Shown here in pieces: positions 1 to 64,000 of a stretch of DNA of 64,000 nucleotides. Under the pieces are notes generated by a model. The model was not told the DNA's origin. It worked only from the letters and a program-made list of their open reading frames with translations, and did not search any database. The position numbers and the translations under genes were made by a program. Numbering within the stretch: the stretch's first letter is position 1; the number at the start of each line of letters is the position of its first letter. The stretch is from Streptomyces sp. NBC_01233 (GTDB lineage: Bacteria > Actinomycetota > Actinomycetes > Streptomycetales > Streptomycetaceae): positions 9,838,501-9,902,500 of the forward strand of contig NZ_CP108514.1 in NCBI RefSeq assembly GCF_035989305.1. The letters are read 5' to 3'.

Positions 1-29
1 TGCTGTCCCTCGTGCGCGACGAGGCCTGA
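1..29 (+). CDS. possible 3' end of an upstream gene (partial)
   Basis: The reading frame starting at base 3 gives LSLVRDEA and a TGA at 27-29. This could be the last codons of a gene that begins left of the window. Eight codons are too few to name a family, and the call rests only on an open frame with Streptomyces-like codon use. Confidence 0.25.
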
Positions 30-103
30 GACCGCCCCGGCGCAGTGCGTGAAGATCGGCTCGGGCGCCGGCCGGGCGGCATCGACCGCGACGGCACCTG
101 CGT

Positions 104-922
104 TCAGCAGGGCCGGTCCGGCGGCGCGTCCCCGGGCGGCTCCACGAACGCGTGGGTCAGGTGCGCGGTGGCCAGCAGGGCGCCGCGCTCCCGGGCCCGC
201 GCCAGCAGGGCCTCGCGCGAGGCCCGGGCGGTTTCCCGGTCGCGCTCGTGGGAGTACGGCACCGACGGGTCGCCCAGCTGCACCGCGTGCACCAGCACGT
301 CCCCGGTGACCACCACGTCCCGGGCCCCGGCGCCCTGATCCACCAGCACCGACTGGTGACCGGGGGTGTGCCCGGGCGTCGGGAGCAGGGTGATGCCGGG
401 GGCCAACCGGTGGTTCCCGTCCACCTCGTGCAGCCGGCCGCTCGCCAGCAGCGGCGCCACCGTCCAGTCCCACACCGGATCCGTCCGGTCCAGCGCGGCC
501 ACCTCGGCGCGCTGGACGACGTACCGGGCATCCGGGAAGAACGGCTCGCCGTCGGCCCCCGACGTCCAGCCCGCGTGGTCCTCGTGAAGGTGGGTCAGGA
601 CCACCGCCTCCACGTCGGCCGGGGCGATGCCGGCCGCCGTGAGGGCGTCCGGCAGCCGCCCCGGCACCGGCGCCCACGCGGCGGCGGGGGACCGGGCCGG
701 CCCGACCCCGGCGTCCACCAGCACCCAGCGGCCGCCGGGCCGGGCGATCGCGAAGCACCGGAAGTCCAGCCTCCACGCCCCGTCCGGTCCGGCCGCGCCC
801 GGATCCAGCAGTGCGGCCCGGGCCCACGCGGCCTCGTCCGCGCCGGGGAAGGCGGTGCGAACCGGCTCGAAGAAGATCCCCGTGGCGTCGAGCAGCGCCA
901 CCACCTGTCCATGACGGTTCAT
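104..922 (-). CDS. metallo-beta-lactamase-fold hydrolase
   Basis: A 272-residue cytoplasmic MBL-fold hydrolase. The zinc motif THLHEDH lies at residues 110-116, followed by the PGHTPGH region that brings the next metal histidine, a TGD segment for the bridging Asp, and a late ATAHLTH. This layout is shared with lactonase-like and glyoxalase II-like hydrolases, so the substrate cannot be told. I chose the ATG at 922, which begins MNRHGQVVALL. The open frame runs further upstream but then collides with the divergent PIG-L gene. Only 18 bases separate the two start codons, so they share a promoter region and may be co-regulated. Confidence 0.85.
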   Translation of the reverse strand: MNRHGQVVALLDATGIFFEPVRTAFPGADEAAWARAALLDPGAAGPDGAWRLDFRCFAIARPGGRWVLVDAGVGPARSPAAAWAPVPGRLPDALTAAGIAPADVEAVVLTHLHEDHAGWTSGADGEPFFPDARYVVQRAEVAALDRTDPVWDWTVAPLLASGRLHEVDGNHRLAPGITLLPTPGHTPGHQSVLVDQGAGARDVVVTGDVLVHAVQLGDPSVPYSHERDRETARASREALLARARERGALLATAHLTHAFVEPPGDAPPDRPC

Positions 923-940
923 TCGCCTATTGTGCGAGAC

Positions 941-1702
941 ATGACCGAACAACCTGATCAGCAGCCCGCCTTGCAGCCCATGCCCACCGACTGGACGCGC
1001 GCGCTCGCGGTGGTCGCGCACCCCGACGACCTGGAGTACGGGTGCGCGGCGGCCATCGCGGACTGGACGGACGGGGGCCGGGAAGTCGTCTACCTCCTCG
1101 CCACGCGCGGCGAGGCGGGCATCGACAGCATCGCCCCCGCCGACTGCGGTCCGCTGCGGGAGGCGGAGCAGCGGGCCAGCGCCGCGGTCGTCGGCGTGTC
1201 CGAGGTGGAGTTCCTGGACTACCGCGACGGCGTCGTCGAGTACGGCCTCGACCTGCGAAGGGACATCGCCGCGGCCGTCCGGCGGCACCGGCCCGAGCTG
1301 ATCGTCACCCTCAACCACCGTGACACGTGGGGCGGCGCGCAGGGCGGCGGCTACTGGAACACCCCCGACCACAAAGCCGTCGGCCGGGCCGTCTTGGACG
1401 CGGCCGGGGACGCCGGGAACCGCTGGATCTTCCCCGAGCTCATCGAGCAGGGCCTGGAGCCCTGGAACGGCGTGCGCTGGGTCGCGGTGGCCGGATCCAC
1501 CACGCCGACGCACGCGGCCGACGCCGGTCCCGGGCTGGAGCGTTCGGTGAAGTCGCTGCTGGAGCACAAGGCGTACATCGAGGTGCTCACGGACCAGGAC
1601 CCGGAGGAGTACGTCCGTACCTTCCTCACCGGGAACGCCCAGCAGGCGGCGGCCCGCTTCGGCGGCCGTCCGGCCGTGCCGTTCGAGGTCTTCCCCCGCT
1701 GA
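941..1702 (+). CDS. PIG-L/LmbE family deacetylase
   Basis: A 253-residue zinc-dependent N-deacetylase-family protein. The hallmark AHPDDLE sits at residues 26-32, and a second conserved block NTPDHKAVGRAVLDA supplies the later histidine. The family includes MshB and Mca of mycothiol metabolism and many natural-product deacetylases. This copy shows no feature tying it to either, so the substrate is unknown. ATG at 941 is preferred; an in-frame ATG at 911 would overlap the divergent MBL gene's start codon. It is transcribed away from the MBL hydrolase. Confidence 0.85.
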   Translation: MTEQPDQQPALQPMPTDWTRALAVVAHPDDLEYGCAAAIADWTDGGREVVYLLATRGEAGIDSIAPADCGPLREAEQRASAAVVGVSEVEFLDYRDGVVEYGLDLRRDIAAAVRRHRPELIVTLNHRDTWGGAQGGGYWNTPDHKAVGRAVLDAAGDAGNRWIFPELIEQGLEPWNGVRWVAVAGSTTPTHAADAGPGLERSVKSLLEHKAYIEVLTDQDPEEYVRTFLTGNAQQAAARFGGRPAVPFEVFPR

Positions 1703-1762
1703 CCGACCACCCCTAGTCTGACGAGTCGTCAGTTCATCAGGTCGTCAGCCATCGGGCCGGGG

Positions 1763-2608
1763 GTGCGGGACACGGTGATCGACACCATCTCCACGGAGAT
1801 CGCGGAGGGTGAGGAGCGGATCCGGCTGGAGGTAGCGGACGGCCTCGCGGTCCTCACCCTGTGCCGCCCGGACAAGCTCAACGGCTGGAGCTGGGAGTCC
1901 ACCCGCCAGCTCGGCCTGCTCGCGGACCGGATCCGCTTCGACGCGTCCGTCCGGGCGGTGCTGCTGAGGGCCGAGGGCCGGGCCTTCTGCGCGGGCATCG
2001 ACGTGAGCGCCCCCGGCGGCGGCATCACGGGCGGATCCGCCGCCGAGCGCACCCGCAACTACTACGAGGGCATCCGCTGGGTCCACGAGCGCTTCGCGGT
2101 CCTCGCCCGCCTCCCGCAGCCGGTGGTGGCCGCCGTCCAGGGCTACTGCCTCGGCTTCGGCTTCGAGCTGGCGCTGATGGCCGATGTCCGGGTGGCGGCC
2201 GAGGACGCCGTCTTCGCCCTGCCGGAAGCCCGGTTGGGCGTGGCGGTGGACGCGGGCGGCGACCTCCGCATCGCCCGCGAGGCGGGCGCGGGCTGGGCCA
2301 AGTACCTGGCCCTGACGGGCCGCCGCGTCGACGCCGCCACGGCGCAGCGACTCAACCTGGTCCAGCTGGTCGTCCCCGGCGAGGACCTGGACACCGCCTC
2401 CCGCGCCGTGGCGCGGGAGATCGCCGCGAACGCGCCCCTCGCGGTCCAGGGCATCAAGCGGGCGATCGACGGCTACGCCGACGCCGCCCTTCCCGCGGCC
2501 CTCGACCGGGTGGCGATGACCGCGGCCCTCACCCTCACCTCGCAGGACTGCCGGGAGGGCTACACGGCCAAGGCGGCCCGCCGGCCCCCGCGCTTCAGCG
2601 GAGGCTGA
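1763..2608 (+). CDS. enoyl-CoA hydratase/isomerase (crotonase) family protein
   Basis: A 281-residue crotonase-fold protein. AFCAGIDVSAPGGG forms the first oxyanion-hole strand and GYCLGFGFELALMADVRVA the second. Where enoyl-CoA hydratases carry a catalytic Glu pair, this protein has ARLGVAVDAGGD, so it may be an isomerase or another crotonase. Its likely role is fatty-acyl or branched-chain CoA metabolism. The GTG at 1763 has no strong ribosome site, so the start may lie slightly downstream. Its 3' end overlaps that of the convergent FGE-like gene by 14 bases. Confidence 0.85.
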   Translation: MRDTVIDTISTEIAEGEERIRLEVADGLAVLTLCRPDKLNGWSWESTRQLGLLADRIRFDASVRAVLLRAEGRAFCAGIDVSAPGGGITGGSAAERTRNYYEGIRWVHERFAVLARLPQPVVAAVQGYCLGFGFELALMADVRVAAEDAVFALPEARLGVAVDAGGDLRIAREAGAGWAKYLALTGRRVDAATAQRLNLVQLVVPGEDLDTASRAVAREIAANAPLAVQGIKRAIDGYADAALPAALDRVAMTAALTLTSQDCREGYTAKAARRPPRFSGG

Positions 2609-3398
2609 GCACGGGCCGGGTCGAGAACTCCTCGTACATGCCCTCGCCCTCCGGTCCGTAGACGAACTCGGCCATGTACGGGTTGCGGTTGGCGGTGGCC
2701 AGCGGCAGCCAGGCGAGCAGGTCGCCGTATCCACCGCAGACGGCCTCGCCGCCGTCGCCGCCGTGCACCGCGGTCGGGTCCCCGCTCAGCTCCGTGCCGT
2801 AGCTGTCGTAGGCGATGTGCAGCCCGAAGGCGTTCGGTTCGTGCCGCACGCCGCCGCTGCCCCCGTACGACGGCTCGTCCAGGGGGCACTCGTTCCCCCA
2901 CCGGAACAGGGTGCCCGCCCCGGCCCCGCAGGCGTGCTCCCACTCGTCGGCGCCGGGCATCCGCAGCCCGCGCGCCGCGAGGGCGTCCGGCATGCCGGAC
3001 GGGTGATCGCTCAGGGACTCGTCCTCCACGGCCATGAGCACGGTGGCCAGCGTCGCGGTGCGCAGCGGGCTGAGCACGTCGGCGAGATAGGACTTCAGGT
3101 CGGGCTGCCCGTACCCGTACCCCTTTTTTACGCTCTCGGCGAAGTCGGCGCTCTGCGCGGGCGTCGCCGCGAAGGCGTCCGGGTCGAAGCCCAGCCGCAC
3201 CGTCCCGCCGGGTATGAGGGCGAACTCCTGCCCCTCGCGCTCGATGCGGACGCGGTGCAGGGGCCCGCCCAGGTGCTCGACGGCGTCGAACAGCACCACC
3301 CGGCCGCCCACCTGCGCGGCGGCCTCGTGTGCGATGCGTCCGGCGGCGGCCGGGTCGAGCGCACGCCAGCGGTCAAGGGTCAGATCAGCGAGAGACAT
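2595..3398 (-). CDS. diverged formylglycine-generating-enzyme (SUMF1)-like protein
   Basis: A 267-residue protein. An early block FALIPGGTVRLGFD and a later RMPGADEWEHACGAG...FRWGN...PNAFGL follow the spacing of the FGE/SUMF1 fold (usually LPTEAEWEYAARGG...WGD...NAFGL). The C-terminal catalytic half (GNVWEW and RGGS blocks) is not recognisable, so formylglycine synthesis cannot be claimed. A lectin-like or structural role is as likely. ATG 3398 was chosen over longer in-frame options because GAGG lies about 8 bases upstream. The IS110 copy begins only about 30 bases upstream of this start and has probably displaced the native promoter. Confidence 0.7.
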   Translation of the reverse strand: MSLADLTLDRWRALDPAAAGRIAHEAAAQVGGRVVLFDAVEHLGGPLHRVRIEREGQEFALIPGGTVRLGFDPDAFAATPAQSADFAESVKKGYGYGQPDLKSYLADVLSPLRTATLATVLMAVEDESLSDHPSGMPDALAARGLRMPGADEWEHACGAGAGTLFRWGNECPLDEPSYGGSGGVRHEPNAFGLHIAYDSYGTELSGDPTAVHGGDGGEAVCGGYGDLLAWLPLATANRNPYMAEFVYGPEGEGMYEEFSTRPVLSLR

Positions 3399-3440
3399 GG
3401 TGCGATCCTCGCACCGGCCACTGACATTGATACTCGTAGC

Positions 3441-3600
3441 GGGTTCCGGTGGTCGTGGCTCTGCCACTGACTGACACCCTGCTGGGTTGTCTTCCGGCTG
3501 TACCGTCCGGCTGCCGGGGCCCGGTTCCCCAGGGCTCCGGCCAGGTGGAACATGACCTGATAGGAGTCAGCCGTTCACCTGCGGTTGACGCCTCGCGAGC
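3441..3600 (+). ncRNA. candidate IS110 bridge-RNA region (left end, copy 1)
   Basis: IS110 elements are known to encode a bridge RNA in the longer non-coding end; in the IS110 subgroup that is the left end. Here the leader holds a strong hairpin, arms 3514-3521 and 3533-3540 (8 pairs, one G-U) with an 11-base loop, conserved in both copies. The bases on either side vary between the copies. RNA boundaries and guide loops were not determined, so the call is by position and analogy. Confidence 0.35.
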
Positions 3601-3791
3601 GTGAAAATCGGTACGGGGGCTGTCCGCCGACGCCGCTTGATGTTTGGGCTGTGAGCCCGCATAGGAGTCTGGTGAGGGAGCCGTCCGAGGGGCCGCACAC
3701 TGTCGTCTCGAGCACGCCGTTCAGCTTCTCTGTCTCCCCTCAGGCTTCCCGGGCAGCCCCCGCCCGCACCTTGCGCAAGGGGAGGAAGACG

Positions 3792-5153
3792 ATGGAGGAG
3801 TCCAGGGAGGACCACGACGACGGAAGTGTTGCCCGGGTCGCGGCGATCGACATCGCCAAGGCGTCCGGGATGGTGTGTCTGCGCGTCCCGCACGACACCA
3901 TTGAAGGCCGGCGCGTCCAGCAGGTCTGGACGGTCGCGTCCACCACGAACGCGATCCTCGAGCTCGGCGACCGGCTGGTCTGCCAGGGTGTCCAGCGGGT
4001 GGTGATGGAGGCGACGGGCTCGTACTGGCGGCCCTTCTTCTACCTCTTGGAGGCCCGTGGCCTGGAATGTTGGCTGGTCAACGCCCGCGATGTGAAGAAC
4101 GTCCCGGGCCGGCCGAAGACCGACAAGCTGGACGCGGTCTGGCTGGCCAAGCTCGCCGAACGCGGCATGGTCCGCGCTTCGTTCGTACCGCCCAAGCCGG
4201 TCCGGCAGCTACGGGACCTCACCCGCACCCGCACGGTCTTCATCCAGGAACGCACCCGGCACAAGCACCGGGTGGACAAGGCCCTGCAGGACGCGCAGAT
4301 CAAGCTGTCCGACGTTGTCTCGGACCTCTTCGGCCTCTCCGGCCGGGCCATGCTCGACGCCCTGGCCGCCGGTGAACGCAACCCCCGAGCTCTGGCGGAT
4401 CTCGCCAAGGGGAGCCTGGTGAAGAAGAAGCCGGCCCTGGCCGAGGCACTCACCGGGCAGTTCGAAGAACATCACGGCCGCCTGCTGGGAGTGTTGCTGG
4501 GCACCATCGACCACCTCACCGCGCAGGTCCGGGAACTCGACCGGCTGATCGCCGACCTCATGGAACAGACCAGGGCCCCGCACGACGGCACCGGAACCGG
4601 ACCGCCCCGCACAGACGACACCAGCACGTCGTCAGCCCGTGACGCTGTGACCGCGCGGGAACTGGCCGAGCGTCTGGACGCGGTCCCCGGCATCGGACCG
4701 GCCACCGCCCAGATCATCCTCGCCGAGATCGGCTTGGACATGAGCCGCTTCCCCACCCCCGAGCACCTGGTCTCCTGGGCGAAGCTGTGCCCCCGCACGA
4801 TCCAGTCCGGAGCGAAGAACACCACCGGCCCAGCCGGCAAAGGCAACCCCTGGCTCAAGGGCGCCCTCGGCGAGGCCGCCAACGCCGCCGCCCGCACCGA
4901 CACCTTCCTCGGCGCCCGCTACCGCAGGATCGTCAAACGCCGCGGCCACGCCAAAGCCCTCGTCGCCGTCGCCCGCTCGATACTCGTCATCACCTGGCAC
5001 CTGATCAACGACCCCGACGCCCGCTACCAGGAACTCGGCGCCGACTGGCACCAGCGACATCTCAACCCCGCCCGCAAGACCCGCGACCTCGTCCGCCAGC
5101 TCCAGGCCCTCGGCCACCAGGTCACCCTCGCCGCCCCCACTACTGCGGCCTGA
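3792..5153 (+). CDS. IS110-family transposase (DEDD recombinase)
   Basis: A 453-residue RNA-guided recombinase of the IS110 type. The N-terminal RuvC-like domain shows AAIDIAKAS (first Asp, residues about 17-25), VVMEATGSYW (Glu) and KTDKLDAVWLAKL (paired Asp). The C-terminal Tnp_20 domain has GIGPATAQIILAEIG, then SWAKLCPRTIQSGAK and KGNPWLKGAL, which should carry the catalytic Ser. The ATG at 3792 follows GGGGAGGAAG at good spacing. The frame is open for 69 more codons upstream, but that stretch is the non-coding leader. The protein is identical to the one at 49037-50398, implying recent transposition. Confidence 0.93.
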   Translation: MEESREDHDDGSVARVAAIDIAKASGMVCLRVPHDTIEGRRVQQVWTVASTTNAILELGDRLVCQGVQRVVMEATGSYWRPFFYLLEARGLECWLVNARDVKNVPGRPKTDKLDAVWLAKLAERGMVRASFVPPKPVRQLRDLTRTRTVFIQERTRHKHRVDKALQDAQIKLSDVVSDLFGLSGRAMLDALAAGERNPRALADLAKGSLVKKKPALAEALTGQFEEHHGRLLGVLLGTIDHLTAQVRELDRLIADLMEQTRAPHDGTGTGPPRTDDTSTSSARDAVTARELAERLDAVPGIGPATAQIILAEIGLDMSRFPTPEHLVSWAKLCPRTIQSGAKNTTGPAGKGNPWLKGALGEAANAAARTDTFLGARYRRIVKRRGHAKALVAVARSILVITWHLINDPDARYQELGADWHQRHLNPARKTRDLVRQLQALGHQVTLAAPTTAA

Positions 5154-5249
5154 CCGCACTCCTCGTTCCCGACGTCCGTCCCGCTCCGCGGAACGGACGC
5201 TGCCGCCTGCCCGGCTGAGGTTCGATTTTCCGTTCAGCTTCAACCGGCC

Positions 5250-6143
5250 TCAGGGGAGGAACGGGCCGCGGCCCAGCTGGGTACGGACCGGGACCACTTC
5301 GGGGTTGACCAGCGACCGGCGCTGCCAGTTCGCCCCGTCGACCACGAGGGTGTGGCCGGTGACGAAGCGGGCGTAGGGGGAGGCCAGGAAGGTGGCGGCC
5401 CAGCCCAGTTCACGCGGAGCGCCGACCCGCAGGGCGGGCTGCCGGGGGCCCTTGGAGTCGGGCGCGGCCCGCTCCAGTGCGCCGCGGACGTCCTCGGTCA
5501 TGTCGGCGTGCGGGAACAGCCCGGGAACCAGTCCGTTGATCTGGATGCCGTACGGGCCCCACTCGACGGCGAGCGTCTCCACCAGGTTCTTCACCCCGGC
5601 CTTGGCGGCGGCGCTGTGGGCGAAGCCGGGCCCGCCCGTCCAGGCGTACGAGGCGCCGATGTTCACGATCGAACCGGGGGTGCCCGTGGCAAGGTGGCGG
5701 CGGCCGAACTCGCGGGTCACGAACCAGGTCCCGGTCAGCGTGATGTCGACCACCGCCCGCCAGGCGTTCGGCGACAGGTCCTCCGCGGGGGAGGGGAAGT
5801 TCGCGGCCGCGTTGTTGACCAGGACGTCCGGCAGTCCGAGCGCCGCCTCGGCCGCGTCGAAGGCCTCCGCGACCCGCTCGGGATCCCTGATGTCGCAGAC
5901 CGCGGCCGTCACCCGGCCCGCGCCGGGGACGGCCGCCAACTCCTCGCACGCCGTCTCGAGCTGCTCGGCGCGCCGGCTCGCGATCACCAGATCGGCGCCG
6001 AGCCGGGCGAACTCGGTGGCGATGGCCTTGCCGAGCCCGGTGCCGCCGCCGGTCACGAGGACCACCTGCCCCGCGTACGTACCGGGGGGCAGGGCGGCGG
6101 CACCGAGCGGCGGGGGCGCGGGCAGGCCGCGGGGGTTCTCCAT
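5250..6143 (-). CDS. short-chain dehydrogenase, 2,4-dienoyl-CoA reductase-like
   Basis: A 297-residue Rossmann-fold SDR. The cofactor loop TGGGTGLGKAIA lies near residue 31, and NNAAANF is the structural NNAG equivalent. At the catalytic site the usual YxxxK reads SAAAK: the Lys is kept and the Tyr is replaced. That, with LAVEWGPYGIQIN, matches the 2,4-dienoyl-CoA reductase branch, which uses NADPH to remove double bases of unsaturated fatty acyl-CoA before beta-oxidation. This fits the acyl-CoA dehydrogenase pair 2.4 kb away. IS110 copy 1 ends about 10 bases beyond its stop codon. Confidence 0.82.
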   Translation of the reverse strand: MENPRGLPAPPPLGAAALPPGTYAGQVVLVTGGGTGLGKAIATEFARLGADLVIASRRAEQLETACEELAAVPGAGRVTAAVCDIRDPERVAEAFDAAEAALGLPDVLVNNAAANFPSPAEDLSPNAWRAVVDITLTGTWFVTREFGRRHLATGTPGSIVNIGASYAWTGGPGFAHSAAAKAGVKNLVETLAVEWGPYGIQINGLVPGLFPHADMTEDVRGALERAAPDSKGPRQPALRVGAPRELGWAATFLASPYARFVTGHTLVVDGANWQRRSLVNPEVVPVRTQLGRGPFLP

Positions 6144-6207
6144 GCGCCCATCGATAGCGTGCGGGCGCTCAGATCACCACCCCCGGAGCGGGACCGAGCC
6201 CTGCAGC

Positions 6208-7323
6208 CTAACTCCCCGGGTTGTAGGCCTGCTCGGTCGCGCAGGTCCAGATCACCGGCTTGAGCCTGCCCTTCGCGTTCACGGCCGCCCCGCCGACCCG
6301 GTCGGCGTCCGAGACCGCATCCGCCATGCTCGCCTTGCCCGCGGCCAGCCGCGGCAGGGCCTTGACCGGACCGGAACCGGCCCGCAGCAGGGCCTGGTCC
6401 GGCAGGGTCATCTCGTCCGGGTGGAACTTGGCCGTGCCGACGCTGACGTTCGTCGTCGCACTGATCGCCTCGAACGTGCCGTACGGGTGCGAGCTCAGGG
6501 CGCCGGGCGAGGTGCCGGGGCCGGTGAGCGGGGGCTCCCAGACCCACGGCGCGTACTCGTGCCACGGCCCGGCCCAGTCGTAGCCGACGATCCGGCGGCT
6601 CTCGTCGAGGTCCTGGACGTGGCTCTCGTTCCCGGTGGGGGCCAGCTGTCGGGCGGCAGTGCCGTCTCCCGGCCACAGCACGGGGTAGGTGCCCTCCAGG
6701 TGAGCGCCGGTTTCGGGGACCTCGTAGTCCTGGGCGGCCATGCCGAGGATGTCGCCCTGGTTGTTGATTCCGGTGACCATCGTGATCCGGGTGCCCGGTC
6801 CGGCGTCGGCCGGGACGGGCAGCTCGCGGACCTTCCGGCCGTCCTTCCAGACGGTGCCGATCCAGCTCCTGGAGCGGGAGACCACGTAACCGGCGTCGTT
6901 GATGTCGGCCTCGTACTCGGAGCCGTCGCTGTCCGGCAGCGGGGTGATCGCCGCGGCGCCCGCCTGGTAGGTGAACAGGGAGGCGCCCCCGGAGCCGTGG
7001 AGGACACCCACCATCAGGCCGTGCGCGTTGACGGCGAGCACCTGACCCGTCTGGTCCGGGTCGGCCAGCGGGACCCGGTGCACCGTGGTGCCGGTCCAGT
7101 AGACGGGCTTGTAGCCCGAGACGCCGACGGCCAGGTCGCCCGCGCCGAGGTCGAAGACCCCCTGGCTGCGCCGGACGTCGCGCGCGTACGACTCGTCCCC
7201 GATCGAGCCGAGCACCTGGATCTTCGGCGTGCACTTCGCCTCGGCCGCCAGCGCCGGGCTGGCCGCGGTGATCAGGCCCGCCAGAACGACGGCGGCTCCG
7301 GCCGCGGACATGCTTCTTCTCAT
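6208..7323 (-). CDS. secreted protein with HAF-like repeats
   Basis: A 371-residue exported protein. A Sec signal peptide (MRRSMSAAGAAVVLAGLITA, cut after ALA near residue 27) is followed by repeats of the pattern 'VxGINNQGDILGM' and 'DINDAGYVVSRS'. These recur about every 45-60 residues, as in HAF or beta-propeller-like extracellular proteins. Two cysteines (near residues 31 and 363) could form a disulfide. The function is unknown. It has its own promoter region, divergent from the quinone oxidoreductase operon. Confidence 0.8.
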   Translation of the reverse strand: MRRSMSAAGAAVVLAGLITAASPALAAEAKCTPKIQVLGSIGDESYARDVRRSQGVFDLGAGDLAVGVSGYKPVYWTGTTVHRVPLADPDQTGQVLAVNAHGLMVGVLHGSGGASLFTYQAGAAAITPLPDSDGSEYEADINDAGYVVSRSRSWIGTVWKDGRKVRELPVPADAGPGTRITMVTGINNQGDILGMAAQDYEVPETGAHLEGTYPVLWPGDGTAARQLAPTGNESHVQDLDESRRIVGYDWAGPWHEYAPWVWEPPLTGPGTSPGALSSHPYGTFEAISATTNVSVGTAKFHPDEMTLPDQALLRAGSGPVKALPRLAAGKASMADAVSDADRVGGAAVNAKGRLKPVIWTCATEQAYNPGS

Positions 7324-7536
7324 GTGGTTGTCCCCCCTGGACAGGTGCAGTTCCCCGTTGAGTCATGACACGTGCACGCCACATATTGCCTGACGGGTGA
7401 GGCGGAAGCGGCCTGAATGACACGTGTCGTTTCGGCTCGGCGGGCCATCCAGCCCGACCGATGGTTCCCAGAGAGGCAAGCGACCGCTTAGTATGCGCGC
7501 GGAGCGTGATTCCTCGACGGCGGCTGGAGGCCCCGG

Positions 7537-8511
7537 ATGCAGGCATGGCGAGTACATACCCCCGGTGAGCCCCGCGAGGCCATGCGCCTCGAAGAGGTTC
7601 CCGATCCGGTACCCGGTGAGGGCGAGGTGAGGCTCAGAGTGCTCGCGGCGAACATCAACTTCCCCGACGCGCTGCTCGTCCGCGGGCAGTACCAGATCCG
7701 GCCACCGCTGCCCTTCACCCCCGGCGTCGAGATCTGCGGCGAGACCGAGGACGGCCGCCGCGTCATCGCCAACCCGAGCCTGCCGCACGGCGGTTTCGCC
7801 GAGTACGTCACCGCGCCGGCGCGCGCCCTGCTCCCGGCCCCGGACCCCCTCGACGACGCCGAAGCCGCCGCCCTGCACATCGGCTACCAGACCGGCTGGT
7901 TCGGCCTGCACCGCCGCGCCCGCCTCCAGAGCGGCGAGACCCTCCTCGTGCACGCGGCCGCCGGCGGGGTCGGCAGCGCCGCCGTCCAGCTCGGCAAGGC
8001 CGCCGGAGCCACCGTCATCGGGGTCGTCGGAGGCAAGGCCAAGGCGCGCACCGCCGAGGAGCTCGGCTGCGACCTGGTGATCGACCGTACGGCGGAGGAC
8101 TTCGTCTCCCGCGTCAAGGAGTTCACCGGCGGGCGCGGCGCCGACGTCGTCTACGACCCGGTCGGCGGCGACTCCTACACCGCCTCCGCCAAGTGCGTCG
8201 CCTTCGAGGGCCGGATCGTCGTCGTCGGCTTCGCGAGCGGCACCATCCCGGCCCCCGCCCTCAATCACGCACTGGTGAAGAACTACGCCATCCTCGGCCT
8301 GCACTGGGGGCTCTACGCCACCAAGGAGCCCGCCGCGATCCTCGCCTGCCACACCGAACTCACCCGGCTCGCCGCCGAAGGCGCCGTCAAACCGCTGGTC
8401 AGCGAACGGGTCCCGTTCGCCGCGGCCGCCGACGCGGTGCAGCGCCTCGCCGACGGGACCACCACCGGCCGGCTGGTTGTCGTACCGGCACAGGACGGAG
8501 GCCCGCGATGA
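7537..8511 (+). CDS. NADPH:quinone oxidoreductase / zinc-free MDR family
   Basis: A 324-residue medium-chain reductase. The N-terminal GroES-like domain contains PFTPGVEICGETEDG, and the Rossmann cofactor loop is HAAAGGVGSAAVQLGKAAGA (about residues 141-160). No zinc-binding Cys cluster is present, so it belongs to the quinone-reductase/enoyl-reductase branch. GGAGG lies 8 bases before ATG 7537. Its TGA overlaps the ATG of the next acyl-CoA dehydrogenase (ATGA), so the three genes form one translationally coupled operon, probably for acyl-CoA oxidation. Confidence 0.9.
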   Translation: MQAWRVHTPGEPREAMRLEEVPDPVPGEGEVRLRVLAANINFPDALLVRGQYQIRPPLPFTPGVEICGETEDGRRVIANPSLPHGGFAEYVTAPARALLPAPDPLDDAEAAALHIGYQTGWFGLHRRARLQSGETLLVHAAAGGVGSAAVQLGKAAGATVIGVVGGKAKARTAEELGCDLVIDRTAEDFVSRVKEFTGGRGADVVYDPVGGDSYTASAKCVAFEGRIVVVGFASGTIPAPALNHALVKNYAILGLHWGLYATKEPAAILACHTELTRLAAEGAVKPLVSERVPFAAAADAVQRLADGTTTGRLVVVPAQDGGPR

Positions 8512-9707
8512 CCGCCGCGGCCACCACCGCCGAGGAGCTGCGCGCCCGGGTCCGGGACCTGCTCGCCGCGCACCCGCCCCGGGACACCGCCCGTACCGAC
8601 TTCCTGCGCGCCCGCTTCGACGCCGGACTCGCCTGGGTCCACTACCCCGAGGGCCTCGGCGGACTCGGCGCGCCCCGCACCCTCCAGGCCGTCGTCGACG
8701 CCGAACTGGAGGCCGCCGGCGCCCCCGGCAACGACCCGCGCCGGATCGGCATCGGCCTCGGCATGGCCGCGCCCACGATCCTCGCGTACGGCACCGAGGA
8801 GCAGAAGAACCGCTTCCTGCGCCCCCTGTGGGTCGGCGAGGAGGTCTGGTGCCAGCTCTTCAGCGAGCCCGGCGCCGGATCCGACCTCGCCGCGCTCGGC
8901 ACCCGCGCGGTCCGCGAGACGGGCTCCGGGGACTGGATCGTGGACGGCCAGAAGGTGTGGACCTCCAGTGCCCACACCGCCCGCTGGGCCATCCTGATCG
9001 CCCGCACCGACCCCGGACTCCCCAAGCACCGGGGCATCACCTACTTCCTCTGCGACATGCACGCCCCCGGAGTCGAGGTCCGGCCGCTGCGCCAGATCAC
9101 CGGCGAGGCCGAGTTCAACGAGGTCTTCCTCACCGGCGTCCGCATCCCCGACAGCCACCGCCTGGGAGCGGTGGGCGAGGGCTGGGCGGTCGCCCGCACC
9201 ACCCTGATGAACGAACGGGTCTCCATCGGCGGCATGCGCATCCCGCGCGAGGGCGGCATGATCGCGCCGGTCGCCGCCGTCTGGCGCGAGCGCCCCGAGC
9301 TGCGCACCCACGCCCTGCACCAGCGGCTGCTGGAACTGTGGGTCGAGGCCGAGGTCGCCCGCCTCACCGGGGAACGGCTGCGCCAGCAGCTCGCCGCCGG
9401 ACAGCCCGGCCCCGAAGGATCGGGCATGAAGCTCACCTTCGCCCGGCTCAACCAGGAGATCAGCGGACTGGAGGTCGAACTCCTCGCCGAGGAGGGCCTC
9501 CTGTACGAGGACTGGACCATGCGCCGGCCCGAGCTCGTCGACTTCACCGGCCGCGACGCCGGCTACCGCTACCTGCGCGCCAAGGGCAACAGCATCGAGG
9601 GCGGCACCAGCGAAATCCTCCTCAACATCGTCGCCGAACGGGTCCTCGGCCTGCCCCCCGAGCCGCGCGACGACAAGGACCTCGCGTGGAAGGACCTCTC
9701 CCGATGA
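8508..9707 (+). CDS. acyl-CoA dehydrogenase, subunit A
   Basis: A 399-residue flavoprotein. CQLFSEPGAGSDLA and VWTSSAH are the FAD- and substrate-loop signatures, and GNSIEGGTSEILLNIVAERVLGLP the C-terminal FAD-binding helix. It is joined by ATGA overlaps to the genes on both sides. Actinobacteria often make acyl-CoA dehydrogenases as alpha2beta2 heterotetramers from adjacent fadE genes, best known in steroid side-chain oxidation. This pairing has that look: this subunit keeps the GGTSEI motif and the next keeps the HGG motif. The substrate is not known. Confidence 0.92.
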   Translation: MTAAATTAEELRARVRDLLAAHPPRDTARTDFLRARFDAGLAWVHYPEGLGGLGAPRTLQAVVDAELEAAGAPGNDPRRIGIGLGMAAPTILAYGTEEQKNRFLRPLWVGEEVWCQLFSEPGAGSDLAALGTRAVRETGSGDWIVDGQKVWTSSAHTARWAILIARTDPGLPKHRGITYFLCDMHAPGVEVRPLRQITGEAEFNEVFLTGVRIPDSHRLGAVGEGWAVARTTLMNERVSIGGMRIPREGGMIAPVAAVWRERPELRTHALHQRLLELWVEAEVARLTGERLRQQLAAGQPGPEGSGMKLTFARLNQEISGLEVELLAEEGLLYEDWTMRRPELVDFTGRDAGYRYLRAKGNSIEGGTSEILLNIVAERVLGLPPEPRDDKDLAWKDLSR

Positions 9708-10849
9708 CAGCACCGACAGCACCGACGACACCGCCGACCCTGCCGACGGCACCGACCGACCTGCTCTACTCCGGGACCGAGGAGGAGCTCCGCTCCGCCG
9801 TACGCGCCCTCCTCGCCGACCGCTGCGACGCGAAGAGCGTCCTCGCCCGGGCCGAGACCGGCCGGCCGCACGACCCGGCGCTGTGGCACACCCTCGCCGT
9901 CGAGATCGGCGCCGCCGGGCTCCTCGTGCCCGAGAAGCTCGGGGGACAGGGCGCGAGCCACCGCGAGGCGGCCGTGGTCCTGGAGGAGCTGGGCCGGGCG
10001 GTGGCGCCCGTCCCGTACCTGACCGGTGCCGTGCTGGCCGCGGAGATCCTGCTCGGCTGCGACACCTCGGAAGCCGCCCCGCTGCTGCGGGAGCTGGCCT
10101 CCGGACACACGGTGTGCGCACCTGCCGTGCCGCTGACCCTCGCCCCCGGGGCGCCCCTCCCGCCCGCGGTCCGGGACTCCGGAGGCGGGGCGCTGACCGG
10201 CAGCGTCACCTCCGTCGCGGACGCGGTGGCCGCCGACGTCCTGCTCGTCCTCGCCGACACCGGGCTGTACGCCGTCCCGGCCGCCTCCGCCGAGCTGACC
10301 CCGCAGGTCCCGCTGGACCTGACCCGCCCGCTCGCCACCGTCACCCTGCGGTCGGCCACCGGCACCCGCCTCGCCGACCCCGCGACAGCCCGGGCGGCCG
10401 TGGCCGGAGCCCTGCTCTCCGGGGCCGGACTGCTCGCATCCGAGCAGCTCGGGCTCGCCGAATGGTGCCTGACGGAGACCGTCGGGCACGTCCGCACCCG
10501 CCACCAGTTCAACCGGCCCGTCGGATCCTTCCAGGCCCTCAAGCACCGCCTCGCCCGGCTCTGGCTCGACGTGGCCTCCGCGCGTGCGGCGGCCAGGGCC
10601 GCGGCCGACGCCCTCGCCACCGGGGCCCCCGACGCGCCGCTCACGGTCGCCGTCGCCCAGGCCTACTGCTCGGGCGTGGCCGTCCGCGCCGCCGAGGAGT
10701 GCGTACAGCTCCACGGCGGCATCGGAATGACCTGGGAGCACCCGGCCCACCTCTACCTCAAGCGGGCCAAGGCCGACTCCCTGGCCCTCGGCACGGCGGG
10801 CCACCACCGCGGCCTGGTCGCGGACTTCGCCGAGCTTCCGGCGCCGTAG
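9704..10849 (+). CDS. acyl-CoA dehydrogenase, subunit B
   Basis: A 381-residue paralogue of the preceding gene. It has a poorly conserved middle domain and a well conserved end: HVRTRHQFNRPVGSFQALKH, then QLHGGIGMTWEHPAHLYLKR. The first 20 residues are a Thr/Pro-rich lead-in built from imperfect MTAPTAPTTPP repeats. It overlaps subunit A by four bases. The loss of the early FAD loop and retention of QLHGGIGMTWEHP is what the partner chain of heterotetrameric dehydrogenases shows. It is the last gene of the operon, with a terminator about 40 bases downstream. Confidence 0.9.
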   Translation: MTAPTAPTTPPTLPTAPTDLLYSGTEEELRSAVRALLADRCDAKSVLARAETGRPHDPALWHTLAVEIGAAGLLVPEKLGGQGASHREAAVVLEELGRAVAPVPYLTGAVLAAEILLGCDTSEAAPLLRELASGHTVCAPAVPLTLAPGAPLPPAVRDSGGGALTGSVTSVADAVAADVLLVLADTGLYAVPAASAELTPQVPLDLTRPLATVTLRSATGTRLADPATARAAVAGALLSGAGLLASEQLGLAEWCLTETVGHVRTRHQFNRPVGSFQALKHRLARLWLDVASARAAARAAADALATGAPDAPLTVAVAQAYCSGVAVRAAEECVQLHGGIGMTWEHPAHLYLKRAKADSLALGTAGHHRGLVADFAELPAP

Positions 10850-10887
10850 GCCTACCGGAGGCGGGGTACGGGTACGCCCGATGACGG

Positions 10888-10940
10888 GTCCGCCGGCCGT
10901 TCCCGGTCAGGGGGGAACGCTCTGTTCCGGGCCGGCGGAC
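10888..10940 (+). terminator. nested hairpin terminator of the acyl-CoA dehydrogenase operon
   Basis: Outer arms 10888-10898 and 10930-10940 pair perfectly over 11 bases (GTCCGCCGGCC). A second stem, GTTCCC with GGGAAC, lies inside (10899-10904 and 10913-10918). There is no T run, which is usual for streptomycete terminators. Confidence 0.65.
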
Positions 10941-10969
10941 AGGCTCGTCAGGGGTGAACCGCGCGAGGA

Positions 10970-11430
10970 TCACCGGGCCGTGCCGGCCGGGACGCCGCCC
11001 ACCGCCGCGGCCTCGGTGGGCGTGAGCTGCTCCCAGGCGACGAGCAGCAGTTCAGCTCCACGGCCGGCAGCCCGGCGAGGGTCTCGCGCAGCGCCGGCCC
11101 GCAGGCGGCAGCATCCTGCCGCTGGTCCACGGCATGCCGGGGACCGCAGCTGTCCGCGTCGAGCGGATGCCGGTCGGGCCGGTCCCGGGCGGTCCGCCGC
11201 CAGTGGCCCGCACAGGCCTGCAGCCACACCTCCGCAAGCACCACCAGCACCTCGGGGTCGACCGGCCGCAGCTCCGCAGCGGGCCGGTGCCGGCAGGCTC
11301 GGGCCGTGTGGATGCGGCGCTTGCCGCCCTGGGCCGTCGCGAACCTGAAGCGCGGGGAGGTGCCCGTGGCCGGCAGCGCGCTGTTCCCGCGCAGTACGAC
11401 GAGCCGGGTGTCCGGGGTGCCCACCGTCAT
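10970..11430 (-). pseudogene. decayed remnants: kinase-like start and sigma-factor region 4
   Basis: One frame begins MTVGTPDTRLVVLRGNSA, like the lead-in to a P-loop (GNSxSGKS) of small ATP-binding kinases, but no Walker lysine follows. At the other end ALRETLAGLPAVEL changes frame into LLLVAWEQLTPTEAAAVGGVPAGTAR and then a stop. That segment resembles the helix-turn-helix of ECF sigma factors (usually followed by SRLHRAR). I read this as shifted fragments of one or two dead genes. The rest of 10950-11560 shows no convincing coding signal. Confidence 0.4.
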
Positions 11431-11630
11431 CTGCGCAACGCCACCCGCCCGCGCCGCCGCTCACCGGCCGGTCGTCACCTTCCGCGCCCGCCCGGTCACC
11501 GAGTCCTCCTCGCCCGGTTACACCGCCGCGAAGGCGGCGTAACCTGGTCGGACCGCCACAGAATGCGCGTACGAGGAGCATGGTGCGCCGCTCCGTGCAC
11601 CCCGCCGCGAACGATCCAGGGAGGCGGCGC

Positions 11631-13175
11631 GTGACCGATCCGTTCGGCTTCCTCCGGATCCCCCGCGAGGCCGTCCCGGCCCGTCCCGTAGAGGACAGGC
11701 TGGGCGACTGGCGCGAGGTGTACGCGGGCCAGGCGATGCTGCCGCTCGTCTCACGGCAGGCCGACCGGTGCATGGATTGCGGTATTCCGTTCTGCCACAC
11801 CGGCTGTCCCCTGGGGAACCTCATACCCGAGTGGAACGCGTACGCGGCCCACGGCGACTGGCGCGCGGCGTACGAGCGGCTGCACGCGACCAACAACTTC
11901 CCGGAGTTCACGGGCAGGCTCTGCCCGGCCCCCTGCGAGGACGCCTGCGTCCTCGCGATCAACGCGGACCCGGTGACCATCAAGAACGTCGAGCAGGCCA
12001 TCGCGGACGAGGGCCTGCGGCGCGGCTACCTGACCCCGAGGCCGCCGGAGAAGCCCAGTGGCAAGACGGTGGCCGTCATCGGCTCCGGTCCGGCCGGACT
12101 GGCCGCAGCACAGCAGCTGACGAGGGCCGGGCACTGCGTCACGGTCCACGAGCGGGCCGACCGGATAGGCGGACTGCTGCGCTACGGCATCCCCGAGTTC
12201 AAGATGGAGAAGGCCCACCTGGAGCGCCGGATCGAGCAGATGCGCGCCGAGGGCACGGAGTTCGTCACGGGCACGGACATCGGCGGCGCGGCCGGCGCCG
12301 CAGCGGGTACCGGCGGGGCGGCCGGCACCAGCGCGGCCGAACTGCGCAGCCGGTGCGACGCGGTCGTCGTCGCGATCGGGGCCGGCGAGCGCCGGGAACT
12401 ACCGGTCCCCGGCCGCGGGCTGCACGGGATCCACCAAGCCATGGAGTACCTGACCTGCGCCAACCGGGTACAGGAGGGGGACTACACCGTGTCGCCCGTC
12501 ACCGCCGAGGGCAGACACGTGGTCATCGTGGGCGGCGGCGACACCGGCTCCGACTGCCTCGGGACGGCCCTGCGGCAGGGCGCGATCTCCGTGGTCCAGC
12601 TCGACATCAACCCCGAGCCCGGCGCGGGCCGGAGCGACGGCGAGCCCTGGCCGGTGTACCCGAAGACGTACCGGATCTCCCACGCCCACGAGGAGGCCCG
12701 CGGGCCCGAGGGCCGCGACCCCCGGCTGTTCTCCAGAGCCACCCTGCGCTTCGAGGGGGACGCCTCAGGCTGGGTACGGGCGCTTCACCTGACCGCAGTC
12801 GAGCCGGTGGGCCGCAGCCCCCTGGCCGGCACCGAGCACGTCATACCGACCGGCCTGGTGCTGCTGGCCCTCGGCTTCTCGGGCCCCGAGCGGGCCGGCG
12901 GCCTGCGCGAGCAGCTGGGGCTGGAGCTCGACGGGAGCGGCAACTTCGCGCGGGACGCCGGCTTCGGGGCGGGCGGCGGGCGGGCGCCGGGAGTGTTCGT
13001 CGCGGGCGACGCGGGCCGCGGGCAGTCGCTGGTGGTGTGGGCCATCGCCGAGGGCCGGGCGGCGGCCGCCGCCGTGGACCGCTACCTGACCGGTTCCACG
13101 TGCCTCCCGGCTCCGGTCGCCGCGCATGACCGGCCGATGACGGCCTTGGGGCGCATGCGCTACGGGGACTTCTAG
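11631..13175 (+). CDS. gltD: glutamate synthase small subunit (NADPH) / GltD-type oxidoreductase
   Basis: A 514-residue subunit that passes electrons from NADPH through FAD and 4Fe-4S clusters to the large GltB subunit. CMDCGIPFCHTGCPLGN and CPAPCEDAC are the two cluster motifs, GSGPAGLAAAQQL the FAD site, and VGGGDTGSDCLG the NADPH site. GTG 11631 has GGGAGG six bases upstream. There is no gltB beside it. A Gly/Ala-rich insert (residues about 222-238) breaks the loop before SAAELRSRCDAVVVAIG. It may be a spare copy or serve another oxidoreductase. Its TAG stop is part of a CTAG into which three IS elements have accumulated. Confidence 0.88.
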   Translation: MTDPFGFLRIPREAVPARPVEDRLGDWREVYAGQAMLPLVSRQADRCMDCGIPFCHTGCPLGNLIPEWNAYAAHGDWRAAYERLHATNNFPEFTGRLCPAPCEDACVLAINADPVTIKNVEQAIADEGLRRGYLTPRPPEKPSGKTVAVIGSGPAGLAAAQQLTRAGHCVTVHERADRIGGLLRYGIPEFKMEKAHLERRIEQMRAEGTEFVTGTDIGGAAGAAAGTGGAAGTSAAELRSRCDAVVVAIGAGERRELPVPGRGLHGIHQAMEYLTCANRVQEGDYTVSPVTAEGRHVVIVGGGDTGSDCLGTALRQGAISVVQLDINPEPGAGRSDGEPWPVYPKTYRISHAHEEARGPEGRDPRLFSRATLRFEGDASGWVRALHLTAVEPVGRSPLAGTEHVIPTGLVLLALGFSGPERAGGLREQLGLELDGSGNFARDAGFGAGGGRAPGVFVAGDAGRGQSLVVWAIAEGRAAAAAVDRYLTGSTCLPAPVAAHDRPMTALGRMRYGDF

Positions 13176-14949
13176 CTCTGTACTTCGCGGGTAGTTCGTT
13201 CAGGTCTCTGGCCAGCGGGGATGTGTGGGTTCCAGGCCGAGGAGGTCGAGGAGGTGGAGCTGGATGCCCCGGGTGATGGCGATGACGGGTGGGTCGGTGG
13301 CGCTGCCGACCCGTAGCCGCAGGTCGGACAGGTGGTAGAGGATCATCCGGCCGGTGGGCCGCACCCTCTGGTTGCCGGGGTAGAGCCCCTGCATCTTCTG
13401 GTCGCCGCCGAGGGCTCGGCGGACCTGGCGTTCGATCAGGCAGAACAGCAGCAGGGCCAGGCAGATCACTGTGATCAGTGCGGCGACGCGTTTGTTGTCC
13501 TGCACGAAGACAGGGGTGACGGCCAGGGGGCCCTTGAAGTCGCTGTATCGGCGCTCGACGGTGCCCTGGCCTTTGTGGCGGCGTAGTACTTCGCCGGGAT
13601 CGGCCTGTTCGGGGGTGAGGGTGGTCAGCAGCGCGTACCAGCCGTCGACGGCGGCTTCGGCCTGGAGCACGTCCTGATCGAAGTGCCAGGACAGGGCGGG
13701 CCGTCCGGTTTCGTCGGTGGTGATCTCGGTGTGCAGGCAGCCGGAGACCCGGCGGGTGCGGGTGATCACGCCGAGGCGTGCGGCGATCTTCTCTGCGGTG
13801 CTGTAGTAGCGGCCGCCGGCAGAGTGCTGGAGCTTGTCGAGGTCTTCGCGGGCCTTGGCCAGGCGTTTCTCGCGGGCCCGCTGCTGGCCTTTGGCGTTGC
13901 CGGTGGAGTGCACCAGGATCCGGCGTACCTGGAGCGGGGGATCGCTCTTGCGGGGCCCGGTCACAAGGTGGATGTCTTCCAGGACCCGGTAGGTCTCACG
14001 CGCTGCGGCGGGGGTGTTCTCGTCGCGGGCGGGGGTGTAGTCCACGACGGTGGCCGTCTCGAGGTCGAGGGCGGCGTAGACGGCGTCGTCGACCCTGGAA
14101 GCGGGGGCCGGGGCGATGAAATCGGTCCCGGCCCCGATCAGGGCGGTGACGTTGCCGTATGAGATCAGCTTGGAGTCGGCGATCAGCAGGAACTTCTTCG
14201 GTCCGGCCATCGCGCGCAGAGCGTTCATGGTGCCGGTGATCTGGGAGATCTCCGCGGCTCCGCCGTCGATGACGCGGGACAGCAGGGGGATACCGCCGTC
14301 GCCGGTCACCGCCAGGCCGGTCTGGATCTGCTTGAGGTCGTAGCGGCGGTCCTTGGGATGGCCGTGTCTGATGCGGGGATACTCCTCGTCCTGGTCATCG
14401 GCCGGGTAGGCGCCGTAGAGCGACATGGATGTCATGTCCCAGTGGAACGTGGACACATCGATGCCGAACTCGCCGATCGCCTGGGCCCCGATGCTGTCGG
14501 TGAGCTCTCTCAGCCGCGGGGCGATGGCGTCCAGGGCCCGGCCCAGACGGTCGTCGTTGAGCAGTTCCGCCTCAATTCCGAATACTTCTTCCACCGCCCA
14601 CTCCCGGGCCCAGCGGTCCACCCGCCACAGGGGTGCGGGTGCGGTCAGCCGGTTGGCCACCAGCACCTCGATGACCTGGCCGTGCGTCACATGGGCGATG
14701 TCGCGGCCCGGGCACAGCCGGTCGACGGTCCCGGCCACATCAAGCCGGCGCAGAAACTCGGCAGCGACAGGCAGAGCGCCCAGACGCTTCTCCACCACGG
14801 AGGTGACCACACATTCCATGCGCGGGCGCACCGTCCGCAGCCGTGGGGACCGGGAAGACTTCGTCACACCCGGATCAACACAGCCACCCCCGGACCGGAC
14901 ACGGCCAGACACCAACTCCACCTGACTCAGCCACCCGCGAAGTACGGAT
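13176..14949 (-). mobile_element. IS1634-family insertion sequence
   Basis: Inverted ends GTACTTCGCGGGT at 13180-13192 and 14933-14945, with four further outward bases that partly match. CTAG lies immediately outside on both sides (13172-13175 and 14950-14953), which I read as a 4-bp target duplication. The element has one transposase gene on the minus strand. The left CTAG provides the stop codon of gltD. Confidence 0.8.
13200..14819 (-). CDS. IS1634-family transposase
   Basis: A 539-residue DDE transposase. The N-terminal DUF4277-like block is KRLGALPVAAEFLRRLDVAG. GEFGIDVSTFHWDMTS brings the first Asp and FLLIADSKLISYGN the second. The C-terminal LRRHKGQGTVERRYSDFKGPL holds the catalytic Glu, before a hydrophobic tail. 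I chose ATG 14819 (MECVVTSVVEKRLG); the frame stays open to 14921. No frameshift or stop is seen, so the element could be active. Confidence 0.88.
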   Translation of the reverse strand: MECVVTSVVEKRLGALPVAAEFLRRLDVAGTVDRLCPGRDIAHVTHGQVIEVLVANRLTAPAPLWRVDRWAREWAVEEVFGIEAELLNDDRLGRALDAIAPRLRELTDSIGAQAIGEFGIDVSTFHWDMTSMSLYGAYPADDQDEEYPRIRHGHPKDRRYDLKQIQTGLAVTGDGGIPLLSRVIDGGAAEISQITGTMNALRAMAGPKKFLLIADSKLISYGNVTALIGAGTDFIAPAPASRVDDAVYAALDLETATVVDYTPARDENTPAAARETYRVLEDIHLVTGPRKSDPPLQVRRILVHSTGNAKGQQRAREKRLAKAREDLDKLQHSAGGRYYSTAEKIAARLGVITRTRRVSGCLHTEITTDETGRPALSWHFDQDVLQAEAAVDGWYALLTTLTPEQADPGEVLRRHKGQGTVERRYSDFKGPLAVTPVFVQDNKRVAALITVICLALLLFCLIERQVRRALGGDQKMQGLYPGNQRVRPTGRMILYHLSDLRLRVGSATDPPVIAITRGIQLHLLDLLGLEPTHPRWPET

Positions 14950-14953
14950 CTAG

Positions 14954-16395
14954 TAGTGCTTGGTCAGGTTGGTGTTGGTGCGGGTATGCCGCGGTGGCAG
15001 GTGGGGCAGACGCCGGTCCATGTCGCGAGGAGGGTCTGTAGCTCGCGGACGATGCGGTAGAGACTCAGGCCGGCGCCCTGTCTTTTGGGGCTTGGGCCAG
15101 TCGTTGCAGGGTGCAGAAGGCATGGGCGACGGAGACGAGGGTGACGTGGTGGTGCCACCCGTTCCAGGTGCGGCCCTCGAAGTGGGCCAGGCCCAGGGCC
15201 TGTTTCATCTCGCGGTAGTCGTGCTCGATGCGCCAGCGGAGTTTGGCCAGGCGGACCAGGGTGGTCAGCGGGGTGTCGGCGGGCAGGTCGGACAGCCAGA
15301 ACTGGACGGGTTCGGCCTGGTCGGCGGGCCACTCGGCCAGGAGCCAGCACTCGGGCAGCTCCGGGCCGTCGGCCGCCTGGCGGACCTCGCGGCCGGCGGG
15401 CCGGATCCGCATGGTCACAAACCGCGAGTAGATCCGCTTGAAGCCGCTGCGGCCGGTGCCGGGCCGGGAGCCCTCACGCCATTGCACCGGCTTCGCTGTT
15501 TTCCGGCCCGCCGCGATGACCAGCTGTTTCACCGACTGCGGCTTGTCCGGGTACTTCGCCACTGGTGGCCGTCCGTTCCCGGAGTACGGCTCGGCCGCCG
15601 GCACCGCGTGGCCGGGCTGGGCCGAGAGGGTGGTGGAGATTCCCACCACATAGTTGAGGCCGCGGGCCTGAAGGCCGTGGCGGAAGGCCGCGGCGTCACC
15701 GTATCCGGCGTCCGCGACGGCCAGCGGCACCTCAATGCCCCACGAGCGGGTCTCGTCGAGCATGTCGAGTGCCAGCTGCCACTTCTCCACATGCCCGGCG
15801 TCGTCGGGGATCTGGCAGGCGCCGCGTCGCGCGACCTTGTTCGGGTCCGCTTTCGGCGATGTGGGATCCCAGGTCTCGGGCAGGAACAGCCGCCAGTCGA
15901 TGGCCACCGAGGCGTGGTCGGACGCCATGTGCAGCGAGACTCCCACCTGGCAGTTGGTGACTTTGCCCGCGGTGCCGGTGTACTGCCGCGACACACACGC
16001 CGAGGCATTGCCGTCTTTGAGGAACCCGGTGTCATCAAAGATCAAAGTGGTCGGCCGGACCGCCGTTTCCATCTTCCAGGCCAGCCTGGCCCGGATATGG
16101 GCGGGATCCCACGGGCTGGTGGTCACGAAATGGGCCAGGGCCTGCCGGTTCCCGTCCTCACCCAGCCGTGCTGCCATCGGCTCGACCGACTTGCGCTGCC
16201 CGTCGGTCAGCAAGCCCCGCAGGTAGACCTTTCCCCACCGACGCTGATCGTTCCGCGCGAAAGGCTCGAACACCTCCGCCGCGAAATCCTCCAACTCGCC
16301 ACGCACTACAGCGATCTCGTCCGGAGTCATGCCCACTCAACGCAACTCCGGACCAGAAAGACACGCTCGACCACACCTCACCTGACCAAGCACTA
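14954..16395 (-). mobile_element. IS701-family insertion sequence, copy with intact ends
   Basis: Perfect 16-bp inverted repeats TAGTGCTTGGTCAGGT at 14954-14969 and 16380-16395, directly flanked by CTAG at 14950-14953 and 16396-16399 (4-bp target duplication). It abuts the IS1634 element on the left and the IS1182 element on the right, sharing a CTAG with each. Confidence 0.88.
15065..16336 (-). CDS. IS701-family transposase
   Basis: A 423-residue DDE transposase (DUF4338/DDE_5 type). TTLIFDDTGFLKDG carries the first acidic pair, SRQYTGTAGKVTNCQVGVSL is the family signature, and VPLAVADAGYGDAAAFRHGL gives the next Asp. LRWRIEHDYREMKQALGLAHFEGR supplies the Glu. ATG at 16336 has an alternative ATG two codons later. 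The reading frame is intact. It shares family signatures with the broken transposase at 53.1-54.5 kb but is clearly a different member. Confidence 0.9.
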   Translation of the reverse strand: MGMTPDEIAVVRGELEDFAAEVFEPFARNDQRRWGKVYLRGLLTDGQRKSVEPMAARLGEDGNRQALAHFVTTSPWDPAHIRARLAWKMETAVRPTTLIFDDTGFLKDGNASACVSRQYTGTAGKVTNCQVGVSLHMASDHASVAIDWRLFLPETWDPTSPKADPNKVARRGACQIPDDAGHVEKWQLALDMLDETRSWGIEVPLAVADAGYGDAAAFRHGLQARGLNYVVGISTTLSAQPGHAVPAAEPYSGNGRPPVAKYPDKPQSVKQLVIAAGRKTAKPVQWREGSRPGTGRSGFKRIYSRFVTMRIRPAGREVRQAADGPELPECWLLAEWPADQAEPVQFWLSDLPADTPLTTLVRLAKLRWRIEHDYREMKQALGLAHFEGRTWNGWHHHVTLVSVAHAFCTLQRLAQAPKDRAPA

Positions 16396-16399
16396 CTAG

Positions 16400-18102
16400 A
16401 AGATCACTGAAAATCTGGGTTCTGGCCTCGCGTGTGCTGACGCGGGGCCAGACTGCTGTGTATGCAGGGGGAATGGGATGGCGAGAGCGTCGGCGAGGAC
16501 GTGTGGGAGACCTGCCGGGAGTTGATCCCGGCCGGGGGTGTGTTCGCGTTCCTGGCCGAGCACCGCGGGGTGCTGTTCCCCGGGTCGATGTTCGCGGACA
16601 TGTACCCGTCCACGAACGGGCGGCCGTCGCTGCCGCCGCAGGTCCTGGCCGTGACGGTGGTGCTGCAGAGCCTGCACGGGCTCTCCGACTTCGAGGTCGT
16701 TCAGGAACTGCGCTGTGACCTGCGGTGGAAGGCCGCCTGCGGGCTCGGCTTGCACGACACTGCGTTCGATCCGTCCCTTCTGACCTACTTCCGCCGCCGC
16801 CTGCAGCGCTCCAGTGACCCGAACCGGCTGTTCCACAAGGTCAGAGAGGTCATCGCGGCCACCGGCGTCCTCAAAGGCAAGCAGCGCCGTGCCCTGGACT
16901 CCACCGTGTTGGATGACGCGGTCGCCACCCAGGACACCGTCACCCAGCTCATCGCCGCGATCCGCAGGGTCATCCGCGAGGTCCCCCACGCCGAGCGGAC
17001 CGCCGCGACCTGGTGCACCGCCCACGACTACACCGACCCCGGCAAGCCGAAGATCGCGTGGAACGACGAGCAGGCCCGCACCCGCCTGGTCGACGCCCTG
17101 GTCACCGACGCACTGAACCTGCTGGGCCGCCTGCCCGAGCAGGAACTCGGGGAAGCCGCGGCGAACGCCGTCGGGCTGCTGGCCCTGGTCGCGGGCCAGG
17201 ACGTGGAGCCCGCCGACGACTCCGACGGCCGCGACGGGCGCTGGCGCATCGCCCGGGGCACCGTCCGCGACCGCACCGTGTCCACGGTCGACCCCGAAGC
17301 CCGTCACATCCACAAGAACCGGACCCGCCACCAGGAAGGATTCCGCGCCCACGTGGCCTTCGAGCCCGAGGCGGGAGTGTTCACCGAGGTCGCGCTGACC
17401 GCCGGCAGCGGGGCCGGCAACCACGAGGCAGCCGTCGCCCGCGACCTCCTCGCCGACGAGGACGCGCCGGTCACCGCCCTGGGCGATGCCGCCTACGGCA
17501 CCGGCGACCTGCGCGAACACCTCCAGGACCTGGGCCACGACCTGGTCCTGAAGCCCCCACCGCTCAAACCGGCGGTCCCCGGCGGGTTCACCGCCGATGA
17601 GTTCACCGTCGACACCGAACAGGGACACGTCACCTGCCCCGCCGGACACACCGCACGGCTCGGCCGGCCACTGGCCAACGGCGCACGCCAGGCCCAGTTC
17701 AAGAAACTGTGCGCCACCTGCCCGCTCAAGGACCGCTGCACCCGCTCCAAGACCGGCCGTGTCTTCAGCGTCCACGCCCAGTACGACCTGCTCAAAGCCG
17801 CCCGCGACCAGGCCGCCACCGACCCCCACTGGCAGGCCGAGTACCGCCGATGGCGACCACCGGTCGAGCGTGCCATCGCCTGGCTCGTCGCCAAAGGCAA
17901 CCGCCGCGTCCCCTACCGAGGCGTCATCAAGAACAACACCTGGCTCCACAACCGCGCCGCCGCCCTCAACCTCCGCCGCCTGATCAACCTCGGACTCACC
18001 CGCACAGGCGGCACCTGGACGATCACCCCGGCCACCGCATAACGCGAGGAGCCACCCAGCCCAACACCGGACGGCCCCTCAGACAAGATTTTCAGGAGCG
18101 TT
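16400..18102 (+). mobile_element. IS1182-family insertion sequence
   Basis: Both ends share CTGAAAATCT about eight bases inside the boundary and begin AA next to CTAG (16396-16399 and 18103-18106). The terminal inverted repeat is imperfect but the CTAG flanks are exact. Third member of the abutting CTAG array. Confidence 0.75.
16462..18042 (+). CDS. IS1182-family transposase
   Basis: A 526-residue transposase. An N-terminal DUF772-type domain (QVLAVTVVLQSLHGLSDFEV, CDLRWKAACGL) is followed by RALDSTVLDDAVATQD (first Asp) and TALGDAAYGTGDLREHL (second Asp). A Cys cluster CATCPLKDRCTRSKTGR comes next, and then RPPVERAIAWLVAKGNRRVPYRG with the Glu. The gene is intact. The ATG at 16462 is the first in the element. 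Confidence 0.88.
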   Translation: MQGEWDGESVGEDVWETCRELIPAGGVFAFLAEHRGVLFPGSMFADMYPSTNGRPSLPPQVLAVTVVLQSLHGLSDFEVVQELRCDLRWKAACGLGLHDTAFDPSLLTYFRRRLQRSSDPNRLFHKVREVIAATGVLKGKQRRALDSTVLDDAVATQDTVTQLIAAIRRVIREVPHAERTAATWCTAHDYTDPGKPKIAWNDEQARTRLVDALVTDALNLLGRLPEQELGEAAANAVGLLALVAGQDVEPADDSDGRDGRWRIARGTVRDRTVSTVDPEARHIHKNRTRHQEGFRAHVAFEPEAGVFTEVALTAGSGAGNHEAAVARDLLADEDAPVTALGDAAYGTGDLREHLQDLGHDLVLKPPPLKPAVPGGFTADEFTVDTEQGHVTCPAGHTARLGRPLANGARQAQFKKLCATCPLKDRCTRSKTGRVFSVHAQYDLLKAARDQAATDPHWQAEYRRWRPPVERAIAWLVAKGNRRVPYRGVIKNNTWLHNRAAALNLRRLINLGLTRTGGTWTITPATA

Positions 18103-18119
18103 CTAGCCGCTCGTACGCG

Positions 18120-18157
18120 GCGCGGGGCCGCCGCCGGACGGGGCGGCGGCCCCGCGC
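18120..18157. terminator. strong hairpin terminator originally downstream of gltD
   Basis: A 16-bp perfect stem (18120-18135 with 18142-18157) and a six-base loop. It lies between gltD, once the IS array is removed, and the convergent secreted-protein gene. It can stop transcription from both sides. Confidence 0.75.
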
Positions 18158-18180
18158 GGCGGCGAACCGTCGTCCCGGCG

Positions 18181-18642
18181 TCACCCGTTGGGGGAGGTCA
18201 GATCGCCGGGGGTGACCACCTCGACCGGAACAGGCACGTCCGGAACGGTCACGTCCGGGACGGTCACGTCCGGAACCTGGATGCCGTCGGGGACGGGTAC
18301 GTCGTCGGGGACGGGCTTGGCCAAGGGGTCGTCGCACGGCGCCTTGATGCAGAACCAGGTATGGCTCCTGGGCGGATCGATGCGGATGCCCGTCCCCGGG
18401 TCGGCGTCGCCCCGGTCGGACCCGAAGAGGGACTCCCCGGCGCGTCCGATCAGGAGGAGGTTGCCCCTGTCGTCGGTGCCGCCTTGATCGTCGGGTGCCA
18501 CTACGCGGTCATCGGCCACGGCCGCGTGCGGGGCCGCCGGGGTGGCGGCGAACGCACCGGTCGGGGTGAGTGCGCCTCCCACGACCACGGCGGTCGAGGC
18601 GGCCAGCATGAGGAAGCGCGGGGTGCGGAAGAGGCGGGTCAT
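18181..18642 (-). CDS. small secreted protein with VPD repeats
   Basis: A 153-residue exported protein. Its signal peptide (MTRLFRTPRFLMLAASTAVV...AFAA) is cut near residue 33. An Asp-rich middle region and a HTWFCIKAPCDD motif with two cysteines follow. The tail repeats VPD(V/G) units: VPDDVPVPDGIQVPDVTVPDV. The repeats would give an extended acidic stalk. ATG 18642 has AGGAG upstream; longer in-frame starts would bury the signal sequence. Function unknown. Confidence 0.75.
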   Translation of the reverse strand: MTRLFRTPRFLMLAASTAVVVGGALTPTGAFAATPAAPHAAVADDRVVAPDDQGGTDDRGNLLLIGRAGESLFGSDRGDADPGTGIRIDPPRSHTWFCIKAPCDDPLAKPVPDDVPVPDGIQVPDVTVPDVTVPDVPVPVEVVTPGDLTSPNG

Positions 18643-18817
18643 GGAAGCTCCTGGGGTCGAGGTGGTGCGGGGGAACCTCCAGTAGGCCCCGCTCACCCCG
18701 CACGGTCACGTCCCTGGATCCCGTGGCTTGACGTGCGCCGGGCGCCCCGCCAACCCCGTGCGCCCTCCGGTCGGCCCGTGCGGCCGACCGGAGCACCACC
18801 GGTGTGCTGTCGGCTCA

Positions 18818-19816
18818 TTAGGAGGTGGCGAGGAGGGTGAGGGTGTCGATCACGCGGTTCGAGAAGCCCCACTCGTTGTCGTACCAGGCGACCACCTTGA
18901 CGTGGCGGCCGTCGACGCGGGTCAGCTCCGAGTCGAAGATCGACGAGGCGGGGTTGCCCGTGATGTCGGAGGACACCAGCGGGTCGTCCGAGTACTCGAG
19001 CACGCCGGCCAGCGGTCCCTCCGCGGCGGCGCGGTACGCCGCCAGGATCTCGTCGCGCGTCACGTCCCGGGCCACGGTCGTGTTGAGCTCGACGATCGAC
19101 CCCACCGGGACCGGTACGCGGATCGAGTCGCCCGACAGCTTGCCGTCCAGGTTCGGCAGCACGAGCCCGATCGCCTTGGCGGCGCCCGTCGTGGTCGGCA
19201 CGATGTTGACCGCGGCGGCGCGGGCGCGACGGGCGTCGCGGTGCGGGCCGTCCTGCAGGTTCTGCTCCTGCGTGTAGGCGTGCACCGTCGTCATGAAGCC
19301 GTGCTCGATGCCGGCGAGGTCGTCGAGGACCGCGGCCAGCGGCGCGAGCGCGTTGGTCGTGCACGACGCGTTCGAGACGATGGTGTGCAGGGCCGGGTCG
19401 TAGACGTCGGAGTTGACCCCGAACGCGAGCGTGACGTCGGCGCCGTCGGACGGCGCGCTCACGAGCACCTTGCGCGCACCCGCCTTGACGTGGGCGCGGG
19501 CGGCCTCGGCCGAGGTGAACCGGCCGGTGGCCTCCAGCACGATGTCGACACCGAGCTCGGCCCACGGCAGCTGCGCCGGTTCCCGCTCGGCGAGCACCTT
19601 GATGCGGTGGCCGTCGACGACGAGGACGTCCCCGTCGACGGTCACCGGGCGGCCGAGCCGGCCGGAGGTGGTGTCGTACGCGAGCAGTCGCGCGAGGGTG
19701 GCGGGCTCCGTGAGGTCGTTGACGGCGACGACCTCCAGGTCGCTGTCGCGTTCGAGGAGCGCGCGCAGCACGTTGCGCCCGATGCGGCCGAATCCGTTGA
19801 TGGCAATCCGAGTCAT
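18818..19816 (-). CDS. gap: glyceraldehyde-3-phosphate dehydrogenase
   Basis: A 332-residue type I GAPDH that converts glyceraldehyde-3-phosphate, NAD and phosphate to 1,3-bisphosphoglycerate in the cytoplasm. INGFGRIGRN is the NAD loop (residues 6-15), SNASCTTNALAP holds the catalytic Cys, and HAYTQEQNLQD the partner His region. WYDNEWGFSNRV is the C-terminal signature. Length and motifs are full. Streptomycetes usually carry several gap genes. This one stands alone beside an AraC-type regulator rather than with pgk-tpi, so it is probably a secondary copy. Confidence 0.93.
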   Translation of the reverse strand: MTRIAINGFGRIGRNVLRALLERDSDLEVVAVNDLTEPATLARLLAYDTTSGRLGRPVTVDGDVLVVDGHRIKVLAEREPAQLPWAELGVDIVLEATGRFTSAEAARAHVKAGARKVLVSAPSDGADVTLAFGVNSDVYDPALHTIVSNASCTTNALAPLAAVLDDLAGIEHGFMTTVHAYTQEQNLQDGPHRDARRARAAAVNIVPTTTGAAKAIGLVLPNLDGKLSGDSIRVPVPVGSIVELNTTVARDVTRDEILAAYRAAAEGPLAGVLEYSDDPLVSSDITGNPASSIFDSELTRVDGRHVKVVAWYDNEWGFSNRVIDTLTLLATS

Positions 19817-19941
19817 GAGCGATGTCCCTTTCGTTCGCCATCAGGTTCGCGCCCGGCGCTCGCCGGCGACAGCGGCGTGATCGCCATGGTTCAAAAGGAT
19901 CCCGCCACGCCGGCATGGCGGGGCGGCGGGCCGATGGTGGG

Positions 19942-20898
19942 CTATTCGCCCTGGGTGAAGGTGCGCCGGTACTCGGTCGGGGTGGTGCCGAGGATGCGCT
20001 GGAAGTGCGAGCGCAGGTTCGCGCCGGTGCCGAGACCCACGTCGGCGGCGATCTGCTCGATGCCGCGCTGCGAGCGTTCGAGCAGCTCGCGGGCCACGTC
20101 GATGCGGGCACGCATGATCCACTGCATCGGCGTGTACCCGGTGTCCTCGGCGAAGCGCCGGGAGAACGTGCGGGGCGAGACCCCGGCGTGCCGGGCGAGT
20201 GCCTCCAGGGTGAGCGGCTCGCCGAGCCGGTGCAGCGCCCACTCGCGCGTGGCGGCGAACCGCTCGCCGAGCGGCTCGGGCACGCTGCGCGGCACGTACT
20301 GCGCCTGGCCGCCGCTGCGGTAGGGGGCCGCGACCAGGCGCCGGGCCGCGTGGTTGGAGGCGGACACGCCGATGTCACCCCGCAGGATGTGCAGGCACAG
20401 GTCGATGCCGGAGGCGGCGCCGGCCGACGTGAGGACGCTGCCCTCGTCGACGAACAGGACGTTCTCGTCGAGCCGGACGAGCGGATGCCGCTCCGCGAGC
20501 GCCCGCGCGTAGTGCCAGTGCGTCGTGGCGCGCTTGCCGTCGAGCAGGCCCGTGGCGGCGAGCGCGAACGCGCCCGTCGAGATGGCGGCGAGCCGCGCGC
20601 CCCGGTCGTGTGCGGCGATCAGCGCGTCGATGACCGCCCGCGGCGGGTCCTCGCGGTCCGGGAAGCGGTAGCCGGGGACGAACACGATGTCGGCCCACGC
20701 GAGGGCCTCCAGCCCGTGGGTCACGTGGTACGACAGGCCTTCGCCGCCGGCCACGAGACCGGGCGCCGCGCCGCACACCCGCACCTCGTACGGCATGCTC
20801 GCCCGGGTCGTGAAGACCTGTGCGGGGATGCCGACGTCGAGCGGCTTCGCGCCCTCGAGGACGAGGACGGCGACGCGGTGGAGTCGGGAGGCTGGCAC
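19942..20898 (-). CDS. GATase1-like AraC-family transcriptional regulator
   Basis: A 318-residue regulator. The N-terminal DJ-1/PfpI-like domain (VAVLVLEGAKPLDVGIPAQV, then AISTGAFALAATGLLDGKRATTHW) has Ser at the nucleophile position where active amidases have Cys. The C-terminal AraC domain shows LTLEALARHAGVSPRTFSRRF and IEQIAADVGLGTGANLRSHF, two helix-turn-helix units. GTG 20898 is chosen at the domain start; the frame runs on upstream through the next gene's region. It lies 125 bases upstream of gap on the same strand and could regulate it. Confidence 0.85.
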   Translation of the reverse strand: MPASRLHRVAVLVLEGAKPLDVGIPAQVFTTRASMPYEVRVCGAAPGLVAGGEGLSYHVTHGLEALAWADIVFVPGYRFPDREDPPRAVIDALIAAHDRGARLAAISTGAFALAATGLLDGKRATTHWHYARALAERHPLVRLDENVLFVDEGSVLTSAGAASGIDLCLHILRGDIGVSASNHAARRLVAAPYRSGGQAQYVPRSVPEPLGERFAATREWALHRLGEPLTLEALARHAGVSPRTFSRRFAEDTGYTPMQWIMRARIDVARELLERSQRGIEQIAADVGLGTGANLRSHFQRILGTTPTEYRRTFTQGE

Positions 20899-20987
20899 GG
20901 GTTCGAGGGTACGCGGGGCCGGGTCTCGGGGAGCGGCGCGTCGGGCGGCGCCTCGTCGGTGGTCAGGGGGCCTTTGGGGCTCTCCGT

Positions 20988-21956
20988 TCAGCCGGCGCAG
21001 CTCTCGTCGAGGAGTGGGGCGAGGCCGTCGAGGAGGCGCTGGAGGCCGAATTCGAAGAGGGCGTCGAGGTCGAAGTCGTAGCCGGCCGCGGCCAGGCGGG
21101 AGAGCGCGGGGAACCGGCCCGTGCCCAGAACCGCCAGGAGGGCGGGCTCCTGGGCGTCCATCCACTCCTCGCTGTCGAGGCCGCTGTGCGCCTCGGCCTC
21201 CCGCTCCGTCTCCAGGTTGACGGCGATGCCACGGGCGTAGTTGAAGAGCATGAGGTGCGCGGTGAAGGCGGACCGCAGGTCGAGGCCGTGCGCGTGCAGG
21301 GTGGCGAGGATCCACTCGCTGTACGGCAGCGCCGAGACGATCATCTGAGGGCGGGTCACCGACAGGGCCGGTGCGAGCCACGCGTGGCGGCGGAACAGGT
21401 CCCAGAGCTGCCGGGCCGCCAGCTCGACCGCCTCCCGCCAGCCCTCCGGGGGGTCTGCGGGCAGCGGGTGCTCCGCCATGACGCCGTCCATCATCCGCGT
21501 CAGCAGGTCGTCCTTGTCGGCCACGTGCCGGTACAGGGACATGGTCGCCACCTCGAGCTCGGCCGCCACCCGGCGCATCGAGACCGCGGCCAGCCCCTCC
21601 GTGTCGGCGACCTTGACGGCTGCGCCGACGATCCGTCCGAGCGCGAGCGCCGCCTGGACCGAGGGCGCGTCGGACGGCCCGCCGGGGCGTGCGGCGGCAG
21701 TGGAACGGGCGGCCCGCACCGGGCGGCTCGGGGCGGCCACGACCGTCCCGACGCCCGGGACGGCGCGGACCATGCCCTCGCGGCGCAGTTCGGAGAGCAC
21801 CTTGGTCGCGGTCGCCATGGCGACGCCCCACTGCCTGGTGATCTCGCGGGTGGAGGGCACGCGATCGCCCGGTGCCAGTTCGCCCGTCTCGATCCGCCGC
21901 CGCAGTTCGGCCACGATCCGGCTGTAGCGCGGTACCGCCTGTCCGCCCACCAACAC
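20988..21956 (-). CDS. GntR-TetR fusion transcriptional regulator
   Basis: A 322-residue regulator with two DNA-binding domains. Residues about 8-75 form a GntR winged helix (YSRIVAELRRRIETGELAPG, PSTREITRQWGVAMATATKV). Residues about 105-170 form a TetR helix-turn-helix (VSMRRVAAELEVATMSLYRHV), followed by a TetR C-terminal ligand domain. This fusion is common in actinobacteria and is often divergent from a flavin monooxygenase, as here. Two CCGCACTAGTGC palindromes lie in the intergenic region and are its likely operators. Confidence 0.88.
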   Translation of the reverse strand: MLVGGQAVPRYSRIVAELRRRIETGELAPGDRVPSTREITRQWGVAMATATKVLSELRREGMVRAVPGVGTVVAAPSRPVRAARSTAAARPGGPSDAPSVQAALALGRIVGAAVKVADTEGLAAVSMRRVAAELEVATMSLYRHVADKDDLLTRMMDGVMAEHPLPADPPEGWREAVELAARQLWDLFRRHAWLAPALSVTRPQMIVSALPYSEWILATLHAHGLDLRSAFTAHLMLFNYARGIAVNLETEREAEAHSGLDSEEWMDAQEPALLAVLGTGRFPALSRLAAAGYDFDLDALFEFGLQRLLDGLAPLLDESCAG

Positions 21957-21960
21957 TCCT

Positions 21961-21974
21961 CCGCACTAGTGCAC
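21961..21974. promoter_or_regulatory. operator-like palindrome, regulator-proximal
   Basis: CCGCACTAGTGCAC contains the palindrome GCACTAGTGC and starts four bases upstream of the regulator's start codon. It repeats the 12-base core seen 80 bases away. A regulator bound here would block its own gene. Confidence 0.55.
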
Positions 21975-22040
21975 CTGGATGGGCGCCATCCTAGCCTCCG
22001 AGCCGGGCGAATCCCGCCGACCAGCGTCTTCCCCGGCTCT

Positions 22041-22054
22041 CCGCACTAGTGCGG
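22041..22054. promoter_or_regulatory. operator-like palindrome, monooxygenase-proximal
   Basis: A perfect 14-base palindrome CCGCACTAGTGCGG, 80 bases from its sister site (close to a whole number of helix turns) and about 75 bases before the monooxygenase start. It is the likely second operator of the GntR-TetR regulator. Confidence 0.6.
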
Positions 22055-22128
22055 TAGGAGGCAACACCTCATGTTCACAGGGTATTTCATGCTTGCGCAC
22101 CACTCTGCGTACGGCGTATATTCGCATC

Positions 22129-23346
22129 ATGCCGAACAACGAGATACTCATCTGCGGTGCAGGCATCGCAGGACCCGCACTGGCGTACTGGCTACGCAGG
22201 GGAGGCTTCGCCATCACGATCGTGGAGCGTGCGCCGGCACCCCGGCCGGGCGGGCAGACCGTGGATCTGCGCGGCGCCGGCCGCACCGTGATCGAACGGA
22301 TGGGCCTGATGGACCGGGCCAGGGCGGAGAGCGTGGACCAGCGCGGCCTCGCCCTCGTCGACACCGCCGGCCGGACCACCGCCCGACTGTCCGCCGACAG
22401 CTTCGGCGGCGAGGGGATCGTCTCCGAGATCGAGATACTCCGCGGCGACCTCGCCCGTCTGCTGTACGAGGCGACCCTGCCGGACACGGAGTACCTCTTC
22501 GACGACACCGTCACCGGGATCGACCAGGACGCGGACGCGGTCACCGTCACCTTCGAGAAGGCCGCGCCGCGCCGGTTCGCGCTCGTCGTCGGCGCGGACG
22601 GGCCGCACTCCGTGGTGCGCGGGCTGGCCTTCGGGCCGGAGCGGGATTTCGTGCACCCGATCGACCTCTACACGACCTGGTTCACCGCCTTCGACGGCCC
22701 GGACCTCGACGGCTGGTTCGTGATGCACAACGCGCCCGGCGGCCTGGTCGTCTCCGCCCGGCCCGGCCGCCTCCCCGGCGAGATCAAGGCCGGCTTCAGC
22801 TTCCGCTCGCCACCGCTCTCCTACGACCGCCGCGACGTCGCCGCCCAACAGGAGCTCGTGGCCCGGCGCTTCGCCCACCTCGGCTGGGAGACCCCGCGGC
22901 TGCTGCGGGCGATGCGCACCGCCCCGGACTTCTTTTTCGACTCCATGGGCCAGGTCCGCCTCGACAACTGGTCGCGCGGCCGCGTGGCCCTGCTCGGCGA
23001 CGCCGGATACTGCGCGACCCCGCTGACCGGCCTCGGGACCAGCCTCGCCCTGGTCGGCGCCTACGTCCTGGCCGGTGAACTCGCCGCCGCCGGCGGCGAC
23101 CACGGTGTGGCCTTCCGCCGCTACGACGCGGTGATGCGCCCGTACGTGAGCCAGGCGCAGCAGCTGCCGCCCGGAGGGGCCGCCGGGTACGCGCCGTCGG
23201 GCCGGCTCGGGATCCGGCTGCGCGACCTCTCCATGCGGTCGATGACCCGCTGGCCGATGCGGAACCTGTTCGCCGCGCAGTTCGCCAAGGCCGGGGACAT
23301 CGCACTGCCGCAGTACTGTCTCGCGAGCGCCTGGGCGCAGGAGTGA
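22129..23346 (+). CDS. FAD-dependent aromatic monooxygenase
   Basis: A 405-residue group A flavoprotein monooxygenase. ICGAGIAGPALAYWLRRGG is the dinucleotide-binding loop (residues about 7-25), LVVGADGPHSVVR the DG motif, and VALLGDAGYCATPLTGLGTSLALVGA the GD motif that binds FAD ribityl. It probably hydroxylates a small aromatic compound, possibly an antibiotic (TetX-like relatives are in this group). It is divergent from the GntR-TetR regulator and probably controlled by it. ATG 22129 gives the family's usual N-terminus. Confidence 0.9.
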   Translation: MPNNEILICGAGIAGPALAYWLRRGGFAITIVERAPAPRPGGQTVDLRGAGRTVIERMGLMDRARAESVDQRGLALVDTAGRTTARLSADSFGGEGIVSEIEILRGDLARLLYEATLPDTEYLFDDTVTGIDQDADAVTVTFEKAAPRRFALVVGADGPHSVVRGLAFGPERDFVHPIDLYTTWFTAFDGPDLDGWFVMHNAPGGLVVSARPGRLPGEIKAGFSFRSPPLSYDRRDVAAQQELVARRFAHLGWETPRLLRAMRTAPDFFFDSMGQVRLDNWSRGRVALLGDAGYCATPLTGLGTSLALVGAYVLAGELAAAGGDHGVAFRRYDAVMRPYVSQAQQLPPGGAAGYAPSGRLGIRLRDLSMRSMTRWPMRNLFAAQFAKAGDIALPQYCLASAWAQE

Positions 23347-23407
23347 TCGGGCCGCACGGCGCCGCGGAGCACACCGCCGCCGGTGGGCTCCGCAACGCCT
23401 CAGGCCG

Positions 23408-25303
23408 TCAGCGGTCCTGGGAGAGCTCGTACAGTTCGCGGAACCGGCCGCCGTTCAGGGCCACGAGCTGGTCGAAGGGGCCTTGTTCCACGATCCGGCC
23501 GCCGTCGAGGACGACGATGCGGTCGGCGAGGCGGCAGTTCTCCATCCGGTGAGTGACGATCACCGTGATCCGGTCCTCCTTCATGTCCCGCAGGCCGGAG
23601 AAGACCATGTGCTCCCCGCGGGGATCCATGGCGCTCGTGGGTTCGTCCATGACCAGCAGGCCGGGCTTGCGGTGGAAGGCGCGGCCGCACGCCAGTCGCT
23701 GCCACTGGCCGCCGGAGGGCTCGTGTCCGCCCCAGACCGAGCGGGCCAGCAGTGTGTCCAGGCCGTCGGGGAACTCCTCCACGGTCGTCCGCATGCCGAC
23801 GGCGTCCAGTGCTTCCCACACCGCCTCCTCGCCGCGGGGGCCGGGCTGGCCGAGGGTGATGTTCTCCCGCGCGGAGAACGGCCAGTACCCGTACGACTGG
23901 GTGACCAGGCCGACGTGCGCCCAGGCCGAGCGCTGGTCCGCGTCGGAGGTGGGGACGCCGTCCCAGGAGACGGTGCCGGACGTAGGGGCGGTCAGTGAGG
24001 TCAGGAGGCGGATGAGGGTGGACTTGCCGGCGCTGTTCTCGCCGATGACGGCGACGACCTCACCCCGGGCCAGGGTCAGCGAGACCGGGCCGAGGGCGGG
24101 GGTGTCCTTGCCCGGGTAGGTGTAGCAGGCCTCCTCCAGCCGGATCTTCTCCGGGGCGCCCTCCATCACCTGAGGGCCGCGCGGGCCGGACTTCTCGGCG
24201 GCCTCCTTGACGAAGGCGGTGTAGTCGCCGAGGTAGAGCGCGTGCTGGAACATGGCCGCCCCGTAGACGACGAGCTGGGACAGCGCGGCGGTGGAGGTGC
24301 GCATGGCGACGATGGCCGTGCCGGCGGCTGCGAGGGCCATGTACCCGCCGAGGACGAGCCCGGCGAGCGCCCCGTACGTCGCCACGACGAAGACCCCGGA
24401 GGCGGTGGCGGCGATCAGGTAGACGACGAGGTAGCGGGGCGCGGAGCTGACCATCTTGGAGTCGATGCGCTCACAGACGGCCGCGTACCAGTGGTGGGCG
24501 TAGGGGCGCATGCTGTTGCCGCGCAGCTCGTCGGCGAGCTTGGGGGTGGTCAGGTGCCAGCGCATCATGTGCTTGATGTTGCGGGAGGCGATCGTCTGGT
24601 TGTGGAGGCGGTAGTCGAGGCGGGCGGCGTACACGGAGCCGAGGCCGCGGGGGACCACCGACAGCAGGAGCAACGGCAGGAGTACGGGGTGGACCACGGC
24701 GAGGACGGACGCGACCGCGATCATGTCGATCATCCCGCCGGTGAAGCCGAGGGCGTCCTGGAGGAGCATGGCGGAGCGGGCGGAGCCCGTCTCGGCGGCC
24801 TCCGAGCGCTCGGTGAAGTCGGGGGCGTCGTAGGCGGCGAGTTCCACGTCCATGTGGGCGTCGACCATCGCGAGGTCGGCGAGGGTGGCCATGCCGGGGT
24901 TGAGACGGCGGGCGGCGCTGCCGGAGGCGATGGAGGCCAGGGCGCCGAGGGCGGTCATCGCGGCGGCGGCGACCAGGGGCCAGGCGGCGGCCGAGACGCG
25001 TTCCTGGACGCCGTCTCCGGCAAGGAGCGGCACCATGGCCTGGGAGATCGCGGCGAGCGCCGCCGCCGTGCAGATCCCGCCGAGGATCTGGGCGGTGACC
25101 AGTACGTGGAAGGCGGCGCGGTTGACGGCGAGGGCGAGCCGCGCGGTCTGCTGGAGGGCGGACGGGACGCGCCGGGCCATCTGGCCGAGCGACAGCGCCT
25201 CCATGGTCTCGTTGTGCTGGCCCCAGGTGTACGTGAACTCCGGAGGGGCGGGTGGAGCGGGCGGGACGGCGGACTTCACTTTCTCGGCCTGCTGGTCGGA
25301 CAT
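23408..25303 (-). CDS. ABC transporter, fused permease and ATPase
   Basis: A 631-residue exporter half-transporter. The first 350 residues hold about five or six membrane segments (for example AAFHVLVTAQILGGICTAAA and APRYLVVYLIAATASGVFVV). The ATPase domain from about residue 390 has Walker A GENSAGKST (Ser in place of the middle Gly), Q-loop LVTQSYG, signature EPSGGQ (Pro for Leu), Walker B LLVMDEPTSAMD and the H-loop VTHRM. The N-terminus is Pro-rich. It probably works as a homodimer. No convincing peptide precursor gene lies next to it. The substrate is unknown. Confidence 0.88.
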   Translation of the reverse strand: MSDQQAEKVKSAVPPAPPAPPEFTYTWGQHNETMEALSLGQMARRVPSALQQTARLALAVNRAAFHVLVTAQILGGICTAAALAAISQAMVPLLAGDGVQERVSAAAWPLVAAAAMTALGALASIASGSAARRLNPGMATLADLAMVDAHMDVELAAYDAPDFTERSEAAETGSARSAMLLQDALGFTGGMIDMIAVASVLAVVHPVLLPLLLLSVVPRGLGSVYAARLDYRLHNQTIASRNIKHMMRWHLTTPKLADELRGNSMRPYAHHWYAAVCERIDSKMVSSAPRYLVVYLIAATASGVFVVATYGALAGLVLGGYMALAAAGTAIVAMRTSTAALSQLVVYGAAMFQHALYLGDYTAFVKEAAEKSGPRGPQVMEGAPEKIRLEEACYTYPGKDTPALGPVSLTLARGEVVAVIGENSAGKSTLIRLLTSLTAPTSGTVSWDGVPTSDADQRSAWAHVGLVTQSYGYWPFSARENITLGQPGPRGEEAVWEALDAVGMRTTVEEFPDGLDTLLARSVWGGHEPSGGQWQRLACGRAFHRKPGLLVMDEPTSAMDPRGEHMVFSGLRDMKEDRITVIVTHRMENCRLADRIVVLDGGRIVEQGPFDQLVALNGGRFRELYELSQDR

Positions 25304-25690
25304 GCTGCTTCTCCTTCAACCGGGTTGCTGTGGAGGCCAGTTCGGCTGAACCCGCGCATGGCGAGGAAGCCCGGGTCCACGGTGTGCGGAGGGGCTGTCG
25401 CGGGGTCGCTGCAACTGGGGGAGTGAGTACAGCCCAGGCCGGCGGCCGGAGCAGCGGGATCTGGCCGACCTCGCGGCGGCGGTCCCCTTGGTGTGGCCGC
25501 TGATCGTGTCCGGGTGCCGCCGGGCTCCCGGACCCCGGGGGAGGGCAGGTTGGCTGGAACCGGCCGGTGCGGGGGTCGGGTCGTCGGAAATCGCTTGCGG
25601 CCCCGGACGGGTCCCCGGCTCCACGGCTCCCCCGCGTTCGACTCGTGAGCGCCGGTTTGCTGTTGTTTATTTGCGCCCGCCCGGCGCGCC

Positions 25691-25783
25691 CGGATCCGCG
25701 AGGGCATCGAGGACGCCGACTACGTCACGACGCTCAACGTGCTGCGGCGCATGATGCACAACGTGGTCCGGCGAACCGCCTGA
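25691..25783 (+). pseudogene. C-terminal remnant of a MarR-like regulator
   Basis: The frame reads RIREGIEDADYVTTLNVLRR followed by MMHNV and a TGA. That is how many MarR-family regulators end (a 'GI...DY.TTL..L.RM..N' helix). No helix-turn-helix is found upstream, so only the tail survives. Confidence 0.4.
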
Positions 25784-26034
25784 GCACGGCCGCGGGGCGG
25801 GAGCCCTCGGTGGACGACCCGTGACCGTGCGTGGAGGTGGCGGCCGGCCGTTCCGTACGCAGCGGACGACGGACGGCGGGGCGGCGGGCGGCGCGGGAGC
25901 GCCCGCCGCTTCCGCCTCCGTCCCCGTTCGGCCAATGGGCGACCGGTGGACCGGTGGACCGGAGTGGCGGCCATGCGTCCGGGCAAGGCAGGCTGTACTC
26001 ATGAGAGCGCCCTTGCGCTCGCCCCCGGGACCGG

Positions 26035-26181
26035 GAGCCGGCGGCCACCTTGGAAGGCCTGCACCAGGCCTTGCTCCGCCACACGCAGAGCCGCCTTGCG
26101 GACGACGTGGCGGTCATCCTCGTCGACCGCGGCGAAGACGAGGGCGGGCGGCCGGCCACCGGCCCGAAGGACCCGGCGTAG
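26035..26181 (+). pseudogene. C-terminal remnant of a SpoIIE/PP2C-type phosphatase
   Basis: The frame gives LEGLHQALLRHTQSRLADDV followed by AVILVDR and a stop 17 codons later. Streptomycete SpoIIE-domain phosphatases end in this way (L..AL..H..GRL.DD.A.L...R). The metal-binding N-terminal part is absent. Confidence 0.45.
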
Positions 26182-26489
26182 GGTCCGCGCGGGCCACTCG
26201 GATCCGACCGAGCCGCCCCGCCCCACTCCGCGTCGCCGTTCTGGCGGCGAATTCGGGTGCGCCGCTGGTCACCGTCGAGTTATGGTCGGCCGCATGAACG
26301 TCACCGGCCTCACCATCACCGCGACCACGCGAGCGACCAGCTCGCCGGTTGCCGCCGCCTGACCTTCCCCATCTCCCCGGCGACCGGACAACGGTCCGTC
26401 GGTAGTGCCGTGGCCTCCCCGCCCCGGCCGGACGATCGAACGGTCCGTTCTGGGGTGCCTTCCCCGCTGTGACGCGAAGGACGCACCCC

Positions 26490-27656
26490 ATGCACACGGA
26501 ACACCTCGTCAAGACCTTCGTCGAGTACTTCGAAGGGCGCGACCACCGTCGCATCATCGGCTCGACGCTGCTCCCGCCACCCGGCGACCCCGTGCTCTTC
26601 ACCACCTCCGGCATGCACCCGCTCACCCCCTACCTGGAGGGCCGCCCCCATCCGCTCGGCAAGCGGCTGGTCAACGTGCAGCGCTGTCTGCGCACCACGG
26701 ACCTCGAGGAGGTCGGCGACGCCACTCACCTGACGGTCTTCGAGATGCTCGGTACCTGGTCGCTGGGCGACTACGAGGGTCCGCTCAGCCTCGACTGGGG
26801 ATACGGGCTGCTCACCGAGGGCCTGGGCGTCGATCCCGGGCTGCTGCACGCCACCGTTTTCGCCGGCGACGGCCAGACCGGGCCGGATACCGCCTCACTC
26901 CAGCTGTGGCAGGACCGCGGCGTCCCCGTCGAGCTCTCCGTGGAGGACAACTGGTGGTCCAACGGACCCGTCGGACCATGCGGTCCCGACTCGGAGATCT
27001 TCCTGTGGAGAGGTGACTGCCCTCCCGAGTCGACGCCCACCCGCGACGACCGCTGGGTGGAGGTGTGGAACCACGTCACGATGAGCCACCGCCGGCTCGA
27101 CGACGGTTCCCTCGTGCCCCTTCCCCAGCGCAACGTCGACACCGGACTGGGCCTGGAGCGGCTGGCCTCACTGCTCCAGGGCAAGTCGTCCGTGTTCGAG
27201 TGCGACGTCTTCGACCCCTGGCGCCGCCTCGTGCCGAACCTCTGGCCCCTGGACCAGTCGTCGCTGCGGCTGGTCTGCGACCACCTGCGCTCGGCCATCG
27301 TCGTACTCGGTGACGGCGTGCGCCCGGCCAACACCGGACGGGGCTACGTACTGCGACGCCTCCTGCGACGGGTGCTCACCGTGCTGTGGCGGGACGACTC
27401 CTCGCGCAGCGTCGGCGACCTGCCGGACGAAGTGGTCCGGCACACCCTGGACCACTTCCGGCTGGACATGCGCCCCGGAGACGTGCTCCGGATGGTGCTG
27501 GAGGAGGAACGCCGGTTCCGCCGGCTCCTGGAGCGCGGCCGGAACGTGCTCGCCCGGCCCCGGTTCCAAGGTCCGCTGAACGGGGAGGACTTCCACTACC
27601 TCCACGACACCCATGGCCTGCCGCGGGAGCTGGTCACGAGCCTGCGGCAAGAGTGA
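26490..27656 (+). CDS. alanyl-tRNA synthetase-like protein lacking editing and C-Ala domains
   Basis: A 388-residue paralogue of AlaRS. Motif 2 is clear (QRCLRTTDLEEVGD, then FEMLGTWSLGDY), as is motif 3 (NVDTGLGLERLASLLQ). The tRNA-recognition helices follow (CDHLRSAIVVLGDGVRPANT, GRGYVLRRLLRRVL). It stops right after FHYLHDTHGLPREL, the point where normal AlaRS enters the HxxxH editing domain, so editing and C-Ala are missing. ATG 26490 has GAAGGA upstream; GTG 26469 is an alternative. It may charge tRNA or a carrier protein for a special pathway. No partner gene is obvious. Confidence 0.85.
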   Translation: MHTEHLVKTFVEYFEGRDHRRIIGSTLLPPPGDPVLFTTSGMHPLTPYLEGRPHPLGKRLVNVQRCLRTTDLEEVGDATHLTVFEMLGTWSLGDYEGPLSLDWGYGLLTEGLGVDPGLLHATVFAGDGQTGPDTASLQLWQDRGVPVELSVEDNWWSNGPVGPCGPDSEIFLWRGDCPPESTPTRDDRWVEVWNHVTMSHRRLDDGSLVPLPQRNVDTGLGLERLASLLQGKSSVFECDVFDPWRRLVPNLWPLDQSSLRLVCDHLRSAIVVLGDGVRPANTGRGYVLRRLLRRVLTVLWRDDSSRSVGDLPDEVVRHTLDHFRLDMRPGDVLRMVLEEERRFRRLLERGRNVLARPRFQGPLNGEDFHYLHDTHGLPRELVTSLRQE

Positions 27657-27746
27657 GGCAGCGGGCGCGCACGGGCTCGGCCACGCTCCTCCACCTGCCT
27701 CCCGGAACCCGGCCGAGCCGTGCGTGCACCCGCTACGGGCCTTCCC

Positions 27747-27818
27747 GAACAGCCGAACAGCCGAACAGCCGAACAGCCGAACAGCCGAACAGCCGAACAG
27801 CCGAACAGCCGAACAGCC
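27747..27818. repeat. 9 perfect tandem copies of an 8-bp unit (GAACAGCC)
   Basis: Nine uninterrupted copies of GAACAGCC followed by a partial unit, between the ends of the AlaRS-like and TOPRIM genes. Because 8 is not a multiple of 3, the array reads EQPNSRTA in every frame of the plus strand and is not likely to be coding. Such arrays change length by slippage. Confidence 0.95.
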
Positions 27819-27853
27819 GAACCGGCCGAGCGTGCCGTACGCCCGGTGGCCGG

Positions 27854-28471
27854 TCACAGGCTCGCGAGGAGGTCATCGAGGGGAGCCGGCACCTCGTCGA
27901 GGTCCAGGGCCTCGACGAGGAGGCGTCCGTAACGGATCTTGCGGCCCTTCTTCGTCCCGAGGAAGCGCCGCAACTGCTGCTGCCGGGACCGGCCGTGCTG
28001 TGCGGGCTGGCGCACGAAGGTCTGCCAGGCGCGGAGGTCGCCCTCGGTCTCGACGACCTCCTCGACCCTCGGCGTGCCCAGTGCGCGGATGAGCTCGTCC
28101 TCCAGGTCCGCCACGCACACGAAGATGTCCCGGCGCGGCGCCCGTGCCCTTGTCAGGCCGCGGTCGAAGAACCCCTGCTCGCCCGCGTCGCACAGTCCTG
28201 CCAGGCGCAGGCCGAGGCCCGGTGGCCCGAGGAGGCCGGCGTATCGGGCGACGCTCATCGCCCCGCCCATCTGCACGACGCACACCCCTTCGGCGGCGAG
28301 GTCGCGGCCACGCCGCTCGGCCAGGGTCTCCATGGCCGCAAGGTCACTCGGCCCTTCCAGCAGTACCGCGGTCCGCACCCCCAGTCGTACGGCCAGATCA
28401 CTCGCCGGACCGCCGGAGCCGCCCCCCGCCCAGCCGCTGACCTCGTCCCGGAACATGCGCATGTCCACCAT
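27854..28471 (-). CDS. TOPRIM-domain protein (OLD-nuclease-like)
   Basis: A 205-residue protein. VLLEGPSDLAAMETLAERRG gives the TOPRIM Glu, and LCDAGEQGFF the DxE-type acidic pair. A hydrophobic strand (IFVCVADLEDELIRALG) follows, and the C-terminus is basic (GTKKGRKIRYGRLL). This is the domain found at the end of OLD-family nucleases, here without the ATPase domain. A nuclease or nucleotidyl-transfer role on DNA or RNA is inferred. ATG 28471 is used; the stand-alone form is known in streptomycetes. Confidence 0.78.
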   Translation of the reverse strand: MVDMRMFRDEVSGWAGGGSGGPASDLAVRLGVRTAVLLEGPSDLAAMETLAERRGRDLAAEGVCVVQMGGAMSVARYAGLLGPPGLGLRLAGLCDAGEQGFFDRGLTRARAPRRDIFVCVADLEDELIRALGTPRVEEVVETEGDLRAWQTFVRQPAQHGRSRQQQLRRFLGTKKGRKIRYGRLLVEALDLDEVPAPLDDLLASL

Positions 28472-28623
28472 GAAGCGAGTCTCCTACCTCGGCCGACGGC
28501 ACGGTAGGCAATATTCGTCGACGGGAGCGCGGAGGCCCGGACTCTCGCGCGGGCCCGCGGCAGGGAACCCGGATGTCGGCTGCGGGGGTACCGGCTGATC
28601 GCGCGAAACGATGGAATGTCCGC

Positions 28624-29120
28624 ATGACTGCACCCGAGATCGACGAAGACCCCCCCCCGAGCACGGGCGTTACGCCCACTACCTGCAGGTCCTGGAAGGC
28701 ATCCCGGAGAGCGTCGTGGAGTCGGACGAGGCCGACCTGGTGGCCGAGATCCTCCGCGACGACTGCGTGGCGATGGCGGAGTCCGCGGTGAACCGCCACC
28801 TGGAGCGCCGGGCGGCTCACCTGCTGACCGACTCCGGATTCCCCTCCTGGGCCCGGACGATGGCCGAGGTCATCGGGGACCGGCCCTTCCTGTCCCGCCG
28901 CTTGCGCGAGTGGACCCTCCTGCGAACGATCGCCCTCGACGAGCCGTGGACGGCCGAGGAGCTCACAGGGGCATCCGACTGGTTCCAGCGCACGGCGTCG
29001 GTCGCCCAGGTCGTCGCTTCGCCCGTTGCCCCCGCCCTGCTCGCCGAGCACGGACGCACCCGTCGCGTCCGCAACGCGGCGAGCCGCCGTGTCCAGCGAC
29101 CGAGGCGACGTTCGAGCTGA
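28624..29120 (+). pseudogene. conserved hypothetical gene broken at a C9 tract
   Basis: The start MTAPEIDEDPP (ATG 28624) runs into nine C residues (28650-28658), after which the good coding signal continues one frame over: EHGRYAHYLQVLEGIPESVV... to RRVQRPRRRSS. Ten or seven C residues would join the two into one protein of about 165 residues with mostly helical, acidic content. I do not recognise a functional domain. The break is either a sequencing error, decay, or slippage-based phase variation. Confidence 0.6.
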
Positions 29121-29264
29121 CGCGCTCCCCGGGTCCGGCCGGGGGGAGGGAGGTCACAGACCCGGACCCTTATGGACCTCTTGCTCCGTATGTCACCCTG
29201 GCCGCTGAACCGGGTCACACACCTGCCGCATGGCCCGGACGCCCGACCGACACGGAAGACGCCC

Positions 29265-30041
29265 ATGTCCCTGCCCTTCCCGTCCCGTGCCGTGCCCGCC
29301 GTACTCGCCGGAGCCGTGGCCGCGCTGCTGGCCGCGTGCGCTCCCTCGGCTGCCGCCGGTGCCGCGGCTCGCCCGCAGACGACCGCCGTGGTATCCGCCT
29401 CGGCCCCGGCCGCCCCGCCCGCCGCCTCCGTGACGTACACGCCGGCCGCCGAACCGTCCCCCGCAGCGCCCGCAGCGCCCGCAGCCTCCGCGCCGGCGTC
29501 CGCGGCAGCCTCGTACGCCGGCGTCCGGACCGAGGCCTCGGTCCTGTCCGTACCTTCCGTGGGCATCTCCGGGCTGCGCGTGGTGCCGTACGAGGGCACC
29601 ACCGACGACGTACCGGGCACCCGCATCCAGGATCTCGGCCACGCGGCCAGCCCGTACGGGAAGCTCGGCGGGGTCGGCCCCGGTCAGGTGGGCAACTTCC
29701 TGATCACCGCGCACCGCCTTTCGGCGGGCGGCCCGCTGCGGGACCTGCCCTCCGTGGACAAGGGCGACACGGTCCTCGTGACCGTCGGTGGGGTGGAGTA
29801 CACCTACGAGATCGTCGCGACCCGCAAGACGTCCTTCCGGTCGGAGCGCTCGCTCGGCGAACAGCGCGCGGCCGTGCCCGGGGCGCCCGGAGCGGCCCCC
29901 ACCCAGGCCATGATCACGATCTCGACCTGCGCCACGCCGGAGGACCACGCCGAGGGCAACTTCTGGAGCGACGCCCAGGGCAACCCCGAGCACCGCATCG
30001 ACAAGATAGGCGTGCTGCGCAAGACCTCCGCGGCCCGCTGA
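29265..30041 (+). CDS. class E-like sortase
   Basis: A 258-residue surface transpeptidase. An N-terminal signal with lipobox-like LLAAC, a long Ala/Pro/Ser linker (residues about 35-90), and then the sortase barrel. NFLITAHR holds the catalytic His, TISTCATPED the Cys, and HRIDKIGVL the Arg. Sortases cut LPXTG-type or LAXTG-type signals and anchor proteins to the cell wall. No sortase-signal protein is adjacent, so the substrates lie elsewhere. ATG 29265 starts the signal sequence. Confidence 0.85.
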   Translation: MSLPFPSRAVPAVLAGAVAALLAACAPSAAAGAAARPQTTAVVSASAPAAPPAASVTYTPAAEPSPAAPAAPAASAPASAAASYAGVRTEASVLSVPSVGISGLRVVPYEGTTDDVPGTRIQDLGHAASPYGKLGGVGPGQVGNFLITAHRLSAGGPLRDLPSVDKGDTVLVTVGGVEYTYEIVATRKTSFRSERSLGEQRAAVPGAPGAAPTQAMITISTCATPEDHAEGNFWSDAQGNPEHRIDKIGVLRKTSAAR

Positions 30042-30047
30042 CAGGCC

Positions 30048-30074
30048 CGGCCCGGCCCGGACGGGGCCGGGCCG
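30048..30074 (+). terminator. GC hairpin terminator after the sortase gene
   Basis: Arms 30048-30058 and 30064-30074 pair over 11 bases with a five-base loop, six bases after the sortase stop codon. Confidence 0.6.
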
Positions 30075-30254
30075 CGCCGGACCGAGCGCCAGATCGCGTA
30101 CCGACGGGTAGTTTCAGCCAATTCTCAGCGCGGCGATGACATGCTCCTGACAGTTCAAGGTGGCTGTGGGACTCTCCGGGCACGCACTCCGCACCCTCTG
30201 AGAGGCCCAGCGCCTCACCCACCCCCACCAGTACGTGGCATGGAGGAGCGAATC

Positions 30255-30794
30255 ATGAGGCACACCACGCCCATCAGGCACAGCACCCGCATCGCACGCA
30301 CCGCCGGGATCGCGACGCTGGTCGTCGCGGCAGCCTTCACCAGTACCGGAACCGCCCTCGCGCACGGCACCGGAGCCGTGGCCGCCGACCAGAAGGTCGA
30401 CGGCGTGATCGTGGTCGCCGGCAACAGCTGCAGCTGGACCAACGCGAGCACGAGCGCCGCTGCCCCGGCCGCGCTCACCGTCGACCGCACCACGATCAAC
30501 ACGCCGGGAGGCAATCTGGCCTGCGGCGGCGGCATCGTCGCCAGCCTCAACAACAACCCCGCCTTCACCTTCGACGACGCCGCCGCAACGGCGCGGACCG
30601 ATCTGATCGACATCACCGGCAGGCAGAGCTTCATCTCCTGCCGCTACAAGGCGACGAACATCGTGTGGGACCGCGACGGGGCGAGCCGGAAGTACATCAA
30701 CCGGGCCTTCACCGCCGCCAAGACCTCGGGCAGCTTCCTGTGTCCGGGATCGGTCGCGACCCCGGCCGGGGACGCGTCCATGCTCTTCCGCTGA
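30255..30794 (+). CDS. small secreted protein
   Basis: A 179-residue exported protein. A twin-Arg-free signal peptide ends at TALA-HGTG near residue 37. The mature part is small, neutral, with four cysteines (NSCSW, LACGG, ISCRY, FLCPG) that could make two disulfides. The start at 30255 has GGAGGAG upstream; an ATG at 30240 is out of frame. I do not recognise a family. Its position after the sortase may be coincidence, because it has no sorting motif. Confidence 0.72.
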   Translation: MRHTTPIRHSTRIARTAGIATLVVAAAFTSTGTALAHGTGAVAADQKVDGVIVVAGNSCSWTNASTSAAAPAALTVDRTTINTPGGNLACGGGIVASLNNNPAFTFDDAAATARTDLIDITGRQSFISCRYKATNIVWDRDGASRKYINRAFTAAKTSGSFLCPGSVATPAGDASMLFR

Positions 30795-30869
30795 GCAGGC
30801 CCGTGCGGCGGGACCCCGGCCCTTGCGCTCGGCCCCGCCGCAAGGTCCCGCCGGGAACGGCCGATCGTC

Positions 30870-30905
30870 GGGGAGGCTACTCACGCGGATCTGAGTAGCC
30901 GCCCC
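30870..30905. promoter_or_regulatory. inverted repeat (GGCTACTCA / TGAGTAGCC)
   Basis: Nine-base arms at 30875-30883 and 30892-30900 with an eight-base spacer, extended outward by CGGGG/CCCCG across one mismatch. It lies 40 bases before the next start codon. It could be the end of the previous transcript or an operator for the next gene. Confidence 0.5.
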
Positions 30906-30941
30906 GATGTCCAGCAGACGCCCCGCGCCTATCTTCAGACC

Positions 30942-31520
30942 ATGAGCTCCGTTCAGCCCGCAACCAGTACGGTCCCGCCCCGCTCGCGTGCGCGCCGCCT
31001 CGTCCGTACGGCGCTGGTACTCGGCGGCGTCGCACTCCTCACGGCCCTGTCCTGGGGCGGGTACCGCTTGTGGAACGGCGCACCGTACCCGGAGGTCGAC
31101 CCGAACGTGGTCGGCACGCGACTCCGCGAGGAGGCCGAGCGCGTGCACCAGGACCTGGCTCTGACCGGGCCGGCTGCCGACGGGCCCTATCGAGTGGAAA
31201 CGGGTGCCTGCTACTACCGCGGACTGCGGGGCTTCGCCCACATCGACAGGTCCCGCCGGGACGTGTACAGCTTCGGTCTCGACACGAGCACCACCGGCGT
31301 TCCGCAGACCACCGCCCGCACCGGTGAGGAACGCGTCCGCAGCCGACTGTCACAACAGGGCTGGAAGCTCATCAGCGAGAACATCTCCGACATGGGATTC
31401 CGTTTCGAGAACCCGGACACCGGCGACATGGTCGACGTCGACTGGTACGAGCCCACGGGGACGCTCGCCGTCAGCGTTTTCGCGCCGTGCGGGAAGGTCC
31501 CCGCGGGCTTCGCCGGGTAA
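30942..31520 (+). CDS. small membrane-anchored protein
   Basis: A 192-residue protein. A basic N-terminus (RSRARRLVR) and one membrane helix (TALVLGGVALLTALSWGGYRL, residues about 22-42) place the rest outside the cell. The extracellular part has two cysteines (ETGACYY and FAPCGK) and an acidic VDVDWYEPTG segment. Many such single-pass proteins occur in streptomycetes with unknown function. It has no partner gene nearby. Confidence 0.75.
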   Translation: MSSVQPATSTVPPRSRARRLVRTALVLGGVALLTALSWGGYRLWNGAPYPEVDPNVVGTRLREEAERVHQDLALTGPAADGPYRVETGACYYRGLRGFAHIDRSRRDVYSFGLDTSTTGVPQTTARTGEERVRSRLSQQGWKLISENISDMGFRFENPDTGDMVDVDWYEPTGTLAVSVFAPCGKVPAGFAG

Positions 31521-31559
31521 GCGTCGACTGCAAGTGCCGGGAAGTGCCCGTGACTCGCG

Positions 31560-31740
31560 ACCGGGAGCGGCGGCGATGCCGCGCTTCCGCGTTTCCGTGA
31601 ACGCGTGCTCAGCGGCGGGCCCACCGCCTCGATGACCGTCCCGGTGTAGTCCTCACCGACGGCCGGAGGTCCGTCCAGGTGATGCCCGAGCGCACGACCG
31701 CCTTCTCGATGGCCGGCCGGAACCGGGTTTCCGGCGACAG
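31560..31740 (-). pseudogene. possible remnant of an NmrA-like NAD(P)-binding protein
   Basis: The minus strand reads IEKAVVRSGITWTDLRPS in one frame and GEDYTGTVIEAVGPP in the next. NmrA-type reductases have a similar 'xEKAxxxSGxxWTxLRP' block. The two pieces are out of frame and no Rossmann loop is present. The rest of 31521-32019 shows nothing else. Confidence 0.3.
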
Positions 31741-32019
31741 GGCGAGGGAGCCTTCGACGCCTTCCGACTTCGACCGCGCCGGGCCGACCGCCGCACTGCG
31801 CTTTGTCAAGCCCCGAAAGGTCGCGGCATGACGTGGCCGGGGCGAGGGGGCTTACTCAGGAGATGGACGTACGCCTAGTGCGGGGTCCTTGTCGGTGTCG
31901 CTGCTGGGGAGAGGTTCCCGTTTCGGGGCGTTTCCCGTTCTTCCCTTCGCACGCGGCAGCGGTAATCCAGGTTTCACCTCCGGGATATGGAGGGTTGACG
32001 GTTCGGAAGGAGTGAGCGC

Positions 32020-32073
32020 ATGCGAGTCACCACGGTTTACCCGCTGCCCTGTGTCGGGGGGCGAGTCTCGTGA
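32020..32073 (+). CDS. 17-residue leader peptide overlapping the DUF6777 start
   Basis: ATG 32020 follows GAAGGAG at eight bases and reads MRVTTVYPLPCVGGRVS. Its TGA (32071-32073) overlaps the GTG start (32070-32072) of the following gene. The strong ribosome site sits before this peptide, so translation of the large gene is probably coupled to it. Confidence 0.5.
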   Translation: MRVTTVYPLPCVGGRVS

Positions 32074-34274
32074 GTTCCCTGCCTCCTTCCTCCGAGCGTC
32101 CCACTGGCCCTCCGCCCGGTCCTTTGTCGGGCCGGGGCGAGCACGCACCGCCTCCGCCGCCTCCGCCGCCATCAGGGCCTTCGCCGTCGTACCCCCTGCC
32201 CGCGTCTTCCGCCGGGTCGTCGCCTTCGCCGGCGGGCGGCGGTGGGCGGGTTCGTAGGTGGCGATCGCGCAGGGCCGTGCTGAGCGTGAGTACGGCGATG
32301 GCCGTGTTGTCGGCGGTGGTCCTCAGCTTCACCGTGCTGGGCGGGAACACCGCGGCGGGCGGTGAGGTCTTCCTCCAGGTCGCTCCGGAGGCCGGGCCGG
32401 ATCCGTTCACTCCTTCGACGGCCACACCGGCCGAGAGCGTCGCCCAGGTCACGCCCATGGCCGCCGGTGGGAAGGCGAAGGACGGCACGAGGGCCACGAG
32501 CGCTGCGCGCACGCTCGAGGTCGATGGCGGGTATCCGGGGCTGTACGGAGGCACGCGGAACGTCGTGAGCTGTGACGTGGAGAAGCAGATCCGGTTCCTC
32601 ACGCAGCACCCGGACAAGGGCAGCGCGTTTGCCGTTTCGCTGGGTATCCGCCAGCCCGAGATTCCCTCCTACCTGCGGTCGCTGACGCCCGTCCGACTGG
32701 GTTGGGACACCCGGGTCACGAACCACGGGTACCGGAACAACGCGCCCACCAGCTATCAGGCGGTCCTGCAGGCCGGCACGCCCGTTCTGGTCGACGGCCG
32801 CGGCGTGCCCAGGGTGCGCTGCGCCTGCGGCAACCCCTTGAGCCCGCCGGTCGCGGTCAAGGGCAGGCAGACGTACAGCGGCGAGAAGTGGTCTTCGTTC
32901 CGGTCCTCCGGCCTCGTTGCGGTCAAGCCCGCCGCGAAGCCGGTGAAGACCGTCACGGTCTTCGACCAGGGCCGCAAGGGATGGTACGAGCGCCCGAGCG
33001 GAACGGCGGAGGGCAAGCACGACCGTGAGGTCCCGCCCCCGCGGGGCCAGACACCCGGCTCGGCCTACCCGGTCCTGCCGGCGGCCCACCCGGGGTCGGT
33101 GCAGACGCCCCCGGCCAAGGGCACGGACACGGACAAGCTCCCGGGAACCGCCCCCGGCAACGCCCCGGGCCAGAACCCGGGAACCGCCCCGGGCCAGGAC
33201 CCGGGCCAGAACCCCGGTAAGGATGCGGGGAAGGTCCCGGGCCAGGAGCCCGGCAAGGTGCCGGCTCAGGAGTCCGGACAGGACCCGGGGAAGGAACCAG
33301 GCCAGAACCCGGGCAAGGACCCTGGCCAGAACCCGGGTAAGGACGCGGGGGAAGTCCCGGGTCAAGAGCCGGGCAACGCCCCCGGTCAGGGTGCCGTCAA
33401 GGAGCGAGGCCAGGACCCGGACAAGGCACCGGGGAAGGTGCCGGGCAAGGACTCAGGGAACGCGCCAGGCCAGGTCTCCGGCCGGGAACCTGGCGAGGAC
33501 CCGGGGAAGGAACCAGGCAAGGTGCCGGGTCAGGAGTCGGACAAGGGCCCAGGCAAGGACTCGGGTAAGACGCCAGTTGAGGAGTCCGGTCAGGACTCGG
33601 GCCAGGACCCGGGCAACCCGCCCGGCCAGGACACGGGCAAGGAGCCGGTTCAGGACCCGGACAAGGACCCGGACAAGGGCTCGGGAAAGGTGCCGGACAA
33701 GCAGCCCGGCAAGGACACGGACAAACTGCCGGGTGACGAGTCCGGCCGGGAACCGGGGAAGGCGCCGGGTCAGGAGCCCGGCAAGGACAGGGGCAAGGCG
33801 CCGGACAAGGCGCCGGACAAGAGCCCGGGCGAGGACTCGGGGAAGGAGCCGGGCCAGAGCCCGGGTCAGGAGTCCGGCAAGGAGCAGAGCCAGGACTCAG
33901 GCAAGGAGCCGGGCCAGGGCTCGGGGAAGGTGCCGGGACACGACCCGGACAAGACCCCCGAGAAGGTGCCGGGCAAGGAGTCCGGCCAGGATCCGGGCAA
34001 GGCCCCGGAGAAGGGTGCCGGCAAGGACCCCGGCAACACGCCGGGGAACGGGTCGGGCGAGCACTCGGGTCAGGATTCCGGGAAGGTGCCGGGTCAGGAG
34101 TCCGGCACCGGTTCCGGCAACGGCCCGGGGAAGGAGTCGGGCCAGGGCAGAGGGCAGCCGCCCGGTCAGGATCCCGGTAGCGATCAGGGGAGGCGGCAGG
34201 GCGGGGATTCCGGTAGTGGGCAGGGGCGGACGAACAGCCCGGGTGATCCGGTGGGCCAGGTGACCGGGCGATGA
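32070..34274 (+). CDS. membrane protein with DUF6777 domain and long Pro/Gly/Lys/Gln tail
   Basis: A 734-residue protein in four parts. Residues 1-60 are Pro-rich and cytoplasmic, followed by one membrane helix (VSTAMAVLSAVVLSFTVLGG). The DUF6777-type domain (CDVEKQIRFLTQHPDKG, SYLRSLTPVRLGWDTRVTNH, VPRVRCACGNPLSPPVAV) spans residues about 165-310. A tail of about 390 residues is built from four-residue steps such as PGKD, PGQE and PGKV. The tail is hydrophilic and disordered and may span the peptidoglycan. Its repetitive DNA is prone to length change. Confidence 0.82.
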   Translation: MSSLPPSSERPTGPPPGPLSGRGEHAPPPPPPPPSGPSPSYPLPASSAGSSPSPAGGGGRVRRWRSRRAVLSVSTAMAVLSAVVLSFTVLGGNTAAGGEVFLQVAPEAGPDPFTPSTATPAESVAQVTPMAAGGKAKDGTRATSAARTLEVDGGYPGLYGGTRNVVSCDVEKQIRFLTQHPDKGSAFAVSLGIRQPEIPSYLRSLTPVRLGWDTRVTNHGYRNNAPTSYQAVLQAGTPVLVDGRGVPRVRCACGNPLSPPVAVKGRQTYSGEKWSSFRSSGLVAVKPAAKPVKTVTVFDQGRKGWYERPSGTAEGKHDREVPPPRGQTPGSAYPVLPAAHPGSVQTPPAKGTDTDKLPGTAPGNAPGQNPGTAPGQDPGQNPGKDAGKVPGQEPGKVPAQESGQDPGKEPGQNPGKDPGQNPGKDAGEVPGQEPGNAPGQGAVKERGQDPDKAPGKVPGKDSGNAPGQVSGREPGEDPGKEPGKVPGQESDKGPGKDSGKTPVEESGQDSGQDPGNPPGQDTGKEPVQDPDKDPDKGSGKVPDKQPGKDTDKLPGDESGREPGKAPGQEPGKDRGKAPDKAPDKSPGEDSGKEPGQSPGQESGKEQSQDSGKEPGQGSGKVPGHDPDKTPEKVPGKESGQDPGKAPEKGAGKDPGNTPGNGSGEHSGQDSGKVPGQESGTGSGNGPGKESGQGRGQPPGQDPGSDQGRRQGGDSGSGQGRTNSPGDPVGQVTGR

Positions 34275-34286
34275 TGCTCCGTTGAA

Positions 34287-34311
34287 CCACCGCGGGCCAT
34301 GCCTGCGGTGG
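34287..34311 (+). terminator. hairpin after the DUF6777 gene
   Basis: Arms CCACCGC (34287-34293) and GCGGTGG (34305-34311) with an 11-base loop, 12 bases after the stop codon. A second GCGGTGG follows, offering an alternative pairing. Confidence 0.45.
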
Positions 34312-34439
34312 CTGCGGTGGCTGCGTCCCTGGGGGTTGCGCCGTCGCATCGTCGTGGTCGGCTCAATGCCATCGTGGGGTTCAGCCCCGCCGGAGGCTGG
34401 CGATGGAATGAGGTTCCCCCGCACTGCGGGAGGGGCTGA

Positions 34440-35360
34440 CTAGCTGGTCAGGGTGGGTTGACGTGGTTTCAGGTTCACTTGTTCGGTCGCTGCCTGGTTG
34501 GCGTAGTGCTTCTCCTCGTACTCGATGGGGCTGAGGTAGCCGAGCCGTTTCTGGATGCGGCGGGGGTTGTAGAAGCCGTCGATGTACTCGAAGAGCGCGA
34601 GGTTCGCCTCGGCCCTGGTGGCGAAGACGCGGCCGCGGATGCACTCGGTCTTGATGACCATCCACAGGTTCTCCGCGAGGGCGTTGTCGTACGAGTCGCC
34701 GACCGAGCCCATGGAAGCCTGGATCCCGGCCCTGACCAGGCGTGTTGTGAGCTTCACGGACGTGTATTGACAGCCGTGGTCGGCGTGGTGAATAAGCTCT
34801 CCGGGGGCGACCTCGCGGCTGGCCAGGGCGTATTCCAGCGAGGTCAGGACCAGATCGGCGTCGGCGCGGGCGGAGGTCTCCCAGGCCACCACCCGGCGGG
34901 AGAACGCGTCGCGGATCGCGGACAGCCACAACGGCCCCTCCCCGGTGGGGATCATGGTCAGGTCGGTAACCCACAGCCGGTTCGGCCCGGCCGCGGTGAA
35001 GTCGCGTTGCACCAGGTCAGGGGCCAGATCGGCGTCCGGGTCACGGCGAGTGAAACCCTTGCCCCGGCGGGGACTGATCCCGGCCAGGCCGGCCTGGCGC
35101 ATGAGCCGCTCGACGCGCTTCCTGCCGACGTGGACGCCCTCACGCTTGAGGACGGCGTGCACGCGGGGTGAGCCGTAGATCCCGCCGGACTCCTCGTGGA
35201 CCTGCCGGATCCTGCTGGTCAGCTCGGCATCCCGGCGGCGCCGTTCGCACGGTTCGGTCTCGGCCTGGCGCCACCGGTAGTAGGTGGAGGAGGGGATGTT
35301 CAGTTCCCGGAGTACGGGCTCGACCCCCAGATACGGGTGCTCGTCAACGAGCGCCGTCAC
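34440..35360 (-). CDS. IS3-family transposase orfB (DDE integrase domain)
   Basis: A 306-residue catalytic subunit. An HTH_21-type region (YGSPRVHAVLKREGVHVGRK) precedes the rve core: WVTDLTMIPTGEGPLWL (first Asp), LIHHADHGCQYTS (second Asp) and DNALAENLWMVIKTE (Glu). The GTG start at 35360 overlaps the orfA stop (GTGA). The gene is intact, but its partner orfA is split, so the element cannot make the usual OrfAB fusion. Confidence 0.9.
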   Translation of the reverse strand: MTALVDEHPYLGVEPVLRELNIPSSTYYRWRQAETEPCERRRRDAELTSRIRQVHEESGGIYGSPRVHAVLKREGVHVGRKRVERLMRQAGLAGISPRRGKGFTRRDPDADLAPDLVQRDFTAAGPNRLWVTDLTMIPTGEGPLWLSAIRDAFSRRVVAWETSARADADLVLTSLEYALASREVAPGELIHHADHGCQYTSVKLTTRLVRAGIQASMGSVGDSYDNALAENLWMVIKTECIRGRVFATRAEANLALFEYIDGFYNPRRIQKRLGYLSPIEYEEKHYANQAATEQVNLKPRQPTLTS

Positions 35361-35651
35361 CTGGGCCGGGTCGGGTCGAGCTGGGCCGCGAAAAAAGCCG
35401 AGGCCGTCCGCAGGACCTCATTCGCACGCTTGAGCTGTGCATTCTCCTTCCGCAGGGCGGCAAGCTCCTCCCGCTCGCCAGTGGTGAGCACGTCGTCGCG
35501 TTCGCCGGCGTCGGCCTCTGCCTGCCGGATCCAGTTGCGCAGAGCCTCGTGGTGCACGCCGAGTTCCTCGGCCATGCGGCGGATCACGGGCTTCGGCTCG
35601 GCGGTCCGGTACATCCGTACCGCACGCTCACGCAACTCCAGCGGATACTTC

Positions 35652-37426
35652 CAAGACCACGGAGTTATGGCTTGTCGGCCGCTGTCAACAGGGGCGAGGT
35701 ATTTGGGAGAAGTGCCGGTCAGGGCAACGGGACTCCTGGTAGAGCGAGGAAGCCGACCAAGGTCTTCCCGCCTGAAGGAGCCCCGTTGCCCGTTCAGTGT
35801 TCCACCGTCACGCTCACGTCGTCCATCACCGTCGCCGACGGGGTCTTCGCTCCGGGGCATCTGGGCGAGCTGACCCGGCACCTGCCCTTTGAACTGGTCG
35901 ATGACGTGCTGGAACGTACTGGCGGAACCCAGCGGAGGCTGAGGCTGCTGCCGTCGAGGGTGGGTGTCTACTTCGTGCTGGCACTGGTTCTCTTCCCGCA
36001 GCTGGGCTACATGCGGGTGTGGGACAAACTCACCTGCGGCCTGCGCGGGCTCCTTCCACCGCGTCCGTCGGAGAAGGCGCTGCGAGAGGTGCGCCGGCGG
36101 CTGGGCGCCGCGCCGCTGCGGCTGCTCTTCGAGACACTGGCCGGTCCCGTGGCACAGCCGATCACACCAGGGGTGCGATACAGGTGCTGGCGCACAGTCG
36201 CCTTCGACGGCTGCAGCTCCACCAAGGCCCCTGACCGGCCGCGAGTCTGCGCCTGGCTGGGCAAACACAAGCATCGTTACGGCACGGACGGATATCCGAT
36301 GCTGAAGATCATGGTGCTGTGCGAGACCGGAACCCGGGCCCTGCTCGGTGCGGTCTTCGGACCGACGCCCGAGAAGGAGACCGGCTACGCCGAGCAGCTG
36401 CTACCACTGCTGGACAACAGGATGCTGCTGCTCAACGACCGGGGCTTCGACTCCGACGACTTCCTCGCGAAGGCCGCGGCCACCGGCGCCCAGCTGCTGG
36501 TACGCCTCAAGGGAACCCGGACACCCGCACGCTGGGCACTACTGCCGGACGGGTCATTCCTGACCAGGATCAACGGGACCCGGCTGAGGATCATCGATGC
36601 GCACATCGCGGTGACGACCGCCAAAGGGCTGAGGCTGGAAGGCCACTACCGACTGGCCACCACGCTGACCGATCACCGTCGCTACCCCGCCGCAGAGCTG
36701 GTGGAGCTCTACCACGAGCGATGGGAGATCGAGTCCGCGTTCTACTCGCTTCGGCACACCCTGCAGCACGGCCTGGTGCTGCGATCCCAGGACGCGACCG
36801 GGATCCAACAAGAACTCTGGGCTCACCTGACCGTCTACCAGGCACTGCGCCGCGCGATGGCCGAGGCCGTCGAGACCCTCCCCGGCACCGACCCGGACCG
36901 CGCCTCCTTCACCGTCGCCCTGGAGACCGCAAAAGACCAGCTCATCGCCGCAGCCGACGTACTGCCCGACACCGGACCGGGACGAATCACACCGGCCCTG
37001 CTGCACGATCTGCTCCCACCCCGCCGGGCCCGCGTCAACCCACGCCGCGTCAAATGCCCGATCTCCCGCTACGCCGCCCCGCCCCACCAGGCACAAGTCC
37101 TGGGCGCATCCAGGATCACCAGCATCAGTGTCACCGTGAACCCCTCCGCTGGCCCAGGCCCCGACGGACGCCGCGACCGCACACTGCAACTCCTGCGAAC
37201 CGATCCCCACCGCACCTGGCGCGCATGTGAAATCGCCCGCGGTATCGGACTGGAGGATCCCCAAGGACTACGCGCAGAACTGGGACGCTGGGTCCGCGAA
37301 GGAATCCTCCGCCGCACCGGCCGGGGCCTCTACACCCTCGACCCCGAGTGGACCACCCCAACCTCCACAAGCCCCTGTCCCCGCCCCTGTTGACAGCGCC
37401 GGACAAGCCATAACTCCGTGGTCTTG
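35652..37426 (+). mobile_element. IS4-family element A, inserted in IS3 orfA
   Basis: Inverted repeats of about 39 bases with three mismatches begin CAAGACCACGGAG at 35652 and end as its complement at 37426. They are flanked by the 9-bp direct repeat GGATACTTC. One transposase gene fills the element, together with a C-terminal extension described with that gene. Confidence 0.9.
35786..37393 (+). CDS. IS4-family transposase with C-terminal winged-helix-like extension
   Basis: A 535-residue transposase. The Nterm_IS4 domain (GVFAPGHLGELTRHLPFELV) is followed by the DDE core: TVAFDGCSS, LLLNDRGFDSDDF, and YHERWEIESAFYSLR (the Y-R-E signature, with Arg where Lys is usual). The TTG start at 35786 has AAGGAG five bases upstream. 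After the normal end (RVKCPISRYAAP) about 95 residues follow, containing RTLQLLRTDPHRTWRACEIA and GIGLEDPQGLRAELGRWV. This looks like a winged-helix DNA-binding unit not usual for IS4 transposases. Confidence 0.85.
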   Translation: MPVQCSTVTLTSSITVADGVFAPGHLGELTRHLPFELVDDVLERTGGTQRRLRLLPSRVGVYFVLALVLFPQLGYMRVWDKLTCGLRGLLPPRPSEKALREVRRRLGAAPLRLLFETLAGPVAQPITPGVRYRCWRTVAFDGCSSTKAPDRPRVCAWLGKHKHRYGTDGYPMLKIMVLCETGTRALLGAVFGPTPEKETGYAEQLLPLLDNRMLLLNDRGFDSDDFLAKAAATGAQLLVRLKGTRTPARWALLPDGSFLTRINGTRLRIIDAHIAVTTAKGLRLEGHYRLATTLTDHRRYPAAELVELYHERWEIESAFYSLRHTLQHGLVLRSQDATGIQQELWAHLTVYQALRRAMAEAVETLPGTDPDRASFTVALETAKDQLIAAADVLPDTGPGRITPALLHDLLPPRRARVNPRRVKCPISRYAAPPHQAQVLGASRITSISVTVNPSAGPGPDGRRDRTLQLLRTDPHRTWRACEIARGIGLEDPQGLRAELGRWVREGILRRTGRGLYTLDPEWTTPTSTSPCPRPC

Positions 37427-37726
37427 GGATACTTCCTCGGCGCAGGCATCGTCTGGGCTCCTCTCATGAGACCCATCTGACCCTCTGTCACCCATCCCCG
37501 CATCTCGGGGGAAGCTCAGAACGGCTTTCGTGCGGGCTCCCCGCGGAGGTTCGTCCCCGCACCGGCTCCCGGGATCCGTACGGTGCTGTGTGGTGGCGCC
37601 GGGGCAGGACAGGGCAGGGCAGGGCTTGGCAGGAACTGCTGATGCCGATATCAGATTCTGGTTCGCTGAGCTGCGCTCCACCCTGGCCCGGGAAGCGGGT
37701 CCGGGCGGTCCGGGAGAATGGACACC

Positions 37727-38167
37727 ATGGCGCAGGCGTGAGAGTGGACGTACGACGGCACGGAATTGGCCTGGCTCCAGGAGCGGCTCGGCCGGCCCGA
37801 TACCGGCCCCGGGCACGTCGTGTCCGAGCTGGTGCCGAGCGGATTCGAGGCGTATCTGCGCATCTTTCACCGCTTCGAGGCCACGGATGGGTCGGGCCGT
37901 ACCCGCAAGTGGCAGACGTGGGCCGAAGCAGCCAGGATCGATTTCCACTCCGAGCTGTCCCACTTCTCACTCCCTGAAAGGCACGGCGCCGGGGGCGAAC
38001 TGGTGTGGACGACCGAAGCAGGGGCCCTTGACGGCCGGAGCCGAGGCGCGCTGGCACGTTGCCTCGCCGGCGCGACCGGCGACCAGGCCGTCTCCTTTGC
38101 CTACGATCTGGCGGCGCTGTGCTGGGGTGAGGGAAAACCACTCGTTCGCCATGCCTCCATGGCCTGA
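37727..38167 (+). pseudogene. conserved hypothetical gene with an in-frame TGA near its start
   Basis: ATG 37727 reads MAQA and then TGA (37739-37741). The frame continues as EWTYDGTELAWLQERLGRPD...ALARCLAGATGDQAVSFAYDL to a stop at 38167. Without the TGA it would be a 145-residue soluble acidic protein. TTG 37766 could start a shorter 133-residue version, but no ribosome site precedes it. No domain recognised. Confidence 0.5.
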
Positions 38168-38239
38168 CCTGCCAGGCGTCGGCCGGATGGGGTTTGCCCG
38201 GGAACCTCGGGAAGTCCCCGCCTCTGTCCGGGTGGTCGA

Positions 38240-39472
38240 TCAGCGCAGCGATTCCTTCGGGGGGCGCTCGCGCACGGCTCCGTACGCGATGAAGTAGGCC
38301 GGGATCCGGTTCAGCCACCGGGACTCGGTGACGAGCTCGGCCATCCGCTTGGCCCGTCGGGGATCGCCGAACGCGGTGCGGCCGGCCAGCAGCGGACCGA
38401 TGACCTGGGTGTGGGCCAGGCTCTGGAGGCCTTGGGTCGCCACGGTGGTGGGCCAGCGCCGGTGCTGGACGCGGCGCACGTCGCGCAGTCCCACGGTGCC
38501 CTCGCGCAGCGGCCGGACGAGGTAGCGGGCCGCGGCCACCGCGTCCTGTACGGCGAGGTTGATGCCGATGCCGCCGACGGGTGACATCGCGTGGGCGGCG
38601 TCGCCGATGCACAGCAGCCCGGGGCGGTGCCAGCGGCGCAGGCGGTCGAGCCGTACGTCGAGCAGTTTCACCTCGTCCCAGGAGGTGACGGCGTGGCTCC
38701 GGTCGGCCAGCCACGGCACCGCGGCCGTGAAGCGGGCCATGAAGCGCTCCAAGCCCTCGGCGCGGCGCTCGGCGTCGGTTCCCTTGGGGATGAGGGCGGC
38801 GCACTGCCAGTAGTCGCCGCGGTCGATGAGCGCGGTGAAGAACCGGTCGCCGAAGCCGCCCACGAGTCCGCCGGGGTCGTCCTCGTGGCGCGGGAGGCGG
38901 AACCACCAGGCGTCCATGGGGCACGGGAAGTCCTCCAGCCCGAGTTCGGGCAGGTCCCTGGCCAGTGAGCCACGGCCGTCGCAGGCCACGGTCAGGGTCG
39001 CCCTGAGTTCGCCGGTGCTGCCGTCCGCAGTGCGGTAGCGCACGCCCGTGACGCGTCCGCGCTCGATGAGGAACGACGTCGCCTCGGTGTCCATGCGCAG
39101 GCGGAAGGAGGGTTCCCGGGCCGCTTCGTCGGCGAGGAGGTCGAGCAGGTCCCACTGGGGCACCATCGCGATGTAGTTGTATTTTCCGTGCAGCGCCCCG
39201 ATGTTCCCGATCGTCACCAGGGACCGGTCCGGCCCCAGGGGCAGCTGCACCGTGGTCACGCGGCGCTGCGGCAGCTGGGCGAACCGTTCGGCGAGGCCGA
39301 TGTCGTCGAGGAGCGCAAGGGTGGAGGGGTGCACGGTGTCGCCGCGGAAGTCGCGCAGGAAGTCGCTGTGTTTCTCCAGCACCGTCACCTCCACACCGGC
39401 CCGGGCCAGCAGCAGCGCCAGCACCATTCCGGCCGGCCCGCCTCCCACCACGCAGCACGTCGTGCGCTCCAC
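38240..39472 (-). CDS. FAD-dependent oxidoreductase / aromatic hydroxylase
   Basis: A 410-residue group A flavoprotein. CCVVGGGPAGMVLALLLARAG is the FAD loop (residues 5-25), TVACDGRGSLAR the DG motif, and GLLCIGDAAHAMSPVGGIGI the GD motif. This branch oxidises phenols, polyketide rings or quinols. GTG 39472 follows GGGAG at eight bases; a longer frame begins at 39526. It lies on the same strand as the ABM monooxygenase at 39662-40018, so the two may form a two-step oxidation unit under the ArsR regulator. Confidence 0.87.
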   Translation of the reverse strand: MERTTCCVVGGGPAGMVLALLLARAGVEVTVLEKHSDFLRDFRGDTVHPSTLALLDDIGLAERFAQLPQRRVTTVQLPLGPDRSLVTIGNIGALHGKYNYIAMVPQWDLLDLLADEAAREPSFRLRMDTEATSFLIERGRVTGVRYRTADGSTGELRATLTVACDGRGSLARDLPELGLEDFPCPMDAWWFRLPRHEDDPGGLVGGFGDRFFTALIDRGDYWQCAALIPKGTDAERRAEGLERFMARFTAAVPWLADRSHAVTSWDEVKLLDVRLDRLRRWHRPGLLCIGDAAHAMSPVGGIGINLAVQDAVAAARYLVRPLREGTVGLRDVRRVQHRRWPTTVATQGLQSLAHTQVIGPLLAGRTAFGDPRRAKRMAELVTESRWLNRIPAYFIAYGAVRERPPKESLR

Positions 39473-39661
39473 GGCAACCACTCCCTTCGCGGGGATCGGG
39501 AGAGCCCCAGGGGAGGTATACCGCACGGGGGGCGGCGGGGCCGGTAGCGGCGACGCCGACCTGACCTGCCTTCAGCAGGCCCTCACTCCGGGCTGTTTGC
39601 GGGCGACCGGCGTCAGCCCCGGCGAGATCGCCGGGTGGGGGACTTCAAGACCGGCGCGGCG

Positions 39662-40018
39662 TCACTGGGGTGCCGGGGCCGGTGCCGGGGTCCGCGGTCG
39701 GGACCGGTCGTCCCACTGGTAGGGGCTGTGCATCGTGAGGAAGCGTATGTCGAGGTCGGACTCCAGGTAGTCCATGCGCTGCTCCCAGAAGGCCTGCATG
39801 TGGGGGAGGGCGAGGTGGGCGTCGAGATCGGCCTGGGAGCGCCAGGCCTCGTAGAAGACGAAGACGCCGGGGTCATTGCGGTCCTCGTGGAAGTGGTACT
39901 CCAGGCAGCCGGACTCCTGCCGGGTCGGGTCGACGAACGAGAGCAGGAGCTGCTTCAGCTCCTCGGCGCGTTCGGGCTTGGGGCGTGCGGTGCCGACGAG
40001 TGCGAATGGCTGGGACAT
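39662..40018 (-). CDS. ABM-domain quinol monooxygenase-like protein
   Basis: A 118-residue cofactor-free monooxygenase-type protein of the antibiotic biosynthesis monooxygenase (YgiN-like) fold. FALVGTARPKPERAEELKQL, then QESGCLEYHFHEDRNDPGVF and FYEAWRSQADLDAHLALPHM, give the family's beta-alpha pattern. A Pro/Arg/Ala tail follows the domain. Relatives oxidise quinols and polyketide anthrones. It is divergent from the ArsR regulator and has two operator-like palindromes at its 5' end. Confidence 0.85.
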   Translation of the reverse strand: MSQPFALVGTARPKPERAEELKQLLLSFVDPTRQESGCLEYHFHEDRNDPGVFVFYEAWRSQADLDAHLALPHMQAFWEQRMDYLESDLDIRFLTMHSPYQWDDRSRPRTPAPAPAPQ

Positions 40019-40037
40019 GCAGGGTTCTCCCCCCGAT

Positions 40038-40059
40038 AGGTACAATGAATCTCGTACCT
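40038..40059. promoter_or_regulatory. operator-like palindrome 1 (AGGTAC-N10-GTACCT)
   Basis: A 22-base inverted repeat with six-base arms, 20 bases upstream of the ABM gene start. It is nearly repeated 43 bases away, four helix turns, so two regulator dimers could bind the same face. Confidence 0.65.
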
Positions 40060-40080
40060 GCCGGACGTTATCGAACTCAT

Positions 40081-40102
40081 AGGTACGATGCAATTCATAC
40101 CT
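40081..40102. promoter_or_regulatory. operator-like palindrome 2 (AGGTAC-N10-ATACCT)
   Basis: Same 22-base layout as its sister site with one arm mismatch, ending just before the ribosome site of the ArsR gene. Its place suggests that the regulator shuts off its own gene and the divergent monooxygenase. Confidence 0.65.
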
Positions 40103-40118
40103 GAAGGGAGGTGTCCGC

Positions 40119-40436
40119 ATGCCCGACGGCGAAGGCCACCCGAACGTCGACGAGATGGAGCTCGGCCCCGTGCTCTCCGCGCTGGCAGATCCACTGCGCC
40201 GCCGAGTGGTGCGTGAGCTGGCGGCCGAACCCGACGGCGTGGCGCGGACGTGCAGCTCCTTCGGGCTGCCGGTGTCCAAGGCGACGGTCACGCACCACTT
40301 CCGTGCGCTCCGCGAGGCCGGGCTCATCCGGCAGGTCGACCGGGGCAACAGCCGGATGGCCACCCTGCGCCGGGCCGACATCGAGCAGCGGTTTCCCGGA
40401 CTGCTCGGCATCGTGGCGGCCGAGCCGGGGGAGTGA
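40119..40436 (+). CDS. ArsR-family winged-helix repressor
   Basis: A 105-residue regulator. VLSALADPLRRRVVRELAAE leads into the recognition unit FGLPVSKATVTHHFRALREA, followed by the wing GLIRQVDRGNSRMATLRRADI. The usual metal-binding Cys motif (ELCVCDL) is absent; a lone RTCSSF sits in its place, so it more likely senses an organic or redox ligand. GGGAGG is placed before ATG 40119. Likely controls itself and the divergent quinol monooxygenase. Confidence 0.88.
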   Translation: MPDGEGHPNVDEMELGPVLSALADPLRRRVVRELAAEPDGVARTCSSFGLPVSKATVTHHFRALREAGLIRQVDRGNSRMATLRRADIEQRFPGLLGIVAAEPGE

Positions 40437-40506
40437 GTCCGGAAGCGCCGTCACGCGTCGAGGGACAGGCCGAAGGTCTGCCGCAGTCCGTCCGCCCCGC
40501 GTCGTC

Positions 40507-40557
40507 AGGTGCACCGCGCGTGTAGGTGCACCACGCGTGCAGGTGTACCAGGCGTGG
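40507..40557. repeat. three tandem copies of a 17-bp unit
   Basis: AGGTGCACCGCGCGTGT, AGGTGCACCACGCGTGC and AGGTGTACCAGGCGTGG follow one another. Not coding; the function is unknown. A short frame on the minus strand ending at 40452 (LRQTFGLSLDA) may be the tail of a lost gene. Confidence 0.75.
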
Positions 40558-40618
40558 GCTCATGCCGTAGCGCAGCCAGCCGAGTGGCCCCGGCCCCGTC
40601 CCGGCGACGTCGGCGCAC

Positions 40619-40669
40619 GGATGTGCCTCGGGCCCGAACGCCCGACGGGTTCGGGCCCGAGGCACATCC
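40619..40669. terminator. 21-bp perfect hairpin terminator
   Basis: Arms 40619-40639 and 40649-40669 pair without mismatch around a nine-base loop. It sits 15 bases beyond the stop of the CsbD gene and also faces the ArsR transcript. Confidence 0.8.
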
Positions 40670-40683
40670 GTGGTGCGGCCAGG

Positions 40684-40857
40684 TCAGCGCTTGAAGATGT
40701 CCTTGATCTTCTCCTTGGCCTGGCGGGCATCGCCCTTCACCCGCTCGGCGCGGCCTTCGGCGGTCAGCCGCTCATTGCCCACCAGGCGGCCGGCCGCCTC
40801 CTTGAGCTTGCCCTTGACCTGCTCGACCTTGGCCCGGCCCTTCTCGTCCCTCGACAC
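40684..40857 (-). CDS. CsbD-family stress protein
   Basis: A 57-residue very hydrophilic, helical, Lys/Glu-rich protein: KGRAKVEQVKGKLKEAAGRL, followed by GNERLTAEGRAERVKGDARQ. This is the CsbD repeat pattern. In Bacillus the family is controlled by the general-stress sigma factor, and its biochemical role is unknown. GTG 40857 has GGGAG upstream. It lies with PRC-barrel and MscS genes in what looks like an osmotic/general-stress group. Confidence 0.88.
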   Translation of the reverse strand: MSRDEKGRAKVEQVKGKLKEAAGRLVGNERLTAEGRAERVKGDARQAKEKIKDIFKR

Positions 40858-40958
40858 AGCTGATCACTCCCTGGGGGTGCGGGAAATGCCTTGCCCTCCG
40901 CGTCTGACCCCGATCGCGCCCCGCAAACGTGGGCGGCGGGACCGAGCAGGGCATCCGG

Positions 40959-41324
40959 TCAGGCGGGCGGGACGCCGAACGGCATGCCGGAGAGGTAGTG
41001 CGCCCCCAGCGCCTCGCGGTGGTCCGCGTTTCCGAGGTGCTCGTCCCGATGGAATTCCGGAGCGGCCTTGATCTGCTCCTTCGTACGGTCCACGTAGACC
41101 TTCTCGGCCGCGTGGTCGATGTGGGTCACCAGCCCGGCCGGCAGCAGGACTTCCTTGCCGAGGATCCACACGCCGGTGTCGACGACCAGATAGGCGTCGC
41201 TGACCTCGTCGGAGTGCTTGTCGACCTTGCCGATGCTTCCGTCGGCCGCCTCGACCCCGTAGCCGGTGAGGTCGGCCGCCAGGTAGTCGACGCCGCCGCG
41301 GTAGGCCCACACGTTCTCCGTCAT
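40959..41324 (-). CDS. PRC-barrel domain protein 1
   Basis: A 121-residue protein with a PRC-barrel (DLTGYGVEAADGSIGKVDKH, then AYLVVDTGVWILGKEVLLPA) and an acidic tail with AAPEFHRDEHLGN. Such proteins bind partners, or RNA in RimM. Their function in streptomycetes is unclear, but they are often stress-induced. ATG 41324 follows GGAGGAGTTGTTTCGC. That leader is also found before its paralogue at 43279. Confidence 0.85.
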   Translation of the reverse strand: MTENVWAYRGGVDYLAADLTGYGVEAADGSIGKVDKHSDEVSDAYLVVDTGVWILGKEVLLPAGLVTHIDHAAEKVYVDRTKEQIKAAPEFHRDEHLGNADHREALGAHYLSGMPFGVPPA

Positions 41325-41932
41325 GCGAAACAACTCCTCCGATCGCAACCGTGGCCCCTCCACCCCGTGGCCCCGGGGACGCAGGGACCTCCGTCGACGG
41401 CGCGCCTGCCCGGTGACCCACGGTTCCACTCCCGTGCCTGCACGGCCGCCGGCTAGCCGCGAGAAGAAGTGGGCTCTGACCGTTTGGGCCGACGGGGACC
41501 GGCCATAAGCGTGGTCACGGGAGTGCGTGACGGTGAGCGGCGCGGACTCCCGAGCGGACCCGAGCCGCGTGGTGGCATCCCCCCGCCATCACGCGGCCGG
41601 GGCTCGTCCGTACCCGGTGCAGGACATGCCGCCGTCACCCGGTGCGGGACATGCTGCCGTTCGGCCCGCCCGGCAACCGGAACGCCGCCCCGCCCGGCGC
41701 TCTTCCCGACCGCGCCGCGCAGAGGTGCGCCGTGCCGCCGGATCCCGTTCTGCTCTCCTCCGATGCCCTGAGGTCAGCGCCTGCGGCCCCGTCCGCAACG
41801 AAGGCCGTCCGCCAGCACGTCTGCAGGTGAGCCTGCCCACCCCCCAGGGCCCGGTCCTCGTCCTCCTGTGTCAGCTCCCTCCCACGGGGCAGGGGCGTGA
41901 ACGTCCATGTCACCTACATCCGTTGAGGAGAT
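41325..41932. other. intergenic region with a 25-bp tandem duplication
   Basis: About 600 bases between the PRC-barrel and MscS genes. Two imperfect direct copies of a 25-base unit, ACCCGGTGCRGGACATGCYG plus five more bases, lie at 41612-41636 and 41637-41661. No gene with convincing codon bias was found on either strand. It probably carries divergent promoters. Confidence 0.5.
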
Positions 41933-43075
41933 ATGAACAGCGCTCTTCGTGTGCTGACCGTCCTGGGCGGCTCGATCCTGCTCACCTTCGCGGCCGGATG
42001 GGCCTTCGACCTGCTGCTGCGCCGAGCCGACGCGCGCCACCCCGAAACGCCCCTGTGGAACCTGCTGCGCCGGTGCCGCCGCGCCCTGCAGATCGTGCTG
42101 CTCGCCGCGCTGCTCAGGGGCGCCCACCGGCAGATCGCGTGGCCACCGCTGCAGGACCACGCGGCCGCCGTGGGCCGGATCCTCTCGCTGACCCTGATCG
42201 GCGCGGGGGCCTGGCTGATGGTGGCCGTGGCCTCCGCCGTCGTCGAGTCGGGGTACGCCCGCTACGCCACCGCCACCCGCGACCCGGCCCGGCTGCGCCG
42301 GGTCCGCACCCAGGTGACCCTGATCATGCGGGTGGTCACGGTCGTCGTGGCGGTCGTCGCGGTCGCCGCGATGCTCGTCACCTTCCCGAGCTTCCGCGCG
42401 CTCGGCACGTCCGTGCTCGCTTCCGCCGGGATCATCGGAATCGTGGCCGGCGTCGCCGCCCAGTCCACCCTCGGAAACCTCTTCGCCGGCTTCCAGATCG
42501 CCTTCGGCGACATGGTGCGCATCGGCGACACCGTCGTGGTCGCGGGTGAGTGGGGGGTGGTCGAGGACATCACCCTCACCTTCCTCGCCGTACGCACCTG
42601 GGACGAACGACGCATCACCATGCCCGTCTCGTACTTCACCACCCGCCCCTTCGAGAACTGGTCACGCGGCGGCGTCCAGATGACCGGCACCGTCTTCCTC
42701 CACTGCGACCACCGCGTGCCCGTGGGCCTCATGCGCGACAAGGCCGAAGAGATCCTGCACAGCTGCAAGGAGTGGGACGGCCGCGGCTGGGACCTCGCCG
42801 TCACCGAGGCAACGCCCTCCACGGTCGTACTACGGGTCATCGTCACCGCCAAGGACCCCGACGACCTGTGGACGGTGCGCTGCGCCGTACGGGAGCAACT
42901 GGTCGCCTGGCTCGCGGAGAAGCACCCGGACGGCCTGCCGCGCGTTCTGCTGGACCCGGCACCCGGACCGGCACTCGGACCGGCACGGGGACCGGGCGCC
43001 CCCGGCGGATCCGAGGGTCGCCGTACGGCTCAGCCGGAGGCGACCGTCACCTCCACCTCGTGGAAGCCCAGGTGA
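41933..43075 (+). CDS. MscS-family mechanosensitive channel
   Basis: A 380-residue inner-membrane channel that opens under membrane tension to release solutes. There are three to four membrane helices (first TVLGGSILLTFAAGWAFDLL; pore helix GIIGIVAGVAAQSTLGNLFAG). Next comes the beta domain with GDMVRIGDTVVVAGEWGVVE and the alpha/beta vestibule ending in LRVIVTAKDPDDLWTVR. A Pro/Gly-rich tail ends the protein. ATG 41933 is preceded by GAGGAG. It fits the stress group around it. Confidence 0.9.
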   Translation: MNSALRVLTVLGGSILLTFAAGWAFDLLLRRADARHPETPLWNLLRRCRRALQIVLLAALLRGAHRQIAWPPLQDHAAAVGRILSLTLIGAGAWLMVAVASAVVESGYARYATATRDPARLRRVRTQVTLIMRVVTVVVAVVAVAAMLVTFPSFRALGTSVLASAGIIGIVAGVAAQSTLGNLFAGFQIAFGDMVRIGDTVVVAGEWGVVEDITLTFLAVRTWDERRITMPVSYFTTRPFENWSRGGVQMTGTVFLHCDHRVPVGLMRDKAEEILHSCKEWDGRGWDLAVTEATPSTVVLRVIVTAKDPDDLWTVRCAVREQLVAWLAEKHPDGLPRVLLDPAPGPALGPARGPGAPGGSEGRRTAQPEATVTSTSWKPR

Positions 43076-43278
43076 ACGGTCAAAGGGGTGACGGCCACCG
43101 CATGAGGCGCAGGCCGCGAAGATTTCGCCGGACGTGCAGAACGGGAAAGCCGGGGCATACGCGTTTGCGGAGGCGGAGTTCGCGCGGAACGCGAAGTCCG
43201 CCGCGCACGACAAACGGAAAGAGAAGGGGCCGAGAACTTTCCTCGCCGTCCTTTCGTTCACCGGAGGAGCTGTTTCGC

Positions 43279-43647
43279 GTTACTGAGCATGTGTGGAGCT
43301 ACAAGTCGACGTCGGGCCACCTGGCCGGCACCGACCTCACCGGCTACAAGGTCGAGGCGGTCGACGGCAGCATCGGCAAGGTCGACAAGCACTCCGACGA
43401 GGTCGGTGACGCCTACCTGGTCGTGGACACCGGTGTGTGGATCTTCGGCAAGGAAGTGCTCCTGCCGGCCAGCACCGTGATCACGGTCGACCCGGACCAG
43501 CGGGTGATCCACGTGGACCGCGCCAAGGAGCAGATCAAGGACTCCCCGGAGTTCCACCGGGAAAAGCACCTCGGCAACGCGGACTACCGTGAGCAGCTGG
43601 GCATGTACTACGGCATCGGCGGCCCCTTCGGCGGCCCGATCGCCTGA
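43279..43647 (+). CDS. PRC-barrel domain protein 2, start codon unclear (GTT)
   Basis: Paralogue of the protein at 40959-41324 over its whole length (VTEHVWSYKS... against MTENVWAYRG...). The leader GGAGGAGCTGTTTCGC matches the paralogue's leader, yet the codon in the start position is GTT (43279-43281) instead of ATG. The next canonical start in frame, GTG 43291, would lose four residues and lie far from the ribosome site. The barrel (DLTGYKVEAVDGSIGKVDKH) is complete at 123 codons. Possible rare GTT initiation, mutation, or sequence error. Confidence 0.7.
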   Translation, partial: VTEHVWSYKSTSGHLAGTDLTGYKVEAVDGSIGKVDKHSDEVGDAYLVVDTGVWIFGKEVLLPASTVITVDPDQRVIHVDRAKEQIKDSPEFHREKHLGNADYREQLGMYYGIGGPFGGPIA

Positions 43648-43658
43648 CCTGCGAGGAG

Positions 43659-43698
43659 CACGGGGCCCGGACTCGACTCGCCGAGTCCGGGCCCCGTG
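43659..43698 (+). terminator. 17-bp perfect hairpin terminator
   Basis: Arms 43659-43675 and 43682-43698 with a six-base loop, 12 bases after the stop of PRC-barrel protein 2. Confidence 0.8.
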
Positions 43699-43760
43699 TA
43701 TCGCGGGCGTACCGAAAATCGCATACGCCACCGCAACGGCCCCCCGTCTCCAATGGCCGC

Positions 43761-44456
43761 ATGAACCACAACCCGTCCCTGTCCGCAGCGACCCGCCGCA
43801 CGCGCAGCATCGTGCTCCTCGGCCTGGTGGTACTCGGCATGGCGGGCGCGGTGTACGTCGTGCGGCGGCCGCTCATGATGTCCGCTCCGATGTGCATGGC
43901 CGGGCGGTGGCACGGCTGCTTCGACACGTTCAACGGTGTGGTGCTCATGACGCTGGTCGCGTTGCCGTTGGCCGCACTGGTGGTGTGGGCCCTGGCGCGC
44001 CGTCGGCGTGCCGACGGCGGCACATCGGCGTGGCGGCTGTCGCTGGCCGAGGTGGGCATGGTCCACGGGACGGTGCCGTTCCTGTGGTTGACGATGATGC
44101 CGGGCGCCGGGGCCGGCATCGTCCCCGGCCGGGTGAGCCTGGTACCGCTGCGGGACCTGGTCACGATGGGGCCGCTCGGGATCGTCGGCAACCTGCTGGT
44201 CTTCGCGTCGCTGGGGTTCTTCGCCCCGATGTGGTTCGCGGCGCTGGCGTCCGCGCCGCGGATCCTGGCGCTCGGGGCGGGCTGCTCGGTCCTGGTCGAA
44301 ACCGCGCAGTACGTCCTGCGGCTGGACCGGGTCTCCTCCGTGGACGACGTACTGGTCAACGCCGCCGGAGCCGTGCTGGCGTCGCGCCGCTGGTGGCGCA
44401 CTTCGGCGCAAGCGCCCTCGGTCCGGCCTCGCCCGGCGCTGGTACGGGCACGCTGA
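43761..44456 (+). CDS. VanZ-family membrane protein
   Basis: A 231-residue polytopic protein with four or five membrane helices (IVLLGLVVLGMAGAVYVV; VVLMTLVALPLAALVVWAL; IVGNLLVFASLGFFAPMWFA). The VanZ block is LVPLRDLVTMGPLGIVGNLL and VETAQYVLRLDRVSSVDDVL. VanZ gives low-level teicoplanin resistance in enterococci; homologues are widespread and mostly uncharacterised. No other van genes are near, so resistance is not implied. Confidence 0.85.
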   Translation: MNHNPSLSAATRRTRSIVLLGLVVLGMAGAVYVVRRPLMMSAPMCMAGRWHGCFDTFNGVVLMTLVALPLAALVVWALARRRRADGGTSAWRLSLAEVGMVHGTVPFLWLTMMPGAGAGIVPGRVSLVPLRDLVTMGPLGIVGNLLVFASLGFFAPMWFAALASAPRILALGAGCSVLVETAQYVLRLDRVSSVDDVLVNAAGAVLASRRWWRTSAQAPSVRPRPALVRAR

Positions 44457-44468
44457 GTCGCGTCTCCT

Positions 44469-44789
44469 GTGTGTACCACCGTCCACAACATCCCCGCCGG
44501 CGGCACCGTGACGGTCCACACCGAGGCGCGCGGCGACAGGAGCGTGCTGCGGGTCGAGAACACGGGCCGTCGGCTCCCCCCGGAACTGGTGCCGACCCTC
44601 ACCGAACCCTTCCAACGCGGAACCGAACGCGTACGCACGGACGAACACGCCGGTGTCGGCCTCGGCCCGGCCATCGTGGACAGCATCGTCCGCGCCCACG
44701 ACGGGAGCCTCGACCTCGTCCCCCGCCCCGCCGGCGGTCTCCTCGTCACGGTCCGGCTTCCCGGCACGCCCTCACGGGACGACCTCTAG
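44469..44789 (+). pseudogene. C-terminal fragment of a sensor histidine kinase
   Basis: The frame holds only the end of an HATPase_c domain: VHNIPAGGTVTVHTEARG, VLRVENTGRRLPPELVPTLT, the F/G2 region EHAGVGLGPAIVDSIVRAHD (normally GLGLAIV), then LLVTVRLPGT. The sensor, HisKA and N-box regions are missing. It was probably truncated by rearrangement next to the IS4 element that starts five bases after its stop. Confidence 0.75.
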
Positions 44790-44793
44790 CCCA

Positions 44794-46314
44794 CAATACC
44801 AGTGACTTAAGGATCTCGGCTGGTAGGGTGTTGGCCAGGAGGTGTCTGGATGCCACGCCCTGGACAGGTCAAGCCGGAGACGGACGAGCGGTTGTCGGAT
44901 CGGATCGCGATCGGACTGCTGACGCGGACGTTCCCGCCGGAGCTGGTGGACCGGGTCGTGGAGGAATCCGGGAAGGCCGGGCAGCGCAACCGGCTGCTGC
45001 CTCCACGGGTGGTCGTCTACTTCGTGCTGGCGATGTGCTTGTTCTCCGGTCAGGGCTACGAAGAGGTCGCACGGCTGCTCACTCAGGGTCTGGCCTGGGC
45101 CAAGCACTGGTCGGGTTCGTGGCAGGTGCCTACGCCCGGTGCGGTTTCCCGGGCCCGGGCCAGGCTCGGGCCCGAGCCGCTCAAGGCTCTCTTCGAGCAG
45201 TCCGCCGGGCCTGTGGCGACCGAGTCCACTCCCGGTGCGTGGTACGGGTGTTGGCGTCTGATGGCGGTCGACGGGACCACGTTCGACGTGCCGGACAGTG
45301 AGGAGAACGACGCCCGGTTCGGTCGTCCCGCCACCCACCGGGGCGAGCGGACCGCGTTCCCGCAGGTGCGGGTGGTGGCGCTGGCGGAGTGCGGCACGCA
45401 CGCCATCACCCGCGCGGCTCTGGGGCCGTTCACCACCGCGGAGTCCGTGATCGCGCGGGAGCTGTTCGACGCCCTTGGACCGGATGACCTGCTGATGGCC
45501 GACCGGGGCTTCGCCGGGCTGGAGCAGTGGCGAGCGGCATCGGCCGGCGGTGCGGACCTGCTCTGGCGCATCAAGTCCAACGCCGTCCTGCCCGTGCGGC
45601 GCGAGCTCCCCGACGGGTCCTACCTCTCCGACATCGTGGCGGCCAAGGACCACCGCAAACGCACCGATCCCACCGTGGTGCGGGTCATCGAGTACACCCT
45701 GGACGACCCCGGACGCCCGCAGCACGACGCCCCGTACCGGCTGATCACCACCATCCTCGACCACGAAGCCGCACCCGCGGCGGAGTTGGCGGCCCTCTAC
45801 AACGAGCGATGGGAGATCGAGACCACACTGGACGAGCTGAAGACCCACCAACGCGGCCCCGCCCAGGTCCTGCGCTCCCGATCGCCCGACGGCGTCGAAC
45901 AGGAGGTCTGGGCCCACCTCCTCGTCCATCACGCGATCCGCCAGCTCATGCACACCGCCGCCCGGGACACCGACACCGATACCGACCGGCTTTCCTTCAC
46001 CCGCACCCTCCGCCTCGCCCGACGCCAGGTCACCGCGCAGGCGGCCTTTTCCCCTGACCGCCTGGCCACAGCCCTCACCGACGGGATACGAGAGATAGCC
46101 CGTCACCTCCTGCCACCGCGACGACAGCGGTCGAACGCCCGCGTCGTCAAACGCAAGATGTCCAACTTCGGCGTCAAGCGCACCGCACACCGGCTCTGGC
46201 CACAGCCGACACTCGACCCAGCCCGAGCCGTGGCCATCGCCCCACACCACAAAACGGCCCCGACCAACCCACCGAAGACCCCAGGCACCCCGGACCCTTA
46301 AATCACTGGTATTG
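44794..46314 (+). mobile_element. IS4-family element B
   Basis: Inverted repeats CAATACCAGTGACTTAAGG at 44794 and, with one mismatch, its complement ending at 46314. GCCC lies next to both ends (one extra base at the left), a possible 4-bp target duplication. One intact transposase gene fills it. Confidence 0.82.
44850..46301 (+). CDS. IS4-family transposase (element B)
   Basis: A 483-residue transposase. IAIGLLTRTFPPELVDRVVE is the Nterm_IS4 domain, LMAVDGTTFDVPDSEEN the first Asp, LLMADRGFAGLEQW the second, and YNERWEIETTLDELK the complete Y-x2-R-x3-E-x6-K signature. The reading frame is intact. It is only distantly similar to the transposases of elements A and C in this window. Confidence 0.9.
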   Translation: MPRPGQVKPETDERLSDRIAIGLLTRTFPPELVDRVVEESGKAGQRNRLLPPRVVVYFVLAMCLFSGQGYEEVARLLTQGLAWAKHWSGSWQVPTPGAVSRARARLGPEPLKALFEQSAGPVATESTPGAWYGCWRLMAVDGTTFDVPDSEENDARFGRPATHRGERTAFPQVRVVALAECGTHAITRAALGPFTTAESVIARELFDALGPDDLLMADRGFAGLEQWRAASAGGADLLWRIKSNAVLPVRRELPDGSYLSDIVAAKDHRKRTDPTVVRVIEYTLDDPGRPQHDAPYRLITTILDHEAAPAAELAALYNERWEIETTLDELKTHQRGPAQVLRSRSPDGVEQEVWAHLLVHHAIRQLMHTAARDTDTDTDRLSFTRTLRLARRQVTAQAAFSPDRLATALTDGIREIARHLLPPRRQRSNARVVKRKMSNFGVKRTAHRLWPQPTLDPARAVAIAPHHKTAPTNPPKTPGTPDP

Positions 46315-48685
46315 GCCCTAACCCGTAGCTTCCCGATCTGGCGGTCGTTGGCGTGGTATGGAAGCGGCGGAAGAGATAGCGGCGGCCTTGGTGGCGAAGT
46401 TCACGGTGCTGTTCCCGCATCTGGACGAACGTCAGCGTCGTCTCCTGCTGGCGGCCGAGGCCCGGGTACTGGGCCATGGCGGGATCAGGCTGGTCGCCCG
46501 GGCGGCTGGAGTGCGAGAGGCCACGGTGTCGCTTGGTGTCACTGAACTGGACTCCGGTGAAGCCCCGTTGGGGCGGGCGCGCCGGGTCGGTGGTGGCCGC
46601 AAGCGGGTAGTGGACCTGGACCCGGGACTGCGTCCGGCACTGTTGGCCCTGGTCGAGCCGGACATGCGCGGGGACCCGATGTCGCCCCTGCGGTGGACGA
46701 CGAAGTCCACCCGCCACCTCGCCGCCGAGCTCACGCGCCAAGGCCACCGGATATCCGCCGACACCGTCGCCGACGTGCTGCGCGAGGAAGGCTTCAGCCT
46801 CCAGGGCAACGCCAAAGTCATCGAAGGCCGAGCAGCACCCGGACCGGGACGGCCAGTTCCGCTATATCAACGAGCAGGCCAAGGCCCACCAGGTGGCCGG
46901 CGACCCGGTGATCAGCGTCGATACGAAAAAGAAGGAAGTGGTGGGGCCGTTCAAGAACGGCGGCCGGGAATGGCGGCCCGCAGGCAACCCCGAGCGGGTC
47001 AGCACCCACGACTTCCCGGACAAGGAACTCGGGAAGGCCGTGCCCTACGGCATCTACGACCTGGCTGCGAACACCGGCTGGGTCAGCGTCGGCACCGACC
47101 ACGACACCGCCGCCTTCGCCGTCGAATCCATCCGCCGCTGGTGGAATGCCCGCGGCAAGGAGGACTACCCGCAGGCCAGGCGGCTGCTGATCACCGCCGA
47201 TGCCGGCGGCTCCAACGGCTACCGAACCCGCGCCTGGAAGGCCGAACTCGCCGCCCTGGCCCTGGAAACAGGCATGGAGGTCACTGTCTGTCACTTTCCT
47301 CCGGGCACATCGAAATGGAATCGGATCGAGCACCGGCTGTTCTCACACATCACCATGAACTGGCGCGGCAGGCCGCTGACCAGCCACGAAGTCATCGTGC
47401 AGAGCATCGCCGCGACCACCACCCGCACCGGGCTGAAAGTCCACGCCGAACTCGGCACCGCTACCTACGAGACCGGGGTCCGCATCGGTGACGGGCAGAT
47501 GGACGTCCTCCCCGTCACACGCCACGACTGGCACGGCGACTGGAACTACACACTCCGCCCCGAGGCATACACCCAGGTCAACGACGCACCAGACCCGTTC
47601 GATCAGCCGAGCCCCGACCTCGCCTGGCTATGCCACCCCGCCCTGACCGGACTGCCGCCCGCCGAGTGGGACACCCTCATCACCGCGCTGACCATCCTCC
47701 ACGACGCCCAGCGCGAGACTCACCTGGACCAACGACGCGGCCACCGACCTCGCGTCAAGGGCGACGGCACCACCGGCCGACGCCCCGTCCTCACCCTCGC
47801 CGACCGGCTCCTAGCCACACTCCTCCACTACCGGCTCGCCCTGCCCCAAGTCGCCGTCGCCGCCCTGCTCACCGTCCACCCCGGAACAATCAACAGACGC
47901 ATCCGCGACATCCGGCAGCTCCTGGAAACAGCCGGGCACCCCATCCAGCCCGCCGACGACCGACTCGCCACCCTCGACGACCTCTACGACTTCGCCAGCA
48001 CCCGTGGAATCACCCTCCCAGCAGAGATCAAACCGGGAGTGTCATGAATCAGGTGGGCACTTGCTCAGAAGGGACCCCTGATGGACGCGGAGAACGGTCA
48101 CCTGATCGAGGACGCTGACGGCGTGTCGGTTGCGGTGTTCGACAGGGACGTTGACGGTGCCGGTGTGACATCGAAGACGACGGCGGCGAGCCGGGAAGCG
48201 GCGGCCGCGCACGGGCTGAGCCCCGGGCTGATGGACGAGCTGGCCGAGCTCGCCGCCGGCAAGGTCCGCGACGGCGGGCTCAGGCTGATGGGCGAGGGCG
48301 GCCTGCTGGTCGAGCTCACCCGGCACCTGATGCAGGCCGCCGTCGAGGCGGAGATGGACCTGCACCTGGCCGAGGAGGCCGGCCGCACCGGCGGCCGGGG
48401 CTCGCGCTCGGGCGGCAACGCCCGCAACGGCCACCGGTCCCGGAAGGTGATGACGGAGGTCGGCAGTGTGACGGTGCAGGTCCCCCGGGACCGGCTGGGC
48501 ACCTTCACCTCCGGCCTGCTGCCGAAGTACGCGCGCCGCACCGGCGGCCTGGAGGAGATGGTCCTCTCGCTGACCGCGAAGGGGCTCACCTCCGGGGAGA
48601 TCGTCGCGCATCTCGCCGAGACGTACGGCATGGAGACCTCCAAGGAGACGGTCTCCACCATCACCGACAGTCATAGTGGTACACG

Positions 48686-48845
48686 GGTCCCCGGTGGTCG
48701 TGACCCAATCACTGACTGACGTCCTGCTGGACTGTCCTTGCCTTGATCTGTCCGACCGCCGGGGCCCGGTTCCCCAGGGCTCCGGCCGGGCGGAGCATGA
48801 CCTCATAGGAGTCAGCCGTTCACCTGCGGTTGACGCCTCGCGAGC
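48686..48845 (+). ncRNA. candidate IS110 bridge-RNA region (left end, copy 2)
   Basis: Counterpart of 3441-3600. The hairpin (48759-48766 with 48778-48785) is unchanged, while the flanking bases differ at 27 of 120 positions, clustered between 48737 and 48755. Many differences are transitions that would keep RNA pairing. Positional inference only. Confidence 0.35.
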
Positions 48846-49036
48846 GTGAAAATCGGTACGGGGGCTGTCCGCCGACGCCGCTTGATGTTTGGGCTGTGAG
48901 CCCGCATAGGAGTCTGGTGAGGGAGCCGTCCGAGGGGCCGCACACTGTCGTCTCGAGCACGCCGTTCAGCTTCTCTGTCTCCCCTCAGGCTTCCCGGGCA
49001 GCCCCCGCCCGCACCTTGCGCAAGGGGAGGAAGACG

Positions 49037-50398
49037 ATGGAGGAGTCCAGGGAGGACCACGACGACGGAAGTGTTGCCCGGGTCGCGGCGATCGACATCG
49101 CCAAGGCGTCCGGGATGGTGTGTCTGCGCGTCCCGCACGACACCATTGAAGGCCGGCGCGTCCAGCAGGTCTGGACGGTCGCGTCCACCACGAACGCGAT
49201 CCTCGAGCTCGGCGACCGGCTGGTCTGCCAGGGTGTCCAGCGGGTGGTGATGGAGGCGACGGGCTCGTACTGGCGGCCCTTCTTCTACCTCTTGGAGGCC
49301 CGTGGCCTGGAATGTTGGCTGGTCAACGCCCGCGATGTGAAGAACGTCCCGGGCCGGCCGAAGACCGACAAGCTGGACGCGGTCTGGCTGGCCAAGCTCG
49401 CCGAACGCGGCATGGTCCGCGCTTCGTTCGTACCGCCCAAGCCGGTCCGGCAGCTACGGGACCTCACCCGCACCCGCACGGTCTTCATCCAGGAACGCAC
49501 CCGGCACAAGCACCGGGTGGACAAGGCCCTGCAGGACGCGCAGATCAAGCTGTCCGACGTTGTCTCGGACCTCTTCGGCCTCTCCGGCCGGGCCATGCTC
49601 GACGCCCTGGCCGCCGGTGAACGCAACCCCCGAGCTCTGGCGGATCTCGCCAAGGGGAGCCTGGTGAAGAAGAAGCCGGCCCTGGCCGAGGCACTCACCG
49701 GGCAGTTCGAAGAACATCACGGCCGCCTGCTGGGAGTGTTGCTGGGCACCATCGACCACCTCACCGCGCAGGTCCGGGAACTCGACCGGCTGATCGCCGA
49801 CCTCATGGAACAGACCAGGGCCCCGCACGACGGCACCGGAACCGGACCGCCCCGCACAGACGACACCAGCACGTCGTCAGCCCGTGACGCTGTGACCGCG
49901 CGGGAACTGGCCGAGCGTCTGGACGCGGTCCCCGGCATCGGACCGGCCACCGCCCAGATCATCCTCGCCGAGATCGGCTTGGACATGAGCCGCTTCCCCA
50001 CCCCCGAGCACCTGGTCTCCTGGGCGAAGCTGTGCCCCCGCACGATCCAGTCCGGAGCGAAGAACACCACCGGCCCAGCCGGCAAAGGCAACCCCTGGCT
50101 CAAGGGCGCCCTCGGCGAGGCCGCCAACGCCGCCGCCCGCACCGACACCTTCCTCGGCGCCCGCTACCGCAGGATCGTCAAACGCCGCGGCCACGCCAAA
50201 GCCCTCGTCGCCGTCGCCCGCTCGATACTCGTCATCACCTGGCACCTGATCAACGACCCCGACGCCCGCTACCAGGAACTCGGCGCCGACTGGCACCAGC
50301 GACATCTCAACCCCGCCCGCAAGACCCGCGACCTCGTCCGCCAGCTCCAGGCCCTCGGCCACCAGGTCACCCTCGCCGCCCCCACTACTGCGGCCTGA
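49037..50398 (+). CDS. IS110-family transposase (copy 2)
   Basis: A 453-residue protein identical in every residue to the one at 3792-5153, with the same GGGGAGGAAG ribosome site. See that entry for the DEDD and Ser motifs. It is intact and is the youngest insertion in this nest. Confidence 0.93.
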   Translation: MEESREDHDDGSVARVAAIDIAKASGMVCLRVPHDTIEGRRVQQVWTVASTTNAILELGDRLVCQGVQRVVMEATGSYWRPFFYLLEARGLECWLVNARDVKNVPGRPKTDKLDAVWLAKLAERGMVRASFVPPKPVRQLRDLTRTRTVFIQERTRHKHRVDKALQDAQIKLSDVVSDLFGLSGRAMLDALAAGERNPRALADLAKGSLVKKKPALAEALTGQFEEHHGRLLGVLLGTIDHLTAQVRELDRLIADLMEQTRAPHDGTGTGPPRTDDTSTSSARDAVTARELAERLDAVPGIGPATAQIILAEIGLDMSRFPTPEHLVSWAKLCPRTIQSGAKNTTGPAGKGNPWLKGALGEAANAAARTDTFLGARYRRIVKRRGHAKALVAVARSILVITWHLINDPDARYQELGADWHQRHLNPARKTRDLVRQLQALGHQVTLAAPTTAA

Positions 50399-51383
50399 CC
50401 GCACTCCTCGTTCCCGACGTCCGTCCCGCTCCGCGGAACGGACGCTGCCGCCTGCCCGGCTGAGGTTCGATTTTCCGTTCAGCATCAAGGCCCTGGACGC
50501 CATGGCCGACTGGCGCACGCGCCCGCTCGATCCGGTCTATCCGGTCCTGTTCGTGGACTGCGTGAACGTGAAGATCAGAGACGGTGCGGTGGCGAACCGC
50601 CCCATCTACGTGGTCCTCGCGGTCACCTGCGACGGCCACCGCGAGATCCTCGGACTGTGGGCCGGGGACGGCGGCGAGGGCGCCAAATACTGGCAGAACG
50701 TCCTTGCCGAGCTGCAGAACCGCGGCGTGAGGGACGTGCTCATGCTCGTCTGCGACGGCCTGAAGGGCCTGCCCGAGGCGGTCAACACCGTCTTCCCGCA
50801 GACGGTGGTCCAGCTCTGCATCGTTCACCTCATCCGCACCACGCTGAAGTACATCTCGCGCGCCGACTGGGACAAGGCCGCCCGCGACCTGCGGCCCGTC
50901 TACACCGCCGCCAACGAGGACGAGGCCCTCGCCCGGCTCGCCGAGTTCAGCGAGAAATGGCAGGCCAAGTACCCGGCCGCGGTCCGTGCCTGGGAAAGGT
51001 CCTGGAGCGAGGTGGTGCCCTTCCTGGGCTTCCCACCGCCGATCCGGAAGATCATCTCGACCACGAACGCGATCGAGAGCCTGAACGCGCGCTACCGGCG
51101 CTCGGTCAACGCCTGCGGGCATTTCCCGAACGAGACCGCCGCCCTCAAGCGTCTCTACCTCACCACCCTCGCCCTCGACCCGACCGGGAAGGGCCGCAAG
51201 CGGTGGACCAGCCGCTGGAAAGAGGCCATGAACGCCTTCGACATCGCCTTCGACGGCCGCCTCTCGGCCGAACGTGTGTGAGCCAACCAGACCAACGAGA
51301 AACCTCTACGCCAACCGAGTGGTGAACACCGCTTTCGTGATACTCCCATCAAACCAGCGAGTTAATGATCTGCGAGCCCTTAG

Positions 51384-53064
51384 CCTCGATCCACCGGCGT
51401 GGTTCGGAAGTGATCTTCTGGCGGGTTTCTGTGCCGGTTCCGGGTCGGTGCTTGTAGGTGGGCAGGTTGTAGCTGCTGGTCTGCCCAGCGTTTCCACGTG
51501 TTCGGTTCCGGTTGGGCCCTGGCGGGCGGGGGGTGGGCAGGGGCGGTTCGTGTCAGCCGGCTGGTCCGTGGACGGTGTCGAAGAGGTGTGTCCAGGCGTG
51601 CTGCCAGGGCCAGTTGTGCGGCAGGTGCAGGGTGACGCGCCGGGCGGAGCGGGCGGTCCGGGCCGGAACGTGGATCAAGTGGGTGCGGAGGGTGGCGGTG
51701 GTGGCCTTGGCGTGGAAGGCGGAGGTCAGAGCACCGGTGGCCCGCAGCAGGTTGTAGGTCATGGCCCACAGGGTCAGCCAGGCCGCGTTGGCGTGGAAGT
51801 GTCCGGACGGCAGGTGGGCCAGAGCTGCGGCTTTGCTGTCGGCGATGACCTGCTCGACGACGGCGTGGTGACGGTGTTCCCGCTCGGCCTGGAGCGTTCC
51901 GGCGGGGTTGTCAGTGAAGAACGGGTGGTAGCGCCAGACGGGGAACAGCTCGCCCTGGTCACCCACGACGGTGGGTTTGGCCAGGTCACGGACGCGGCGC
52001 ACGATCAGCCGGGCGGTGACCTGTTCCGCCTTCTTGCGGCCGGCGAAGGCGGTGTATGCGGGTATCTCGGCGACTTCGGCGCCGGAGATGAGCTCTCCGG
52101 TGTCGGGGTCGGGCACCGCGGTGGGATAGGTGATCTGCTGCCATGCCTGGTCGGGGATGCTGTGGATGGCCCGTTTGATGGAGGGGTTCATGCCGGTGGT
52201 GACCGAGAAGCGGGCCCCGGCCCGGCGGCAGGCGGCGATGACACCGGCGTTGTAGAACTGTGAATCCGCCCGCAGGATACGGGTCCCGGTGCAGCCGGCC
52301 TCCCGGGCGGCGGCCAGGGCTTCACTGACGAACTTGGGGGCGCCGCGGGCATCGGCCGCTTTGCCGCGGCGCATCCGCACCCCGGCGATCACCGGGCGGG
52401 AGTGCGGGGTGCAGATCGTGGCGAGCAGGGGGTGCAGGGTGCGTACGCCTTTGAACCGGCCGTACTCGGCGCCCTGCTTGGCCCGGCCGTAGACCCGTTT
52501 GTGGGTGGAGTCGACATCGATGAACGCCTTCTCGCCCGCGCCGGGCAGCAGCGGGGTATGCGCGGCCAGAGCGGCCAGGAACCTGCGGTGCACCGCGTGG
52601 AGCTGGAGTGCGTGACCGTGGGTGAACGCGCGCAGAAACGTGCCCAGCGTGGACGGCGCACGGACGCCTGCGAACAACACGGGCATCGCGCCGTGGCGCA
52701 GGACGTGAAGGTCATCGATGCTGTCCGCACCCGCGGCCATCCCGGCCACGATGCTGGTGACCTTGGCATCCGCCGCCGCACCCGCACCGTTCTTCGCCCC
52801 GGTCAGCTTCACCTTCTCCGCGGCCAGACGGGCAAGCCCGCACCGCTCGGCCAGGCGCATCACCGGGACCAGCCCGGCATGCGCGATCAGATTCCGGTCG
52901 TCGAACGCAGCGGAGACCGCCGCCGGAGTATGGGAAGCTTTCATCTACGAGGTGCCTTGCTGATTGTGCGTGCTGGAAGCGTCAGAACTCCCATCATCGC
53001 AGGTCAGCAGGCACCTCTCTTCGGTTCTCTGTCCACAGGACACAGGCCAGTCGGTGGATCGAGG
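51384..53064 (-). mobile_element. IS1380-family element
   Basis: Perfect 13-bp inverted ends CCTCGATCCACCG at 51384-51396 and 53052-53064, flanked by the 5-bp duplication CTTAG (51379-51383 and 53065-53069). It sits exactly between the ISAzo13 remnant and the broken IS701 element. Confidence 0.88.
51553..52944 (-). CDS. IS1380-family transposase
   Basis: A 463-residue DDE transposase. An N-terminal ring of helices (LIAHAGLVPVMRLAERCGLA) is followed by AFIDVDSTHKRVYGRAKQGA (first Asp), RILRADSQFYNAGVIAAC (second Asp) and HHAVVEQVIADSKAAALAHL (Glu). Typical family length with no break, so the element could be active. The transposase covers most of the element on the minus strand. Confidence 0.9.
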   Translation of the reverse strand: MKASHTPAAVSAAFDDRNLIAHAGLVPVMRLAERCGLARLAAEKVKLTGAKNGAGAAADAKVTSIVAGMAAGADSIDDLHVLRHGAMPVLFAGVRAPSTLGTFLRAFTHGHALQLHAVHRRFLAALAAHTPLLPGAGEKAFIDVDSTHKRVYGRAKQGAEYGRFKGVRTLHPLLATICTPHSRPVIAGVRMRRGKAADARGAPKFVSEALAAAREAGCTGTRILRADSQFYNAGVIAACRRAGARFSVTTGMNPSIKRAIHSIPDQAWQQITYPTAVPDPDTGELISGAEVAEIPAYTAFAGRKKAEQVTARLIVRRVRDLAKPTVVGDQGELFPVWRYHPFFTDNPAGTLQAEREHRHHAVVEQVIADSKAAALAHLPSGHFHANAAWLTLWAMTYNLLRATGALTSAFHAKATTATLRTHLIHVPARTARSARRVTLHLPHNWPWQHAWTHLFDTVHGPAG

Positions 53065-53069
53065 CTTAG

Positions 53070-54456
53070 TACTGCAACCGCATGTGGCGTGACGGTCGGT
53101 GAGGTTGCTCGTTGTTGTGACTGTGTGATGAATCGCTGACGGTTGAGCAGATCGAGTCGTGGTCCGAGGGTGTAGCGGGGTTGCATGCCCGGTTCGGGCA
53201 TCGTTTTGGCAGGTCGGAGCCACGTGATCGGGCTCTGGACTACATGACGGGCCTGCTTGCGCCGCTAGAGAAGAAGAACGGGTGGACGCTGGCCGAGCAG
53301 GTCGGCCAGCTCCGCCCGGACGGTGTGCAACGCCTGCTCAACCACTCCGAATGGGACGAGAACGCGGTCCGCGAAGATGTCCGGGACTTCGTCGTGGAGA
53401 CCATCGGCGCCAAGGATGGCGTGCTCATCGGGGACGACACCGGGTTCCTGAAGAAGGGCACCAGGTCAGCAGGGGTCCAGCGGCAGTATTCCGGCACCGC
53501 TGGCCGCACCGAGAACTGCCAGATCGGCACCTTCCTCGCCTACGCATCCGCCAAAGGGCGGGCGCTGATCGACCGGGAACTCTACGTCCCGAAGTCCTGG
53601 ACGGACGACCGCGACCGCTGCCGGGCAGCCGGGATCGACGACACCGTGCCGTTCGCCACGAAGATCGAGCACCTCAAGTGGATGCTGCAACGCGCCATCG
53701 ACGCGGCTGTTCCCTTCGCCTGGGTGACCGCGGACGAGGCATACGGGCAGGTCAAGCACTTCCGCGCCTGGCTGGAAGAACGCCAGGCCGCGTATGTGCT
53801 GGCCACCAAGGTCAACGACACCGTGATCACCGCCGACGGCCGGGACGCCCGCGTCGACGAGCTGATCGCGGCCCTGCCGAAGCAGGCATGGAAGCGGATC
53901 TCCGCCGGAGCAGGCGCCCACGGCCAGCGGATCTACCACTGGGCCCGCGTCGCGATCCGGCCCGCCTGGGAGGGCGGATCCGGGCACTGGGTGCTCGCCC
54001 GCCGCAATCTGTCCGACCCCACCGACATCGCCTACTACGTCTGCTATGGCCCCGTCACTTCCCGGCTGAAAGACCTGGTCAGGACCGCCGGAGCCAGGTG
54101 GGCGGTGGAGGAATGCTTCCAGACCGCGAAGGGTGAATGCGGGCTCGATCACTACCAGGTGCGGCTCTACCGGGCCTGGTACCGGCACATCACCCTGGCC
54201 ATGGCCGTCCTGGCCTACCTCACGGCCATCCGTGCCGCAGAAGCCGCAAAAGGGGCAGCGGAGATGACGAGCAAGACCTCATACCCCTCAGCGTCCCGGA
54301 GATCCGCCGGATGATCGGGCACGTCGTCGTCACGCCCCGCTGCCACAGCAACGAGCACCGTCTGCACTGGTCACGCTTCCGGCGCCGCAGCCAGGCCCGA
54401 GCCCGCCGCTGCCATTACCAACGCCGAGGCCACGACCCACACATGCGGTTGCAGTA
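53070..54456 (+). mobile_element. IS701-family element, degenerate copy
   Basis: Inverted ends TACTGCAACCGCATGTG at 53070-53086 and as complement at 54440-54456. CTAG follows the right end (54457-54460), while TTAG precedes the left, so the duplication differs by one base. The IS1380 element abuts the left end. Confidence 0.8.
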
Positions 54457-54460
54457 CTAG
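53121..54460 (+). pseudogene. IS701-family transposase, frameshifted
   Basis: The good coding frame begins around 53121 (DESLTVEQIESWSEGVAGLH) without a canonical start codon; TTG 53181 is the first listed start. VLIGDDTGFLKKGTRSAGVQ, FAWVTADEAYGQVKHFRAWL and ARWAVEECFQTAKGECGLDH are the catalytic blocks. At about 54260 the frame shifts, and DDEQDLIPLSVPEIRRMIGH continues in the next frame to 54460. Both ends of the gene are thus damaged. Confidence 0.82.
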
Positions 54461-55779
54461 GGGCGGGGGCTGTTCGTCAAGGCCCGTGAACGAGGCAGCG
54501 GAGCTGCTGTAGAAGAGGTTTGTCCTCCAAGACATCCTCACCACAGGAGCTCCGCTGTTGGAACAGGCTGCCATAACAAGGCCGGTCAAGGTAGCGGCCG
54601 GGGTGTTCGCGCCAGGGCATATCGGCGAGCTGACCCAGATCGTGCCGTTCGAGATGGTCGATGAGGTGCTGGCGCAGACCGGTGCGGTACAGCGCAGGGT
54701 CCGGCTGGTGCCGGCACGGGTCACGGTCTACGTCCTGCTGGCCGGAGCGCTGTTCACCGGGCTGGGCTACCGGCAGGTCTTCGACCGGCTGTGTGCCGGG
54801 CTGGCGGGCCTGGCACTGGCCCGGCCCAGCGGCAGCGCGTTACGACAGGCCCGCCAGCGGCTGGGACCAGCACCGATGAAAGCCTTGTTCGACCTGGTCA
54901 GGGGCCCTGCGGCCACGACCGCGGCAGCCGGGTGGTGGCGGGGTCTGAGGGTCGTCGCGGTCGACGGCACCCTGCTGTCGGTCCCGGACTGTCCGGCCAA
55001 CCTCGCGGTGTTCACCCGGCAGCGGCTCGGCAACGGGATCTCGGGCTACCCGCAACTGCGGCTGGCCGCGCTGGTGGCATGCGGGACCCGATCGGTGATC
55101 GGGGCCGTGTTCGGCCCGGCCGCCACCGGTGAGCTGGAGTACGCCCGCCGCCTGGCGGTGGATCTGCGGGCCGGGATGCTCCTGCTGGGCGACCGGAACT
55201 TCGCCTCCGCCGCACTGCTGAACCAGCTGGCCGCCACCGGCGCGGACCTGCTGGTTCGCTGCAAGTCCGGCCGGAACCTGCCACCGGTGGCCCGCTGCCG
55301 GGACGGCTCGACACTGGCCCGGCTCGGAGCGCTGACCGTGCGCGTCATCGACGCCGAGGTCAGCATCGTCACCTCCCGGGGCACCCGCACCGGCCACTAC
55401 CGGCTGCTGACCACCCTCACCGACCCGTTGACGCACCCGGCCGGTGAACTCGTCCGGCTCTACCACGAGCGCTGGGAGATCGAGACGGCATACGCGGAGC
55501 TGAAGTCCACGATCCTGGGCGGACACGTCCTGCGGGCCCGCACCCCGGCCGGTATCGAGCAGGAGGTCTGGGCACTCCTGACCGCCTACCAGGCGTTGCG
55601 GACCGCGATGACGGATGCCACCGACAGTGTCCCAGGCACCGATCCGGACCGGGCCGGCTTCACCACCGCCCTCGCCGCCGCACGCGACCAGCTCGTCCTG
55701 GCCGCCGGCATCTGAAGCTTCCCCTTGATCGTGGACACCTGGAGACTGGGATCTGAGGTTCCAGAGGAAGTAGTGCCAG

Positions 55780-56088
55780 GTGGGAAGCAAGTACACGAAG
55801 CGGTACTCGGACGAGTACAAGCGGGACGCGATCGAGCTCGTGCGGTCGTCGGGCCGGACGGTGACCGAGGTCGCCCGGGAACTCGGGATCAGCTCGGAGT
55901 CCCTGCGGGGCTGGGTGAAGAAGGCCCGGGCCGCCCAGGACAACGGATCGGGACCCGGCGCCGTGCGGGCCGCCGACGACCGGGACGAGGAACTGAAGCG
56001 GCTGCGGAAGCTGACCGTAGAGCAGGCGAAGACGATCGAGATCCTGAAAAAAGCGACCTCCTTCTTCGCGAAGGAGAGCGACCGGTGA
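55780..56088 (+). CDS. IS3-family orfA
   Basis: A 102-residue DNA-binding subunit. The helix-turn-helix is TVTEVARELGISSESLRGWV (residues about 27-46), followed by a leucine-zipper-like helix (ELKRLRKLTVEQAKTIEILK). GTG 55780 is used. A run of six A followed by G near its end (56046-56052) is a likely -1 slippage site producing the OrfAB transposase. orfB lies in the -1 frame. Confidence 0.88.
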   Translation: MGSKYTKRYSDEYKRDAIELVRSSGRTVTEVARELGISSESLRGWVKKARAAQDNGSGPGAVRAADDRDEELKRLRKLTVEQAKTIEILKKATSFFAKESDR

Positions 56089-56981
56089 GCACGATATGCC
56101 GGTTCATCCACGCGGAGAAGGCGAACTACACGATCGTGCTGCTGTGCACGGTGATGAAGACCGCCCGGTCCACGTACTACGCGTGGGTGGCCGGAGCCGA
56201 GGCCCGCGAAGCCAGGCGACGGGCGGATGAGACCCTGGCACACGAGATCACGGTGATCTACATCGCCTCCCGGCGGAACTACGGCGTCCCGCGCGTCACC
56301 GCCGAACTGCGCCGGCAGGGCCGGGTGGTCAACCGTAAGCGGGTGGCACGGGTCATGCGGGAGAACGGCATCGCCGGGAACAGCCGGCGCACCGGACGCC
56401 GCGGCCTGACCAAGGCCGACACCAAGGCCGCCCCGTCGCCGGACCTGATCGGCCGGGACTTCACCGCCATCCGTCCCGGAACGAAAATCGTCGGGGACAT
56501 CACCTACATCCCCACCGCCGAGGGCTGGCTCTACCTCGCCTCGTGGCTGGACCTGGCCACGCGCGAGGTGATCGGGTACTCGATGGCCGACCACCACCGC
56601 GCCGACCTCGTCGTCGACGCGCTGGACATGGCAGCCGCGCTGGGCCGCCTGGAACCCGGCTGTGTGATCCACAGTGACCGCGGATCGGAATACACCTCCG
56701 GTCAACTCCGCACAAAAATCAGCAAGTTGGGGCACCGGCAAAGTATGGGCCGGACCGGGAGCTGCTTCGATAACGCCGCCGCGGAGAGCTTCTGGGCCGT
56801 CCTGAAAGAAGAGATCGGCACCCGCTTCTGGCCCGACCGGGCCACCGCCCGCGCCGACATCTTCGACTTCATCGAGACCTTCTACAACAGACGCCGCCTA
56901 CGCAAGCACATCCACTGGGGCTACCTCACACCCCACGAAACCCGCCTGCGATACCGGCAAGACCAGGCCCTCGCAGCGTAA
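56085..56981 (+). CDS. IS3-family orfB (DDE integrase domain)
   Basis: A 298-residue catalytic part. GVPRVTAELRRQGRVVNRKR is the HTH_21-type block, KIVGDITYIPTAEGWLYLAS the first Asp, CVIHSDRGSEYTSGQL the second, and DNAAAESFWAVLKEEIGTRF the Glu. The GTG start 56085 overlaps the orfA stop; in IS3 elements the protein is mostly made as an OrfAB fusion by -1 frameshift. Confidence 0.9.
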   Translation: MSTICRFIHAEKANYTIVLLCTVMKTARSTYYAWVAGAEAREARRRADETLAHEITVIYIASRRNYGVPRVTAELRRQGRVVNRKRVARVMRENGIAGNSRRTGRRGLTKADTKAAPSPDLIGRDFTAIRPGTKIVGDITYIPTAEGWLYLASWLDLATREVIGYSMADHHRADLVVDALDMAAALGRLEPGCVIHSDRGSEYTSGQLRTKISKLGHRQSMGRTGSCFDNAAAESFWAVLKEEIGTRFWPDRATARADIFDFIETFYNRRRLRKHIHWGYLTPHETRLRYRQDQALAA

Positions 56982-57251
56982 CAACACCGTGTCCAAGATC
57001 ACGGGGAAACTTCAATCACCGCCGACACCGTGATCGACCTGGTCGGAGCCATCGGCCGCAACGTGCTGGCCCACATCCTGCCCGCCCGGCGGATCCGCAC
57101 CAAAGACCGCATCGTCAAACGCGCGATCTCCAAATACAACGCACGCGGACCCGCCATCGACCGGACCACCTACAAAGCAGCCATCAACATCACCATGCTC
57201 ACGAGCAGCACTTGACGCCCCGGCCCCGCCCTCAACTGAACGGCGTTGCCT

Positions 57252-57833
57252 CTAGCCCCCGGGTTGAGCTCCGACGGCCTGCCGGTAGGCCACGTGCCCG
57301 CCCAGCGCACCCGTGACGGCGACGGCCGCCAGGCCGCCCAGCGACCACAGTCTGCCCTTCACTGGGCGCCCGCGGAGCCGCGCCGTCAGGGAGACGGCGT
57401 AGCAGGCCACCGCGGCCACATTGGAGACCGCGTGGGCCAGTCCGACCCGGGCCTGCGCGGGCGGCAGGTCAGCCCAGTCCGCCCAGCCGGCCAGGGCTGC
57501 CGGCGCGATCCCGGCCAGCCCGACGCCCGTGAGGGTCGTCGCCGCACGCTGGGTCCCCGGAACCACGTCCAGCACGGCGGCCGACAGCCAGCAGCCGATC
57601 GGCACCTGCACCAGGACGGGATGCACCGGGTGGCCCAGTGGCCTGCCACGCAACAGATCCCGCATCCCGCCCAGGGGAAGCGACCGGATCCCCCGCTGGA
57701 GCAGCCTGATCACCGGATCGGCCACCGTTGTCCGTTCGAGCCGGTCCAGGGCCGTCAGCCAACCTGCCGATGCCGCATCGAGTGCCGAGGCCTGCCCGAC
57801 CGCCGTCGAGGTACCGGGGGTGTATGAGTTCAT
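57252..57833 (-). CDS. DUF2231 membrane protein
   Basis: A 193-residue protein. GHPVHPVLVQVPIGCWLSAA (residues about 68-87) is the DUF2231 signature, and four membrane helices follow (LTGVGLAGIAPAALAGWADW; VGLAHAVSNVAAVACYAVSL; LGGLAAVAVTGALGGHVAYR). A soluble N-terminal helix contains a leucine-rich stretch. The domain is found with heme or ferredoxin redox proteins in other bacteria, but its role is unknown. IS4 element C ends 20 bases beyond its stop. Confidence 0.85.
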   Translation of the reverse strand: MNSYTPGTSTAVGQASALDAASAGWLTALDRLERTTVADPVIRLLQRGIRSLPLGGMRDLLRGRPLGHPVHPVLVQVPIGCWLSAAVLDVVPGTQRAATTLTGVGLAGIAPAALAGWADWADLPPAQARVGLAHAVSNVAAVACYAVSLTARLRGRPVKGRLWSLGGLAAVAVTGALGGHVAYRQAVGAQPGG

Positions 57834-58022
57834 ACCCGACGCCTACCCGGCGGCACGCCTCCATCCCGCCACGGCCCCGACTGCACCCGAACGGAGTGCC
57901 TGCCAACGGCGGAGCCCGACCGGGCGTTGAGAATCCCGGCTGTCGGCCCGATGGACGGTTGATTACGGGGTAACCGCGCCACGAGGGCGTACGCATCGCA
58001 GGGGAGGCTCCGGAGGAGCAGC

Positions 58023-58127
58023 GTGGAGCAGATCGCCGAGGCCGACGCCCCCGCGCCCGTACCCGAGGAGACCATCGCCAGCGTCGAGGCCGACCTGGCC
58101 GAGATCAAGGAGAGAGCGCACCGATGA
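58023..58127 (+). CDS. 34-residue acidic peptide upstream of DUF3618-like gene
   Basis: GTG 58023 with GGAGGAG upstream reads VEQIAEADAPAPVPEETIAS then VEADLAEIKERAHR. Its TGA overlaps the next ATG (ATGA), so the two are co-translated. Acidic and helical, perhaps a coiled coil. It may also be the surviving tail of a longer gene, but the strong ribosome site argues for a real small protein. Confidence 0.55.
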   Translation: MEQIAEADAPAPVPEETIASVEADLAEIKERAHR

Positions 58128-58402
58128 CCGACGAACTCGGAACCAGTATCGGCACGCCCACCCCCGCGGAGCTGCGCGAGCAGGTCGACCGCGTACGGGA
58201 CCGGGCCGCTCAGGCATCCGGGCTCCTCGCCCGGGCCGTGCTTCGCGCGGGCCAGCTGACGGCGGAGAGGACACCCGACCCGGTCCTCCACAAGGCCGGC
58301 CGGGCCGCGAGGGCGGCGCGCGTCCATCGCACGCCCCTGCTTGCCGCGGGCGCGGTCCTGGCCGTCTTCGTGCTGGTGCGGCGCGGCCGCGGACGCCGAT
58401 GA
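58124..58402 (+). CDS. DUF3618-like small membrane protein
   Basis: A 92-residue protein. TPAELREQVDRVRDRAAQAS resembles the DUF3618 helix, and the end is a membrane helix with a basic tail (TPLLAAGAVLAVFVLVRRGRG). Cell-envelope proteins of this type often sit with phage-holin-like and stress genes in actinobacteria. Coupled to the peptide upstream. Function unknown. Confidence 0.68.
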   Translation: MTDELGTSIGTPTPAELREQVDRVRDRAAQASGLLARAVLRAGQLTAERTPDPVLHKAGRAARAARVHRTPLLAAGAVLAVFVLVRRGRGRR

Positions 58403-58447
58403 ATGCGTCCGAGACCTCGGCCCCGCAGGTCGCGGCCTCGACGCCCG

Positions 58448-58870
58448 TCAGCTGTCGGGCTCCGCTGCGGAGATCGCAGCGAGGGCCGACCCCGGGTCCT
58501 GTTCGACCGCGAGGTCGCCCAGCGTGACGACGCCGACGAGGTCACCCTCCTGCGTCTGCACGGGCAGGCGACGCAGCGCGTTCCGGCGCATGAGATCGAG
58601 GGCATGGTCGACCTTGTCGTCGGGGCGGACGGTGACCGGCGCACTGCTGAAGACGGCCTGCACGGTCGTCTCGCCGGGATCCCTGTTCCCGGCCATGGCG
58701 CGGACGACCAGATCCCGATCGGTCAGGATGCCGCACAGCCGGCCCCCGTCGACGACGAGCACGTCTCCGATGTCGGCGTCCCGCATCACCCGCGCCGCCT
58801 CCGCCAGTGAGGTCAGCTTTTCGACGGTCACCGGATTCTTGGTCATCACCTCGTGGACGCGTCGCGTCAT
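58448..58870 (-). CDS. CBS-domain pair protein
   Basis: A 140-residue protein made of two CBS motifs: VHEVMTKNPVTVEKLTSLAE to GILTDRDLVVRAMA, and VQAVFSSAPVTVRPDDKVDH to GVVTLGDLAVEQD. Stand-alone CBS pairs bind adenine nucleotides and act as energy or redox sensors. It lies 104 bases beyond the P450 on the same strand and may be the last gene of that operon. ATG 58870. Confidence 0.88.
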   Translation of the reverse strand: MTRRVHEVMTKNPVTVEKLTSLAEAARVMRDADIGDVLVVDGGRLCGILTDRDLVVRAMAGNRDPGETTVQAVFSSAPVTVRPDDKVDHALDLMRRNALRRLPVQTQEGDLVGVVTLGDLAVEQDPGSALAAISAAEPDS

Positions 58871-58974
58871 GACTCCTCCGACTGCTGGAAGTGACTCCTG
58901 TGGGGCGGCTACCCGCCCCGGCGCCGAGTAGGCCTCCGGGCCGGTCGGGTCGCGGGCAAAGGGCCCGGCCCGGC

Positions 58975-60279
58975 TCACGCCTGGGGCTGGAACCGCCGGG
59001 CGCCGTGGCTCCTCGGCTGGTGTGCGACTTCGATGACGAATCCGCTGCGGGGCCGGGGCGGGATCCGGCTCAGCGGGATGGCCAGGTCCTGCCGGGGTAC
59101 GGCGAAGTCCAGATCGGCCAGGGCCGGCGCAAGCGCGGCCAGCAGGGAAACGGTGATGTCCTCGCCGGGGCAGCGGTGGCCGGTGCGTGCGTCGCCGCCG
59201 CCCTGCGGGATGAGCGCGTCGCGGCCGGGCTCGTGACCGAGGAAGCGTTCGGGGTCGAAGTGGTAGGGCCGGTCCCACAGGTCCGGGTCGTGATGGTGCC
59301 CGTACACGTCGAGGAGGAGGTGGGTCCCGGCGGGGATCTCGTGACCGGTCAGGACGAGGTCGTGAACGGCGACAGCTCCGATGAAGGGCACGAACGGGTA
59401 GAAACGGCGGACCTCGTGGGCGAACGCGCGGGCCTGGACGCGGCCACCGGCACGCAGCTGGTCGCGCACACCGGGATAGCGGTGGAGGGCGTGGGAGGCG
59501 AAGACGGCGAACCACGTGATCGCGACGGTGGGGCGGATGATGTTCAACAGTTCGACGGCTGCCGTGTGCGGATCGAGCAGAGTGCCGTCCTCGTCGCGGT
59601 GGAGTGCGACCGCCTCCAGGGGGCTCCCCGCCACTGATGCGTGCCGGGACGGGGAGAAGACGCCGTCCGGGTGCGGTCCGAGTCTGCGGAGGTCGGCCAC
59701 GGCCGCCGCGAGGGCCTGCTCCTGGCGGTGCCGGGCGTGCCGGGCCCGTACGCGGCGGGGTCCGGCCGTGGCGAAGCCGTCGATCATGGCGACGCAGTCC
59801 TCGGCGACCTCCCGGGCCGCGTCGTCCGGGACCGGCAGACCCACCCAGTCGCAGACCGCCCGTGTGAGCAGCGTGGCCACCTCGTCGAAGAGGACCACCG
59901 TGCGCCCTTCCCAGGCCGTCACCGCTTCGCGCCAGTCGCGCTCGACGGTCTCGGCCAGGGTGCTGATGGAGCCCGGAGACATCAGCAGGGAGACGAAGAG
60001 CTCCTTGCGCACCCGGTGGGGCGGCCCGTCCAGGGTGTGGACCGCTCCCTTGCCGAAGAGGGTGTCGAGCACGTGTGAGGGGAGGGCACCGTGCCGCTGG
60101 ACGTGGCTCTCGTCGTAGAACAGGGCGACGGCCGCAGGCCCGTGCAGCAGTGCCGCGCGACGGCCGAACAGGTGGGTGGAGACCACGGGCGCACCATGGT
60201 GCGCCCGGCGCAGGTCGGGGGCCCACGCGTAGCCGTGGGTGAGCAGGGACAGGGTGCTGTCGGTCAACAGAACGGACAT
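58975..60279 (-). CDS. cytochrome P450, CYP152-like (fatty-acid peroxygenase type)
   Basis: A 434-residue P450. LFGKGAVHTLDGPPHRVRKE near the start, and IIRPTVAITWFAVFASHALH in the I helix, are hallmarks of CYP152. That family uses hydrogen peroxide to hydroxylate or decarboxylate fatty acids; its Arg-Pro replaces the acid-alcohol pair of normal P450s. EVRRFYPFVPF is the ExxR helix and GGGDARTGHRCPGE the heme loop with the Cys ligand. It needs no ferredoxin partner, and none is nearby. It starts 73 bases after the ADF-like gene, same strand. Confidence 0.9.
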   Translation of the reverse strand: MSVLLTDSTLSLLTHGYAWAPDLRRAHHGAPVVSTHLFGRRAALLHGPAAVALFYDESHVQRHGALPSHVLDTLFGKGAVHTLDGPPHRVRKELFVSLLMSPGSISTLAETVERDWREAVTAWEGRTVVLFDEVATLLTRAVCDWVGLPVPDDAAREVAEDCVAMIDGFATAGPRRVRARHARHRQEQALAAAVADLRRLGPHPDGVFSPSRHASVAGSPLEAVALHRDEDGTLLDPHTAAVELLNIIRPTVAITWFAVFASHALHRYPGVRDQLRAGGRVQARAFAHEVRRFYPFVPFIGAVAVHDLVLTGHEIPAGTHLLLDVYGHHHDPDLWDRPYHFDPERFLGHEPGRDALIPQGGGDARTGHRCPGEDITVSLLAALAPALADLDFAVPRQDLAIPLSRIPPRPRSGFVIEVAHQPRSHGARRFQPQA

Positions 60280-60352
60280 GATCTGCCCCTACGTGATCGG
60301 GGGACCGCGATCAGGAGCGATCGCCGGTCCCGGTTCCGGCCGCCGGTCCCCG

Positions 60353-60760
60353 TCAGACGGCCTGGGACGCGAGCTCGTTGTAGGCCAGGTCGGACACGTT
60401 CGTGGCCAGGACGGTGACCTGGATTCCGTCCAGGAGGCCCTGGAGGAGGCGATATGCGGAGGAGTACGCGAGCTTGTGCGCCGGCGGCGCTCCGTCGGGC
60501 ATCCAGAGGATCAGCACGAGGTCGTTCCTGCGGGACCCGTCCGGCGCGGCGAAGTGCAGGTCGTACACGACGAACCTGGGTTCGTCGGCCGGTAGCGACT
60601 CCAGCATCTCCTCGTGCGTGAAGTTCGCCTGGCTCTCGACGACCACCGTGTCCAAGGGCTCGTTCAGCCGGTAGACGACCGTGTTGATCTCGCGTCTGCC
60701 CTTCAGCTCCTGCAAGGCGCCCAGGCAGCTGTCGTCCACGGTGGTACTCCGGCTGCTCAC
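60353..60760 (-). CDS. ADF/cofilin-like protein (actin-depolymerising-factor homology domain)
   Basis: A 135-residue protein that follows yeast and plant ADF/cofilin from end to end. VDDSCLGALQELK (residues 8-20) is the first helix, LESLPADEPRFVVYDLHF (53-70) the core LP...R..VYD block, and LVLILWMPDGAPP (81-93) the W-PD-AP turn. HKLAYSSAYRLLQGLLDG (95-112) is the long actin-binding helix (SKMxYASSKDxLxxxLxG in cofilin), then VTVLATNVSDLAYNEL. Length is that of one ADF domain. GTG 60760 has GGGAG upstream and overlaps the stop of the 75-residue gene. In eukaryotes the family severs actin filaments; here the partner is unknown. Confidence 0.82.
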   Translation of the reverse strand: MSSRSTTVDDSCLGALQELKGRREINTVVYRLNEPLDTVVVESQANFTHEEMLESLPADEPRFVVYDLHFAAPDGSRRNDLVLILWMPDGAPPAHKLAYSSAYRLLQGLLDGIQVTVLATNVSDLAYNELASQAV

Positions 60761-60984
60761 GGGCGATCGTCTCCCTGCGGATACTGCCGGATCTGTTCCT
60801 CGCGGCCGATTCCCGGGCGTTGCCGCTTGGCGGAACGGCCTGCGGCGTGACGCCCACCGACGTCTTCCGTACGGCCGCTCACGGCTTCGTCCGCTGCCTG
60901 TCGCGCCGCGCGGTCCCCGCTCTCGCCGACTGCCTCCGACGGCGGTGTGGGCACACGGTGACGCGGCTGCTCCGGTCGGCTCAT
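60757..60984 (-). CDS. 75-residue polar, disordered protein coupled to the ADF-like gene
   Basis: ATG 60984 has GGAGG six bases upstream and reads MSRPEQPRHRVPTPPSEAVG, ending RQYPQGDDRP. It is rich in Arg, Gln, Glu, Asp and Pro with no hydrophobic core, so probably disordered. Its TGA (60757-60759) overlaps the GTG of the ADF-like gene (GTGA), a sign of translational coupling. I recognise no family. It may be a partner or regulator of the ADF-like protein, or merely a leader ORF. Confidence 0.6.
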   Translation of the reverse strand: MSRPEQPRHRVPTPPSEAVGESGDRAARQAADEAVSGRTEDVGGRHAAGRSAKRQRPGIGREEQIRQYPQGDDRP

Positions 60985-61121
60985 GTCGCACCTCCTCGAT
61001 GCCCGGGCCGATCTGCTCGCGGTACGGGGCCCGCTCGCGTCAAGTCTCCTCGCTCCCGTCCCGAGCCGCCTGGTGGCGACTGCCCGGCCCCCGGCCGGCG
61101 AAACCCGGATGCAGCCGCGCG

Positions 61122-62063
61122 TCAGGCGGCCGGCGCGTCGTCGGGCACGGGGCCGGCGGCCCAGGCCGGCACCGGCGCCGGAGGCAGGGACCACCGAACC
61201 AGCCGGACCGCTGCGCGGGCCACGGGCCGGACCCACCACCGCTCCAGCGGGAATCGCCGGGGCAGCCCCAGCTCCGCCCGGGCCCAGTCCGGCAGGAGGA
61301 CGACCGCACCCGCGGCCAGGGCCGCGTACGGCAGGCGCAGCGTCCACGGCAGCGGCGGGTGGCGGAGGATGAAGCGGGCCGCCTCCCTGGCCTCGGGGGT
61401 GCCGCGCAGCTGCGGCCGGTGGTCGTCGATGCGGGCGGCGAGTTCCGCAGCGGTGCGTGGCGGGTCGGTGACACCCAGCGCCGCCCCGACCAGCGCCATG
61501 CCCGCCACGTACGCGTCCTGGTCCGGGCCGCTCAGCGGGCGGGAGCCGTAGCGCTGGTGGGAGCGGAGGAAGCAGCTCAGCTCGGCGTCGTGCACCCATT
61601 CCAGGAGGGCGGGGTCCGTGGCCGTGTACGGCTCGCCTCCGGGAGCCTGCCCGCTGACCGTCCTGTGCACCGCGATGACCCGGTCGACCGCCCGTTGCGC
61701 GTCCTCCGCCGTGCCGAAGGTGGTGACGGCGAGGAAGGTGCTGATGCTCTGCAGCCTGCCCCAGGGGTCTTCCCGGTACGCGGAGTGCCGGGCCACTGCG
61801 GCCATCGCCAGAGGGTGCAGGGACTGCAGCAGCAGGGCGCTGATCCCGCCGACGAACAGGGCCGCGTCGGCGTGGACCCGCCGCACGGGGTGGTCCGGCC
61901 CGAACCAGCGCGGACCGGGTGTGAGGTGGATGCGGTTCCGGGTGGCGGGCCCCGAGGGCCCGGCCACCCGCAGGAAGAGAGCCTCGCCCAGCCGCGCACG
62001 GGCACGTTCACGGGCGCCCGCGAACGCACGGGCAGCTGTGAAAACCGTCCTCCACCGGCCCAT
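61122..62063 (-). CDS. DUF2236 (mpaB/latex-clearing-type) oxygenase family protein
   Basis: A 313-residue protein. LFVGGISALLLQSLHPLAMA, then ARHSAYREDPWGRLQSISTF and AVTTFGTAEDAQRAVDRVIA, are the DUF2236 signature, followed by LLEWVHDAELSCFLRSHQRY. The family includes MpaB of mycophenolic acid biosynthesis and relatives of rubber oxygenase Lcp; most members are uncharacterised. ATG 62063 starts MGRWRTVFTAARAF. It is transcribed in the same direction as the ADF operon, 138 bases upstream of it. Confidence 0.85.
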   Translation of the reverse strand: MGRWRTVFTAARAFAGARERARARLGEALFLRVAGPSGPATRNRIHLTPGPRWFGPDHPVRRVHADAALFVGGISALLLQSLHPLAMAAVARHSAYREDPWGRLQSISTFLAVTTFGTAEDAQRAVDRVIAVHRTVSGQAPGGEPYTATDPALLEWVHDAELSCFLRSHQRYGSRPLSGPDQDAYVAGMALVGAALGVTDPPRTAAELAARIDDHRPQLRGTPEAREAARFILRHPPLPWTLRLPYAALAAGAVVLLPDWARAELGLPRRFPLERWWVRPVARAAVRLVRWSLPPAPVPAWAAGPVPDDAPAA

Positions 62064-62115
62064 GAGAGCAGTATGCCCACCGGTCGGCTCCGCGGGCACC
62101 GGACCGGCACGGGAG

Positions 62116-62554
62116 CTACTTGCCTTCCAGGGCCTCCACCAGCTGCAGGAGGTTGCCGCCTGCCACGATGAGGGCGAGGTGGTCGTGGTAGTCCCTGCTG
62201 CTGACGATCAGGCCGCCGCGGACGCGCAGCACCAGGATGCTGGCGGCCTCGAAGGTCCGCCCCGTCACCCGGTGGTGCACCTGGTAGTCGAACTCGGCGA
62301 CGACCACCTCCGTCCTCGGTTTCCCGGACGACCACGTTCACCGGGGTCAGTTCCACGGGCGAACTCGCGCAGACCTGGGCGAACCGCTCCCTGAGTGCGG
62401 CCCGCCCCTCGACCCGGCGCGGCCCGACCGGCTCGAAGACGGTCTCCACCACGGCGTCCTCGGCGTAGAGCTCGGCCAACTCGGTGTACCGCCCTGCACC
62501 GATGCCTTCGATCAGCTTTTGGAAGACCTCGCGCGGCGACAGCGTTTGGGGCAT
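62116..62554 (-). pseudogene. SnoaL-like (NTF2-fold) gene with a frameshift
   Basis: MPQTLSPREVFQKLIEGIGA, then AELYAEDAVVETVFEPVGPR and NVVVRETED, lie in one frame. EVVVAEFDYQVHHRVTGRTF to LLQLVEALEGK continues in another after about 62310. Together they make a normal SnoaL-like/limonene-epoxide-hydrolase fold of about 145 residues, so a single short indel has broken it. Divergent from the TetR gene, probably its target. Confidence 0.75.
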
Positions 62555-62673
62555 GACGAACCTCCGGCGAGACCGTGGATAGAATCGGACTAGCGACTCC
62601 GTTTTTACGATACGGACTGGAGACTCCGGTTGTCCAGGGTGGTTCTGCCGTCGCCTGCGAAAGGCGGAGAGGG

Positions 62674-63246
62674 ATGGCTGGCGATCAGGAGCGCCCACTG
62701 AGGGCGGACGCGGCACGCAACCGGGCCAGGCTGCTGGATGTCGCCACGGAGGTGTTCACCACCCGCGGTGTCAGCGTGCCGACCGAGGAGATCGCGCGAA
62801 CCGCCGGGGTCGGAGTCGGCACGCTCTTCAGGCATTTCCCGACCAAGGAGGCACTGCTGGAGGCGGTGATGGTCCGCAGGCTGGAGGAGATGGCGGCCCG
62901 GACCGCGCAGCTGGCCGCCGAGGCCGGACCGGCCGAGGCCTTCTTCGCCTGCTTCCGCCTGGTGGTGGAACAGTCCGAGGGCAAGAGCGAGTTCACCCGG
63001 GCTCTCGCTGCGGCCGGGGTGGACGTGCACGCGTCGCTGCAGGAGCCGACCATGGAGATCCAGGCCCGGCTGGCCGATCTGCTGACCGGCGCGCAACGGG
63101 CGGGAGCGGTCCGCCCGGAGCTGGGCCTGCCGGAGTTCATCGCCCTCCTGGCCGGCACCGGCAGGGCCCTGGAACAGCTCGGAACGGATCCCGAGCCCCG
63201 GGAGCGGATCTTCGACGTCGTCTTCGACGGGCTGCGGCCGCGCTGA
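62674..63246 (+). CDS. TetR-family transcriptional regulator
   Basis: A 190-residue repressor. The helix-turn-helix is VPTEEIARTAGVGVGTLFRHFPTKEALL, split here as residues about 34-61. The ligand domain is helical, with FIALLAGTGRALEQLG near the end. ATG 62674 has GGAGAGGG upstream. The divergent SnoaL-like gene and the imperfect repeat CGGACT-N4-ACTCCG at 62584-62599 in the shared promoter suggest local autoregulation. Confidence 0.88.
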   Translation: MAGDQERPLRADAARNRARLLDVATEVFTTRGVSVPTEEIARTAGVGVGTLFRHFPTKEALLEAVMVRRLEEMAARTAQLAAEAGPAEAFFACFRLVVEQSEGKSEFTRALAAAGVDVHASLQEPTMEIQARLADLLTGAQRAGAVRPELGLPEFIALLAGTGRALEQLGTDPEPRERIFDVVFDGLRPR

Positions 63247-63264
63247 ACCGGCCCGGTGAGGGGG

Positions 63265-63963
63265 CTACGCGGGGTTCTGGAACGTGGGGCGGGACCAGGG
63301 CGCGTCGACGTCGCCGGACTGCGGCCGGAGCCCGAGCTCGCGGAGCTGGTTGACCGCCATCATGGCGGTGAACATCGCATTCGGGTTGGCGCCGCCGACC
63401 CCCAGCTCGGCGAGGCTCTCCCCGTAGCGCGTGGTGAACGCGCTCGGCCGAACCGGGCTGCTCTCCCTGGTCAGGCCGAGCGCCGCGTCCTGCAGGGCCG
63501 TGGCCTGTTCCAGCAACCCGTCCAGGTACGACACCACCTCGGAGCCACGGCGCAGGGCGAAGGTGTGCCCGTCGGTGAGGAGCGCGGCTCCACCCTCCTC
63601 GAAGAGGCGGGCGACGGCGCCGAGCACGGTCTGGATCTTGAGCTGGTCGGCGTCGGCCATCGCACCGCAGGGTCCGTTGCCCTCGTCGGACAGGTGAAGG
63701 ACGCCGCAGTCCCCGAGGTGCACGATCACGTGCCCGGCGCAGTGGCCCTGGCTGCGCAGCACGCGGACGGCGCCGTCGGCGAAGGTCCAGCCGGTGAAGC
63801 GCTGCGAGCCGAGCCGGATCCGTTCCAGCGGCCGCTCCTCGTAGGTCCGGGTCGTCGCGCCGAAGGGCCGCATCGGCTCGAAGAGCGACACCACCTTGTT
63901 GCTGGTCAGCGCGGGCGGAGCGGGCAGCGGCGCCACCCCGGCGATGCGCTCGAAGGACCGCAC
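63265..63963 (-). CDS. MBL-fold hydrolase, C-terminal part (runs toward the window edge)
   Basis: A 232-residue stretch with the second half of an MBL fold: VRVLRSQGHCAGHVIVHLGD (metal His) and VLHLSDEGNGPCGAMADADQ (bridging Asp region). A helical tail (NPNAMFTAMMAVNQLRELGL) follows. The first half would lie beyond the window. At 63977-63982 a GGGG run puts DLDQMR and DPAAYWVRSFE in different frames, so either the gene is broken or one base is wrong. GTG 63963 is only a formal start. Confidence 0.68.
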   Translation of the reverse strand: MRSFERIAGVAPLPAPPALTSNKVVSLFEPMRPFGATTRTYEERPLERIRLGSQRFTGWTFADGAVRVLRSQGHCAGHVIVHLGDCGVLHLSDEGNGPCGAMADADQLKIQTVLGAVARLFEEGGAALLTDGHTFALRRGSEVVSYLDGLLEQATALQDAALGLTRESSPVRPSAFTTRYGESLAELGVGGANPNAMFTAMMAVNQLRELGLRPQSGDVDAPWSRPTFQNPA

Positions 63964-64000
63964 CCAGTAGGCCGCCGGGTCCCCTCATCTGGTCGAGGTC

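Follow-up and report, generated by a model that had tools for sequence, protein, structure and literature searches.

An ADF/Cofilin Gene in Streptomyces sp. NBC_01233

The DNA analyzed here (hereafter, the window) is a stretch of 64,000 nucleotides from contig NZ_CP108514.1 of Streptomyces sp. NBC_01233 (positions 9,838,501 to 9,902,500), which carries on its minus strand (60353..60760) a gene encoding a cofilin-type (ADF-H) protein of 135 amino acids, with a GTG start codon at 60760–60758 and a stop codon at 60355–60353. This gene is located between a gene encoding an MpaB/Lcp-type oxygenase directly upstream (61122..62099, minus strand; PF09995, E = 3e-56) and a gene encoding a cytochrome P450-type protein directly downstream (58975..60279, minus strand; Pfam PF00067, E = 8e-19); a gene encoding a CBS-domain protein (58448..58870, minus strand; PF00571 matched in two stretches) lies beyond the latter. 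The order MpaB-type oxygenase, ADF, P450, and CBS is common to the window and locus L018 (Streptomyces sp. NRRL F-2580), and CBS proteins are encoded near ADF genes in L018 and on two plasmids as well.

The PF00241 profile matched the window protein with 91.2 bits (curated cut-off 22.4) over profile positions 1–124 of 125, i.e., along the entire domain, and the ADF/cofilin fold was found intact; the protein is an ADF/cofilin-domain protein and a member of the PF00241 domain family. The preliminary description of this DNA, which had proposed an ADF/cofilin-like protein in a bacterium and had named a full-domain profile match and the fold as points to be checked, was borne out on both. No name for the protein was found in the NCBIfam library. 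As no N-terminal hydrophobic stretch could be seen by eye, the protein is probably cytosolic.

Actin-Site Residues

ADF/cofilins bind and sever actin in eukaryotes; few actin regulators are as highly conserved, and these proteins normally go together with actin. The actin-site score used here counts 11 charged positions of yeast cofilin, five of which (K105, D106, R109, R110, and E134) we take to be further actin-site positions. The other six, R96 and K98 (G-actin) and R80, K82, R135, and R138 (F-actin), are given as actin-binding in the excerpted text of PMC3541276. The window protein keeps two of the 11 charges and its clade keeps 2.5 on average (31 rows), as compared to 10.6 in eukaryotes (39 rows) and 10.0 in a mushroom-like group of bacterial rows (25 rows, among them PDB entry 5IVU with 9; also 10.0 over only the 22 rows with a source named or located). 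For the six positions from the PMC3541276 excerpt, the window protein keeps two (R80 and K98), its clade 1.7, the mushroom-like group 5.5, and eukaryotes 5.7.

At the start of the long helix α-3, the canonical G-actin contact (residues 94–100, AHKLAYS; 60461..60481, minus strand), one residue of the basic pair is kept (yeast R96 is A94 and K98 is K96 in the window protein); because the window and yeast proteins align without gaps in this helix, the loss is no alignment artefact. Both residues are present in all 39 eukaryotes, as compared to R96 in two and K98 in 16 of the 31 clade rows; K98 is kept in 12 of the 13 rows of the window's type. One of the four F-actin residues is kept, namely R80, which corresponds to R78 in the F-loop (residues 76–81, SRRNDL; 60518..60535, minus strand), while K82 is replaced by D80 and R135 by Q133, and R138 is absent; the eukaryotic F-actin residues E134, R135, and R138 are all replaced or absent at the C-terminus (residues 129–135; 60356..60376, minus strand). 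Compared with a functional ADF/cofilin, the window protein thus fails at the F-actin site and half fails at the G-actin site, most of the residues that grip actin having been lost. In the 31 clade rows, R80 is retained 29 times and R109 22 times, and the retention of these residues and of K98 makes a residual or altered actin-like contact possible.

Entropy at ten actin-site columns rose in the clade by a mean of 1.20 bits, as compared to 0.07 bits over all 135 columns (p = 0.0004; p = 0.026 against eukaryote-conserved columns; L056 excluded). Part of this loosening is not peculiar to the window's clade, as the same ten columns also showed a relative gain in entropy among the mushroom-like bacterial rows (+0.14 bits versus −0.39 bits overall; p = 0.006). 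Six plasmid copies of the window's type, which lie outside the counts above, keep 2, 2, 2, 2, 2, and 4 of the 11 residues; the less-changed members of the clade include L047, with 6 of 11, and the plasmid copy L093, with 4 of 11. Among the mushroom-like genes, L058:8096–8509, L009:7914–8324, and L059:7874–8284 encode proteins with 6–7 of the 11 residues, the other counted members having 9–11.

Distribution among Genomes and Plasmids

When the whole database was searched with the window protein, 12 proteins were retrieved: the protein itself, eight that bear a Streptomyces name, and three of unnamed source. Among 392 Streptomyces genomes, 21 were matched at an E-value of 0.001 by A2, a profile built for the window's type, 18 by PF00241, and 22 by at least one of the two profiles; 17 of these 22 contain a whole or nearly whole domain, one (G078) a truncated copy, and four (G655, G098, G083, and G087) fragments, of which that in G087 comprises 21 residues and is perhaps due to chance. 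The truncated copy is a mushroom-like ADF (L012:7858–8151) with a frame that is open solely across the middle of the domain. Near-complete copies of the window's type were found in 15 of the 392 genomes, and the clade is patchy across Streptomyces. In a phylum sample of 396 genomes, the window's own genome alone was matched; a scan of genome contigs with patterns derived from A2, which perhaps excluded near kin of the window, identified eight loci, all in Streptomyces.

Six linear Streptomyces plasmids carry the window's type (72,556 plasmid records searched), and stress-type genes surround some of the copies. On contigs holding most of a chromosome, five of six near-complete copies are located within 0.3 Mb of the contig end, a count which assumes that contig ends are chromosome ends. 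Phage or viral carriage of the gene was considered and rejected, as the ADF type had no match in phages and no confirmed match in viral contigs.

Two Kinds of Streptomycete ADF and Their Origin

Streptomycetes hold two kinds of ADF. A search with the streptomycete ADF of L058 gave 185 proteins; among the best 120 of these, Streptomyces, Embleya, and Kitasatospora proteins interleave with Agaricomycete cofilins, with identities of 66% to Lyophyllum shimeji and 64% to Termitomyces. The closest matches of a third streptomycete ADF, that of L059 (Streptomyces sp. WAC05374), after its own record, are a protein whose source is not named (64%) and a Dipsacomyces cofilin (59%). A maximum-likelihood tree was built from 95 proteins. 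In it, 31 window-type rows (including P0010–P0012, source not named) form one side of a branch with a support of 100/100 and a long stem (1.3). Twenty-two mushroom-like rows labeled as bacterial group with Lyophyllum and Termitomyces (98/89), L059 and P0134 stand beside Dipsacomyces (95/88), and 5IVU falls in the mushroom-like region; the bacterial labels of the mushroom-like P0025 and P0030 and of P0134 belong to records with no source named. The tree and the counts were made without P0001 (the window's own), P0009 (the L017 contig), the truncated G078 copy, and the G655, G098, G083, and G087 fragments, as well as L021, L022, and L024, which are the same contigs as G042, G046, and G071. One genome, G024, carries both kinds of ADF, and the strain label NPDC057705 is found on both P0003 and P0068.

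In the free tree, the mushroom-like bacterial rows are nested among Agaricomycetes, whereas the window's clade is not, its long stem being placed near the base of the sampled eukaryotes. This placement, as well as the presence of actophorin (38% identity) among the best matches of the window protein in the 95-row set, would fit an older, separate transfer from another eukaryote rather than a captured mushroom cofilin, an origin that we regard as a serious, if somewhat doubtful, contender; it concerns origin alone and is compatible with a repurposed cofilin. Evidence against a separate transfer comes from a search in which the window's clade was held together with the main mushroom-like bacterial group, which scored 15 log units above the free search (p-AU = 0.78), and the free tree is therefore not optimal; holding the clade with all mushroom-like bacterial rows scored 29 log units below (p-AU = 0.11). 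In addition, the less-changed L047 and L093 exist, and within the 95-row set L047 has its best hits beyond its own clade among basidiomycete proteins (37–40% identity). Because grouping with the main mushroom-like group gives a p-AU of 0.78, a single capture followed by divergence is allowed.

Actin Homologs in the Hosts

The window's genome presented three strong MreB/Mbl matches and a weak fourth one, which, judging by its frame of 646 residues, is probably DnaK; an Actin family search of this genome found nothing beyond two of the MreB/Mbl loci. Seven other ADF carriers showed no clear actin and only weak matches (about 20–46 bits each, and up to about 50 bits when joined), which we read as MreB/Mbl-type rather than actin. 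No clear actin was found in G684, G636, and G024, the carriers of mushroom-like copies with 6–7 of the 11 actin-site residues.

The MreB/Mbl homologs of the host, the intact fold, and the retention of R80 and, in nearly all rows of the window's type, K98 are consistent with a working ADF/cofilin that would act through its canonical face on an actin-like filament of the bacterium, be it MreB, Mbl, or another; this function is nevertheless unlikely, as the clade shows no constraint on most residues of the G-actin helix and the F-site and any ADF match occurs in just 22 of 392 Streptomyces genomes. MreB is generally found in the genus Streptomyces, so that a type with this distribution cannot be a core MreB factor; a core MreB/Mbl cofactor is not the favored explanation, for this reason and because of the mostly unconstrained actin face. 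Of the two uses offered in the preliminary description, binding of an actin-like filament is weakened by the retention of two residues of 11 (as compared to 10.6 in eukaryotes), and use of the fold for something else is better supported. With most of its actin-gripping residues lost, the window protein probably serves another purpose now, perhaps in the response to stress.

Less probable still is an action on foreign eukaryotic actin (e.g., that of fungi, amoebae, or nematodes, as competitors or grazers) following release or delivery. Kinship with eukaryotic proteins and the mean of 10 of 11 actin residues in mushroom-like streptomycete ADFs are in line with such a role, and for the copies in G684, G636, and G024 the sole obvious actin target would be foreign because these carriers have no clear actin; the window type, however, retains only a minor part of the actin site, and by eye the window protein shows no signal peptide.

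Newly Conserved Positions and Selection

The window's clade has conserved motifs of its own (R..NT, N.TH.E, and RR). In motif 1 (residues 23–28, REINTV; 60677..60694, minus strand), N26 and T27 stand where eukaryotes have K and Y, while motif 2 (residues 46–51; 60608..60625, minus strand) reads NFTHEE in the window and NLTHDE or NLTHEE in most relatives. N26, T27, and H49, along with others, switched to new conserved residues in the clade, and N46, T48, E51, A71, and R77 are conserved anew; the pair R77-R78 is conserved in the Streptomyces clade, R78 being the retained eukaryotic R80. The new motif is nearly unaltered in five of the six plasmid copies (L093 fits less well), and the clade-wide invariant residues persist in proteins with as little as 37% identity to the window protein.

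dN/dS values computed by YN00, which cover 8 of 11 pairs, were 0.165–0.216 within the window type (three pairs) and 0.06–0.38 in the remaining five computable pairs. NG86 gave 0.61–1.09 within the window type, so that weak constraint is possible, and 0.15–0.56 elsewhere; constraint on the window type is at most moderate. That the gene was acquired and is now decaying without a selected function, as might be suggested by the patchy distribution, the fragmentary and truncated copies described above, and the NG86 values, is improbable in view of the invariant residues kept down to 37% identity, the open frames in 15 genomes and six plasmids, and the YN00 values.

Genomic Neighborhood

No single operon was found across the ADF loci. 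Neighbor genes were counted at 19 of the 21 window-type loci (L020 and L023, both syntenic with L013, were left out) and comprised 143 genes, a total of 145 less two short ones of L056; the top 25 families were listed for these and for a control set of 118 genes taken from 16 regions elsewhere in ADF-match genomes, nine of which represent mirror chromosome positions. Genes for STAS (four), DUF2267 (four), and Asp23, holin-X, CBS, and HSP20 (two each) were found among the neighbors, none of these being in the top 25 control families; SpoIIE was found three times among neighbors and three times among controls. Stress-type genes are thus commoner around the clade than in controls, in a count that was made after the pattern had been noticed, used a simple ORF caller, and counted genes rather than loci, with several of the numbers deriving from two loci: all four DUF2267 and both HSP20 genes come from L048 and L055, and both CBS genes, judging by the gene maps, come from the syntenic window and L018 loci.

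A gene encoding a small isoamylase-early-set protein lies no more than 1.5 kb from the ADF gene at six of the 21 chromosomal window-type loci (L013, L014, L023, L049, L051, and L052), and in L023 it ends six bases ahead of the ADF gene. Such a gene is also present in three of four annotated plasmids, with proteins 67–75% identical to that of L023; the name was taken from the plasmid records, the Pfam profiles AMPK1_CBM and CBM_48 scoring below their cut-offs. The window's own nearest neighbors are the P450 and MpaB oxygenase genes, with no adjacent isoamylase-early-set gene. The isoamylase-early-set family occurs in 9 of 15 window-type genomes, as compared to 3 of 38 other Streptomyces genomes (41 genomes minus the carriers G000, G024, and G039; p = 0.0002), a difference of which shared ancestry may explain part.

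In genome G549, a STAS domain and a very divergent ADF domain are found in one protein (L056:7859–8650, minus strand), and the same locus contains a gene (L056:4740–6821) that, judged from its cluster, is SpoIIE-like.

Proposed Function

We consider it probable on balance, with some reservation, that the window gene derives from a captured eukaryotic cofilin that was remodeled into a non-actin binding module and is found in accessory, often stress-type loci. A eukaryotic cofilin gene would have entered streptomycetes; one descendant lineage, which includes the window gene, kept the ADF fold, lost most actin-binding charges, and fixed the new residues R23, N26, T27, N46, T48, H49, E51, and R77 (R78 being a eukaryotic leftover). 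The window-type protein would now most likely be a small module of the cytosol that binds some other bacterial partner, encoded in putatively accessory loci that often contain stress-type genes and that may have spread via linear plasmids and chromosome ends. The foremost candidates for such a partner are the partner-switch STAS/SpoIIE proteins and the isoamylase-early-set protein encoded next to the ADF. A more specific account, according to which a fungal cofilin was captured and one lineage lost its grip on actin, fixed a new binding surface, and turned into a stress adaptor spread by plasmids (in one case fused to an anti-sigma antagonist domain), with sister copies keeping most of the actin site in hosts without clear actin, is plausible but tentative, and we would expect at least some part of it to fail.

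If this account is correct, a cytoskeletal protein would be present within one genus in its original, intermediate, and repurposed states. A bacterial lineage in which the fold is kept while most of the actin site is discarded, and which spreads by linear plasmids, would represent a natural experiment in the repurposing of a cytoskeletal domain. The mushroom-like sister group would either target foreign actin or bind a bacterial filament, a question that is testable because this group combines a largely intact actin site with cells without clear actin.

Relation to Known Cofilins

A Streptomyces cofilin as such is not new. A 2009 table, in the excerpt of PMC2651865, gives a cofilin homolog only in Streptomyces, with probable horizontal gene transfer, and PDB entry 5IVU (2017) is a Streptomyces griseoflavus cofilin; this structure and the table entry put on record a streptomycete member, whereas the preliminary description had not been aware of a characterized one. 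Such proteins appear in NCBI as "actin-binding ADF family protein", a name that is probably misleading for the window's type, and in PLSDB as "cofilin family protein". Among the open PMC papers searched (subscription papers and preprints lying outside this scope), no description of the loss of the actin site in a streptomycete ADF was found; none of the open PMC matches listed concerned the two-kind split, the new motif, or the plasmid stress-gene setting, and searches of open PMC text found no paper on the Streptomyces griseoflavus cofilin, 5IVU, or bacterial cofilin.

Unlike eukaryotic ADF/cofilins (yeast Cof1, 1CFY/1COF; actophorin, 1AHQ; thermostable actophorin, 7SOG), the window protein keeps two of 11 charges, has new clade-specific motifs, and occurs in a host without clear actin. 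The Streptomyces griseoflavus cofilin shares genus and fold with the window protein and is 32–33% identical to it. However, 5IVU and the mushroom-like streptomycete ADFs are close to Agaricomycetes (up to 66% identity for L058 among the best 120 of 185 matches), nest among fungi, and mostly keep the site that the window type has mostly lost. Coactosin, the twinfilin ADF-H domain, GMF, and the drebrin/Abp1 ADF-H domain are eukaryotic and show a sequence identity of 14–24%.

Upstream Sequences and Other Features of the Window

A sigma-B-like promoter was considered for the ADF genes and rejected, as 6 of 24 upstream regions of 250 bp fit a loose pattern, as compared to a background rate of 0.235. 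A stretch around GGTTCGTTGAGC upstream of the ADF gene is exact in L019 and L054 and similar in L047, L053, and L055, with a stretch around TCGTTGAGC located about 45 bases before the ADF start codon (CG in place of AG in L053); this shared upstream stretch could be a promoter element.

Elsewhere in the window, a CsbD-like protein (Pfam) is encoded at 40684–40857, and the genes at 40959–41324 and 43291–43647 presumably encode PRC-barrel-like proteins, with no Pfam match at 1e-5; both kinds occur beside other ADF genes. The 388-amino-acid protein encoded at 26490–27656 resembles class II alanine-type tRNA synthetases (PF01411, E = 2e-82) in their N-terminal part (profile positions 3–405 of 552), and genes with a similar start are located near ADF in L013 (5184–6350) and L023 (9735–10901). 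The window also contains many transposase-like genes, one of which is present twice (3792–5153 and 49037–50398) in copies that are identical across all 1362 bases.
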